The notes under the pieces are model-generated. The model did no database searches. It saw only the letters and a program-made list of their open reading frames with translations, and was not told the DNA's origin. Below are positions 1 to 35,275 of a DNA stretch of 35,275 nucleotides, one piece after another; positions within the stretch are counted from its first letter, which is position 1, and every line of letters starts with the position of its first letter. The translations under genes were made by a program, and so were the position numbers. The stretch is from a virus: positions 1 through 35,275 of the IMG/VR virus record IMGVR_UViG_3300042934_000462; one strand, given 5' to 3'.

Positions 1-110
1 GTTGACTACCCTTATTCTCCTTGCGCAAGGATGATAGGGGTCGTACTCGCATGAAAACGCCCCTAGGGCGTAAACCGGAAACCCCTTGCACCCCTTGCAC
101 CCTTGCACAC
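1..110. other. Candidate replication origin or packaging site (right half)
   Basis: This non-coding stretch holds a perfect 12-bp palindrome (CCTTGCGCAAGG, 19-30) at the centre of an imperfect palindrome (8-41, 14 of 17 pairs match). A 6-bp inverted repeat ACGCCC/GGGCGT lies at 57-71. Three tandem CCTTGCAC units (84-110) are spaced 9 and 8 bp apart. Bases 73-110 form one arm of a 37-38 bp inverted repeat whose other arm is 35087-35123, with about 97 nt between them on the circle. Iterated sites with dyad symmetry are typical of initiator or terminase binding regions. Which of the two applies here is inference. Confidence 0.5.
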
Positions 111-127
111 CCCCTCTACTAAATCGC
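1..127. repeat. Terminal overlap, identical to 35149-35275
   Basis: The first 127 bases match the last 127 bases exactly. The simplest reading is the k-mer overlap an assembler leaves at the ends of a circular or circularly permuted molecule; 127 is a common maximal k-mer. The non-redundant length would be 35,148 bp. A genuine short terminal repeat is possible but less likely. Confidence 0.95.
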
Positions 128-180
128 CGTCGAGCCCCGGATAGCGCGTAGGCGGCACTGTCGCTACTAATCGCCGAGCC
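116..180. repeat. Short imperfect direct repeat before first rightward gene
   Basis: CTACTAAATCGCCG-TC-GAGCC at 116-136 recurs as CTACTAATCGCCGAGCC at 164-180, 48 bp downstream, differing by small indels. It lies between the iteron array and the first rightward promoter. Function unknown; it could be a further protein-binding site. Confidence 0.45.
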
Positions 181-209
181 GCGCCGGAACAAGCAATTTT
201 GATCGATGC

Positions 210-238
210 TTGACGTCGGCCATTGGCTGTGCGATGAT
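210..238 (+). promoter_or_regulatory. Promoter with CCATTGG operator for gene at 245
   Basis: TTGACG (210-215), 17-bp spacer, GATGAT (233-238). The spacer contains CCATTGG at 220-226. The predicted transcription start falls on or next to the ATG at 245, giving a leaderless mRNA. It is one of seven promoters sharing this spacer motif. Confidence 0.75.
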
Positions 239-244
239 CGACCT

Positions 245-496
245 ATGAACGCCACCGACACCCAGCCCCGTCGCACCGCCGCCATCGAACGGGCCGCAAC
301 CTTGGCAGCGAAGGCCGCCGCCCACGTGAGGGCCACAACCCGCGCCGCTGCGAAGGCAAGCTACATCGACGAGCGCAACGCATGGATTGTCGAGCTCGAC
401 CGCCTCGGCGTGCCGCCCACCGGCATCGCCACCATCGCCGGGCTTCGGCCCTCGACTATCCGCGCCATCGTCCGCGGCATCCGCATCGGCAAGTGA
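245..496 (+). CDS. Small HTH-type DNA-binding protein
   Basis: An 83-residue basic protein. The N-terminal half (about 10-42) is Ala/Arg-rich and probably helical. Residues 45-80 read as a helix-turn-helix, with a Gly turn (PPTGIATIAG) followed by a recognition-like helix (LRPSTIRAIVRG). Such short HTH proteins in phages often act as regulators or packaging-associated DNA binders; the exact role is unknown. The ATG at 245 was chosen because the -10 box of a good promoter ends 6 nt before it; an upstream in-frame ATG at 206 lies before the -35 box. It is the first rightward gene and is followed 14 nt later by the next gene. Confidence 0.7.
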   Translation: MNATDTQPRRTAAIERAATLAAKAAAHVRATTRAAAKASYIDERNAWIVELDRLGVPPTGIATIAGLRPSTIRAIVRGIRIGK

Positions 497-510
497 AGGA
501 GAACCCAGCC
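496..510 (+). promoter_or_regulatory. Start-associated sequence (RBS plus CCCAGCC)
   Basis: AAGGAGAACCCAGCC directly abuts the ATG at 511. The same block precedes starts at 2821, 29920, 34775 and 27280, so conservation extends beyond the Shine-Dalgarno core. Confidence 0.7.
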
Positions 511-948
511 ATGACCACCCACCTCTACCCGCTCGTCGGCCAGCGCGTGCGCATCGTCGGCGACCACCCCCGCGCCGGCATCGAGGGCAAGGCCATCGAC
601 GGTATCCGCGATGGCGCCGGCACCGACTACTTCATCGAGCACCGCCCCGGCGCGGGCTACTGGGTGTCGGCGCGCAACCTCGAAGTCGTCCCCGACGCCC
701 CGAAGTGTGGCCCCGCGTGCCGCGGTTGGTGCCTCCTCGACGGCACCCCGTGCGATCAGGAGCCGCCCGTCGACGTCGAGCACGAGGGCTACCACGACCA
801 CCTCGACGCGATCGAGGCCCGGCTCAACACGGACGCAACGCGCCTCCTTGCGCGGACACTGCCGGGCGCGATCGTCCGCGGCGAGGCGCTCAGCGGCACC
901 GTCGTCGCTCGCCCCGGCGTGCTCATCCCGAAGGGGCCGGCATCGTGA
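511..948 (+). CDS. Hypothetical protein
   Basis: A 145-residue protein not assigned to a family. The N-terminal part (about 5-58: YPLVGQRVRIVG, then the GYWVSARNLEVV strand) looks like a small beta-barrel of SH3/KOW type. A Cys cluster (CGPACRGWCLLDGTPC, about 67-82) follows. The acidic, helical C-terminus ends near GVLIPKGPAS. The start is well supported by the AAGGAGAACCCAGCC block immediately before ATG and by the recurrent ATGACCACC beginning. It overlaps the next gene by GTGA, implying translational coupling. Confidence 0.7.
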   Translation: MTTHLYPLVGQRVRIVGDHPRAGIEGKAIDGIRDGAGTDYFIEHRPGAGYWVSARNLEVVPDAPKCGPACRGWCLLDGTPCDQEPPVDVEHEGYHDHLDAIEARLNTDATRLLARTLPGAIVRGEALSGTVVARPGVLIPKGPAS

Positions 949-1109
949 CCCGCGTCGAGGCCATCCGGCACGTGCTCATGCTCGCGGATGCCGTGGCGCA
1001 TGAGTTCGCGGTGACCGCCGCCGAGGTTGATGAGGTTCGCCGGGAGGCCGTCGAGGCGCTCAGGGCGTTCGATGTGACCGAGGCCGAGGTTAGGGAGGCG
1101 CTCTCATGA
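945..1109 (+). CDS. Small hypothetical helical protein
   Basis: 54 residues, GTG start overlapping the previous stop as GTGA and ending in an ATGA overlap with the next gene. The sequence is mostly amphipathic helix rich in Ala, Glu and Val, with no recognised domain. Its reality rests on the tight overlaps at both ends and codon use like its neighbours. Function unknown. Confidence 0.6.
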   Translation: MTRVEAIRHVLMLADAVAHEFAVTAAEVDEVRREAVEALRAFDVTEAEVREALS

Positions 1110-1234
1110 TCGACGCACTCTTCTTCGGCATCGCGATCGGGTGCGCCATCATCCTCCTCGCCTCGCCCTTCATCGAGCAGGGGCGCGCCTTCTGGCGCGA
1201 CGTTTGGGCCGAGCTCAAGGGGACGCGCCGATGA
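1106..1234 (+). CDS. Small single-pass membrane protein
   Basis: 42 residues; residues 4-23 (LFFGIAIGCAIILLASPF) form a convincing transmembrane segment, followed by a charged cytoplasmic-type tail (EQGRAFWRDVWAELKGTRR). Start and stop both sit in ATGA overlaps with neighbours. The last codons and the next Shine-Dalgarno share a 14-bp block, AAGGGGACGCGCCG (1217-1230), that is repeated exactly 80 bp downstream. Function unknown. Confidence 0.6.
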   Translation: MIDALFFGIAIGCAIILLASPFIEQGRAFWRDVWAELKGTRR

Positions 1235-1310
1235 CCAAGCCGACCTTCTGGCAGCGAGTGAAGTACGCGCTCATCGACCTCGCGTGGCGCCTCACCAAGG
1301 GGACGCGCCG
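1217..1310 (+). repeat. 14-bp direct repeat at two gene junctions
   Basis: AAGGGGACGCGCCG occurs at 1217-1230 and at 1297-1310. Both copies encode the end KGTRR of one gene and supply a GGGGA Shine-Dalgarno for the next. The pair brackets one 27-codon gene, consistent with duplication of a junction or recombinational insertion of a small gene cassette. Confidence 0.7.
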
Positions 1311-1314
1311 GTGA
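1231..1314 (+). CDS. Very small hypothetical protein
   Basis: 27 residues, basic and aromatic (MTKPTFWQRVKYALIDLAWR...). It starts in an ATGA overlap and ends in a GTGA overlap, preceded by GGGGA. Residues 5-21 could form an amphipathic membrane-surface helix. It ends with the same KGTRR pentapeptide as the upstream gene because of the 14-bp repeat. It may equally be a relic left by duplication. Confidence 0.45.
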   Translation: MTKPTFWQRVKYALIDLAWRLTKGTRR

Positions 1315-1547
1315 TCGACGCCGGCATCGTGCGCCTGAATGCGGACGAGGAGCGCATGGTCATCACCGAGGCCGATATCGAGAGCCTCAGCCACGAGGAG
1401 CTCGACGCGCTCCAGTCGATCGCGGCCGGCGTGGCGCACCCCGACGTCGCCATGCTCGAAGAGTTCGGCCCGTTCGGAGTGCGTTGGACGATTCGCAAGC
1501 GTCCCCGCGTGCCGGTCATCACCACCGCCCCATTGCCCAGCCAATGA
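1311..1547 (+). CDS. Hypothetical protein
   Basis: 78 residues from a GTG that overlaps the previous stop (GTGA). An acidic helical core (MVITEADIESLSHEELDALQSIAAG split over about 16-42) is followed by a basic, Pro-rich tail. No family recognised. GGGGA lies 7 nt before the start. A 14-nt gap with a TAGGAT box separates it from the next gene. Confidence 0.6.
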   Translation: MIDAGIVRLNADEERMVITEADIESLSHEELDALQSIAAGVAHPDVAMLEEFGPFGVRWTIRKRPRVPVITTAPLPSQ

Positions 1548-1549
1548 GA

Positions 1550-1555
1550 TAGGAT
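1550..1555 (+). promoter_or_regulatory. -10-like TAGGAT placed for leaderless start at 1562
   Basis: TAGGAT ends 6 nt before ATG 1562, the same geometry as at 2303 and 6312. No good -35 is visible. AGGA could instead serve as a Shine-Dalgarno, so the role is ambiguous. Confidence 0.4.
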
Positions 1556-1561
1556 CGCGCC

Positions 1562-1996
1562 ATGCCCCAGTACAACCTCGACGCTCGGCTCGCCGCACCG
1601 ACCCAGCGCCACACCATGACCAAGTCCGCCGAAGCGGCGCGTCAAGCGGTGCGCTCGTTCGCGGTGCGCAAGAAGGCCGAGAAGCTCGTCACACGGCACG
1701 GCGATACCCGTGCGCCCGTCGAGCACCCGATACCGCGCAACGCGACCACCATGCGCAAGACCGCCGAGGCACTCGGCTTCGAGGTGCGGATCGTGCACGG
1801 GTGGCAAGCGAAGAATGCCGGCCAAGTGAACGAGCGCATGGCGCCCGCGGTCTCGGTTGACGGCATCAACCGCAAGCGCCGCGTCGGCTTCCGCGCCACG
1901 TGGGTCGACGGCAAGGCCGCCTTCGGGCGCTGGCGCGACGTCGCGGGATGGCACGACGACAACGTCACTGGCATCGCCGAGAGGATCGGCAAGTGA
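1562..1996 (+). CDS. Hypothetical basic protein
   Basis: 144 residues, strongly basic. The second half has the recurring phage pattern of alternating strands (EVRIVHGWQAKN..., KRRVGFRATWVDGKAAFGRW, RDVAGWHDDNVTGI), suggestive of a small beta domain that may bind nucleic acid; this is not a firm family call. The ATG at 1562 follows a TAGGAT box by 6 nt; an internal ATG at 1616 is an alternative. It ends in a GTGA overlap with the next gene. Confidence 0.6.
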   Translation: MPQYNLDARLAAPTQRHTMTKSAEAARQAVRSFAVRKKAEKLVTRHGDTRAPVEHPIPRNATTMRKTAEALGFEVRIVHGWQAKNAGQVNERMAPAVSVDGINRKRRVGFRATWVDGKAAFGRWRDVAGWHDDNVTGIAERIGK

Positions 1997-2235
1997 ACGA
2001 CGACCCGACGCTCCCGCTCAAGGAGCTCCTCGACAAGCTCCTCGCCGAGGATCGCCGCATCCGCCGCGATGTACTCGCGCCGCCGCTCCCCGGTTATGAG
2101 TGGGTTGCGGCGATCGTGCCGGCGAGTGAGCGAGGGTACGCCCTCGACCTCGACGCGACGAGCGTGCGCCTCCGTTACGAGCTCAAGCCGATACGCGGCA
2201 CCCTTCGCGAGGCGCTCATGGGGGACGGCAAGTGA
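1993..2235 (+). CDS. Hypothetical protein
   Basis: 80 residues from GTG in a GTGA overlap. The helical N-terminus (PLKELLDKLLAEDRRIRR) is followed by probable beta strands (YEWVAAIVPASE, SVRLRYELKP). No family recognised. The next gene again starts with GTGA on its stop, so the block 1993-2824 is translationally coupled. Confidence 0.6.
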   Translation: MNDDPTLPLKELLDKLLAEDRRIRRDVLAPPLPGYEWVAAIVPASERGYALDLDATSVRLRYELKPIRGTLREALMGDGK

Positions 2236-2318
2236 GCCGCCTCGACCGCATCCTCGTCGCCTACCTCCGAGCGTTCTCGCCCGTGATCCGATGGCTCGCG
2301 CGTAGGATGTCGGCATGA
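2232..2318 (+). CDS. Very small hypothetical protein
   Basis: 28 residues, GTG start overlapping the previous stop and stop overlapping the terminase small subunit ATG (ATGA). The peptide (VSRLDRILVAYLRAFSPVIR...) would form an amphipathic basic helix. It may function mainly as a translational coupler; the evidence is positional only. Confidence 0.4.
   Translation: MSRLDRILVAYLRAFSPVIRWLARRMSA
2303..2308 (+). promoter_or_regulatory. -10-like TAGGAT before ATG 2315
   Basis: TAGGAT is followed by 6 nt and then ATG, identical in spacing to 1550 and 6312. It may drive a leaderless message for the packaging operon or simply provide AGGA as a ribosome-binding site. Confidence 0.4.
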
Positions 2319-2824
2319 CCCCGAAGCGCAAGGCCAAGACCGACCACGGTGACGAGCTCCTCGCCGCCCGCGTGGTGCGCGAACGCGAGTGGGCCTATGG
2401 CGGGTGGCTCGCGCACAAGTCATGGACCCAACTCCGCATCGAGGCGAATCGGCCGACCGAGCAGGGCGGCCTCGGCTATGACCTCAGCATCCAAGCGCTC
2501 AAGGGCCTCGTCGATCAGGAGCGCGCCGCCCGCGGTGAGCTCCGCATGGACCGTGACGCGCACATCGAGCGCGAGCTTCATGACCTCGACGTCGTCCAGC
2601 AGATCGCTGCTGCCGAACTCCGCCGCGCGGCCGAGGCGGGGTGGATGCACGACAAGGCGCTCGGCCGCTACGTCGACATCGGGCGTGAGCGCCGCAAGCT
2701 CCTCGGCCTCGATGCCGCCCAGAAGATCGAGGCCGAGGTCACCCACCGCGACGCCGTGACAGACGAGCTCAACGCGATGCTCGGCCGGCTCGACCTACCC
2801 CCGATCAAGGAGACCCAGCCATGA
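2315..2824 (+). CDS. Probable terminase small subunit
   Basis: 169 residues. Residues 30-70 (WLAHKSWTQLRIEANRP... GYDLSIQALKGLVDQE) resemble a helix-turn-helix that would recognise the packaging site. The middle (about 85-135) is a long charged helix suited to oligomerisation, and the rest matches the helical plan of small terminases, including an ERRKLLGLDA-like segment common in these proteins. The gene lies one ORF upstream of the large terminase. The call rests on position and fold impression, not on a specific motif. The start follows TAGGAT by 6 nt and overlaps the preceding stop (ATGA). Confidence 0.6.
   Translation: MTPKRKAKTDHGDELLAARVVREREWAYGGWLAHKSWTQLRIEANRPTEQGGLGYDLSIQALKGLVDQERAARGELRMDRDAHIERELHDLDVVQQIAAAELRRAAEAGWMHDKALGRYVDIGRERRKLLGLDAAQKIEAEVTHRDAVTDELNAMLGRLDLPPIKETQP
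2807..2820 (+). promoter_or_regulatory. Start-associated sequence AAGGAGACCCAGCC
   Basis: This block abuts ATG 2821 and is identical over 14 bases to the one before the leftward start at 29920. It includes the Shine-Dalgarno AAGGAG plus the conserved ACCCAGCC. Confidence 0.7.
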
Positions 2825-3231
2825 CCACCAATCCCCCGACCCGATGCCCCGCCCGCGGCATGATCCACGTCGGCAGCCAAACCCTCGGCGACGTCGGGTG
2901 CATGCTCGACGCCGGGCACGACGAGGACCGCTGGCGCGACCCATGGACCGGCCGCATCCTCAACGCGGACGAGTACGCCGAACACAACCGAGCCGGCGGG
3001 GATGCGTTGCTCGGCATCGAGCCGACCCCGCACCGCATCACGCTCGAATGGGAGGACGCCCCGATCGAGGTGCCGTGGGTCGACGACGGCGGGCCCGACT
3101 TCGATACCGAGGTCCCGGTTGACGGGCGCGTCGGCCGCTACCCCGACGGCTCGCCCATTTGGCACACCCCCGACGGCGATGGCAACCGCTTCGGCGGCGA
3201 AAGCTGGGCCGACCGCCTTGACCCCCGCTAA
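2821..3231 (+). CDS. Hypothetical protein before large terminase
   Basis: 136 residues, acidic and Gly/Asp/Pro-rich. The N-terminal segment (RCPARGMIHVGS... GCMLDAGHDEDRW) holds Cys and His residues spaced like a small metal-binding or extracellular-type fold. The C-terminus (GRVGRYPDGSPIWHTPDGDGN) has repeated PDG turns. No family recognised. It starts at a strong start-associated sequence with an ATGA overlap and overlaps the terminase start by 14 nt, so it belongs to the packaging operon. Confidence 0.65.
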   Translation: MTTNPPTRCPARGMIHVGSQTLGDVGCMLDAGHDEDRWRDPWTGRILNADEYAEHNRAGGDALLGIEPTPHRITLEWEDAPIEVPWVDDGGPDFDTEVPVDGRVGRYPDGSPIWHTPDGDGNRFGGESWADRLDPR

Positions 3232-4771
3232 CAAGACCCTCGCCAAGGGCCGCGAGCTCGCCGCCCGGCTCGCGGCCCTTGCGGCAGCCGGCGCCTCCGA
3301 GGATGCGCTCATCACCTACCGCCGGCACGAGACCCGCAACGACCCCGCGCTCTTCGCCCTGATCTACCTCTCTCGGCACCTCACCGATCCGGCAACCGGC
3401 CGCGTGACCCTGAGTGATGTGCACGTCGCGTGGGCGAAGAGCGCGAAGGCGTGGCGGAAACGCGCGGCCGAGCCGATGGCGTCGCGCCGGGCCGAGGTCG
3501 CCCCGCGTGAGATGGGCAAGTCAACGTGGTGGTTTCTCCTCCTGCCGATGTGGGCGGCGGCGCACAACCATGTCGGCTTCGCGGCGGCGTTCGCCGATAC
3601 CGACACTCAGGCCCAGACCCACCTCGCCTCATTCAAGGCCGAACTCGACACCAACGCCCTGATTCGCGCCGACTATCCCGACCTCGTCGAGCCGAAGACC
3701 CGCGGGCGCGGGACGGTGATGGCCGACCGGGTGAGCCTCTATCACGCGCGCTCGGGGTTCGTCTTCGCGGCGGCCGGCATGGACTCGTCGAACCTCGGCA
3801 TGAAGGTCGGTGACCGCCGGCCCGACCTCATCATCCTCGACGACATCGAGCCGCACGAGGCGCGCTATTCCAAGGGCCTTGCCGAGAAGCGGCTCAACAC
3901 CTTGCGCGAGGCGATCCTGCCGCTCAATGTCTACGCCCACGTCATCCTCGTCGGCACGGTGACGATGCAGGACTCGATCGTGCACCAAGTCGTGAAGCAT
4001 TCCCGCGGTGAGGTCGACGAGGCCAACGCATGGGTTGGGGAGGATCACCTCGTCGCCCGGCACTTCATGCCGATCATCACCGGCGAGGACGGCAAGCCCG
4101 CCTCGATATGGCCGGCGAAATGGCCGATCAGCTTCTTGCTGTCGATCGAGGGCACCCGCGGCTACCTCAAGAATTACGCCAACGACCCGCTCGGCGCCGA
4201 CGGCGACTATTGGACCGCGGATGACTTCATCCGGGCCGAGCTCCCCGGCGTGACGCGCGTGCTCGTCGAGGTCGACCCCGCCGTCACCTCGAAGGCGACA
4301 AGCGACTTCACCGGCATCGCTGTCATCGGCTGGGCGCCCGGCGAGCAGGGCTCGCTCGGCAAGTGCGTCGTCCTCGAAGCGCGCAAGGTCAAGAAAGACC
4401 CCGCGGCACTTCGGCTCGACATCATCGAGACCGTCGAGCGGCACAACGCCGGCCTCATCCGCATCGAGGTCAACCAAGGCGGCGACCTCTGGCGCACGAT
4501 CCTCTGGGGCATGCCGGTCAAGGTCAAGAGCGAGACCAACTCCGCACCCAAGGAGGTGCGCGCGGCCGACGCGCTCAACCACTACCAGCGCGGTCGCGTG
4601 CTGCATCACCCCGACGCGAACCTTCGCGATGCCGAGGGCGAGATGGTGTCATTCCCCAACGCCCCCAATGATGACCTCGTCGATGCGGTCGGCTCGGGCG
4701 TGCGCTACTTCTTGAGCCGGAAGCCCCGCGGCCCCCGTGCCGGCGTGGCGTCCGCGGCCTACGCAAATTAG
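3218..4771 (+). CDS. terL: Terminase large subunit
   Basis: The packaging motor ATPase and nuclease cuts concatemers and drives DNA into proheads. From the chosen TTG start it has 517 residues, the usual family length. The ATPase half shows a Walker A-like APREMGKST (95-103), Walker B LIILDDIE (204-211) and a coupling motif VGT (245-247). The nuclease half has the expected acidic residues: D353 in VDPAVTS, D363 in SDFTG, E417 in RIEVNQ, and D485/D486/D489 in PNDDLVDAV. The start is uncertain: no ATG has a good RBS, and TTG 3218 overlaps the previous gene by 14 nt; ATG 3179 is an alternative. The motor would act with the portal encoded at 6324. Confidence 0.93.
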   Translation: MTPANKTLAKGRELAARLAALAAAGASEDALITYRRHETRNDPALFALIYLSRHLTDPATGRVTLSDVHVAWAKSAKAWRKRAAEPMASRRAEVAPREMGKSTWWFLLLPMWAAAHNHVGFAAAFADTDTQAQTHLASFKAELDTNALIRADYPDLVEPKTRGRGTVMADRVSLYHARSGFVFAAAGMDSSNLGMKVGDRRPDLIILDDIEPHEARYSKGLAEKRLNTLREAILPLNVYAHVILVGTVTMQDSIVHQVVKHSRGEVDEANAWVGEDHLVARHFMPIITGEDGKPASIWPAKWPISFLLSIEGTRGYLKNYANDPLGADGDYWTADDFIRAELPGVTRVLVEVDPAVTSKATSDFTGIAVIGWAPGEQGSLGKCVVLEARKVKKDPAALRLDIIETVERHNAGLIRIEVNQGGDLWRTILWGMPVKVKSETNSAPKEVRAADALNHYQRGRVLHHPDANLRDAEGEMVSFPNAPNDDLVDAVGSGVRYFLSRKPRGPRAGVASAAYAN

Positions 4772-4774
4772 CGC

Positions 4775-4803
4775 TTGACGTCAGCCATTGGTCGGCCTTA
4801 CAC
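4775..4803 (+). promoter_or_regulatory. Promoter with CCATTGG operator for gene at 4811
   Basis: TTGACG (4775-4780), 17-bp spacer holding CCATTGG (4785-4791), then TTACAC (4798-4803). The start point would coincide with ATG 4811, giving a leaderless message. It begins 3 nt after the terminase stop. Confidence 0.75.
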
Positions 4804-4810
4804 TTGACCC

Positions 4811-5020
4811 ATGACCACCCCAGCCAAGGCCCACAAGCTCGCCACTATCTACACCGTCAGCGAGGGCGCCGACGTCGTCGCCCGGTTCGTCTATCTCGGC
4901 GACGCGGAAGCCTTTGCCGAGCGCGCCACCGAGCGGGAGCCGGGTCGACGCCTCCTCGTCGAGGATCGGCGCGGTTACGTGTCGCGCCTCTTCGAGAACG
5001 GTTGGACGCCGCGCGTCTGA
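4811..5020 (+). CDS. Moron-like small hypothetical protein
   Basis: 69 residues: an N-terminal strand pattern (LATIYTVSEGADVVARFVYL), then a helix (DAEAFAERATERE) and another strand (RRLLVEDRRGYVSRLF), a compact alpha/beta layout with no assigned family. It sits between the large terminase and a fibre gene with its own operator-bearing promoter directly upstream and a 13-bp perfect hairpin (5044-5076) directly downstream, an independent transcription unit in the late operon. That is the classical arrangement of a moron. The promoter links its expression to the early-type regulon, so a role in host takeover, superinfection exclusion or defence is plausible but unproven. Confidence 0.7.
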   Translation: MTTPAKAHKLATIYTVSEGADVVARFVYLGDAEAFAERATEREPGRRLLVEDRRGYVSRLFENGWTPRV

Positions 5021-5043
5021 ATTGCCGGTCGCTGACTCCCGAC

Positions 5044-5076
5044 CCGAAGGCCCCGCTCGATCGGCGGGGCCTTCGG
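5044..5076 (+). terminator. Strong hairpin terminator after moron gene
   Basis: A perfect 13-bp stem, CCGAAGGCCCCGC / GCGGGGCCTTCGG, with a 7-nt loop, 24 nt after the stop. There is no clear U tract, as is common for GC-rich actinobacterial terminators. It would insulate the small gene from the fibre gene at 5109. Confidence 0.7.
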
Positions 5077-5096
5077 CGTGTCGCGGCGTGTCGGGG

Positions 5097-5102
5097 TACG
5101 AT
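5097..5102 (+). promoter_or_regulatory. -10 box (TACGAT) for leaderless start at 5109
   Basis: TACGAT ends 6 nt before ATG 5109, and no Shine-Dalgarno is present. This favours transcription starting at the ATG. No convincing -35 hexamer is seen. Confidence 0.5.
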
Positions 5103-5108
5103 GCCCGC

Positions 5109-6314
5109 ATGCCGATCCTGACGATCAACACCGCGAACGACGCGCCCGACTCGAATGCGAGTCAGGACCCCGCGCAGATTGTCACGGCGCAACTCTACGG
5201 CGAGCCCTATCCGCTCCAGTCGACCGAGCTCGTCGACGGCGTCGGCACGCTCACCCTCGACACCGGGCATTACTGGGTGCATCGCTTCGGTGAGTCGAAG
5301 CTCGTGCACCTCACGATCGACGCCGACCTCAGCGAGCTCGACAACCTCGACCCCGACTCGCTCGACCCGACCGCGCCGCTGACGCCGGCATGGGAGGCGG
5401 CGGCGACCGACCTCAACGAGCGCGTCACCACCCTCGAAGAGGCCGGCGTCGGTGAGCCGGGCCCGCCCGGTGCCGATGGCGAGGACGGCGCCAGCGCCTA
5501 TGAGGTCGCGGTCGCTAACGGATTCGTCGGCAACGAGGCGGCGTGGCTGGCCTCCCTCGTCGGCCCGGCCGGCGCCGATGGTGCCGATGGCGCTCAGGGT
5601 CCGGCCGGTGCGGATGGCGCCGACGGTGCACCGGGTGCACCCGGTGCCGATGGCGCCGACGGTGCACCCGGTGCGCCCGGTGCCGACGGTGCGCCCGGCG
5701 TCGGCGTCCCGACCGGCGGCGCGACCGGCGAGATTCTCGCGAAGGCGAGCGCTACCGACTTCGACACCGAGTGGATCGCCGCGCCGAGCGGCGGCGGCTC
5801 GATCGACTATGAAGCCCTCGACTTCTTGGGCATCGGCGCGACGTTGCCCCGCTACGCGACCCCGTCCAACGTCAGCGTCACCGCCGGCTTCTTGCTCCTC
5901 TCGTACCTCCCCGTCTTCGAGGATGACACCACCACCGGCATCGTGTCGATCGCCGGTACCGCCTCGGCCGCGACCCTTCTGAAATGGGGCCTCTTCGAGG
6001 TCGACCCGGTCGACGGCGACCTCACCCTCGTCGCCGTAACCGCCAACTTCGCCGGGACCGCGGGCAACTCGGTGCACGATATCCCGTGGGTGACGCCGGC
6101 CGCCGTCCAAGCGAGCAAGCGCTACGCGGCCGGACTCCTCGCCGTCGGCGGCGCCGCCTCGTACCGCGGCGCGACGACGAACGCACAAACGACGTTCATC
6201 GCCCCGATCAAGTCCGGCAACACTGGCGGCGGCGGCCTCACCGACATGCCCTCCAGCGCGACGGGCGCGAGTGTCGCGTCGTTCGCATCCGTTGTCTACG
6301 CCCACCTCCGATAG
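5109..6314 (+). CDS. Collagen-like fibre / minor structural protein
   Basis: 401 residues. Residues 1-113 form a beta-rich attachment domain ending in a short helix (DLNERVTTLEEAG). Collagen-type Gly-X-Y triplets run from about 115 to 198 (GEPGPP, GADGADGAPG repeats). They are interrupted at 126-152 by GASAYEVAVANGFVGNEAAW, a motif recurrent in phage fibre proteins. The C-terminus (about 225-401) is a probable trimeric beta-structured tip. Such proteins form tail or head fibres that bind host surfaces. The position between terminase and portal is unusual for a tail fibre and may indicate a head or neck fibre. The start is set by a -10 box 6 nt upstream and lack of an RBS. Confidence 0.8.
   Translation: MPILTINTANDAPDSNASQDPAQIVTAQLYGEPYPLQSTELVDGVGTLTLDTGHYWVHRFGESKLVHLTIDADLSELDNLDPDSLDPTAPLTPAWEAAATDLNERVTTLEEAGVGEPGPPGADGEDGASAYEVAVANGFVGNEAAWLASLVGPAGADGADGAQGPAGADGADGAPGAPGADGADGAPGAPGADGAPGVGVPTGGATGEILAKASATDFDTEWIAAPSGGGSIDYEALDFLGIGATLPRYATPSNVSVTAGFLLLSYLPVFEDDTTTGIVSIAGTASAATLLKWGLFEVDPVDGDLTLVAVTANFAGTAGNSVHDIPWVTPAAVQASKRYAAGLLAVGGAASYRGATTNAQTTFIAPIKSGNTGGGGLTDMPSSATGASVASFASVVYAHLR
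5560..5700 (+). repeat. Tandem DNA repeats encoding collagen triplets
   Basis: Units built from GGTGCCGATGGCGCCGAC and GGTGCACCCGGTGC recur in tandem and encode GADGADGAPGAPG. Near-identical codons across units indicate recent slippage or recombination, so copy number may vary between isolates and short-read assembly here may be unreliable. Confidence 0.75.
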
Positions 6315-6317
6315 GAT
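6312..6317 (+). promoter_or_regulatory. -10-like TAGGAT before portal ATG
   Basis: TAGGAT overlaps the TAG stop of the fibre gene and ends 6 nt before ATG 6324. It has the same geometry as at 1550 and 2303. AGGA as an RBS is the alternative. Confidence 0.4.
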
Positions 6318-6323
6318 GCGCCC

Positions 6324-7913
6324 ATGGTAAACGCCCCCGCTGACCTCGCCGGATACCGCGGCCACCTCGTCCGCGCGCTCGACCTCATCGAGCGTCGCGC
6401 CCCCGACTACCTCCGCGGCAAGGAGTACTACGACGGCACCCGCGCCGAGGTCGCGGCATCCGCGGCAGTGCAGGCCATCATCGAGAAGAGCGCTCAGGCG
6501 GCGCCGATCAGCCTTGCGCACATCCCGGTCGACGTCATCACCGACAAGGTCGAGCTCGCCTCGATCGCCGCCGCCGCCGAGCCGGCCAAGAGCGCGCTCG
6601 GCGCCGTCGTCGAAAAGAATGACCTCACCGACGAGGCCGACGATTACCTCCGCAAGGCGGGCTACTTCGGCGACTACTACGCGATCGTCGACCCGACCGA
6701 GGAGAGCGAGGACGGGGCGATCCTCGCCGACGGCATCACCGTCATCGGCTCGTCGCCGCTCTCGACCGTCATGGTGTACGACTCGAAGGATGGCCGCACC
6801 AAGCTCTACGGGGCGAAGGTCTGGCGCGTCGGCCCCAAGGGCTCGGAATACGACAAGGCACTCCTGTACTACGACGACGCCACGATCAAGCTTCGCAGCC
6901 CTCAGGGCGACACCTCGCGGGACGCGGACAAGTTCGTCCCCGACCTCGACGAGGGTGAAGAGCAGGGCGACGAGCGGATGCCGCACCCCGGCGGGCGCAT
7001 GCTCCTCGTACACCTTTCGATCGATGGCAAGCCCTACGGCACCCCACTCCACCGCAAGGCGTGGGGCCCTCAGGACGCCATCACCAAGGTCTCGGCGACG
7101 AACCTCGTCAACGTCGACGGCCTCGGCTTGCCGGCACGCTACGCGCTCCTCGACCCGCTGGCCGAAATCGACGACGACATCGACGACGACTTCGGCACCG
7201 CCGGCCCCGACACCACGGGCGCCGCGCCGAGCGACGGCCAGACCACCATCACCGCCGACAAGACCCGCACGCGCTCGGTGCCCGGCATGATCAACCTCCT
7301 CCGCGGGGTCAAGTCGGTCGGCCAATTCGACGCGGCCGGTTCCGACAACTTCCTCAAAAATCTCGATTGGTATGTGCGCGTCATGGCCGTCGCCACGGGC
7401 GTCGCGCTCTTCGAGTTCGATATGACCGGCGAGCAGCCCTCGGGCGAGTCCCGCCGCCGCGCCGAGTCCCGATCGAACCGCAAGGCGGCCAAGGTCAAGC
7501 GTCAGGCCGGCGCCTTCTTCGAGGAGCTCGCCGACACCGTGCTCGCCCTCCTCGGCATCGAGAGCGAGGTCGAGGCGACGTTCAATCCGAGCGAGACCTC
7601 AACCGACAAGGAGGGCATCGAGCTCGTCGCGTCGAAGATCGCAACCGGCATTCCGATCCCTCAGGCATTGCGCGAGGCGGGCTACACCGACGAGCAAGTC
7701 GACGAGTGGTTCCCCGAGGGCAAGCCGTGGATCACCCCCGCGTCGCTCACCGCGCTCGCGACGGCGCTCCAGCAGCTTGGGCAGGCCAAGACCCTCGGCG
7801 TTATCACCGACGAGGAGCTCCGCGAGCTCTTGCCGACGATCCTCACCGCCGCCCGTGGCGAGGCGCTCGCGCCCGTCGCTGCGGTCGTACCGCCGGCCGA
7901 GGCGGTGGCCTAA
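6324..7913 (+). CDS. Portal protein (SPP1 gp6-like)
   Basis: 529 residues, the normal size for siphovirus portals. The protein forms the dodecameric ring at the capsid vertex through which terminase pumps DNA and to which the neck attaches. Family-like features are the N-terminal helical part (DYLRGKEYYDGTR, about 28-40), the clip/wing strands in the first third, and the long helix after SVGQFDAAGSDNFLKNLDW (about 333-351) followed by MAVATGVALFEFDM. The C-terminus ends in an Ala/Pro-rich tail. It is followed by a MuF-like gene, the usual order in SPP1-type head modules. The stop overlaps the next ATG (TAATG). Confidence 0.88.
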   Translation: MVNAPADLAGYRGHLVRALDLIERRAPDYLRGKEYYDGTRAEVAASAAVQAIIEKSAQAAPISLAHIPVDVITDKVELASIAAAAEPAKSALGAVVEKNDLTDEADDYLRKAGYFGDYYAIVDPTEESEDGAILADGITVIGSSPLSTVMVYDSKDGRTKLYGAKVWRVGPKGSEYDKALLYYDDATIKLRSPQGDTSRDADKFVPDLDEGEEQGDERMPHPGGRMLLVHLSIDGKPYGTPLHRKAWGPQDAITKVSATNLVNVDGLGLPARYALLDPLAEIDDDIDDDFGTAGPDTTGAAPSDGQTTITADKTRTRSVPGMINLLRGVKSVGQFDAAGSDNFLKNLDWYVRVMAVATGVALFEFDMTGEQPSGESRRRAESRSNRKAAKVKRQAGAFFEELADTVLALLGIESEVEATFNPSETSTDKEGIELVASKIATGIPIPQALREAGYTDEQVDEWFPEGKPWITPASLTALATALQQLGQAKTLGVITDEELRELLPTILTAARGEALAPVAAVVPPAEAVA

Positions 7914-8050
7914 TGCCATGGGAACTCTATGCCGCCGTCGGCGAGGGAGCGGCACGACGTCGCGCCGCTGAGCTCGCCGAGCGTCAGGCCGCCCGACACA
8001 AGGCCGCCGTGGCGCGGCGGCGGAAGGCGAAGCGCGGCGGCAAGCGATGA
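7913..8050 (+). CDS. Small basic hypothetical protein in head module
   Basis: 45 residues, TAATG overlap with the portal gene and ATGA overlap with the MuF gene. After MPWELYAAVGEG it is almost wholly Arg/Lys/Ala (ARRRAAELAERQAARHKAA...), a basic helix that could contact DNA or RNA. No family recognised; expressed by translational coupling. Confidence 0.6.
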   Translation: MPWELYAAVGEGAARRRAAELAERQAARHKAAVARRRKAKRGGKR

Positions 8051-8922
8051 GTGCCGACGCTGCGCTCGCCCGGCTTGAGGCGCGCGTCCTCGGCATGGGC
8101 GGCCTCGCGCGGTGGCTCGGCACGGTCGACGAGTTGCGCAAGCTCCTCGCCATGGGTGACCCCGATATTGCCCGACTCGTGCTCGCGCTCAGCACCCCCG
8201 ACGTCGAGGCCCAAGCGCTCGCCGCCGTGCTCGATGCCTACACCGCCGGCCTCGACGACGCCCTCCGCATCATCGACCGCGAGGGTATCGAGGTGCGCGA
8301 GCTCAGGCGCGGCCGACCGTCCCGCGAGGCCCGCGAGCTTGTGCACGGCCTCGATCGCGAGGCGCGGGATGCCATGGACACCGCGCGCCGCCTGATCTAC
8401 ACCGGCGCCGACATCGACGCGGTGCTCGCGCCGATCTTCGGCTACGCGACGTCGATGCGTCGCCGCGTCAGCGACGGCATCACCCGCGCCGGCAATGAGG
8501 GCTCGACCGCCGTGGCGGATGCCGCGAAGCTCCCGACGGTCTGGGTGGCCGAGGTCAACGCATGTGTCACGTGCCTCGCCTACTCGGGGCGCACCGCCGA
8601 CCCCGGTGACGACTTCCCCGCCGGCCTCACCTACGGCCGGCGCTCCTCGGTCACCGAGCCGGTCGGCTTCCCGCCCGCGCATCCGCACTGTCGCTGCACG
8701 GTCGAGCCGCTCAACGATCCGAGCTATGCCGCCGCCCTCCGTCGCGAGGCCGACCGCTCGGTGCTGCGAGGCTTCTCCCTCGAATCCGAGTCGATGGCAA
8801 CCCGCATCGACGCCGCCGAGCGCCTCCTCAACCGCGGCGTCACGGCGCCCAAGAGCGTGCTCGCCTACGCGCGAGCCGCGGTCAAGCGCGGCGAGTTCAC
8901 GACGCGCGGCCGACCCGAGTGA
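8047..8922 (+). CDS. MuF-like head morphogenesis / minor capsid protein
   Basis: 291 residues. A helical N-terminal region (1-150) precedes a domain with the MuF family pattern: VNACVTCLAYSGRTADPGDD, a central TYGRRSS, then FPPAHPHCRCTVEPL. The paired Cys residues and HPHCRC are characteristic of the SPP1 gp7 / Mu gpF minor head protein family, which associates with the portal and enters the procapsid in a few copies. The C-terminus (residues 240-291) is helical. The gene follows the portal, as expected. Confidence 0.85.
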   Translation: MSADAALARLEARVLGMGGLARWLGTVDELRKLLAMGDPDIARLVLALSTPDVEAQALAAVLDAYTAGLDDALRIIDREGIEVRELRRGRPSREARELVHGLDREARDAMDTARRLIYTGADIDAVLAPIFGYATSMRRRVSDGITRAGNEGSTAVADAAKLPTVWVAEVNACVTCLAYSGRTADPGDDFPAGLTYGRRSSVTEPVGFPPAHPHCRCTVEPLNDPSYAAALRREADRSVLRGFSLESESMATRIDAAERLLNRGVTAPKSVLAYARAAVKRGEFTTRGRPE

Positions 8923-8963
8923 TACCCTGACCACCAACGACCCACCCCCGAATGGAGCGAAGC

Positions 8964-9659
8964 ATGACCCTCGACAACCGCCACAAGCTCGCCCTGCCGT
9001 ACTGGCAGCGCCCCGGCATCCGGCTCTTCGCCAAGGCCGCCGACGACATCACGATCGGCGGGGGTGACAACGACGACGACGAGGATGACGACGAGGACGA
9101 CGACGAGGACGACGACCCCGACGAGGGCAAGACCGAAGACGAGCTTCGCGCCGAGCTCAAGGCCGTCCGCGCGTCGCTCAGCGGCGTCAATGGCGAGAGC
9201 GCCCGGAAGCGCAGCCGCATCAACAAGCTCAAGAAGGAGCTCGAAGAGGCCCGCAAGGTCAAGCCGAAGAAGAAGGCCGACGACGAGGACGACGACCTCG
9301 ACGTCGAGAGCATCCGCGAGCAGGCCCGTCGCGAGGGCGAGAAGGCCGGCACCGACAAGCTCAAGCGAGCCGAGGCCAAGGCCGCGCTCGCCTCGGCCGG
9401 CGCCGACCCCTCGGCGCTCGCCCGGCTCGTGCGGATGATCGACCTCGACGAGCTTGACGTCGATGACGATGGCGAGGTCGACGGCCTCGACGACGCCGTT
9501 GCGACGCTGAAAGACGAGCTCCCCGCGCTCTTCCCCTCGACCCGCCGACGCCGCTCGTCGGTGGCCGGCGGCGGCGACCGCGACGGCGAGAAGGGTGGCA
9601 AGACCGAACCCAAGACCGCCAGCGAGAAGGCCGCCGCCAAGCTCCTCGGCAAGGGGTAG
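8964..9659 (+). CDS. Scaffolding protein
   Basis: 231 residues. After a short N-terminus comes a run of Asp/Glu (about 35-56), then a long charged coiled coil (ELRAELKAVRASL... INKLKKELEEARKVKP) and another acidic stretch; the Lys-rich C-terminus (ASEKAAAKLLGKG) would contact the coat protein. This composition and the position immediately before the major capsid gene are typical of scaffolds. No capsid protease gene is seen nearby, so the scaffold may exit without cleavage, as in SPP1/P22-type assembly (inference). ATG 8964 has GGAG 8 nt upstream and is preferred over ATG 8952. Confidence 0.82.
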   Translation: MTLDNRHKLALPYWQRPGIRLFAKAADDITIGGGDNDDDEDDDEDDDEDDDPDEGKTEDELRAELKAVRASLSGVNGESARKRSRINKLKKELEEARKVKPKKKADDEDDDLDVESIREQARREGEKAGTDKLKRAEAKAALASAGADPSALARLVRMIDLDELDVDDDGEVDGLDDAVATLKDELPALFPSTRRRRSSVAGGGDRDGEKGGKTEPKTASEKAAAKLLGKG

Positions 9660-9814
9660 CACCACCGCAACACACCCGACGCCCCCCGCTGCGATTACGT
9701 GGCGGGGGGCGCGGTCATGTTATCCTCGCTCCAAGGTCGCTCAGCGGCCCGCGCTCGTGATGAGCCCCGGCGGTTATTCGCCGTCGTGGTCGACTCTTCA
9801 CGAAAGGAGCCGTA
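9660..9814 (+). other. 155-bp untranslated leader of major capsid gene
   Basis: No gene is seen here. The stretch holds a hairpin (9681-9710), a TTATCC box at 9720-9725 that might be a -10 element with no clear -35, and a strong Shine-Dalgarno AAAGGAG 5 nt before the capsid ATG. A long leader before the most abundant protein is consistent with separate transcription or RNA processing. Confidence 0.4.
9681..9710 (+). terminator. GC hairpin between scaffold and capsid genes
   Basis: Stem GCCCCCCGC (9681-9689) with GCGGGGGGC (9702-9710), 12-nt loop, no U tract. It may terminate or stabilise the upstream message 3' end. Confidence 0.6.
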
Positions 9815-10765
9815 ATGGCTCGCAATACCATGGAAGCTTGGCTCCTTGACGAGCAGGGCTCCGACGTCATCCGGCGCATCGAGTACTACTCGGTCGCCGA
9901 GTCCCGCTTCCGCTCGATCCCGATGAGCGGCGCGACCAAGACCGAGCCGCGGATGGCCGACATGTCGGTTGCCGTCGTCGCCAAGGGCGCCGCCTACGGC
10001 GAGGACACCGCGCTCAACGACGAGGTGCTCCTCACCGCCATCAAGTTCGGCTCGGCGCTGCGAATCGCCGAGGAGGACATCGACGACCAGATTGCCGGCA
10101 TCATCGAGGCCAAAAAGCTCTCGTGGGCTTCGAGCTTCGGTGTGCTCTTCGACAACGCCGTGCTCGGCACGTCGGCGGCGGCGAACGGCGGCACGGTGCC
10201 GTTCACGTCGATCTACCGCGCGATCACGCAGGCGGACGCCGCGGTCGGCTACACCGCCAACGCGAACAAGCTCACCTCGATCGCGGGCGTGACCTACGAC
10301 AAGCTCAGCGACCTCGCGAGCGCGGTGGAGGGCTCGGGCTTCGGCGCGGCCGGCAATATCTTCATCGCGCATCCGATCTTCAAGGGCGCCATCCGCAAGC
10401 TGAAGGATTCGCAGGGCAACCCGATCTTCGAGGCCGCCCCCCGCGAAGGGTCGCCCGACACCCTGTTCGGTTACCCGATCCTCTGGTCGCAGGGTGCCGT
10501 CGTGCAGGCCACGGCCTCCGCAACGCCGGCCCCCACGGCCGTCGGCGCGGGCGTGACCGGCACCGCCGGCAACCCGCTCATCTTCTTCGGCAACCCGGAC
10601 TTCGCCCTCGTCGGCAAGCGCTCGGGCGTCGAGTCGGTCGTCATCGACGGTCGCGACGGCCTCTCGGCCCTCACCGACGAGACCATCCTCAAGGTTCGCG
10701 CCCGTCGTGCCTTCACGCTCGCCCACGTCAAGGCGTGGGCCGTGCTGGAGATTGTGACGGCGTAA
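9815..10765 (+). CDS. Major capsid protein (HK97 fold)
   Basis: 316 residues, preceded by a strong AAAGGAG. Features of HK97-type coats are visible: an N-terminal arm and E-loop region (RFRSIPMSGATKTEPRMAD), a spine helix (EDIDDQIAGIIEAKKLSWASSFG), P-domain segments (IFIAHPIFKGAIRKLKDSQGNPIFE, in two parts), and an A-domain strand near the end (FALVGKRSGVESVVIDG). There is no long N-terminal delta domain, consistent with a separate scaffold gene. The gene is flanked by stable hairpins (9681-9710 and 10773-10806) and has its own leader, suggesting a stable high-copy message. Confidence 0.93.
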   Translation: MARNTMEAWLLDEQGSDVIRRIEYYSVAESRFRSIPMSGATKTEPRMADMSVAVVAKGAAYGEDTALNDEVLLTAIKFGSALRIAEEDIDDQIAGIIEAKKLSWASSFGVLFDNAVLGTSAAANGGTVPFTSIYRAITQADAAVGYTANANKLTSIAGVTYDKLSDLASAVEGSGFGAAGNIFIAHPIFKGAIRKLKDSQGNPIFEAAPREGSPDTLFGYPILWSQGAVVQATASATPAPTAVGAGVTGTAGNPLIFFGNPDFALVGKRSGVESVVIDGRDGLSALTDETILKVRARRAFTLAHVKAWAVLEIVTA

Positions 10766-10772
10766 TGAGTCA

Positions 10773-10806
10773 GGGGCCGGCCGCTCACCGTCAGGCGGCC
10801 GGCCCC
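10773..10806 (+). terminator. 12-bp hairpin after major capsid gene
   Basis: Perfect stem GGGGCCGGCCGC / GCGGCCGGCCCC with a 10-nt loop, starting 7 nt after the capsid stop. No U tract. It is likely a partial terminator or 3' stabiliser that raises capsid expression above downstream genes. Confidence 0.7.
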
Positions 10807-10836
10807 GCTCAGACCGTCATCGAGTGAGGAGTGATC

Positions 10837-11394
10837 GTGGCAACCAAGAAGAGCACCGCCAAGGCCGAGAAGGCCACCGCCCAGACCGAGCAGGGCGGTG
10901 AGCTCGACGAGCTCGTCACGCCCGAAGAGCACGCCGAGACCACCGAGACCGTTGAGCCGGATGAGCACGTCAGCGACCCCGGCGTGCCCGACGATGTCGA
11001 GGTCGCCGCGCGATCGGCCGACATGGACAAGCCCTCGACCGAGCACCGCAAGGTGTTCGTCCTCGGCCCCAACTCGGTCGACAACAGCACCAACCCCTAC
11101 ACCGAAGCGCACGACTACGATCACGAGCCGAACAAGGCCGCGACCCGCCAGTACGCCATCGATCAGGGAATGTGGCCGACCGGCGACGTCCGCCACGTGA
11201 GCACCAAGCGGCACCCCGACGGGGTCTCGTGGGTGCTCACCTACGCGGTCGACGTCATCCCCGCGAACGACGCACCCGACGGGTCGCAGACCCCGCGCGT
11301 CGTTGCCGAGGACGGTGACGCCGAAGGCGCAACGAACTACATGCCGCCGTCCGCCGTCGAGGCGCACGACGACAACACCGAGCCGGCCGCGTAG
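10837..11394 (+). CDS. Hypothetical head protein downstream of capsid
   Basis: 185 residues, GTG start with GAGGAG 5 nt upstream (GTG 10831 is an in-frame alternative). The N-terminal half is low-complexity, Thr/Glu/Lys-rich. Residues from about 70 carry an ordered domain (KVFVLGPNSVDNSTNPY, ...AIDQGMWPTGDVRHVS, SWVLTYAVDVIP). Position and separate hairpin-flanked unit are compatible with a capsid decoration or head-tail linking protein, but no family match is claimed. Confidence 0.6.
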   Translation: MATKKSTAKAEKATAQTEQGGELDELVTPEEHAETTETVEPDEHVSDPGVPDDVEVAARSADMDKPSTEHRKVFVLGPNSVDNSTNPYTEAHDYDHEPNKAATRQYAIDQGMWPTGDVRHVSTKRHPDGVSWVLTYAVDVIPANDAPDGSQTPRVVAEDGDAEGATNYMPPSAVEAHDDNTEPAA

Positions 11395-11408
11395 GCGGTC
11401 ACTCAGCG

Positions 11409-11438
11409 GGGGCGGCATTCTTCGGGGGGTGCCGCCCC
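11409..11438 (+). terminator. GC hairpin after gene 10837-11394
   Basis: Stem GGGGCGGCA (11409-11417) with TGCCGCCCC (11430-11438), 12-nt loop. It is the third such hairpin in 1.8 kb, each placed between structural genes. Confidence 0.6.
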
Positions 11439-11462
11439 TCACCCCTACCAAGGAGGCTCATC

Positions 11463-11885
11463 GTGCCACTCATCCCGTGGGCAACCGTCGCCGACGTGCA
11501 CACCCTCACCGGCAAGACCGTCACCCAAGAAGTGCGCGATCAGGCCGCCGCGACCATCGAATTGCACACCGGCGCCATCGAGGCCGTCGAGCGCACCGAC
11601 ATCACCGACCGCGATCGCTACTGGCTCAAGCTCGCCGTCGCCTATCAGGCCGCGTGGCTCCCGCCCGATCTTTTCGAGCGCAACGACGTCGATGCCGCCG
11701 CTCAGGATGGCGAATCCGCCTCCTTCCGCCCCGACGCGCACACCCTCGGCCCGCTCGCACGCAAGGCCCTCAAGCGACTGTCGTGGCGCGGCCCCCGCGC
11801 CATCCTCCTCGGCGCGTCGACGAGCACCGACCTCAGCGTCACGAGTGAGCGCTACGACGACCTCCTCCCATGGAGCCCGGTGTGA
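11463..11885 (+). CDS. Head-tail connector (adaptor) protein
   Basis: 140 residues, GTG start with AAGGAGG upstream. The helical N-terminal plan (WATVADVHTLTGKTVTQEVRDQAAATIELHTG) and a helix with aromatic residues (RDRYWLKLAVAYQAAWL) match the small all-helical adaptor family that docks under the portal (HK97 gp6 / SPP1 gp15 type). The C-terminal part (SWRGPRAILLGASTSTDLS) is extended. It is the first gene of a conserved neck cassette followed by stopper, gp10-like and tail terminator genes. Confidence 0.7.
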   Translation: MPLIPWATVADVHTLTGKTVTQEVRDQAAATIELHTGAIEAVERTDITDRDRYWLKLAVAYQAAWLPPDLFERNDVDAAAQDGESASFRPDAHTLGPLARKALKRLSWRGPRAILLGASTSTDLSVTSERYDDLLPWSPV

Positions 11886-12220
11886 TCGCGACGACGCGCG
11901 GCGCCATCCTCCGCGGCACGACGACGAATCAATGGGGCGAGGAGGTCGACGCCGACACCCCGGCGCCGACACCGCTCGACGACTTCCCGTGCTCGATCAT
12001 CGAGACCTCGCGGGATGTCTACGACCCCGCCGAGGGGACATGGCGGTCGGTGCGCAAGCTCGTCGGGCGCGTGCCGCTCTATGTCTCGGTCATCGAGGGC
12101 GACCGCCTCCGCGACAACGTCACCGGGGAAATCTTCATCATCGACGAGGATGAGCGGCAGCGTCGCTCTATTTCCGGCCGAGGGTCGGTTACACTCGCCT
12201 TGAGGCGCACGGGCGGGTAA
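11882..12220 (+). CDS. Head-tail stopper-like protein
   Basis: 112 residues. The GTG at 11882 overlaps the previous stop (GTGA) with GGAG 6 nt upstream; ATG 11870 is an alternative. Predicted beta strands (PCSIIETSRDVYD, VPLYVSVIEGDRLRDN, EIFIIDEDE) fit the small beta-barrel stopper that seals the neck after packaging. The assignment is mostly by gene order. Confidence 0.6.
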   Translation: MIATTRGAILRGTTTNQWGEEVDADTPAPTPLDDFPCSIIETSRDVYDPAEGTWRSVRKLVGRVPLYVSVIEGDRLRDNVTGEIFIIDEDERQRRSISGRGSVTLALRRTGG

Positions 12221-12266
12221 ACCGCTCAGTCTCGCACCGACATCGTCCGTAGAGGAGGTGGCCGCC

Positions 12267-12647
12267 GTGGTCGCACGCATCATCATCACCAAGGTCACCA
12301 ACCCCGACGAGGTCGGCCGGCAGCTTGAGGCGAGCATGAGCAACCTCGGCAGCGCCATCGCCCGGCGGATGCAGCGCCTTGTCCCCAAGCTGACGTGGGC
12401 GCTGCACGACACCATCGCGACCGATACCTCGGTCGACGGGGCCACCGTCACCACCGTCGTCGGCGCGGGCGGCGGCGATGTCGACTACGCCCTTCACGTC
12501 GAGCTCGGCACGAGCCGCGCGGGCGCCCAGCCCTACATGCGGCCGGCGCTCCTCCAGTCCCGCGCCGGTGACCTCAAGTCCGGCGGCGGCACCCCCGCTC
12601 GGCACGGCGTCGTCGCCGTGGCCCGGCCGGCGAGGCGGTCGCGATGA
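12267..12647 (+). CDS. HK97 gp10-like tail completion protein
   Basis: 126 residues, GTG start preceded by GGAGG (GTG 12258 in frame is less well placed). The signature region DYALHVELGTSRAGAQPYMR followed by PALLQS is characteristic of the HK97 gp10 family, found between stopper and tail terminator genes and implicated in head-tail joining or tail completion. A Gln/Ser-containing N-terminal helix (EVGRQLEASMSNLGSAIARRMQ, in two parts) precedes it. The stop overlaps the next ATG. Confidence 0.8.
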   Translation: MVARIIITKVTNPDEVGRQLEASMSNLGSAIARRMQRLVPKLTWALHDTIATDTSVDGATVTTVVGAGGGDVDYALHVELGTSRAGAQPYMRPALLQSRAGDLKSGGGTPARHGVVAVARPARRSR

Positions 12648-13090
12648 GCACGCCCCCCAACACCGACCTCGTCGCGCAAGCGTGGATCGGCCAGCGCGTG
12701 CCCGGCATCGTCGCCGCGCAAGTCGCCGGCTCGCTCCCCGCGGTCGAGGCGTGGGTGGCCGAGGGGTTCGTCACCGTGACCACCGTCCCCGGCTCACAGC
12801 CGAACATCGACGTTCCGATCCGGCGCGGCATCGTGCAAGTCGATACGTGGGGCGCGCTCGGCGTGCAGACCGCGAAGCCCTCATGGGGCAAGGCCCTCCG
12901 GTTGATTGAGCTCATCCGACTCGCGACCGAGAATCAGGAGCACGGCACCGAGGTCACCCTCCCCGCCGAATACACCGGCGCGCGCGTGCACTCGGTCTAT
13001 CCGCTGAGCGAGCCGAGCCGGCTCACCGGCGATCCGAGTGGCTACGCGCATGCGACGTTCGACTTGGCAATCGATTGGTCGCCAGCATGA
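12644..13090 (+). CDS. Tail terminator-like protein
   Basis: 148 residues, ATGA overlap. An N-terminal helix with a VPGIVAAQVAGSLP segment precedes alternating strands (FVTVTTVPGSQP, RGIVQVDTWGA), a helix (ALRLIELIRLATE) and final strands ending in ATFDLAIDWSPA. This alpha/beta plan and its place just before the major tail protein agree with tail terminators that cap the tail tube. No diagnostic motif; function inferred. Confidence 0.65.
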   Translation: MSTPPNTDLVAQAWIGQRVPGIVAAQVAGSLPAVEAWVAEGFVTVTTVPGSQPNIDVPIRRGIVQVDTWGALGVQTAKPSWGKALRLIELIRLATENQEHGTEVTLPAEYTGARVHSVYPLSEPSRLTGDPSGYAHATFDLAIDWSPA

Positions 13091-13290
13091 CCCCCCGAGA
13101 AACCGACAAGAAGGGACGCGAGGCCATGGGCAAGACCAAGGTTCGCACCACCATCGAGCCCGGCCGCGTCATCGAAGTCGACGACGCCGAGCTCCTCGAC
13201 CTCGACCGACAGGGGCTCCTCAAGAGCTACGAGGGCGGCAAGGGCTGGAAGCCCGAAGAGACCGACACCGACACCAAGAAGGAGAGCTAG
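13087..13290 (+). CDS. Small hypothetical protein before major tail protein
   Basis: 67 residues from the ATGA-overlapping start; ATG 13126 (MGKTKVRTT...) is a plausible shorter start with GGGACG/GAGG upstream. The core (RVIEVDDAELLDLDRQGLL then KSYEGGKGWKPEE) resembles short proteins often found in this position in actinophages. It may be a tail-assembly accessory; function unknown. Confidence 0.55.
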   Translation: MTPRETDKKGREAMGKTKVRTTIEPGRVIEVDDAELLDLDRQGLLKSYEGGKGWKPEETDTDTKKES

Positions 13291-13293
13291 CTC

Positions 13294-13839
13294 ATGGTTG
13301 TCAGCGCAACGAACCTCATTCAGGGTCCGGCGACCCTCTACGTCGGCGTCTTCGGCGTCGCCGAGCCGGCCACCATCGCGACCGTGCCGGGCGCCGGTTG
13401 GACCGACGTGGGCGGCACTCAGGATGGCGTCACCCTCGCCGTCGAGCTTGAGTTCTCCGAGCTCTCGGTCGATCAGGTCGTCGACATCCCCGGCCAGCGC
13501 ATCACTAAGCGCACGGCCAAGCTCAAGACCAACCTCGCCGAGGCGACGCTGGCGAACCTCGCGGTTGCGCTCAACGAGCTCGCCGCGTCGGTCGTCAGCA
13601 ACACCTTCACGCCGAGCAACGGCCTCGCGGCGTTCACGCCGAACTACGCCGCGCTCCTCGTCGATGGCATCGCGCCCGGCGGCTTCCGTCGTCGCGTGAT
13701 CGTCCGCAAGGCGTTGCAGGTCGGCAACGTGGAGACCTCGTACAAGAAGGATGGGCAGACGCTTTTCCCGGTCGACTTCTCCTCGCACTACGTGTCGGCC
13801 TCGATCGCCCCGTTCATTTGGACCGACGCGACGAGCTAG
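13294..13839 (+). CDS. Major tail protein
   Basis: 181 residues, GGAGA Shine-Dalgarno 8 nt upstream. Tail-tube type features: an N-terminal GPATLYVGVFG strand, WTDVGGTQDGVTLAVELEF, an SVDQVVDIPGQRITKRTAKLKT-type region (in two parts), and a late VIVRKALQVGNVETSYKK strand. These are typical of siphovirus tube proteins that stack as hexamers. It precedes the frameshifted chaperones and tape measure, as expected, and is followed at once by a 15-bp hairpin, consistent with high expression. Confidence 0.87.
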   Translation: MVVSATNLIQGPATLYVGVFGVAEPATIATVPGAGWTDVGGTQDGVTLAVELEFSELSVDQVVDIPGQRITKRTAKLKTNLAEATLANLAVALNELAASVVSNTFTPSNGLAAFTPNYAALLVDGIAPGGFRRRVIVRKALQVGNVETSYKKDGQTLFPVDFSSHYVSASIAPFIWTDATS

Positions 13840-13845
13840 CAAGAC

Positions 13846-13885
13846 CCTCGACCGGCGCGGAACCTTCCAGCCGCGCCGGTCGAGG
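13846..13885 (+). terminator. 15-bp perfect hairpin after major tail gene
   Basis: CCTCGACCGGCGCGG (13846-13860) pairs perfectly with CCGCGCCGGTCGAGG (13871-13885), 10-nt loop, 6 nt after the stop. It is among the longest perfect stems noted in this genome. It is likely a partial terminator setting the tube-to-chaperone ratio. Confidence 0.75.
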
Positions 13886-13918
13886 CCCGATCACCACCCA
13901 CCCCCGAAGGAGCACACC

Positions 13919-14287
13919 ATGGGCAAGAGCCCCAACGATCGCAAGCAGCCCGGCGGATACGCCGCGCCCATCACGATCGACACCGCCAAGAATGCCGAGC
14001 GCTTCGAGAAGGCCAACCGCGTCGCCATCTTCGAAATCGACGGCACGGTGTACGACATGCCCGCGGTCGCCCGCGCCGAGGTCGGCCTCCGCTACCTTGA
14101 GCTCGCCAACGCCGGTGACGACAACGCCGCCGCCTACTACTTGATGATCGAGGCCCTCGGGCAGGATGCCTACGATGCGCTCAAGGGCGTCGTCGGCTTG
14201 ACCGACGAGCAGTTCGAGGGCGTGCTCGTGCGCGTGCAGGCGATCATCCTCCCAAAAGGTTCGACCCCGAGCTCGTCGAGGGGCTAG
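13919..14287 (+). CDS. Tail assembly chaperone gpG-like
   Basis: 122 residues, ATG preceded by GAAGGAG. It has an N-terminal basic segment, a beta hairpin (RVAIFEIDGTVYDMP) and helices (RAEVGLRYLELANAG, AYYLMIEALGQDAYDALKG). As in other siphoviruses, this short product and its frameshift fusion coat the tape measure during tail assembly. The 0-frame ends nine codons after the slippery CCCAAAA. Confidence 0.85.
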   Translation: MGKSPNDRKQPGGYAAPITIDTAKNAERFEKANRVAIFEIDGTVYDMPAVARAEVGLRYLELANAGDDNAAAYYLMIEALGQDAYDALKGVVGLTDEQFEGVLVRVQAIILPKGSTPSSSRG

Positions 14288-14622
14288 AGCAATGGCAATG
14301 GGCATGGTCGTACCTCGACGAGGTGGAGAGTGATATGAGTGCCTTCCACCGCATCGACGACGTGCGAGCCATGCCCGCCCCCCGCTTCATCACTTTCGCC
14401 CTCCGCCTCTTCGCCTACAAGGGCATCCTCCGGGCCCTCGTCGAGGCTGAGCAGATTCGCGAGGCGCGCGGCGAGACCGTCGCCCAGCCGACGCGTGCCA
14501 GCGCGCCGCCGACGACCGGCGGCGACATCCGACAGAATCGAGTCATCGACTCGACCGAGGCGAACCTCATGACCGACCCGGCGTTCAAGGGTCTCTTCGA
14601 GAAGGGCGGCACCGATGGCTAG
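13919..14622 (+). CDS. Tail assembly chaperone gpGT, -1 frameshift fusion
   Basis: Ribosomes slipping -1 at CCCAAAA (14251-14257) continue into an otherwise start-poor frame. After residue 113 the protein reads RFDPELVEGLEQWQWAWSYL and on to a stop at 14622, giving about 234 residues. The T part has the usual Trp-rich helix after the junction and a disordered Thr/Ala/Pro stretch. The T frame ends 8 nt inside the tape measure gene. This is the universal G/GT arrangement of long-tailed phages. The frame arithmetic (offset -1) was checked by hand. Confidence 0.87.
14251..14257 (+). promoter_or_regulatory. Slippery heptamer CCCAAAA for -1 frameshift
   Basis: In the 0 frame it reads C-CCA-AAA, the X-XXY-YYZ pattern for tandem slippage. 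It lies 30 nt before the gpG stop codon ends. No strong downstream pseudoknot was identified by eye. Confidence 0.85.
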
Positions 14623-16417
14623 CGGCGTCAAGCTCATGGAGGGCTACGTTGAGGTCACCGCCGACGGCCGCACCATCCCGAGCGACATCGAGAAGCAAGT
14701 CGAGAACGACGGCGGCACCGCCGACCGCGCCGGCAAGAGCTTCGGCCGCAAGATCGTCGGCGGCATCGTCGGGTCAATCGTCGCCGTCAAGATCGGCCAA
14801 TTCATCGGCGAGTCGATCACCGCCGGCTCTGACCTGACCGAGACCATGAACAAGGCCAATACGATCTTCGGGGCCAGCGCCGGCAATATCGACAAATGGG
14901 GCGACACTGCGGCCACCAACCTCGGCCTCTCGAAGGCCGCCGCGGTCGGCGCGGCGGCCGGCTTCGGCAACATGTTCACCCAGCTTGGCTACCTCCCCGA
15001 TCAGGCCGCCGAAGTCTCGAAGTCGACCGTGCAAATGGCGGCCGACCTCGGCTCGTTCAACAACCTCCCCACGGCCGACGTCGCCGACCGGATCAGCGCC
15101 GCCCTCCGCGGCGAATACGACTCGCTGCAAGCGCTCATCCCCAACATCAACGCCGCCCGCGTCGAGCAAGAGGCGATGGCGATGACGGGCAAGACCAACG
15201 CCGACGAGCTCACCGCTCAGGAGAAGGCCGCCGCGACGCTCGCCATCGTGCAGAAGGATGGCTCGGCGGCGATGGGCGACTTCGCCAAGACCTCGGGCGA
15301 CGCGGCCAACCAGCAGAAGATCGCCGCCGCCCAAACCGAAGACCTCAAGGGCTCGCTCGGTGGCAGCCTCCTCCCCGTCGTCAACGAGATTCTCGGGGTG
15401 GTGACCACCCAATTTCTGCCGATGCTCCAGTCGTTCGCCGACTGGCTCAAGGAGAACGAATCCCTGATTCTGCCCGTCGTCGTCGCGCTCGGCCTCCTCG
15501 CGGCGGCCATTTGGGTCGTCAACATCGCCATGTACGCCAACCCGATCGGCCTCATCATCGCCGCCGCCGTGCTCTCGATCGGCTTCCTGATCGCGACAAT
15601 CGTGATGCTCGCCTCGAATTGGGACGCCGTCGTGGCGTGGATCACGACGGTGTGGGAGGGGTTCGTCGGCTGGATCACCGGCATCGTCGATGCGTTCGTC
15701 GGATGGTGGAATGGCGTGTGGGGCGCGGTCGGCTCCTTCATCCAGACAGTGTGGGCCAACATCGTCGCCGGGGTGACCGGGGCGTGGAACGCCTTTATCG
15801 GCTTCATTGTCGGGGCCATCATGGGTTACGTCGGCTTCTGGTACGGCGTATGGAGTGGCATCGCCAGCTTCTTCGTCGGCGTGTGGAACGGCATTGTGAG
15901 CTTCGGCCGCAACGCCATCACCGGCCTCGTCGGCTTCTTCACCGCCCTTCCGGGGCAGATCATGGGCGCGATCAGCGGCGCCGCAACGTGGCTCGTCAGC
16001 GTCGGCGCCGACATCATCGCCGGCCTCCGCCGGGGCATCGCGAACGCTTGGTCGGGCCTCGTGTCGTGGTTCCAAGGGCTCTTCGGCAACCTCATCGACA
16101 TCGCCAAGCGCATCCTCGGCATCGCCTCCCCGTCGCTCGTCTTCGACGTCGAGGTCGGCGAGATGATCCCCGCCGGTGCCGAGCGCGGCGTCAAGCGCGG
16201 CATGCCCTCGTTCTACCGCACCGTCAAGGATGCCTTCGCCCTCACCCCCGAGGTCGCCCTTGCCGGAGTGCCCGGCGGCGGCGCCGGTTACTCCTCCTCC
16301 CGTGACACCGCGACGGCCTCCCGCGGCGACCTCAACATCACGATCATGGAGTCGACCGACCCGCTGGGCACCACGGGGCGCGTCGCGCGTGAGTACAAGA
16401 AATGGAGGGGGCGGTAA
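14615..16417 (+). CDS. Tape measure protein
   Basis: 600 residues, overlapping the end of gpGT by 8 nt. The N-terminal part (MEGYVEVTADGRTIPSDIEK) and the Ala-rich helical region carry the phage tape measure domain, including ETMNKANTIFGASAGNIDKW and GDFAKTSGDAANQQKIAAAQ. The centre (about 285-480) has repeated hydrophobic Trp/Gly segments (VVALGLLAAAIWVVNIAMYA, GFVGWITGIVDAFVGWWNGV) that would enter the host membrane. The C-terminus has the common AKRILGIASPSLVFDVEVGE motif. At roughly 0.15 nm per residue it predicts a tail of about 90 nm. Confidence 0.92.
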   Translation: MASGVKLMEGYVEVTADGRTIPSDIEKQVENDGGTADRAGKSFGRKIVGGIVGSIVAVKIGQFIGESITAGSDLTETMNKANTIFGASAGNIDKWGDTAATNLGLSKAAAVGAAAGFGNMFTQLGYLPDQAAEVSKSTVQMAADLGSFNNLPTADVADRISAALRGEYDSLQALIPNINAARVEQEAMAMTGKTNADELTAQEKAAATLAIVQKDGSAAMGDFAKTSGDAANQQKIAAAQTEDLKGSLGGSLLPVVNEILGVVTTQFLPMLQSFADWLKENESLILPVVVALGLLAAAIWVVNIAMYANPIGLIIAAAVLSIGFLIATIVMLASNWDAVVAWITTVWEGFVGWITGIVDAFVGWWNGVWGAVGSFIQTVWANIVAGVTGAWNAFIGFIVGAIMGYVGFWYGVWSGIASFFVGVWNGIVSFGRNAITGLVGFFTALPGQIMGAISGAATWLVSVGADIIAGLRRGIANAWSGLVSWFQGLFGNLIDIAKRILGIASPSLVFDVEVGEMIPAGAERGVKRGMPSFYRTVKDAFALTPEVALAGVPGGGAGYSSSRDTATASRGDLNITIMESTDPLGTTGRVAREYKKWRGR

Positions 16418-17289
16418 TGGCCGAAGCTACCATCACGATCGCGTCGAGCACGGATGCGATCACGATGACCGGCAGCGACATCGGGGCGGGCTTCATCTAC
16501 GACAACGAATCGCTCTCGGCATGGTTCGCGCTCCCCGACATCGACGTCCGCTTGAACAAGCGCCCCAACGCGCACGGCACCTACACCCCCGATCGGCTCT
16601 TCGCCAACGAGCACCGCATCCCGATGTCGGGCAGCTACTTCGGGGCGTCGGCGCTGGCCGCCGCCATCGCCCGTAACCGCCTCTCGGCGATGTTCAACGA
16701 CGGCACCCCCGTCAGCATCACCGTCACCGACGACCTCGGCCCGACCGCCCGCATCGGGTTTCTCGTCGCCTTCGACCCCGAATGGATGCACGACGGTCAC
16801 TTCCGCTGGGCGCTGGAGTTCGCCGCGCCGGACCCTCGCCGCTACGGCACCGCGGTCGCGGCGAGCACGGCGCTCGCGACGGCATCCTCGGGCCTCGTCT
16901 GGCCGCTCGGCAGCGGGTCAAGCTTCTGGGACTGGGGCACCGCCGGCACCACCGGCCGTATCGCGTTCACCAACACCGGCAACACCACCACCTACCCGCT
17001 CCTCACCGTTGGCGCGGGCGGGCAGCTTCCCAACGGCTTCGAGGTGGTCGAGGTCAACACCGGCCGCACCATCACCTACGCCGGCCCCGCGGGCGACGGT
17101 GGCCTCGTCGTGCTCAACAGCCGCACCCAGCGCGCGACCGTCAACGGCGGCGACACCACCGACTACCTCACCCGCGCCGAGTGGTTTGCGGTGCCCAAGG
17201 GTGCCACCTATGAATACCAATTCATCTCGCTCGGCGGCCAGACCGGCGCGCCGACGCTCGCCAACCTCGCCGCACCGGCCTACATGTAA
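16417..17289 (+). CDS. Distal tail protein (Dit-like)
   Basis: 290 residues, TAATG overlap with the tape measure stop and GGAGG upstream. The pattern fits Dit proteins that form the hub at the tail tip: N-terminal beta domain with LPDIDVRLNKRPNAHGTYTP, the segment MHDGHFRWALEFAAPDPRRY (about 125-144), and a C-terminal galectin-like part ending FVPKG-type strands (WFAVPKGATYEYQFISLGG). It directly follows the tape measure, the conserved position. Confidence 0.78.
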   Translation: MAEATITIASSTDAITMTGSDIGAGFIYDNESLSAWFALPDIDVRLNKRPNAHGTYTPDRLFANEHRIPMSGSYFGASALAAAIARNRLSAMFNDGTPVSITVTDDLGPTARIGFLVAFDPEWMHDGHFRWALEFAAPDPRRYGTAVAASTALATASSGLVWPLGSGSSFWDWGTAGTTGRIAFTNTGNTTTYPLLTVGAGGQLPNGFEVVEVNTGRTITYAGPAGDGGLVVLNSRTQRATVNGGDTTDYLTRAEWFAVPKGATYEYQFISLGGQTGAPTLANLAAPAYM

Positions 17290-17291
17290 GG

Positions 17292-17297
17292 GACAAT
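17292..17297 (+). promoter_or_regulatory. Possible -10 box (GACAAT) before ATG 17304
   Basis: GACAAT is followed by 6 nt and ATG, matching the leaderless geometry seen elsewhere, but AAGGG at 17288 could also act as a distant RBS. Weak. Confidence 0.25.
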
Positions 17298-17303
17298 GGG
17301 AAC

Positions 17304-18185
17304 ATGAGCGCGACCAAGGGATTTATCAACGCGGCGGCGACGACCGCGCTCGACACCCGCAAGGCCGACGAGCACAAGATCGCCACGGATGCCTCGGGCA
17401 ACCCTCGCGTCGGTGTGCTCACCGAGAATCCTTCGATCGTCACCTCGGATGCCTCGACCGCGCCGATGCGCGTGGCCGTCGCCAAGGCGGGCTTCGTCAC
17501 CCAGCGGGCCGGCGGCGACGGTGTCGCCTTCTGGAGCAACGACGGCAGCATCTTCGTCACCATCACCAAGCCCGGCTCGAACTCGCACTATGTCACGGTC
17601 TACGCGAAGCACAACGACACCGCCTCGGGCGACGCGAACAACACCCCGATCATCGACGTCGTGACCGGCGCGGCATCCGCGACGCCTTCCGAGGCGGCGC
17701 TGCCCGCCGGTGCGATCAAGCTGGCGACGATCCTCGTGCCCTCGACGGCGACGAGCTCCCAGTCGGCCGGCGTCGTCATCACCAACACCTACGCGATGAC
17801 CGCGATGCGCGGCGGCACCGTCGTCGTGCGCAACGCGACCGAGCTCGCCGCATGGACGCCCCGTGACGGGGTACTCGCCAAGCAACTCGACAACAACGCG
17901 CTCTGGGAGCGCACCGCGGGCGCGTGGGTGCGTCGCACCAACGGGGCGATTGAGACCCTCACCGGCGACGCGGTCGGCCGCGTCGTCGTCACCCACGGCC
18001 TCGGCAAGGTGCCCACGTCGGCGACCGTCACCATCTGCGACGACACCCCCGCGATCGGGCACCTCCTCAAGGCCAACGTCGACGACTTCACCTCGACGAC
18101 GTTCCGCGTCCGCTTCTACCGCATGGACACCATGACCAACTTCGCCAGCAACCCGGTCAAGTTCGCTTGGCACGCTGACGCCTGA
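17304..18185 (+). CDS. Minor tail protein, putative
   Basis: 293 residues. The N-terminal half (about 10-155) is rich in Ala/Thr/Asp with beta character (GFVTQRAGGDGVAFWSNDGS). It is followed by TPIIDVVTGAASATPSEAAL and LATILVPSTATSSQSAGVVI, typical of fibre or baseplate proteins. The second half contains WTPRDGVLAKQLDNNALWER and VVVTHGLGKVPTSATVTICD, a motif shared by many phage receptor-binding or tip proteins. It lies between Dit and the lysin, suggesting a tail-tip role in host binding. Confidence 0.65.
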   Translation: MSATKGFINAAATTALDTRKADEHKIATDASGNPRVGVLTENPSIVTSDASTAPMRVAVAKAGFVTQRAGGDGVAFWSNDGSIFVTITKPGSNSHYVTVYAKHNDTASGDANNTPIIDVVTGAASATPSEAALPAGAIKLATILVPSTATSSQSAGVVITNTYAMTAMRGGTVVVRNATELAAWTPRDGVLAKQLDNNALWERTAGAWVRRTNGAIETLTGDAVGRVVVTHGLGKVPTSATVTICDDTPAIGHLLKANVDDFTSTTFRVRFYRMDTMTNFASNPVKFAWHADA

Positions 18186-18201
18186 TCGGAAGGATTCAAC
18201 C

Positions 18202-19032
18202 ATGTCAGCAGGATCGTTCGGCCTCTACGACGGGGTCGACCTCAGCAATTCGATCCAGACCGAGTCGTCGCCGCGCAACCGTCGCATCAACACCCTCCAA
18301 ATCCACCACGCGACCATGACCTCCTTCTCGGGGCTCAAGGCGATGATGGACGAGGGCGGCCGGCAAGTCTCAGCGAACGGCGCGATGAGCAACGAGGGGC
18401 ACCTTGACGAGGTCATCCCCACGGCGACGCGCCGGGCGTACACCTCGGCGTCAGCATTCGACAACCAGTGCCTTACCGTCGAGTGCTGCAACACCACCCT
18501 CGGCCCGACGTGGGGAATCAGCGAGGTGAGCAAGGAGCGCTTCGCGCGCCTCGCCGTCGACATGTTCCGCAACGGCCTCCTCGACCACCTCGGCCGCGGC
18601 GTCGGCGGAATCCTCGGGCATTTCGAGGTGCCGGGCACCTACGCGACGGCGTGCCCCGGCCCCAACATGGAGCTCGACCGTATCTCGGCAATGGCCCAGA
18701 CGCTTTACACTGAGGGCGAGCTCAAGCCCGCCCCCCGACGGAAGGATACCGAAATGCCCAGCATCATCCGCACACCCAACGGCCACACCTACTCCCTCGG
18801 CCTCGGCTTCATCAAGCATCACCCCGACGCCGGGCAGGCCGGCGCCGCCCTCAAGGTCGCCCAGCAGGAGACCGTGATCGACCTCACCCCTGAGGAGTTC
18901 CGCGACTCCCTGTTCAACTTCGGCCTCGCTGAGCTCGCGCTCGACAGCGCCAAGTGGGCCGACGTCAACGACTCGACCGAGGGCAAGCTGTGGGTCGCGA
19001 CGTGGCTCCGCGAGCCCGGAACGGCGGCGTGA
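18202..19032 (+). CDS. N-acetylmuramoyl-L-alanine amidase (endolysin or tail lysin)
   Basis: 276 residues. The Amidase_2 fold is recognisable: IHHAT with zinc ligand H35, E94 in LTVECCN, then GHFEVPGTYATACPG with H140 and C151 completing the zinc site. The enzyme cleaves the amide bond between N-acetylmuramic acid and L-alanine in peptidoglycan. Residues 165-276 (from about KPAPRRKDTEMPS) form a separate C-terminal domain not recognised, possibly for wall binding. The gene sits within tail-tip genes rather than beside the holin candidate, so it could be a virion-associated lysin; it is the only lysin seen, which favours the endolysin role. Confidence 0.88.
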   Translation: MSAGSFGLYDGVDLSNSIQTESSPRNRRINTLQIHHATMTSFSGLKAMMDEGGRQVSANGAMSNEGHLDEVIPTATRRAYTSASAFDNQCLTVECCNTTLGPTWGISEVSKERFARLAVDMFRNGLLDHLGRGVGGILGHFEVPGTYATACPGPNMELDRISAMAQTLYTEGELKPAPRRKDTEMPSIIRTPNGHTYSLGLGFIKHHPDAGQAGAALKVAQQETVIDLTPEEFRDSLFNFGLAELALDSAKWADVNDSTEGKLWVATWLREPGTAA

Positions 19033-19217
19033 CCATGCCCCCCTTCGACCCCGCCAAGGTGCCCGACGGTCCCCTCGCCGACCTCTTCTATGACGGCAAG
19101 ACCGGCGAGGGGATCAGCGACGAGGAGTGGGACACCCAGCGCGACCGCGCCCGCCAGTACGACGCATGGCCCTTCGACGACACCGAGACCGCGCGCTCGC
19201 TCGGCAACGCCGACTGA
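19029..19217 (+). CDS. Small acidic hypothetical protein
   Basis: 62 residues from GTG in a GTGA overlap with the lysin stop (ATG 19035 is an alternative). Pro/Asp-rich (FDPAKVPDGPLADLFYDGKT, WPFDDTETARSLGNAD), no family recognised. It ends 3 nt before the next gene, so it belongs to the tail-tip operon. Confidence 0.55.
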   Translation: MTMPPFDPAKVPDGPLADLFYDGKTGEGISDEEWDTQRDRARQYDAWPFDDTETARSLGNAD

Positions 19218-19220
19218 CCC

Positions 19221-20375
19221 GTGCCCGTCAACTACGGTCTCGCAGAGTTCCACACCGGCGACCGCATCCTTGCGCTGCCGGTCATGGAGGGCGCCTCGTG
19301 GGCGTCGATGTTGAACAAGGCCGACTCGCTCTCGTGCTCGATCGACCTTCGAGACCCCGACGTGCAAGCCCTCGACATCGTCAGCGCCACCGAGCCTGAG
19401 AAGACCGTCCTCTTTGCCGAGACCCCCGACGGCACCATCCTCGCGTGGGGAGTCATCACCGGCGATCGCGAGTGGAACGACGACGAGCGCTCACTCGCCA
19501 TCAACGCCGTCGGCGTGCGCGACAACTACTTCGGCCGGCGCATCATCGCGCCGCCGGGCGCCGCCGACGGCGAGCTCTTCGACATCGACGGCAAGGTCAC
19601 CACCGCCTACGACACCCTCATCAATGACGTGTCGCTCGGCAGCATCGGCGTCGCCCTCGTCGAGCAAGCGCTCTCGTGGTCCGGCGCCCCGACCGCCTTC
19701 GAGCTCCCCGCCCCGATTGCCGACGTCGGCCGCACGAGCGGCACCTACCGCCTCGTCGACTATAAGAGCGTCGCGTCCGCCCTCGACGACCTCACCAAGC
19801 GCGCCGAGGGCGGCCCCGATTTCGCATTCGACGCCCGCCGCACCACCTCACAGCTTGCCCTCGAATACGTCATGCGGGCCGGCGCGCCCTACCTCGGCAC
19901 GTGGGTCGGGTCGTGGGCGGTCGGCGCCGAACAGTCGCCCGTGACGGGCCTCCGCGTCGTCGACAACACCACCGAGGTCGCAACGCACATTTGGATGCAG
20001 AGCGGCCGCACCGACTCGAAGGTGCTCATCGCCCGCGCCCGCAACGACGGCCTCCTCGGCGCGGCCGGTTACCCCGTGCTCGACCTCGTCGACACCACTC
20101 ACACCGACGTCGTCATTCAGGAGACCCTCGACGAGTACGCCGCCGAAAACGCCGAGCTCGCCGCCGGCCCCCTCCGCACCTACTCGTTCAACGTCCGCGG
20201 CGACGCGACGCCCGCGCTCGGCTCCTACCGCCCCGGCGACTGGGTCGGCCTCGACGTCGCCGACGGCAACCTCTACCTCGCCGAGGGCCGGCACGAGGTA
20301 CGCATCACCGCGATCAGCGGCGACGAGACCGGCACCGAGGTCAAGATCGAGACCCAAGTAGGGAGCGCACCATGA
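19221..20375 (+). CDS. Minor tail protein, tail-tip (gp37/Tal-like)
   Basis: 384 residues, GTG start 3 nt after the previous stop. The beta-rich N-terminus (SLSCSIDLRDPDVQALDIVS; TPDGTILAWGVITGDREW) and later NNTT-flanked strands resemble the hub proteins that follow Dit in actinobacterial siphoviruses (the Gp37-like group). The C-terminal region PALGSYRPGDWVGLDVADGN with EVRITAISGDETGTEVKIE is common to that group. It likely builds the tail-tip hub. The stop overlaps the next ATG. Confidence 0.72.
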   Translation: MPVNYGLAEFHTGDRILALPVMEGASWASMLNKADSLSCSIDLRDPDVQALDIVSATEPEKTVLFAETPDGTILAWGVITGDREWNDDERSLAINAVGVRDNYFGRRIIAPPGAADGELFDIDGKVTTAYDTLINDVSLGSIGVALVEQALSWSGAPTAFELPAPIADVGRTSGTYRLVDYKSVASALDDLTKRAEGGPDFAFDARRTTSQLALEYVMRAGAPYLGTWVGSWAVGAEQSPVTGLRVVDNTTEVATHIWMQSGRTDSKVLIARARNDGLLGAAGYPVLDLVDTTHTDVVIQETLDEYAAENAELAAGPLRTYSFNVRGDATPALGSYRPGDWVGLDVADGNLYLAEGRHEVRITAISGDETGTEVKIETQVGSAP

Positions 20376-21055
20376 GCGGCGGATACCGTCGAGGCAACCC
20401 CCCGACCGAGCTCGCCGGCCTCATCAACGAGCTCGACGAAATCACGCGACGCCTCGACGTGCTGGAGCGCCCCTCCGGTGAGCAGCTTGCCAAGGTCGTC
20501 GAGGAGCTCACCGCGTGGGTCGAGGACATCCAAGCGCAACTTGACGACTACCTCTCGAATGACGCCTACACCAAGGCGCAAGTCGACGCCCTCGTTGCCA
20601 GCCCCGGCAACATCGCGCCCGGCAACGTCAGTGCGAGCGGCTCGGGCACCTTCCCCGGCGGCGTCAACTCCACCGACGCCTACAACCGCCTCCTCACCTA
20701 CGGCGGCCCCTACCGCGCGACATGGACCCACAGCGACGGGTGGCTCGGCTACGTGCCCTCCTCGCGTCGGTTCAAGACCGGGGTCAAGCCGGCCACCTTC
20801 GCGCTCGACGACGTCCTCAAGCTACAGGCTCACTTCTTCCGTTACCTCGCCCCGCCGCCCTACGATCAGGCACAGCAGCCCGAGATGCTCAACCTCCTCG
20901 CCGAGGACACTCACGAGGCGGGCTTCACGTGGGCGGTCGACTACGACGACGACGGCAAGCCGTTCGGCATCCGCGGCGACGTCGTCGCCCTCATCGTGCT
21001 CGAAGGCTTGCGAGCGCTCACCGCCGAGGTTCGCGGGTCTCACAGCCGGCGTTAG
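20372..21055 (+). CDS. Tail protein with C-terminal chaperone-like (S74-type) domain
   Basis: 227 residues, ATGA overlap. Residues 12-60 form a coiled coil (LAGLINELDEITRRLDVLER), followed by a Gly/Ser linker and a short beta segment. From about residue 129 the pattern SSRRFKTGVKP, LKLQAHFFRYL, LLAEDTHEAG, DDDGKPFGIRGDVVALIVLE resembles the peptidase S74 intramolecular chaperone that trimerises fibres and then removes itself (Ser-Lys dyad at SSRRFK). A very short body before the domain is unusual; it may be a compact tip or a chaperone acting on other fibres. Confidence 0.68.
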   Translation: MSGGYRRGNPPTELAGLINELDEITRRLDVLERPSGEQLAKVVEELTAWVEDIQAQLDDYLSNDAYTKAQVDALVASPGNIAPGNVSASGSGTFPGGVNSTDAYNRLLTYGGPYRATWTHSDGWLGYVPSSRRFKTGVKPATFALDDVLKLQAHFFRYLAPPPYDQAQQPEMLNLLAEDTHEAGFTWAVDYDDDGKPFGIRGDVVALIVLEGLRALTAEVRGSHSRR

Positions 21056-21069
21056 GTACACTGCGAAAC

Positions 21070-21083
21070 GGGGGACATTCCCC
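21070..21083 (+). other. Small hairpin between tail and lysis modules
   Basis: GGGGA-CAT-TCCCC, 5-bp stem, 14 nt after a possible -10 box TACACT (21057-21062). It lies in the 46-nt gap before the membrane protein gene. A promoter for the lysis genes is possible but has no clear -35. Confidence 0.3.
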
Positions 21084-21101
21084 GCGCATACGACAAGGGG
21101 A

Positions 21102-21503
21102 ATGGGTCACCGGATGGCAGGCGACGAGGAGATGACAGTCGGCGAACTCGGTCGGCTCGTCAAGGGTCTCGCCGCCGAGATTCGCGAGGACCGCAAGAGC
21201 TACCTCGCCCTCGCGGTCTGGCAAGTCGAGAAGTCGAACTTCGAGGAGCGCTTCCGCAACCAAGGCCGCGAAATCGGCGAGCTCCGCACTACGCTCAAGA
21301 CAATGGAGACCGAGAAGGATGCCGAGCACAAGGCGTTGAACATCGAACTTGCCGCCGTGCGCAAGGAGGGGGCCGAGCGTACCGAGGCCGCCCGGAAGGC
21401 CCGCGCCCAGACATGGCTCGCGATCGGCCTCTCGGTGCTCGGTGTCATCCTCGCCGTCGGCGGCAACCTCGTCACCAACGCCCTGATTGGAGGTGCCCCG
21501 TGA
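21102..21503 (+). CDS. Membrane protein with coiled coil, holin-like
   Basis: 133 residues from ATG 21102; ATG 21114 ([11 protein letters not shown]...) is an alternative. A long charged helix (about 20-95: [20 protein letters not shown]) precedes one C-terminal transmembrane segment ([20 protein letters not shown]). This layout, coiled coil then a single membrane helix at the C-terminus, resembles XhlA-like lysis accessory proteins and other actinophage membrane proteins near the lysis genes. It ends in GTGA with the next gene. Confidence 0.65.
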
Positions 21504-22132
21504 CTCACGCCTCAGACCTTCCCGAGGAGCCGGTCGTCGAGAACGGCCGCGCCACGCGCATATGGCAATGGGCCGCCGGCATCGTCGCGGGCCTCATCGT
21601 CGCCCTCGTCATCACCGCATTCTTCTTCTTGCTCAACGCCAACGCCGAGCTCCGCACGAGCAACGCCACCCTCTATGGCGACCTCACCGCGTCGCAGGCC
21701 AACGCCGAGGACCTTTACCGCCAACTCATCGAGCTCGACGTCCGCCCCGAGGGCGAAGACCCCGGCGACCTCGTCACCACCGAGCCGCCGGCCGGTGAGC
21801 GTGGCGCGACCGGGGCGACCGGCTCCTCGGGAGCGACCGGCCCGCGCGGCCCGCAGGGCGAGCCGGGCCCCGTCGGCCCGATCGGGCCTCAGGGCATCCC
21901 CGGCCTCATGGGCCCGGCCGGCGTTGATGGCACGAGCGGCACCGTGGGGCCTCCGGGGCCGGCCGGCGCTCAGGGTGAGCCGGGCCCCGCCGGGCCGCAA
22001 GGCCCGCAAGGCGAGCCGGGCGTGACCAACGTGCTGGAGTCATGGACGATCACGCTGGAGAATAAGACCTACCAATGCCTGATCAATGGCACCCCGCCGC
22101 CGTACTCCTACGTGTGTGAGGTCGTGCCGTAG
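21500..22132 (+). CDS. Membrane-anchored collagen-like protein
   Basis: 210 residues, GTG start in GTGA overlap with GGAGGT upstream. A transmembrane helix (24-45, [20 protein letters not shown]) is followed by a short coiled coil (48-80), then collagen triplets from about 99 to 174 ([26 protein letters not shown]) and a small C-terminal domain with two Cys (C193, C206) that could form a disulphide outside the membrane. It would be type II oriented, with the collagen stalk exported. A cell-surface or lysis-control role is plausible; no close family known to me. It is distinct from the fibre at 5109. Confidence 0.75.
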
Positions 22133-22172
22133 ACTACGGCCATGTAGCACTCACCGAACGGAAGGCAAGACC

Positions 22173-22445
22173 ATGACCGATCGAGTCCCCGGACCCGACC
22201 ACCTCGCAACCGTCACCACCGACGAGGCGGGGCAGCCGACGAGCAAGCCGCAGCCCAAGGTGATCGCGGCGACCGTCGGCGCCGGTGTCGGTGCCGCCGC
22301 GTCGACCATCCTCTTCTACCTCATTGAGCTCTGGTCGAGTGTCGATGTCCCCGAGGTCGTCGAGGGCGCTGGGCTCGTGCTCATCACCGCGGGCCTCGGA
22401 TTCGTCGCGGGTTACATCAAGCGGCCCAGCGCGAGCGCGAGCTAG
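22173..22445 (+). CDS. Holin candidate, two-TM membrane protein
   Basis: 90 residues, GGAAGG upstream. Two hydrophobic segments (about 30-49, VIAATVGAGVGAAASTILFY, and 64-82, GAGLVLITAGLGFVAGYIK) flank a short acidic loop, with a soluble charged N-terminus and a basic C-terminus (KRPSASAS). This matches small two-span phage holins. It is the last rightward gene; its stop overlaps the stop of the leftward endonuclease gene in CTAG. Confidence 0.7.
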   Translation: MTDRVPGPDHLATVTTDEAGQPTSKPQPKVIAATVGAGVGAAASTILFYLIELWSSVDVPEVVEGAGLVLITAGLGFVAGYIKRPSASAS

Positions 22446-23227
22446 AACGGGACGTCGCCGCCCGGCTCGACCCATATGCGCCAGACCCCCCGCTTGCCCG
22501 GAACGCTCTGCGATCCAGTCGGCAAGTAGTGGGGTCTGGCGCATTCGCCATTGTTCCGGGCCTCGCTGCCCGCCTCGCGGGCCTTCGGCGCGTGCGCGGT
22601 GACGAGGGCGTCGGGAGCTTCCGAGGCCGTAGCGGGGCGCTCAGCGACGAGCGCCGATTGCTTCGCCGGCTCGACCCATGCGCCGGATGCCGGCGGGGTG
22701 TTCATGTAGTGCCACAGCGCCGAGGCCATCGCCATCGAGTCCCACGCCGAGCCCATGAGGTCGTGGTTGCAGCGCGAGCAGAGGAGGCCCCGCACCGCGC
22801 CGGTGCGGTGGTCATGGTCGACGGCGAGGCGCTTGGACTTCGGGCGGGCGCGGCAGATAGCGCACCGCCCGCCTTGCTCGGCGAGGAGGCGGTCATACTC
22901 GGCCGCGGTCAGGCCGTAGGTCTTCTCGATCATCGCGCCGTGCGACTTGGCACTCATGCATGCGCGGCACGTCGTCGCACCCTTGCCGAAGTCGGCGAGG
23001 TCTCGGAACGACTGGCAACCGGCGCACCATGCGGTGCCCGCCGGGGCGAGGCGCATGATGGTCGCGGTGCGCTTGCGCCGGTGCTCCTCGGGCACCATGG
23101 CGAGGCGCCGGGCCGCCGCCGCTACTTGGTCGCCGATCGGCTCGTGCCGAAGGGCGCATGTCAGGCAGCGATGGCGGCCCGGCGCCTTGGGGCGTCGGCC
23201 GCACTCCTTACAGGGGGCGGGGGCCAT
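22442..23227 (-). CDS. Recombination endonuclease VII-like HNH nuclease
   Basis: 261 residues from ATG 23227. Three zinc-knuckle pairs are visible: C6/C9 with C21/C24, C68/C71 with C87/C90, and C122/C125 with C150/C153. The last surrounds the endonuclease VII signature CAICRARPKSKRLAVDHDHR and LLCSRCNHDLMG (DHDH at 137-140). The family resolves branched DNA and Holliday junctions, needed before or during packaging. Two additional zinc modules and a Pro/Ala-rich C-terminal tail (after about 185) extend the domain. It overlaps the upstream gene by 20 nt and is the last gene of the leftward arm. Confidence 0.87.
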   Translation of the reverse strand: MAPAPCKECGRRPKAPGRHRCLTCALRHEPIGDQVAAAARRLAMVPEEHRRKRTATIMRLAPAGTAWCAGCQSFRDLADFGKGATTCRACMSAKSHGAMIEKTYGLTAAEYDRLLAEQGGRCAICRARPKSKRLAVDHDHRTGAVRGLLCSRCNHDLMGSAWDSMAMASALWHYMNTPPASGAWVEPAKQSALVAERPATASEAPDALVTAHAPKAREAGSEARNNGECARPHYLPTGSQSVPGKRGVWRIWVEPGGDVPF

Positions 23228-23465
23228 CGGGGTCGGGCTTGTGAGCGCGCACCGAGACCCGCGCGACGAGTTGCGGCTCCTCCTCGAAGAGCGACCGCTC
23301 AACGTTCACAAGGGCGGTCTGCCAGTCGACGGTGAGCTCGTGCTCGCGTGCGTATTCCCGCACCTCGCGGATGCTCGACACGATCGCAACGCCGAGGAGC
23401 TCGCCGTCGGATTCGACGATGCTCTCGACCGGGATAGCGACGAGGCGGCCGAGCTTCTCGATCAT
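23208..23465 (-). CDS. Hypothetical protein
   Basis: 85 residues from ATG 23465 (GTG 23468 is an in-frame alternative that overlaps the previous stop). GGAGG lies 4 nt before the ATG. Alternating strands (GRLVAIPVESIVESDGELLG, QLVARVSVRAH) and a helix (SIREVREYAREH) suggest an alpha/beta domain; no family assigned. Its end overlaps the endonuclease VII gene. Confidence 0.6.
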   Translation of the reverse strand: MIEKLGRLVAIPVESIVESDGELLGVAIVSSIREVREYAREHELTVDWQTALVNVERSLFEEEPQLVARVSVRAHKPDPDGPRPL

Positions 23466-23770
23466 CACTCCTCCACGGGGTCGGGGTCGCCGGGCGCGAC
23501 GAGGTGCGCGGCCTTCGCCTCGATCGTCAGCGCGCCGGGGTACTCGGGGTGCGAGCCGATCGTGACGACCGAGTGGCGCATGATGTCGCCGCCCTTGTCG
23601 ACGAGGTCGTGCAGCGCCGAGTCGACGTGCAGCATGACGAGGTCAATGAGGTCGACGCCCTTCTCTTGGGCCTTGACGATCGCCTCGCCCTCGATCACGA
23701 TGCGCGTGACGGCGGCGACGCCGGCCGCGTTGAGTTGCCGGGCGCGCTTGCGCCGCTCCTCGCGGTTCAC
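23465..23770 (-). CDS. Hypothetical protein
   Basis: 101 residues. A basic N-terminus (NREERRKRARQLNAAG), a hydrophobic helix (VKAQEKGVDLIDLVMLHVDS) and a C-terminal Pro-rich acidic tail. No family recognised. It is coupled to its neighbours by ATGA and TGATG overlaps within the leftward early operon. Confidence 0.6.
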   Translation of the reverse strand: MNREERRKRARQLNAAGVAAVTRIVIEGEAIVKAQEKGVDLIDLVMLHVDSALHDLVDKGGDIMRHSVVTIGSHPEYPGALTIEAKAAHLVAPGDPDPVEE

Positions 23771-24402
23771 TTCTTGCCGCCCTTCGGCTTACGCGCGGCC
23801 TTCTCGCGGGCCTTGAGCGCCGCGAGCGCGTCGTCCGCCTCGGGGTGCTCGTCGCCATCGAAGTCCGCATCGAGGTCGTCGGCCTCCGAGACCGCGGGCG
23901 GCTCAAACGAGGGCGGCTCGCGGTCATCGCTCGGCATGCTCTCGCCGCTCGGCGTGGGCGCCGTCACCGAGGTGATGCGGTCGGCCCAGACTCGGGCGGC
24001 GACGTCGGCACCGTCGATGATGACCTCGGCCCACGCGGCGCCCTGATCGACGCCGACCTCGCCGGTGAGTGTGCCGGCGGTGATACGGTCGCCCTGATCG
24101 ATCGTCACGCGGGCACCCTTGGGCGCACCGAGCACGGCGAAGGATTCAATCGAGGTGCGATCCTCTTGGATGCCCTCGTCGAGCTCGTGGGTGCCGAGGT
24201 TGAGGTCGCCGCGGTGCGCCATCGCGAGGCCGGCCTCAAGGGCGAGCGTGCGCAGCGAGTCGGCGATGTCGATGAGCGCCGCTGTCTGGATCGCGACGAC
24301 GTTGCGGCGGCCTTGCTCGGGGTTGTTCATCCCGTTCGCCGACTTGAGCTCGCGGACGGCCTTCTCGAAGTCGAGGCCGCCATCCTCGTTGTGGATGTCC
24401 AT
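23767..24402 (-). CDS. Hypothetical protein
   Basis: 211 residues, GAAGG upstream. Helical N-terminus (DFEKAVRELKSANGMNNPEQ; AALIDIADSLRTLALEAGLA), a beta-rich centre (ARVTIDQGDRITAGTLTGEV; WAEVIIDGADVAARVWADRI), then a disordered acidic and finally Lys-rich tail. The composite layout with a charged tail resembles phage DNA-metabolism accessory proteins, but no family match can be claimed. It follows a 40-nt hairpin (24434-24473). Confidence 0.6.
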   Translation of the reverse strand: MDIHNEDGGLDFEKAVRELKSANGMNNPEQGRRNVVAIQTAALIDIADSLRTLALEAGLAMAHRGDLNLGTHELDEGIQEDRTSIESFAVLGAPKGARVTIDQGDRITAGTLTGEVGVDQGAAWAEVIIDGADVAARVWADRITSVTAPTPSGESMPSDDREPPSFEPPAVSEADDLDADFDGDEHPEADDALAALKAREKAARKPKGGKK

Positions 24403-24433
24403 GGTGATGCCTTCCTGTCTGTTCGATGGTAGG

Positions 24434-24473
24434 CCGCGAGGGCGACACTCCGGGCTGAGTGCCGCCCTCGCGG
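24434..24473 (-). terminator. Hairpin between leftward genes
   Basis: An 11-bp outer stem (CCGCGAGGGCG / CGCCCTCGCGG) continues after a single mismatch into CACTC/GAGTG, with a 6-nt loop, about 16 pairs in all. It lies between the genes at 24489 and 24402 and may attenuate the distal operon. Confidence 0.65.
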
Positions 24474-24488
24474 GGTCGTGCGGTCGAG

Positions 24489-24974
24489 CTACTTCTTCGA
24501 CTTCTTGGCGGGCTTGGCCGCGCCCTTCTGGGCGAAGGGGTCGACCGTTTCGAGGTAGGCCCGCGCAATGCGCACGTCGTCGTCGTCGGCATCCTCCAGC
24601 ACCCACGCCGGCTTGTCGCTCTTCGACTTGGCGGCGTCCTGCCCGAGGCGGCCGAGGACCTTGCGCTCCCCGACGTACCCGCGAAGGGCGCCCTTGGTCC
24701 AACCGCCGAAGACGTAGACGTTGGTGTGCTCGACGCTCTTCTCGGGCTTCTTCTCGTTCACCTCGACGATGTCGGCGACGATCACCTCGGCGGTGCCGTA
24801 CTTCTTGGTCTCGACCTCGTCCTCGCGAAGGGGGGTGATGATGAAGAGCTTGCCGACGTTCTCGACGTTCTCGAAGTTGAATCCATCGCCGCCCGTTGCG
24901 GGCGCGTCGCTCGGCTTCGCGAAGTCGTCATTGCCCTTGCTCTTCGGCGCCTTGGCGCCCTTATCCTTTGCCAT
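24489..24974 (-). CDS. Hypothetical early protein, possible DNA-binding (OB-like)
   Basis: 161 residues from ATG 24974, with GGAAGG 8 nt upstream (ATG 24989 is less likely). Disordered basic N-terminus, then GKLFIITPLREDEVETKKYG, AEVIVADIVEVNEKKPEKS and KVLGRLGQDAAKSKSDKPAW near the end. This order (strand, DIV strand, VLGRLGQ, PAWVL) recurs in a widespread actinophage protein beside replication genes; a single-stranded-DNA-binding role has been considered likely by position, but I cannot prove it from motifs. The C-terminus is Lys-rich. Confidence 0.6.
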   Translation of the reverse strand: MAKDKGAKAPKSKGNDDFAKPSDAPATGGDGFNFENVENVGKLFIITPLREDEVETKKYGTAEVIVADIVEVNEKKPEKSVEHTNVYVFGGWTKGALRGYVGERKVLGRLGQDAAKSKSDKPAWVLEDADDDDVRIARAYLETVDPFAQKGAAKPAKKSKK

Positions 24975-25047
24975 TGTCTTGCCTTCCATTCGGGGTTTCG
25001 ACGGTAGCGGGTGCCGCCGTCATTTCTCGGTGATGCCGAGGTTGTGA

Positions 25048-25095
25048 GCCCGCCGCCGCCCCGAGGGGTCGTCGCATCACCAAGCGGCGGCGGGC
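25048..25095 (-). terminator. 12-bp GC hairpin between leftward genes
   Basis: GCCCGCCGCCGC (25048-25059) pairs perfectly with GCGGCGGCGGGC (25084-25095), 24-nt loop. It occupies most of the 132-nt gap between genes at 25107 and 24974; nothing else is seen there. Confidence 0.6.
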
Positions 25096-25106
25096 GGCTT
25101 GTGGGG

Positions 25107-25313
25107 TTATTCGTTGAGTCGGTCGAGTGTCTCGATGGCGGCGACGAGGAGAGCGGCAGCGGCCACGAGGCCCCTGCGCGACGGGCCGCCGTCAAGCCGC
25201 GCTTGTGCTTCGTCGATCAAGTGCACGACGCCATGCGCGTCGTCGTGTGTGGCCGTCCATCCCTTCTCGACTTGCCGGACGCGCTCGGTAGCGATGTCTT
25301 CGAGTGCAGCCAT
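25107..25313 (-). CDS. Conserved-type small phage protein (ERxRQ...HDD)
   Basis: 68 residues. The pattern DIATERVRQVEKGWTATHDDAH followed by an Ala-rich helix (LVAAAALLVAAIETLDR), here split over residues 6-66, recurs in many phage proteins of unknown function. It begins 3 nt after the stop of the nuclease gene, so it is co-transcribed with DNA metabolism genes. Confidence 0.7.
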   Translation of the reverse strand: MAALEDIATERVRQVEKGWTATHDDAHGVVHLIDEAQARLDGGPSRRGLVAAAALLVAAIETLDRLNE

Positions 25314-25316
25314 GTC

Positions 25317-26879
25317 TCAGCCCTCCAGCTTCGCGAGGTCGGTCTTGAGGTCGATCGCGCGCTTGCCCTCGTTGCGGAAGGCGCGCACCTCGCCGCTGAG
25401 CGCGTTGCCCTTGCGACCGAGGGTGAGGTCGACGACATGGACCGTCGCCTTGCCGACGCCGACGGGCACGTGCACGAGCACGGCCTTGGTGCGGCTGAGC
25501 TTGAGCGGCTCGCGTGCGCCGGTCTCGGGGTCGTACCCCTCGCCGCGCGAATAGAGCTCAAGTTGCTGGGCAATCTTCCCCGTGCCGAGCTCAACGTTGC
25601 CGGTCTTGATGTCGGCGACCATCTTGGTTGCTCGCTGCATGCCGGGGAGCGTCATGTAGACACCGCGGTCGAGGCGCCCGGCAACCTTGAGGTCGTCGAT
25701 GACGACGACCTTCTCGATGAGCTCGGGGATGATGCGGATGCCGGCGGCCCGGCACGCGGCTTGGTAGCCCTCGACGTCGGCGAGGTCGGCCGGGGTGATC
25801 TTCCCCTCGGTGAGGAGCTCGCCCACGGCGTCGATGCCCTCGCGGTCGGCGAGCTCGCAGAGGGCGTGGATGTCGGTGCCCTTCTGGGCCTTCTCGTGCG
25901 CGCCGCCGAGGTCGAGGAGCTCCTCAGCGAGGGCGTTGGCCGCCTTCTTGAACTCGCTCCATGCGGCGTCGACGATCGTGGCGAGTTGCCCCGGCGCGAG
26001 CTTGCCCTTGCGGTCGGCCTTGCGCGCCTTCGCAATGGCGAGGTCACGCCGATGCAGGAGGTTGTTCATCGTGGCGACGACGACCTCGGCACCGGGGTCG
26101 AGGTTGACGTCGTTGACCGCGACGCCTTCGAGGAGCATGCGAAGCTTCCATTTGGTGAGGTTGGTCTTGTCCTCAAGGGTGTCGATGTAGGTGGTCACGC
26201 GGGTGTAACCGACCTCCTTGCCGTCGGCGGGGCGCTTGACCTTGTACTGCCCGAGGCCGTTGGTGTTGTCCTCGAAGCGCGACGGTGCCTCGCTCGGCTT
26301 GGCGAACTCGTCGATGGCGCGCTCGACCGCGGCCTCCTCGATCGCCTCGCCGCCGTCGCCGGGCACCGGCTCGGCAACGAACTCGCGCCCGCGCTCGGTC
26401 TCGACTTGGGCGATGGCGGCGGCCTTCTTCGCGACGCCGGCCGCCTTCTCGGCGATGGCGTTGAGCGCGTCGAGTGTCGAGGTGACGCCGCCGCGCGGGA
26501 AGGTCTCGGCGGCACGCTCGGCGCGCTTGGCCGCGATGCGGGCCTTGATTTGCTCGTCGGTCTCCTCGGGGCCCGCCTCGGTGGCGGCCTCGGCGGCGGT
26601 CTCGGCCGCCTTGCGGGCGCCGTCGCTGGCGTTGGAATCCGCCATGACGTTGAGCGCCGCGTCGATGACCTTGACCTTGGCGCTCTTGGTCGGCGAGAGC
26701 GCCTCGCGCTCTTCGGCGGTGAGGGGGCGCGGCTCGGCCTTGGCCTTCTTCTTGGCCTTCTTCGCGGCCTTCGCTTCGCGCTTGGCGAGCTCGGCCGCAA
26801 GCTGGCGCTCGCGCTCCTCCAGCGCCTTGCGCTCGGCCTTCGAGAGACCGTGCAACGCGGCATCCTTCTTCTTGCCCAT
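25317..26879 (-). CDS. RecB/Cas4-family PD-(D/E)XK nuclease
   Basis: 520 residues, GAAGGG upstream. The nuclease core lies in the second half: VTTYI (about 228-232), KGTDIHAL with H338, GRLDR (401-405), the catalytic VADIKTG (D423, K425), and QQLELY (438-443). This is the order of the RecB-like PD-(D/E)XK superfamily, which degrades DNA ends and is used in phage recombination. Residues 1-205 are an atypical, highly charged Lys/Ala/Glu extension (coiled coil and disordered) of unknown role. The C-terminal part after about 455 carries more strands (VLVHVPVGVGKATVHVVDLT). Confidence 0.82.
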   Translation of the reverse strand: MGKKKDAALHGLSKAERKALEERERQLAAELAKREAKAAKKAKKKAKAEPRPLTAEEREALSPTKSAKVKVIDAALNVMADSNASDGARKAAETAAEAATEAGPEETDEQIKARIAAKRAERAAETFPRGGVTSTLDALNAIAEKAAGVAKKAAAIAQVETERGREFVAEPVPGDGGEAIEEAAVERAIDEFAKPSEAPSRFEDNTNGLGQYKVKRPADGKEVGYTRVTTYIDTLEDKTNLTKWKLRMLLEGVAVNDVNLDPGAEVVVATMNNLLHRRDLAIAKARKADRKGKLAPGQLATIVDAAWSEFKKAANALAEELLDLGGAHEKAQKGTDIHALCELADREGIDAVGELLTEGKITPADLADVEGYQAACRAAGIRIIPELIEKVVVIDDLKVAGRLDRGVYMTLPGMQRATKMVADIKTGNVELGTGKIAQQLELYSRGEGYDPETGAREPLKLSRTKAVLVHVPVGVGKATVHVVDLTLGRKGNALSGEVRAFRNEGKRAIDLKTDLAKLEG

Positions 26880-26897
26880 GATGTGACCCTTCGGGGG

Positions 26898-27137
26898 TTA
26901 GAGGCGCTCGATGGCGCCGGTGATGAGGCCGACCACGATGAGGACGGCCGCGACGATGATGAAGGGGCCGAACACCCGCGCGACGGCGCGGACTTTCCGC
27001 TCGACCTTGGCGGCGCGCCCGTAGAAGGCGATGCCGGGGTAACGCGCCTCGGCCGCGCACGAGGGGCATCCGCGCCCGTCGTCAGGGTCGGTCTCCAGAC
27101 GCGCGTGCGTGCAGTAGGGGCGGCGGTTCGCGCTCAT
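26898..27137 (-). CDS. Small membrane protein with Cys/His cluster
   Basis: 79 residues from ATG 27137 (GTG 27140 overlaps the previous stop and is an alternative). C9, H11, C24 and C27 (CTH... CPSC) could bind zinc, then a basic linker and one transmembrane helix (56-76, GPFIIVAAVLIVVGLITGAI). No family recognised. Possible inner-membrane protein of the early operon. Confidence 0.6.
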   Translation of the reverse strand: MSANRRPYCTHARLETDPDDGRGCPSCAAEARYPGIAFYGRAAKVERKVRAVARVFGPFIIVAAVLIVVGLITGAIERL

Positions 27138-27280
27138 CACAGCACCCGCCCGGTCTCGCGGTCATAGATGTAGGCGTCGGGGTGCCGCTCAAGGATCGCG
27201 ACGGCGTCGCGGATATCCTCGGCTTCGGCGATGTGCTCGGCGCCTCCGCTGGCGCCGACGGTGCTAATGACGTATCGCAT
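27137..27280 (-). CDS. Small hypothetical protein
   Basis: 47 residues, ATG at 27280 preceded by the start-associated AAGGGAAACCCAGCC. Sequence RYVISTVGASGGAEHIAEAE... reads as strand then helix, ending YIYDRETGRVL; short phage alpha/beta protein of unknown role. It is the first gene after an operator-bearing promoter (27319-27348) and so heads a transcription unit that includes the nuclease. Confidence 0.65.
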   Translation of the reverse strand: MRYVISTVGASGGAEHIAEAEDIRDAVAILERHPDAYIYDRETGRVL

Positions 27281-27295
27281 GGCTGGGTTTCCCTT
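27281..27295 (-). promoter_or_regulatory. Start-associated sequence before ATG 27280
   Basis: On the minus strand AAGGGAAACCCAGCC abuts the ATG. Same CCCAGCC core as at 496, 2807, 29921 and 34776. Confidence 0.65.
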
Positions 27296-27318
27296 CGGGG
27301 GAGTTGTTCGTTGATCTA

Positions 27319-27348
27319 ACCCTAGTGGCTGACCAATGGCAATGTCAA
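27319..27348 (-). promoter_or_regulatory. Leftward promoter with CCATTGG operator
   Basis: TTGACA (27343-27348), 18-bp spacer with CCATTGG (minus strand; 27333-27339), TAGGGT (27319-27324). Transcription would start near 27312, giving a leader of about 32 nt with an RBS. Its -35 overlaps the stop codon of the upstream gene. Confidence 0.78.
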
Positions 27349-27965
27349 GCGTCAGGGCGAGTCTTGGTATGCCAATGATTGATCGCGAGCTTGAGCTTGC
27401 CGTCGAGCGCCATTTGATGCTCGTGCGCGTGGCCGGCCAGCATCGTGGCTTCATCCTTGGCGGCGTCGTAGGTGTTCGGGTGGAAGATCACGAGGTGCGA
27501 GGCGATCGTCGTGACGTCGACCGGCGGCACGTAGTAGCCCTTGCTCACATCGGTCGCCTCGCCGACGAGCTTGGCGCCGAGCACCTCGTCGAGCTTGCGC
27601 TCAACGCGATCGCGCGGGGACTCCCAGACATCGGTGCCCGGCTTCTTCGGGGGCTTGGTCTGGGCGGCGTCACCCTCGTCGATCCAACGTTGCTGTGTCT
27701 TGGTCGGGCGACCGTCGTGCGTAGTGTTCACGTGGGTCGGGCCGCGCTTGACTCGGTCGATGAGGCGGTTGAGGGCGGGGTCGGCCTTCGCCGTGCGCCG
27801 GACCTTGCCCTTGGCCGGCACCTCGCTCGACGCGGTGTGCCGGCCATCGACGACGGTGACCTTGACGACCTTGCCCTTGCGCTTGGCCTTGGTGACCGTC
27901 CATGACTTGCCCTTGAGCTCGACGTTGTCACCCTCGACGACGTCGGCCCACGTGACCTTAGCCAT
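27345..27965 (-). CDS. Hypothetical protein
   Basis: 206 residues from ATG 27965, overlapping the previous stop by 8 nt. The N-terminus (TWADVVEGDNVELKGKSWTV TKAKRKGKVVKVTVVDG, two adjoining pieces) looks like an SH3/KOW-type beta-barrel. The centre is basic and disordered. The C-terminus (VDVTTIASHLVIFHPNTYDA...; HEHQMALDGKLKLAINHWHT) is His-rich. No family recognised. Confidence 0.6.
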   Translation of the reverse strand: MAKVTWADVVEGDNVELKGKSWTVTKAKRKGKVVKVTVVDGRHTASSEVPAKGKVRRTAKADPALNRLIDRVKRGPTHVNTTHDGRPTKTQQRWIDEGDAAQTKPPKKPGTDVWESPRDRVERKLDEVLGAKLVGEATDVSKGYYVPPVDVTTIASHLVIFHPNTYDAAKDEATMLAGHAHEHQMALDGKLKLAINHWHTKTRPDA

Positions 27966-28350
27966 CGAGGTCGTCTTCCTCGCGGGCGGCGAGCACCTCG
28001 GCCAGCATCTGCCGGCGGCCCTCGGCGATGCCGGCGGCCTTGCCCTCGATGTAGCCGCGATGCTGGCCGCGCTCACCCGCCGCGGTTACACGTGCGTCCA
28101 TGAGCTTGCGGAGGCCGACGAGCTCGATGACGTGGTTGCGCGTCCTCTCGATGAGGTACTCGGCGAGGGACTCGATCGCGCGCTGCCCATCGGGCACCAT
28201 GTAGACCGTGTCGAGGGCCGCTTGGGCGTTGAACTTGATCCAGCCGCGCACTCGGATGGTGTCGGTGGCCGCGTGAATCTCGGAGGCGAAGCCGGGGAGC
28301 TCGGCCTTGAGGATGTCGACGAGGCGCTCGGCGGGGGTCTGCTCGCTCAT
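27958..28350 (-). CDS. Hypothetical protein
   Basis: 130 residues, ATGA overlap with the upstream gene. Mostly helical (AERLVDILKAELPGFASEIH; QRAIESLAEYLIERTRNHVI) with an acidic C-terminal tail (AAREEDDLDG). No family recognised. Member of the tightly coupled run 28864-27345. Confidence 0.6.
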   Translation of the reverse strand: MSEQTPAERLVDILKAELPGFASEIHAATDTIRVRGWIKFNAQAALDTVYMVPDGQRAIESLAEYLIERTRNHVIELVGLRKLMDARVTAAGERGQHRGYIEGKAAGIAEGRRQMLAEVLAAREEDDLDG

Positions 28351-28556
28351 CGGATGGCCTTCTCTTCGGAACGGTCGAGCGCCCGCACGCGGATGGCGTT
28401 GGTCACGTCGGGGACGATCGCGAGCGCACGCCCGTCAGGCGTGGCGATTCGGAGTCGCTCGCCCTCGAAGGTGACCGAATAGCGCCGCCCTTCGGGGGTG
28501 GTGAGCTCGACGTAGTTGGCGCCGAAATCGACCTTGATTCTGCTCTCCTCGCTCAT
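28347..28556 (-). CDS. Small beta protein, paralog of next upstream gene
   Basis: 69 residues, ATGA overlaps on both sides. The core (ANYVELTTPEGRRYSVTFEG, ERLRIATPDGRALAIVPD) is a run of short strands. It aligns with residues 43-103 of the adjacent protein (28553-28864): matching GR-Y-V, G-LR-T and terminal ER-like segments, indicating tandem duplication. Function unknown. Confidence 0.65.
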   Translation of the reverse strand: MSEESRIKVDFGANYVELTTPEGRRYSVTFEGERLRIATPDGRALAIVPDVTNAIRVRALDRSEEKAIR

Positions 28557-28864
28557 CGAAGGCGCTCCTCGACGTCGCGCTCGAACGGGGTGAGGTTGAC
28601 GAGCTCAACGAGGTTGTCAGCCTTCGGGTGCACCCATATCGAGCCCTCGGAGGTGCTCACCCGGAGGGCGTTGCCGTCGAGTTGCACGTCGTAGGTGCGC
28701 CCGTTCGGCGCGATGATCTTGAGGTTGAAGTCGCCCGCGGGGGCGATGGTGCGGACGCGGGTCTCAGGCCAACGCCCGTAGCTGTGCACCTCGATCGAGT
28801 CGTACTCCGATCCGGTGCGGAGGCCGAGGACCTTGCCGTCCTCAAGGGGCTTGCGGATGCTCAT
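28553..28864 (-). CDS. Small beta protein, paralog of 28347-28556
   Basis: 103 residues, with CCCCAGCC before ATG 28864. A specific N-terminal part (1-42) precedes the shared strand domain (FNLKIIAPNGRTYDVQLDGN, ALRVSTSEGSIWVHPKADN). The pair may form hetero-oligomers or have diverged to different partners. No family recognised. Confidence 0.65.
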   Translation of the reverse strand: MSIRKPLEDGKVLGLRTGSEYDSIEVHSYGRWPETRVRTIAPAGDFNLKIIAPNGRTYDVQLDGNALRVSTSEGSIWVHPKADNLVELVNLTPFERDVEERLR

Positions 28865-28879
28865 GGCTGGGGCTCTCTC

Positions 28880-29344
28880 TCAGTGCTGGCAGGGGACTTG
28901 GGTGCCATCCGCGAGGACCTCGCAGATGGTGTGCGCCATCGAATCCGTGGCGGGGTCGTACACCGCGCCCTCGGGCACGGTCGGCGCCGGGGCCGGCGCG
29001 GGGTCGGTGCCCTCGTCGCTCGGCTCGTCGTAGCTCTCGACGGGGGCCTCGACCGCGGCGGCCTGCTCGGCCGCGACGCGCTCGGCCTCAGCCTGAGCGG
29101 CGGCAGCCGCGGCAGCTTCGGCGGCGAGGCGGTCGGCCTCAGCCTGAGCGGCGACGACCTCCTGCTCGGCCGCGAGGCCGTTGACGTCGGTCTCGTCGAG
29201 GTCGAGGGTGAGCGCCGGGTCGGCGGTCTGGGTGACGGCGGCCGGCTCGGCGGTCACCGCGGTCGCGAGGGCCGTGCCACCGACCGCGAACGCGGCGACG
29301 ATGGCAATGCCGACGATGCCGCCGGTGATGCGTTCGGTGTTCAT
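28880..29344 (-). CDS. Membrane-anchored or secreted protein with Ala-rich coiled coil
   Basis: 154 residues. An N-terminal hydrophobic segment (about 8-31, GGIVGIAIVAAFAVGGTALA) serves as a signal or anchor. Residues 58-100 form an Ala/Glu coiled coil (QAEADRLAAEAAAAAAAQAE), then a Pro/Ala spacer and a C-terminal tip with two Cys (C141, C152) that may form a disulphide. This predicts an extracytoplasmic protein made early in infection, for example one altering the cell surface; function is unproven. The start overlaps the upstream stop (ATGA). Confidence 0.68.
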   Translation of the reverse strand: MNTERITGGIVGIAIVAAFAVGGTALATAVTAEPAAVTQTADPALTLDLDETDVNGLAAEQEVVAAQAEADRLAAEAAAAAAAQAEAERVAAEQAAAVEAPVESYDEPSDEGTDPAPAPAPTVPEGAVYDPATDSMAHTICEVLADGTQVPCQH

Positions 29345-29439
29345 TTCGTGCCTTCTCTCGTGAGGTCGGGGAGGGGGTACTCGTGGATGATGTGAGCGGT
29401 GCTCGGCTTCGGGTCCGGCTCCTCATCGTATCGGTTCAT
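29341..29439 (-). CDS. Very small hypothetical protein
   Basis: 32 residues (MNRYDEEPDPKPSTAHIIHE...), bounded by ATGA overlaps on both sides: its ATG overlaps the stop of 29436-29573, and its TGA overlaps the ATG of the secreted protein gene. Likely real because of this perfect coupling, although it may serve mainly to pass ribosomes downstream. Confidence 0.55.
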   Translation of the reverse strand: MNRYDEEPDPKPSTAHIIHEYPLPDLTREGTK

Positions 29440-29573
29440 CGCTTCTTCTCCTCGGCGCGACGGTCGAGCTCCTTCTGGGCCGAGAGGTTGCGGAGGTCAC
29501 GCGGGTTGGCGGCCATACGACGGAGGGCGGCATCTGAGTAGTGGCTGATGTGGTGCCATCGAGGATCGTTCAT
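29436..29573 (-). CDS. Small basic hypothetical protein, leaderless
   Basis: 45 residues (MNDPRWHHISHYSDAALRR...KEEKKR-type basic end). The ATG at 29573 lies 6 nt after the -10 of an operator-bearing promoter, so the message is predicted to be leaderless. The pattern of helix with ALRRMAANPRDLRNLSAQKE is common in short actinophage proteins of unknown role. First gene of a leftward unit. Confidence 0.65.
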   Translation of the reverse strand: MNDPRWHHISHYSDAALRRMAANPRDLRNLSAQKELDRRAEEKKR

Positions 29574-29579
29574 GCCTCT

Positions 29580-29609
29580 AACCTAGTGGCCGACCAATGG
29601 CTTTGTCAA
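29580..29609 (-). promoter_or_regulatory. Leftward promoter with CCATTGG operator for gene at 29573
   Basis: TTGACA (29604-29609), 18-bp spacer with CCATTGG (29594-29600 on the opposite strand), TAGGTT (29580-29585). Start of transcription coincides with ATG 29573. Nearly the same spacer sequence as the 27319-27348 promoter. Confidence 0.8.
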
Positions 29610-29920
29610 GCACCAATCTCAGATTCGAGCGAGGCGGCGAGCTCTTCGAGGCGCTCGCGCCAGTCGAACGCGAGGCGGAGGGTGTCGGTGCGATACACCG
29701 CCTCCTCGACGAACTCGCGCACGAGCTCGGCCGCGTGCGCGTTGCCGCCTGCCCATCCGTGCTCGATGGCATCGCGGATGAGCATGCCGTTACCGCGAGC
29801 GGCGACGGGGTGATCGGCGAGGTACTCGGCAATGTGCGCCTCGCGCGTCGTGTGGTCGGTGGTGGCGGTGATCTTGATGACGTCGCCGGTGGCGACCTCG
29901 GTAACGACGGTGGTCTTCAT
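29606..29920 (-). CDS. Hypothetical protein divergent from RHH gene
   Basis: 104 residues. Strand-rich start (KTTVVTEVATGDVIKITATT), then helices (EAHIAEYLADHPVAARGNGM; AAELVREFVEEAVYRTDTLR). No family recognised. The start is supported by AAGGAGACCCAGCC abutting the ATG. It is transcribed away from the RHH regulator gene over a 68-nt shared control region with the ATTGGT/ACCAAT inverted repeat, so it may be directly controlled by that regulator. Confidence 0.65.
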   Translation of the reverse strand: MKTTVVTEVATGDVIKITATTDHTTREAHIAEYLADHPVAARGNGMLIRDAIEHGWAGGNAHAAELVREFVEEAVYRTDTLRLAFDWRERLEELAASLESEIGA

Positions 29921-29934
29921 GGCTGGGTCTCCTT
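29921..29934 (-). promoter_or_regulatory. Start-associated sequence before ATG 29920
   Basis: Minus-strand AAGGAGACCCAGCC, identical to 2807-2820 and directly abutting the ATG. Confidence 0.7.
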
Positions 29935-29952
29935 CGAGGTGAGCCGCGGGTG

Positions 29953-29981
29953 TTGCGGCTATTGGTTGACCAATGTAGTCT
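29953..29981 (+). promoter_or_regulatory. RHH gene promoter with inverted-repeat operator
   Basis: TTGCGG (29953-29958), 17-bp spacer, TAGTCT (29976-29981). The spacer holds ATTGGT-TG-ACCAAT (29961-29974), a perfect 6-bp inverted repeat. The start point falls on ATG 29989. The location suits autorepression by blocking RNA polymerase. Confidence 0.7.
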
Positions 29982-29988
29982 ATGCACC

Positions 29989-30228
29989 ATGACCGATGCA
30001 ACCACCTCGCCCAAGCCCTCATCGCGCAAGCCCTCGGGCGCCGCGGTGGCCGGTGCCCACCCCCGCCCGACCTTCTACCCGCGGCAACTCGTCATCATGG
30101 CGACCGACGCGCTGGCCGAGGAGGTCGAGCGCCTCGCGCACGCGCGCGGGGTCTCCAAGAGCGAGATTGCTCGCACCCTCATGGAGGCCGGCCTTGCCGC
30201 CGGCGCCGCCGCGAGCAACGACGACTAG
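29989..30228 (+). CDS. Ribbon-helix-helix transcriptional regulator
   Basis: 79 residues. Residues 1-27 are disordered and basic. Residues 32-39 (RQLVIMAT) form the DNA-contacting beta strand, followed by helix A (ALAEEVERLAHARG) and helix B (SKSEIARTLMEAGLAA), a classic MetJ/Arc fold active as a dimer. It is the only rightward gene inside the leftward arm, with its own promoter and terminator. Its promoter spacer contains an inverted repeat whose half-site ATTGG recurs in six other promoters, so it is the best candidate for the regulator of that set. The ATG at 29989 is set by the leaderless promoter; an upstream in-frame start at 29950 lies before the -35 box. Confidence 0.82.
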   Translation: MTDATTSPKPSSRKPSGAAVAGAHPRPTFYPRQLVIMATDALAEEVERLAHARGVSKSEIARTLMEAGLAAGAAASNDD

Positions 30229-30254
30229 ACCCGCTCCCCCTGCCCCACAAGAGA

Positions 30255-30290
30255 CCGCCCCGCCGAGTGTTCCCCTTCTCGGCGGGGCGG
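30255..30290. terminator. Bidirectional terminator between convergent genes
   Basis: Perfect 12-bp stem CCGCCCCGCCGA / TCGGCGGGGCGG with a 12-nt loop, between the stop of the RHH gene (30228) and the stop of the leftward Cys-rich gene (30294). T-containing flanks exist on both sides, so it could act in both directions. Confidence 0.78.
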
Positions 30291-30293
30291 TTG

Positions 30294-30416
30294 CTATGTG
30301 CGCGGGGCCTGAATCGGCAGCGTCGGCGGCACCGGGTGGCACGTGCACGGGCACCATCGCGTCGTGCAGAGCTCGTGCCGGCCGGCGCGGCAGGCGGCGG
30401 CCTCTTGCGGCATCAT
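30294..30416 (-). CDS. Small Cys-rich protein, possible zinc binder
   Basis: 40 residues with C9, H14, C17, C22, C24, C26 and H27 (CRAGRHELCTTRWCPCTCH). The C-x4-H-x2-C ... CxCxCH arrangement recurs in short actinophage proteins and would hold one or two zinc ions. Start in an ATGA overlap with the upstream gene. Function unknown. Confidence 0.65.
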   Translation of the reverse strand: MMPQEAAACRAGRHELCTTRWCPCTCHPVPPTLPIQAPRT

Positions 30417-30586
30417 CGCCCGGCCTTCGGTCGGTGTAGGTGACAGTACCCCGAAGCGTCATGGGTGTAGTTCCCGCACCGCCGGCCGCTCGCCGTCCGC
30501 GCCTCACAGCGCGTCGATGGAGCGGTGCGGATGAGCTTGAGTATGCGTCGCTTCACGAGCCGAGCTCCTCGTTCGGTTACCATCAT
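30413..30586 (-). CDS. Small basic protein with zinc-finger-like C-terminus
   Basis: 57 residues from ATG 30586 (ATGATG, either possible), overlapping the previous stop. A basic N-terminal helix (RGARLVKRRILKLIRT) precedes C27, C37, C48 and H51 (RCEARTASGRRCGNYTHDAS, GYCHLH). This C-x9-C-x10-C-x2-H motif is common in small phage proteins and is likely metal-binding. Function unknown. Confidence 0.65.
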   Translation of the reverse strand: MMVTERGARLVKRRILKLIRTAPSTRCEARTASGRRCGNYTHDASGYCHLHRPKAGR

Positions 30587-30825
30587 GGCAACTTCTCCCA
30601 CGGGCCAATGCTGCCGACGTGCGCCGAGGGGTAGAGGTGCTCCCCGACCCAGCCGGTGCTTGACGTCCCCCGCCATGCGTCGTCGCCGACACGCTCCCAG
30701 ACCACGCCGTTAGGCCAGCGGATGCGAGAGCCGCGGCGGCGGGGAAGGGAGAGCACGTCGTCGAGCTCTTGCCGGGCCTCGTTGAGCTTCTTGCGAGCCC
30801 TCGCGAGCTCCTTGGGGTTCGTCAC
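30583..30825 (-). CDS. Hypothetical protein after primase
   Basis: 80 residues from GTG 30825 in a GTGA overlap with the primase stop. An N-terminal coiled coil (KELARARKKLNEARQELDDV) is followed by a strand-rich part with several Trp (IRWPNGVVWERVGDDAWRGT). No family recognised. Coupled translation suggests a role linked to replication. Confidence 0.62.
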   Translation of the reverse strand: MTNPKELARARKKLNEARQELDDVLSLPRRRGSRIRWPNGVVWERVGDDAWRGTSSTGWVGEHLYPSAHVGSIGPWEKLP

Positions 30826-33332
30826 GATCGCATCCTCGCTTCCATGTCGGCGACCTCGGGCGACATCGGCGCCGCCGGGGCCTCGGATCGGAACCGCACC
30901 CCGACCCACGCCATGGCGCGAGGCGGTATCGGCTTGATGGTGAACGGCGGCCGGGACGGCATCATGCCGCCGCCGAACTTCACTTGCCGCTTGACCACGC
31001 CGTCGAGCGAGGAGTGGCCCATGAAGCTCGACGCGATGAGTTGATCACTCCACCGTGTCTGCCCGCGCGCTTCGAGGTACGCACCGAACTCGTGATAGAG
31101 GTCGGTCGCCGCGATCGCAGAGTGCTCGTCGAGCTCCAGCCGATCGCGGATGAAGCCGAGCACGGGGTCGGCCTCCCCACGCCACTCCTCGTGCGCGGCG
31201 ACGATGTGCTTCGGCTTGGAGGGGATGCCGCGGTACGACTCCACCGCGCCCTCGACGATCCACGCGAGCACCGCGGCGGCAAGCTCGCCCTCGGCCTCGG
31301 CGAGGCGGTCGCGGAGCCCCATGTCGCCCTCGCGTTGGTTGGTGCCCGGCTTCGGGCCCAGCGCGCCGGGGTCGCCCATGCTCGGCGGGCGGTACGGCTC
31401 GACGAACTTGTACGGGAACGGCACCGGGGCAACGCGATTCCACATCGCATCATCGACGTCGGTGATGACGGGGAGGTGGTTGGTGGCACCAATCAGGGTG
31501 TGCGTCGCCCGGAACGAGTGGAAGTCCATGCGCATCCGGCGCCCGCTTAGGACGTTGGTGCCGGCGAGGAGCTTGAGGCGTTGGGCGTTGAGCCGACCGC
31601 CACGGGGAAGCTCCTCGAAGATCGCGAGGCGGGTGCCTTCGAGGGTCATAATCTCGGTCGGGTGGTCGTTGTCAGACCCGAGGAGGAGCCGCTCGGGCAC
31701 GGTCACGGCGTAGCTGCCGAGCGCGTGCCGCGTCGCGCCGAGGATGGCGCTCTTGCCGTTGTCGCCGCCGCCGATGCAGAAGGGGATGCTCTTGTCGACC
31801 GAGATGCGCCCGGTGGCGGCCTGCCCGAGGCGCACCTTGAGCCACGACCTCGTGCTCTTGGGCAACGCCTTGAGTGCCTTCTCCCAGTCGTCGAGGCGCG
31901 CGCCGGGATGATACTCGGCCGCCGCGACCTTGGTGAAGTAGTCGTCGCGGCGGCGCTCGCGAAGCTCGCCGGTGCGGAGGTCGACGACACCGTTGAGCAC
32001 GTTGAGCACATCGGGGTCGGCGTCGAGCTCGGGCGCCTCGTCGAGGAGCATGCCGGCGATGAACCGCGCCACGGCGACGACCTTGGAGCGGCCTTCGAGA
32101 AGCTTGGCATCCTGCTCGGTCTTTGCGTCGCCGCGCATGATGGCGGCCTTGGTCACGTCGGATCGGATCTTCCGCATGATCCGGCGCACGTGCTCGATGA
32201 GGAGCAACTCGTCGGCCTCGGCCCAGACGATGCCGTCGTAGCGGAGGAGGCCCACGCCGGCAACGTTCGCCCAGTCGGCGCGGATGGCCGGCAGGAGCAC
32301 CTCGGCAATCGAGGCGTCGGTGAGTTGGCCCTCACCGACGTCGATGCGGGCGACGACCCACTCGGCTTTTCGCGCGGCGTTCGCCTCCTCGATGGCCGCG
32401 GGCGAGTTGCGCTCGGCGATGGCCTTGCGCTCGGCCTTAGGCAGGTCGAGGGTGACCGGCGGAAGGCCGATGCGCTTGATCGAGCCGACGAGGGCGTTAT
32501 CCCAGTGCCGCGCAGCATCCGGCCAGTCTCGCGAGTAGGTGTCGCGGGCGACGTCGAGGGCCACGGCCACGCCGGGCGCGCCGGCCGTGCCGAGCTTCAC
32601 GAGCTCGGTGATGGCTTCGAGCATATCGTCGTGGCTCATCCCGGTCGGCTTCACGCGGGCGAGCACCTTGCGCACGGCCTTGGTCGGCTTCCCCTCGATC
32701 AGGCGCGCACGATAGGCGGCCTCGTCGGCGCTCGGCGCGGCGTCCGCAGCCTTCGCGGTCGCGTCGATGAGCACCCAGTCGGGGGCGTCGGCGAGGTCGT
32801 CGGGCGTGCGCGATCGGTCGTGCTCCCATTCGAGCTCGGGGCCGTAGTAGACGATGTAGCCGTTGCCGCCGCGCACGTCGACCCCGGCGATGCGGGCCCC
32901 GTCGTACACGAGCCCTTGCGCGTTGGTGAGGGTGCGGCCCTCGGGCGCGGCGTAGAGGTAGTGCCGGCCGCCGCCGAGGGTCTTGTAGGAGAAGGTCGGC
33001 GGCGGGACGAGGCCCGCCTTCTTGAGGTTCGCCTTGCCGTCGTCCGGCTCGCGGTCGACGTCAAGGATGACGAGGCCCGCGGCGCCGGCATGCACGCCGA
33101 CCCAGCACCCCGCCTGCTCCCCGCCCCACGCCGTCGCGATCTTCTCGGGGTCGGTGGTGGCCCAGTCGACCCACGACGTGCCGCGCGGGACGGCGGGCAC
33201 CTTGTGCCGCTTGCCGTCGTCGCCCTTGTAGATCGTGACGGGGAACACCGGCCAGCCCGCACGGGCGAGGCTGAGGGCGATGCGGAGGGTGTCGTCAGGG
33301 GAGGGCAGCTTCTTCCCGCGCCCGGCGCTCAT
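30822..33332 (-). CDS. Bifunctional primase-polymerase / D5-type SF3 helicase
   Basis: 836 residues. The N-terminal AEP-type primase-polymerase domain shows VILDVDR (D91, D93), GGRHYLY (H124) and VDVRGGNGY (D152). The middle contains the D5-N-like segment GVVDLRTGELRERRRDDYFT. The C-terminal helicase has Walker A GGGDNGKS (521-528), Walker B IFEE (571-574), a sensor-like IGATNHLP (N618) and an arginine-finger region (WNRVAP). It would prime and unwind phage DNA at the origin. No family A/B polymerase was seen, so elongation relies on the host or on this enzyme. It overlaps its neighbours by 4 nt at both ends. Confidence 0.9.
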   Translation of the reverse strand: MSAGRGKKLPSPDDTLRIALSLARAGWPVFPVTIYKGDDGKRHKVPAVPRGTSWVDWATTDPEKIATAWGGEQAGCWVGVHAGAAGLVILDVDREPDDGKANLKKAGLVPPPTFSYKTLGGGRHYLYAAPEGRTLTNAQGLVYDGARIAGVDVRGGNGYIVYYGPELEWEHDRSRTPDDLADAPDWVLIDATAKAADAAPSADEAAYRARLIEGKPTKAVRKVLARVKPTGMSHDDMLEAITELVKLGTAGAPGVAVALDVARDTYSRDWPDAARHWDNALVGSIKRIGLPPVTLDLPKAERKAIAERNSPAAIEEANAARKAEWVVARIDVGEGQLTDASIAEVLLPAIRADWANVAGVGLLRYDGIVWAEADELLLIEHVRRIMRKIRSDVTKAAIMRGDAKTEQDAKLLEGRSKVVAVARFIAGMLLDEAPELDADPDVLNVLNGVVDLRTGELRERRRDDYFTKVAAAEYHPGARLDDWEKALKALPKSTRSWLKVRLGQAATGRISVDKSIPFCIGGGDNGKSAILGATRHALGSYAVTVPERLLLGSDNDHPTEIMTLEGTRLAIFEELPRGGRLNAQRLKLLAGTNVLSGRRMRMDFHSFRATHTLIGATNHLPVITDVDDAMWNRVAPVPFPYKFVEPYRPPSMGDPGALGPKPGTNQREGDMGLRDRLAEAEGELAAAVLAWIVEGAVESYRGIPSKPKHIVAAHEEWRGEADPVLGFIRDRLELDEHSAIAATDLYHEFGAYLEARGQTRWSDQLIASSFMGHSSLDGVVKRQVKFGGGMMPSRPPFTIKPIPPRAMAWVGVRFRSEAPAAPMSPEVADMEARMRS

Positions 33333-33544
33333 GCCGGTTCCCCGGTGTACGGGTTGAGTCGGCCGCCGATCGGCTGGCCGTGGCCGCCGTCCTCGACGCC
33401 CTCGTCATAGCCCCGCTGCCACGCCTCGGCGAGGTCGGCCTCCGGGGTGTTCGCGCGGACGCAGCGCGCCGAGTGGGAGCGAGCGAACGGCGGGCACTGC
33501 CCCTCGTTGATGCAGCGCTCGCGGGGGATGTCGGCGGCGCTCAT
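33329..33544 (-). CDS. Small hypothetical protein upstream of primase
   Basis: 71 residues with C11, C17 and C28 (RCINEGQCPPFARSHSARC) and a WQRGYDEGVEDGG segment, a pattern frequent in small actinophage proteins. Possible zinc binding. ATGA overlaps on both sides put it in the replication operon. Confidence 0.65.
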   Translation of the reverse strand: MSAADIPRERCINEGQCPPFARSHSARCVRANTPEADLAEAWQRGYDEGVEDGGHGQPIGGRLNPYTGEPA

Positions 33545-33915
33545 CGTGCCCCGCCATCAAGAATCTCGACGACCGCCTCGGCGAGGAGGTCGAGGCGGTA
33601 GCTCGGCCAGTTGTGGCAACGCTCACGCGCCGCCTCGATCGTTGCACGGGCGGCGTCGAGCTCGGCTTGCAGCTTCGGGATGACCCGAGTATCGGCATCA
33701 AGCGCGTGCTCCTGCCATTTCACGACGTCATCGCGGGCGGCGGCGAGCTCGTTGAGCACGTCGCGGAGGTCGCCGAGGGTGAGACGCTCGCTGGTCACGA
33801 AACGGTCGACCTCGTCGTCGGGGTGGTTGTAGTGCCCCTCGGGCCACGCGGCCTGAGCTTGGTCGACTCGGTCGAGGTAGGCGCGGACGCGGGCCTCGGG
33901 GGCGGGGATGGTCAC
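33541..33915 (-). CDS. Hypothetical coiled-coil protein
   Basis: 124 residues from GTG 33915 (GTGA overlap). After a short N-terminal helix (EARVRAYLDRVDQAQAAW) come long heptad-like helices (DLRDVLNELAAARDDVVKWQ; AELDAARATIEAARERC). No family recognised; the shape suits an oligomeric accessory protein. Confidence 0.6.
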   Translation of the reverse strand: MTIPAPEARVRAYLDRVDQAQAAWPEGHYNHPDDEVDRFVTSERLTLGDLRDVLNELAAARDDVVKWQEHALDADTRVIPKLQAELDAARATIEAARERCHNWPSYRLDLLAEAVVEILDGGAR

Positions 33916-34211
33916 GAGAGCACCTCGCGGGCGGCGGTGATGGCGCGGTCGAGGGTGTTGCCGTCGGTCTCGACGTAGCCCTCGCCATCCCATGCGTCGA
34001 GGATCGCCTCAAGGGCGGTGCGGAGGGTTGCCGAGCGCTGGGTCGCCTCCTCGTGAAGGCGGCGGTAGGTCTCCAGCGTCAAGGGCTGAGCGGCGGCGAG
34101 GCGGCGTCGGGCATACTCGGCCTCGAAGGCTTCGCGTCGGGCCCGGACCGCGGCCTCGGTGCGCTCGGCGCGGGAGAGGTGAGCCTCGATCGGCTCTTCG
34201 GGGGAGGTCAT
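33912..34211 (-). CDS. Hypothetical helical protein with structured leader
   Basis: 99 residues, rich in Arg/Glu/Ala helix (EAAVRARREAFEAEYARRRL; ATLRTALEAILDAWDGEGYV). No family recognised. The gene is preceded by its own operator-bearing promoter and a leader of about 129 nt with nested hairpins whose outer stem reaches the Shine-Dalgarno AAGAAGGG. Its expression may therefore be controlled at the RNA level. It heads the unit that leads into the primase. Confidence 0.62.
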   Translation of the reverse strand: MTSPEEPIEAHLSRAERTEAAVRARREAFEAEYARRRLAAAQPLTLETYRRLHEEATQRSATLRTALEAILDAWDGEGYVETDGNTLDRAITAAREVLS

Positions 34212-34223
34212 GGTGTGTCCCTT

Positions 34224-34331
34224 CTTGGCTGGGTTCGCGTGGCCTCGGGTGGAGGGGGCCGATCGCCGCCCGGTGACGTCCCTCGCGGGCTTTTCACTCA
34301 CCGGGCGGCGGCGGAGGTTGCCCCAGCCAAG
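34224..34331 (-). promoter_or_regulatory. Nested-hairpin 5' leader, possible RBS-sequestering RNA element
   Basis: On the minus-strand transcript a 10-bp outer stem (CTTGGCTGGG, 34331-34322, with CCCAGCCAAG, 34233-34224) encloses a 13-bp perfect inner stem (CGCCGCCCGGTGA / TCACCGGGCGGCG, 34310-34298 and 34276-34264) with a 21-nt loop. The 3' strand of the outer stem includes the first bases of the Shine-Dalgarno. It also contains the CCCAGCC element found just before other starts, displaced here by about 12 nt. Confidence 0.6.
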
Positions 34332-34346
34332 GCCAACACGTGTATC

Positions 34347-34375
34347 ACTGTACGCGCCCCATTGGCTGAGGTCAA
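34347..34375 (-). promoter_or_regulatory. Leftward promoter with CCAATGG operator
   Basis: TTGACC (34370-34375), 17-bp spacer containing CCAATGG (minus-strand reading; plus-strand CCATTGG at 34360-34366), TACAGT (34347-34352). Transcription would start near 34340. Confidence 0.75.
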
Positions 34376-34380
34376 GCCGA

Positions 34381-34560
34381 TCAGGCGTGCGGCTCCTCAC
34401 CGAGCTTGCGCTGGATGCGCGAGAGCGTCGGGTCGAGGTGTTCGTCATCGCCGGCATCCTCGGCGTGCGCCTGCTGCGAGTAGCGCACCGCCTCGGAGAG
34501 GACGTCGAGCTCTCGGGCGGTGAGGACGAGGACGAGGCGCCCCGCCTTGTCGCGCTTCAT
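34381..34560 (-). CDS. Small hypothetical protein
   Basis: 59 residues (MKRDKAGRLVLVLTARELDV...). A beta strand (RLVLVLT) then a helix (ARELDVLSEAVRYSQQ) and a basic end (LSRIQRKLGEEPHA). The ATG overlaps the stop of the upstream gene (ATGA); the stop lies 6 nt before the -35 of the next promoter. No family recognised. Confidence 0.62.
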   Translation of the reverse strand: MKRDKAGRLVLVLTARELDVLSEAVRYSQQAHAEDAGDDEHLDPTLSRIQRKLGEEPHA

Positions 34561-34775
34561 GCGCTGGCCTCCTCGGCGTAGCAGACGATGGTGAAGTCGC
34601 CGTTGGCGTACACGTTGCCGGCGTCGGTGCCGACGATGAGCGAGTAGGCGTCGATCACCTCAGTGACCGTCTCCGGCTCGCCGGCCGGCCGAGCCGGGGC
34701 AAGGCCGAATGTGCGGTTCGTCGCGCGGATGGTCGCACCGATGATGCGCTGGGCCGGGGTCTTGGTGGTGGTCAT
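34557..34775 (-). CDS. Small hypothetical protein
   Basis: 72 residues starting ATGACCACC after a full start-associated sequence. A basic N-terminal helix (AQRIIGATIRATNRTF) is followed by strands (AYSLIVGTDAGNVYANGDFT IVCYAEE, adjoining pieces). No family recognised. Second gene of the leftward early operon. Confidence 0.62.
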   Translation of the reverse strand: MTTTKTPAQRIIGATIRATNRTFGLAPARPAGEPETVTEVIDAYSLIVGTDAGNVYANGDFTIVCYAEEASA

Positions 34776-34790
34776 GGCTGGGTACTCCTT
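34776..34790 (-). promoter_or_regulatory. Start-associated sequence before ATG 34775
   Basis: Minus-strand AAGGAGTACCCAGCC abuts the ATG; same family as at 496, 2807, 27281 and 29921. Confidence 0.65.
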
Positions 34791-34797
34791 GGGTGCT

Positions 34798-34826
34798 CCG
34801 GGGAGGAGGCGGTTGCCCCCTCCCGG
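34798..34826 (-). terminator. Hairpin between first two leftward genes
   Basis: Imperfect stem of CCGGGAGGGGGC type with one bulge, 4-5 nt loop, in the 58-nt gap after the first leftward gene. It may attenuate the operon. Confidence 0.45.
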
Positions 34827-34833
34827 TCTGGGT

Positions 34834-35013
34834 CTAGCGGTTGGTGAGCTCTTCGCGGATGAAGTCGTACCGCATCTGCTGGAAGCGGTCGAGCTCGTCG
34901 AGCCCTTCGAGGATCGACGCCTCGGCGGCGAGGTCGTCGGTGTTGATCGTCTGGACGGGGGTGGGGTAGACGTCGGTGTAGCGGAGGGCCTTGGTGTTCT
35001 GGGTGGTGGTCAT
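34834..35013 (-). CDS. First leftward gene, small hypothetical, leaderless
   Basis: 59 residues from ATG 35013, which lies 6 nt after the -10 box of an operator-bearing promoter; a longer in-frame reading from 35094 would start upstream of the promoter. Begins with ATGACCACC like several other genes here. Acidic helical C-terminus (AAEASILEGLDELDRFQQMR). No family recognised. As the promoter-proximal gene of the early arm next to the putative origin, it is probably expressed first in infection. Confidence 0.68.
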   Translation of the reverse strand: MTTTQNTKALRYTDVYPTPVQTINTDDLAAEASILEGLDELDRFQQMRYDFIREELTNR

Positions 35014-35019
35014 GTATCT

Positions 35020-35048
35020 AGTGTACGTCGGCCAATGGTGCACGTCAA
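35020..35048 (-). promoter_or_regulatory. Leftward early promoter with CCATTGG operator
   Basis: TTGACG (35043-35048), 17-bp spacer with CCATTGG (plus-strand CCAATGG at 35032-35038), TACACT (35020-35025), then 6 nt to ATG 35013. It faces the rightward promoter at 210 across the junction region. Confidence 0.78.
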
Positions 35049-35148
35049 GTCTTATTTGCGGAAAGTTTGAAGAATAGTGAGGAGCGGTGTGCAAGGGTGC
35101 AAGGAGTGCAAGGGGTTTCGGTTCACCCCATACGAGGGCTCAAGGTGT
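35044..35148. other. Candidate replication origin or packaging site (left half)
   Basis: The left half of the divergent intergenic region contains a locally AT-rich stretch (about 35049-35080), unusual for this GC-rich genome and compatible with a DNA-unwinding element. It is followed by three tandem GTGCAAGG units (35087-35108), mirror images of the CCTTGCAC units at 84-110. Bases 35087-35123 pair almost perfectly with 73-110. The -35 box of the leftward promoter for the gene starting at 35013 overlaps its left edge. Confidence 0.5.
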
Positions 35149-35275
35149 GTTGACTACCCTTATTCTCCTTGCGCAAGGATGATAGGGGTCGTACTCGCAT
35201 GAAAACGCCCCTAGGGCGTAAACCGGAAACCCCTTGCACCCCTTGCACCCTTGCACACCCCCTCTACTAAATCGC
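35149..35275. repeat. Terminal overlap, second copy of 1-127
   Basis: Exact second copy of the first 127 bases. It should be trimmed before gene counting or read mapping. After closing the circle, the region between the divergent genes at 35013 (leftward) and 245 (rightward) is continuous. Confidence 0.95.

Follow-up and report, generated by a model that had tools for sequence, protein, structure and literature searches.

In archaeal viruses, early genes that stand under a shared regulatory sequence together with an autoregulator have been used to predict anti-defence genes (PMC11065993), and in a Cluster O mycobacteriophage 17-bp dyad repeats in more than 30 dispersed copies accompany leaderless SigA promoters (PMC4351075). 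At the protein level, the best Dali match of AcrIF9 in a published search is Dmd (PMC7714069). The locus described here lies in a 35,275-base virus record (the window, which was analysed over its whole length), in which the late genes point rightward and the early-type genes, those for replication among them, point leftward, and it resembles each of these systems in part. As in the archaeal viruses, unrelated small genes stand behind one early regulatory sequence and a small DNA-binding protein is proposed as the shut-off, but the virus is a bacterial phage, its promoters are of the sigma-70 type, the protein is a ribbon-helix-helix (RHH) rather than a wHTH protein, and one member of the set sits inside the late gene block. 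The Cluster O comparison joins two actinophages with predicted leaderless promoters and a repeated dyad motif; here, however, there are six copies, all in promoter spacers, and the motif changes by lineage. The locus is also moron-like: one gene, with a promoter and a probable terminator to itself, is inserted where relatives have the two flanking genes side by side. Unlike a moron, it shows no sign of lysogeny and no foreign GC content, it takes its promoter from the early set of the phage, and it is the promoter-bearing site that is conserved while the cargo is replaced.

A perfect 127-bp direct terminal repeat (1–127 and 35149–35275) indicates that the genome is probably complete, circularly assembled and about 35.1 kb long. 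Close to the joined ends we note a 34-bp inverted repeat, 97% complementary (GAAACCCCTTGCACCCCTTGCACCC..., 78–111 and 35086–35119), which is possibly an origin or packaging site. The terminase and portal proteins are kin to those of the Microbacterium phages Isperia, Wyvern and OscarSo. An Rfam search of the window gave no match. Further along the late block, a scaffold-like gene (8964–9659) contains long Asp/Glu-rich coding repeats at 9061–9307. The cassette and its flanks are made up as follows.

3002–4771, plus strand: terminase large subunit gene (terL), given as the longest open reading frame (PHROG 38, E 5e-60)
4775–4804, plus strand: the cassette's leaderless promoter of early type, TTGACG-18-TACACT, recognised by its signature and spacer motif
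4784–4796, plus strand: operator-like spacer element GCCATTGGTCGGC, identical to the copy at 29589–29601 on the minus strand
4811–5020, plus strand: 69-aa cargo gene (orf69) with an ATG start, called by codon score and without detectable relatives
5044–5076, plus strand: 13-bp perfect hairpin with a loop of 7, a probable U-less terminator, from a stem search and covariation with L003
5109–6314, plus strand: collagen-like fibre gene, the right neighbour of the cassette (PHROG tail fibre matches)
6324–7913, plus strand: portal protein gene (PHROG 104, E 3.6e-39)

The start of terL is probably internal, near 3218, the position that codon scoring favours. A preliminary description of this DNA had set the unit between terminase and portal; its left neighbour is indeed terL, but on the right it is followed by the fibre gene, with the portal gene beginning at 6324. 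A homologous fibre gene occupies the matching position in L003, the closest relative.

We find that the 69-aa gene does have a leaderless promoter of its own right behind the terminase stop, as first described: the terL stop ends at 4771, so that the promoter begins after a 3-nt gap. The –10 hexamer TACACT ends 6 nt 5′ of the ATG at 4811, and the cassette transcript is therefore expected to start at or near the start codon; orf69 has no Shine-Dalgarno sequence. Its codon score of 0.34 per codon falls within the range of accepted genes, all overlapping frames score negative, and both its GC content (68.6% versus 68.8% for the genome) and its codon use are those of the genome. In a generic sigma-70 scan, with 2 matches against 1.3 expected, the cassette promoter does not stand out from chance; the strict leaderless signature is found four times in the window, against 0.017 expected per 35 kb. 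Early expression of the cassette, as predicted from this promoter, is well supported by computation.

The hairpin begins 23 nt 3′ of the orf69 stop and, in agreement with the preliminary description, is a perfect 13-bp stem; it is the only perfect stem of at least 11 bp in the 35,275 bp, and 11 of 15 simulated genomes have none. Pairing is retained in L003, where four of 11 pairs are compensated and none is broken, and OscarSo likewise has a unique hairpin directly 3′ of its cargo gene, as in the window. The hairpin lacks a U-run; as judged from its pairing and position it is a probable terminator.

The cassette promoter belongs to a set that is defined by the spacer motif CCAWTGG. This motif occurs six times in the genome, each time in a promoter spacer and 3–4 nt after a TTGAC hexamer, whereas 30 Markov simulations give 0–1 such arrangement per genome. 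The six promoters start at +210, +4775, –27348, –29609, –34375 and –35048, and four of them have a leaderless ATG. The earlier assignment of the cassette to an early-type set, as an autonomous transcription unit, is supported. The other five members of the set are listed here with the regulator gene and its own operator-like repeat.

210–238, plus strand: second rightward leaderless promoter, with CCATTGG, for the gene at 245–496 (motif and leaderless signature)
27319–27348, minus strand: early promoter with operator-like CATTGGTCAGCCACTA (CCAWTGG set)
29580–29609, minus strand: early leaderless promoter with operator-like CATTGGTCGGCCACTA (CCAWTGG set, leaderless signature)
34347–34375, minus strand: early promoter with CCAATGG (CCAWTGG set)
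35020–35048, minus strand: early leaderless promoter with CCATTGG, for the gene at 34834–35013 (CCAWTGG set, leaderless signature)
29960–29975, plus strand: operator-like TATTGGTTGACCAATG, a near-perfect inverted repeat within the RHH-gene promoter, from motif comparison
29989–30228, plus strand: RHH (Arc-like) regulator gene, probable autorepressor of the promoter set (Pfam, PHROG and structural model)

Between the –34375 promoter and the gene that starts at 34211, the leader contains a GC-rich, attenuator-like stem, CGCCGCCCGGTGA / TCACCGGGCGGCG (34262–34306, minus strand). The operator at 4775 has a degenerate right half, CCTTAC in place of CCACTA, and for this reason a position weight matrix built from the early operators leaves 4775 out of the top 12 of the window. 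Compared as 16-mers with the early promoters of their own genomes, the slot promoters of the window and of G004 each match at 15 of 16 positions (0 of 200 shuffles in both cases) and that of OscarSo matches at 13 of 16 in inverted orientation (0 of 200 shuffles); weaker own-genome matches, 12 of 16 each, are seen in Isperia (p 0.005) and Wyvern (p 0.025). The slot promoters of G010, G017 and G018 do not favour the early promoters of their own genomes in this test, and G010 shows a shared TAGTTGAC-type element despite that result. The spacer element varies by lineage while the –35 and –10 hexamers stay. Two candidate elements were set aside: the exact 17-mer TTGACGTCRGCCATTGG has seven matches in viral contigs, with promoter context in L003 and the rest apparently due to chance, and CCACTAGG, which lies around the –10 in several genomes, is not a separate multicopy element.

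The product of the gene at 29989–30228 matches Pfam RHH_1 at E 0.0017, just under the curated cut-off, and a PHROG Arc-like repressor at E 0.0014. Its model, from an alignment with the OscarSo row left out, contains two helices at pLDDT of about 95–98, and structure comparison returns RHH proteins in nearly all rows (best Z 5.6); the alignment profile finds weak matches only among PDB sequences. Among the leftward genes of the window this gene alone lies on the plus strand. RHH orthologues are present in the genomes with an own-genome operator match, and the RHH-gene promoter carries the same type of operator-like repeat in the window, G003, OscarSo, Isperia, Wyvern and G010. Because the spacer motif varies by lineage and accompanies the RHH-gene promoter, we read it as an operator rather than a promoter element. 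The protein is a probable repressor of the early promoters, its own included, that would act by operator binding; an activating role instead is conceivable from the same arrangement.

Relatives were gathered by terL and portal, and the terL–portal interval was read in each. By our own tally, small genes stand in this interval in about 15 of about 25 lineages, and most of the occupied slots have a predicted leaderless promoter directly 3′ of terL; in L055, L058, L059 and L065 the TTGAC hexamer itself includes the TGA with which terL stops. No strict leaderless promoter other than the slot promoter occurs in the genomes or contigs of OscarSo, Isperia, G004, G017 and fragment G002. The interval is empty in G003, G008, G012 (20 nt) and L057 (27 nt), where terL and portal are some 20–60 nt apart or nearly so, while the window has the fibre gene in addition. 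Presence is therefore variable, the opposite of the invariable presence that would have told against the preliminary description, with either different genes or a near-abutting terL and portal at the site. L003 keeps the promoter, flanks and hairpin around an unrelated 70-aa gene, which at the DNA level resembles orf69 hardly more than shuffled sequence does. Among relatives the cargo is most often a small membrane protein rich in proline or alanine, a finding that points to envelope functions more than to a single shared counter-defence role; one membrane protein family is found in OscarSo, Isperia, Wyvern, G006 and G017 plus weaker members. Other slots hold a LuxR-type HTH protein or a cytosine methylase-like protein. 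It looks from these comparisons as if the slot, and not the gene, is the conserved thing, a site for exchangeable accessory genes, and the literature we searched contains no description of a post-terminase slot or switch, which does not prove that none exists.

Several individual slots deserve mention. That of G010 (L012, 7450–8270) has its promoter at the terL stop, followed by a small gene with a CxxC motif and the cytosine methylase-like gene (Pfam DNA_methylase, 2.7e-6). The small genes in the slot of G009 (L011, 7640–9020) are headed by a tandem of three leaderless promoters that repeat one spacer (TTGCGCCRTGCCGGATTAGGTG). The G015 contig has a further copy of its slot promoter at position 36980, where the portal gene ends; units armed with a promoter may thus be present at several boundaries between late genes. 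A small membrane protein of the early region of the window (28880–29344, minus strand) is weakly related to the slot cargo of L052 (E 1.9e-6) and G004 (E 1e-4), a likeness to be read with caution because the sequences are alanine-rich. A suspected tRNA in the L060 slot is not recognised as such by ARAGORN.

For orf69 itself, we find no relatives in phages, plasmids, GTDB genomes, PDB, Pfam, PHROGs or PADLOC; an apparent homologue in L002 (39%) is antisense to an 878-aa open reading frame and hence due to chance. A single-sequence AlphaFold2 model folds as beta-beta-alpha-beta-beta (pLDDT 75, pTM 0.59). In structure comparison the first six rows are all counter-defence proteins, either the antitoxin Dmd (T4, RB69) or the anti-CRISPR AcrIF9, at Z 6.5 to 4.9, followed by 4.6; the top values are 6.5, 6.2, 6.0, 5.9 and 5.8, and a Z below 8 may reflect no more than a common arrangement. 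Foldseek gives no significant match (E 0.35 and above). The model shares with Dmd and AcrIF9 a similar, small size and the same order of elements, but it comes from one sequence, its Z scores against them stay between 6.5 and 4.9, and orf69 has no detectable sequence relation to either, with no PDB sequence match to them. The preliminary description held that such cassettes often encode fitness factors such as exclusion or anti-defence proteins; for orf69, a counter-defence role suggested by the model is our best single guess, plausible but tentative, as a shared small fold shows no function. More doubtful still is the broader proposal that in this actinophage group the slot is a dedicated, early-expressed counter-defence (host-takeover) island under an Aca-like autoregulated RHH repressor, with orf69 as a new Dmd/AcrIF9-like defence inhibitor.

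Taken as a whole, the locus is probably, though by no means surely, a promoter-armed cargo slot behind terL that holds an early, hairpin-insulated and RHH-controlled cassette with exchangeable cargo. The cassette's own leaderless promoter would let host RNA polymerase transcribe it early in infection, with the hairpin as an insulator between the cassette and the fibre, portal and late genes. Sequence and comparison show the gene, the promoter, the hairpin, the variability of the slot and the shared operator; the timing, the termination and the repression we infer. The RHH protein, which would repress itself, would bind the spacer operator and, while accumulating, shut off the cassette along with the other early promoters. 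The cargo would be exchangeable; in the window it would be a soluble 69-aa protein whose most likely target, early in infection, is a host protein and plausibly part of a defence system, in the manner of Dmd or AcrIF9.

If the unit were an ordinary early gene that a rearrangement had left stranded among the late genes, no special slot would be needed; its promoter would be the generic host-sigma promoter of the phage, and the spacer motif part of that promoter. The motif always accompanies the –35 hexamer, so that an extended promoter element fits this feature equally well, and orf69 has the GC content and codon use of its genome. Yet many lineages have leaderless units at the same site, with cargo that differs, and a motif that varies by lineage beside constant –35 and –10 hexamers, together with its link to the RHH promoter, suits an operator better; we consider a stranded gene unlikely. 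That promoter and hairpin are conserved between the window and L003 while the reading frame is not would also be expected of a regulatory device which supplies or insulates transcription of fibre and portal, with the small frame as a passenger. Such a device is very improbable given the genuine coding statistics of orf69, a hairpin that lies between orf69 and the fibre gene, and the long recognisable cargo (methylase, LuxR-type HTH and membrane proteins) in relatives.

The term moron-like in the preliminary description raises a further possibility, a classical prophage moron, acquired as foreign DNA and expressed from a repressed prophage to give the lysogen exclusion or immunity. Its promoter, here predicted by computation only, its probable terminator and its absence between terL and portal in relatives all agree with this, and to that extent the term holds. 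Expression from a prophage is unsupported, however, because no tyrosine or serine integrase or resolvase domain is found in the window genome; no integrase is annotated in OscarSo, Isperia or Wyvern either, and the phage is probably a lytic actinobacteriophage. The base composition of the gene does not differ from that of the genome, and its promoter element is common to early lytic-type promoters, so that a repressor would be expected to silence the cassette in a lysogen. A prophage moron is the faintest of the possibilities considered here, and since the composition is ordinary and a prophage state unsupported we do not file the locus as a classical moron.

We found no published transcription model for these phages in the literature searched. 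If the reading as a promoter-armed cargo slot is right, it describes an early-regulon switch in these phages, an RHH autorepressor with operators that change from lineage to lineage. A leaderless promoter that abuts the terL stop and carries the phage's own RHH operator would then pick out actinophage accessory genes without recourse to homology, and the orphan genes of small actinophages would become a clearly bounded set of candidates to enter into expression and defence assays.

Follow-up and report, generated by a model that had tools for sequence, protein, structure and literature searches.

Our analysis makes it quite likely that this phage encodes a small, autoregulated repressor of the ribbon-helix-helix (RHH) type that occludes promoters and has a genome-wide set of operators. 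Judged from the sequence, the regulator probably shuts off its own gene as well as nearly every other phage promoter by means of a tag that is present in each of these promoters. The window, i.e., the whole stretch of 35,275 bp from one IMG/VR virus record, consists of a structural arm that is read rightward and another arm that is read leftward. The regulator gene stands alone as a rightward gene in leftward surroundings, and the first-pass annotation of an isolated rightward unit with its own promoter was confirmed by the open reading frame and the TTGCGG-17-TAGTCT arrangement in front of it. The features of this region are:

29989-30228, + strand: open reading frame of the regulator (P0001), a 79-aa ribbon-helix-helix-type protein with a predicted strand Q33-M37, a helix at about 40-53, a G-V-S turn and a helix at about 57-77
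29953-29981, + strand: regulator promoter with TTGCGG (29953-29958), the 17-bp spacer CTATTGGTTGACCAATG and TAGTCT (29976-29981)
29959-29976, + strand: predicted operator of the regulator itself, two boxes CTATTGG-TTGA-CCAATGT
29606-29920, - strand: neighbouring gene in divergent, leftward orientation, which encodes 104 aa without a family match, start 68 bp from the regulator start
30253-30292, no strand assigned: hairpin with a 15-bp stem (z = -5.8), candidate bidirectional terminator
30822-33332, - strand: primase/polymerase/helicase, by synteny the usual neighbour of the regulator

The perfect inverted repeat described for the promoter spacer was recovered as the core palindrome ATTGGTTGACCAAT at 29961-29974 (6+6 bp, ATTGGT-TG-ACCAAT). 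The ATG of the regulator is located 7 nt downstream of the -10 hexamer and therefore the message is probably leaderless. The gene had also been credited with its own terminator; the hairpin sits between the regulator gene and the convergent primase operon, but it lacks a T-run and can only be kept as a candidate. A hairpin of equal strength and other sequence is present at the matching position of the relative G002. A search against Rfam returned no family.

At up to three mismatches the palindrome has 7 matches in comparison to 0.48 expected, and this number was reached in none of 100 shuffles. The earlier argument that the other promoters share an ATTGG half-site is weak as written, because the bare 5-mer is not enriched in the window (26 versus 26.5 expected). 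What can be retained is an extended box, CCAWTGG, which is present in all six other promoters; instead of an inverted half-site, the arrangement is better seen as a pair of 7-bp boxes that flank a 4-bp centre and lie 11 bp from each other. The window contains exactly six copies of CCAWTGG (1.95 expected anywhere in the 35,275 bp) and every copy (220, 4785, 27333, 29594, 34359 and 35032, i.e., in both arms) is located in a -35/-10 spacer. Furthermore, all five promoters found by a search for TTGAC + TANNNT, which was blind to the operator, contain the box. The six promoters are:

210-238, + strand: first rightward promoter of the structural arm, box CCATTGG at 220-226 in the spacer
4775-4804, + strand: rightward promoter after terL, box at 4785-4791 plus a partial second box
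27319-27348, - strand: promoter in front of the exonuclease operon, read leftward, with the two-box operator CCATTGG-TCAG-CCACTAG
29580-29609, - strand: leftward promoter, two-box operator CCATTGG-TCGG-CCACTAG
34347-34375, - strand: leftward promoter with only one clear box, CCAATGG, which is on the promoter strand
35020-35048, - strand: leftward promoter at the right end, box CCATTGG-CCGA-

Two clear boxes are thus found in three promoters of the window, that of the regulator and the two with CCATTGG-TCRG-CCACTAG. In the remaining four only one box is clear and its partner is degenerate, which counts against the repressor model. A start codon follows the -10 hexamer after 6-7 nt at six of the seven promoters (210, 4775, 29609, 29953, 34375 and 35048; the exception is 27348), and the messages from these six are probably leaderless. 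A promoter placed similarly to 27319-27348 is also present in the phages OscarSo, Isperia and Wyvern.

The arrangement of the boxes follows a simple geometry. In 37 promoters from nine genomes, a set that includes kin and hence no independent samples, bases at a lag of 11 agree at 0.40 compared with 0.23 in shuffles, which served as baseline instead of a control set of unrelated promoters (z 7.8). No other lag in this set was comparable and the agreement remains at 0.39 when each genome contributes a single promoter. The dyad symmetry of the boxes is highest at a gap of 4 bp. With a period of 11 bp, two adjacent RHH dimers, one helical turn apart, would fit on the same face of the DNA. In G005, G006 and G009 the regulator promoter is overlapped or directly adjoined by a leftward promoter of consensus type, so that a single control region serves both directions.

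An orthologue of the regulator is encoded in 11 of 11 complete or near-complete genomes of the group: the window, its closest named relatives, which are the Microbacterium phages OscarSo, Isperia and Wyvern, the IMG/VR relatives G001, G002, G004, G005, G006 and G009, and G007, a scaffold of 35.4 kb from a Frankiales MAG. No match was found in the partial contig G003. OscarSo gp47 is annotated as an RHH DNA-binding domain protein and has the same place and orientation as the regulator of the window. In Isperia (27854-28282, +) and Wyvern (29003-29419, +) the orthologue is present and not annotated in GenBank; a direct tblastn with the window protein missed both, and an alignment recovered them together with G004, G005 and G006. 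Genes called antisense across the RHH gene are gp42 in Isperia (L004 26951-28198) and gp43 in Wyvern (L005 28652-29335), and the arginine-rich N-termini of these two calls look spurious. The regulator is opposite in direction to the adjoining primase in every genome where both were placed; G009 has the regulator, yet the primase of the window finds no homologue there. The proteins of OscarSo, Isperia and Wyvern are direct orthologues in synteny, but they are longer (129-142 aa versus 79 aa) and carry a second RHH-like segment in tandem (L003 29432-29821, L004 27854-28282 and L005 29003-29419), whereas the window protein has one; residues 70-101 of the Isperia regulator match RHH_1 (E 0.014). 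Between the window and Isperia/Wyvern the major capsid proteins are 87-88% identical, the regulators only 33-38%, and the operators are unlike. A megablast of the right arm of the window against phages gave no match. A scan of 85k genomes for capsid and terminase revealed no close relative beyond the MAG scaffold G007 and one distant Streptomyces locus; capsid relatives were not found in bacterial genomes, and plasmids contained only one 28% Vibrio match. The Streptomyces locus (S. capoamus NZ_BNBF01000017.1, L043) has a terminase with 53% identity inside a 207-kb bacterial contig and is possibly an integrated relative or a satellite; a convincing RHH orthologue was not detected at this locus.

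In most genomes the promoter of the regulator and other promoters have a common word, and this word differs from genome to genome. The following operator words and site counts are based on patterns that were picked after the sites had been seen:

G006: CTAGTKG-CYGA-CMACTAG, 6 sites, shuffle mean 0
G005: CTAGTTG-N6-CAACTAG, 4 sites, shuffle mean 0.03
G004: CTAACAGCCGA, 4 sites, shuffle mean 0.3
OscarSo: CYACTAT-N4-CCACTAK, 3 sites, shuffle mean 0
Isperia and Wyvern: GTGAGTA, 3 sites in Isperia with shuffle mean 0.13, weak in Wyvern
G009: CCTAACGASTATG, two copies at the regulator promoter and a further one at a different leftward promoter
G001: GTTGGCKCGCCAAK, only two sites

In each foreign genome these words have 0-2 matches, and higher cross-matching is restricted to the group of the window, G002 and G006. 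A label permutation confirmed that the operators of the regulator resemble promoters of the same genome more than foreign ones (p = 0.003). Two genomes were blind to the model: G009, fetched once the model was fixed, fits in operator sharing, with boxes about 23 bp apart and not 11, and G007 shows no clear fit. Sites that are few or degenerate in Wyvern, G001 and G007 count against the repressor model. Sharing of k-mers over whole genomes was also tried as a comparison of own and foreign operators and was dropped as too noisy. Box and matching protein are specific to each related phage, which would mean that the protein/operator pairs coevolve. The predicted binding of the regulator to the boxes is supported by their joint conservation and joint change, and the first-pass claim of autoregulation through an operator common to the promoters of the phage is well supported by the 11 orthologues, the genome-specific words and the 11-bp phasing, as far as sequence comparison can tell. 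A glutamine at position 33 accompanies TTG-containing boxes (7/7 versus 0/4, an association picked post hoc) and according to the trees this label must have changed at least twice; the tie between residue and box is only suggestive.

The assignment of the window protein to the RHH family, also part of the first-pass annotation, stands in a weaker form. Matches to Pfam RHH_1 (E 0.0017) and to a PHROG family of Arc-like repressors (E 0.0014) argue for it, but the Pfam score of 18.7 bits is below the curated cut-off of 20.5; the assignment is sub-threshold and the matches of sequence and fold are RHH-like though weak. In a profile comparison with Arc/CopG (hhalign), Q33-V35-M37 of the window protein align with the DNA-contacting strand of Arc, and Q33 falls on Arc Q9; the similarity is weak. 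In the AlphaFold model of the window protein, a monomer, helix 1 runs through the expected strand, which counts against an RHH fold; VIA-align on this model gave Z<5, which is not informative. The model of the orthologue L002 is extended at 11-20 with helices at 21-34 and 38-58, which corresponds to strand-helix-turn-helix, and its top Foldseek matches include many RHH proteins, all with E>1. A sequence search of solved structures returned no credible match for the regulator.

Taken together, we propose the following mechanism. Dimers of the regulator would bind the 7-bp boxes, and two boxes with 4 bp between them and centres 11 bp apart would form one operator within the -35/-10 spacer, where the two bound dimers would block RNA polymerase; the spacer-centred sites in combination with the near-consensus hexamers point to such an occlusion. 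With boxes at its own promoter and at the promoters of both arms, a rising level of the regulator would first restrict its further production and the leftward promoters with two boxes (27348 and 29609), and afterwards the one-box promoters. We infer negative autoregulation and a repression that is graded by the number of boxes.

The box is present in both arms and also in the first structural promoter, a distribution that would be compatible with a carrier-state repressor as well as with a brake acting during infection. For the role of the regulator, our leading guess is that it slows transcription in the course of infection, as a Cro/Arc-like brake; this reading takes first place solely because no means of persistence was detected. 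In the same network the regulator could instead act as an immunity or carrier-state repressor, which keeps the genome silent and non-integrated and excludes superinfecting phages with the matching operator word. We regard this as a tentative possibility. The operators in both arms are in line with it, and the divergence of regulators and operators behind a conserved capsid resembles the evolution of immunity specificity known from Cluster A (PMC6550527). Furthermore, the archaeal virus regulator F55, an RHH protein, is a precedent for a carrier-state switch (PMC5569661), and the 35.4-kb relative was found in a bacterial MAG. On the other hand, integrases, partition genes, HTH and CI-like domains are absent among the 25 of 26 Pfam families listed for the 73 open reading frames of the window (E≤0.05), and the genome scan and the plasmids, with the few matches described above, also argue against persistence. 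The genome combines one property of a temperate repressor, predicted operators at phage promoters with specificity diverging among relatives, with a lack of integration and partition machinery among these families. That a phage family without integrase and partition genes has repeatedly switched, between close relatives, the specificity of one RHH immunity or carrier-state repressor together with its complete operator set (up to seven promoters) is a similarly tentative possibility. The same Pfam result bears out the first-pass statement that neither a CI-like repressor nor an integrase is present; the further suggestion that the regulator is the only transcription switch agrees with the lack of another recognised regulator or integrase, but small unrecognised proteins remain. 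A marginal Sigma70_ECF match in the window has E=0.032.

The boxes might also belong to another, unrecognised protein of phage or host, with the RHH gene as just another regulated gene. As the link between regulator and boxes is itself deduced and many small open reading frames have no recognised family, this deserves consideration, but we think it rather unlikely: the 11-bp phasing and the RHH-like residues agree with the regulator, which is the sole recognised DNA-binding regulator in the window and is conserved in all 11 genomes. A host factor is unlikely because the box is wholly different in OscarSo and Isperia/Wyvern, though all three infect Microbacterium. The same difference makes it improbable that the boxes are a core promoter element recognised by sigma factor or RNA polymerase. 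The near-fixed position of the box in almost all promoters speaks for such an element or an activating protein, but near-consensus hexamers and spacers of 17-18 bp are already present in most of them, and we give this reading, activation included, very little weight. An RHH antitoxin of a toxin-antitoxin pair, suggested by Foldseek matches that include VapB, MazE and TacA, is hardly credible: the regulator is monocistronic with the hairpin directly after it, the window contains no co-directional partner or co-operonic toxin gene, and the operators are dispersed over the genome.

The predicted repressor resembles Arc and Mnt of P22 and the CopG plasmid repressors, which are small autoregulated RHH proteins with two dimers on adjacent subsites. 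These act at one or two operators, whereas the regulator of the window would serve seven promoters in both arms. To our knowledge, no control module has been described so far for these phages. The small RHH regulators F55 of the Sulfolobus virus SSV1 and SvtR of SIRV1 occlude their own promoter and several other viral promoters, and F55 maintains the carrier state (PMC5569661). The likeness drawn here is a functional one, a small RHH-type protein predicted at its own and several other viral promoters. F55 and SvtR act at archaeal promoters (BRE/TATA/start site), whereas our sites lie in -35/-10 spacers of a bacterial tailed phage, with boxes in nearly all promoters and no integration or induction known. 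One repressor with many related sites across an actinophage genome and diverging specificity is also reminiscent of the stoperators of Cluster A phages, for which a divergence of immunity specificity has been described (PMC6550527). However, the L5-type repressor is a monomer that binds an asymmetric site and also stops elongation (PMC9283540, PMC6550527), whereas the phage analysed here has an RHH-type protein, two-box or dyad sites with 11-bp phasing that are confined to promoter spacers (6/6 CCAWTGG), and no integration or partition genes were found among the Pfam families listed. Repressors of the RHH type, global RHH regulators of viruses and operators dispersed over a genome are each already known. 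For bacterial tailed phages that lack an integrase, our literature search revealed no RHH network that spans the promoters and has coevolving operators, which does not prove that none exists. The regulator would supply a control module for these phages and account for a conserved gene that is not annotated in two GenBank records. The predicted whole-phage regulon comprises the protein, seven promoters and an operator grammar, and ten natural protein/operator variants allow a direct test of how a repressor and all its operators shift specificity jointly.

Positions 1-127 and 35149-35275 of the window are identical over 127 bp; the same applies to G007 (127 bp) and G004 (123 bp). Because this length matches a common assembler k-mer, the identity probably reflects an overlap from the assembly of a map that is circular or terminally redundant, and not a biological repeat. 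A large inverted repeat, ACCCTTATTCTCCTTGCGCAAGGATGATAGGGGT, is located at 35155-35190 and repeated near 7-42, and could be a packaging or replication site.
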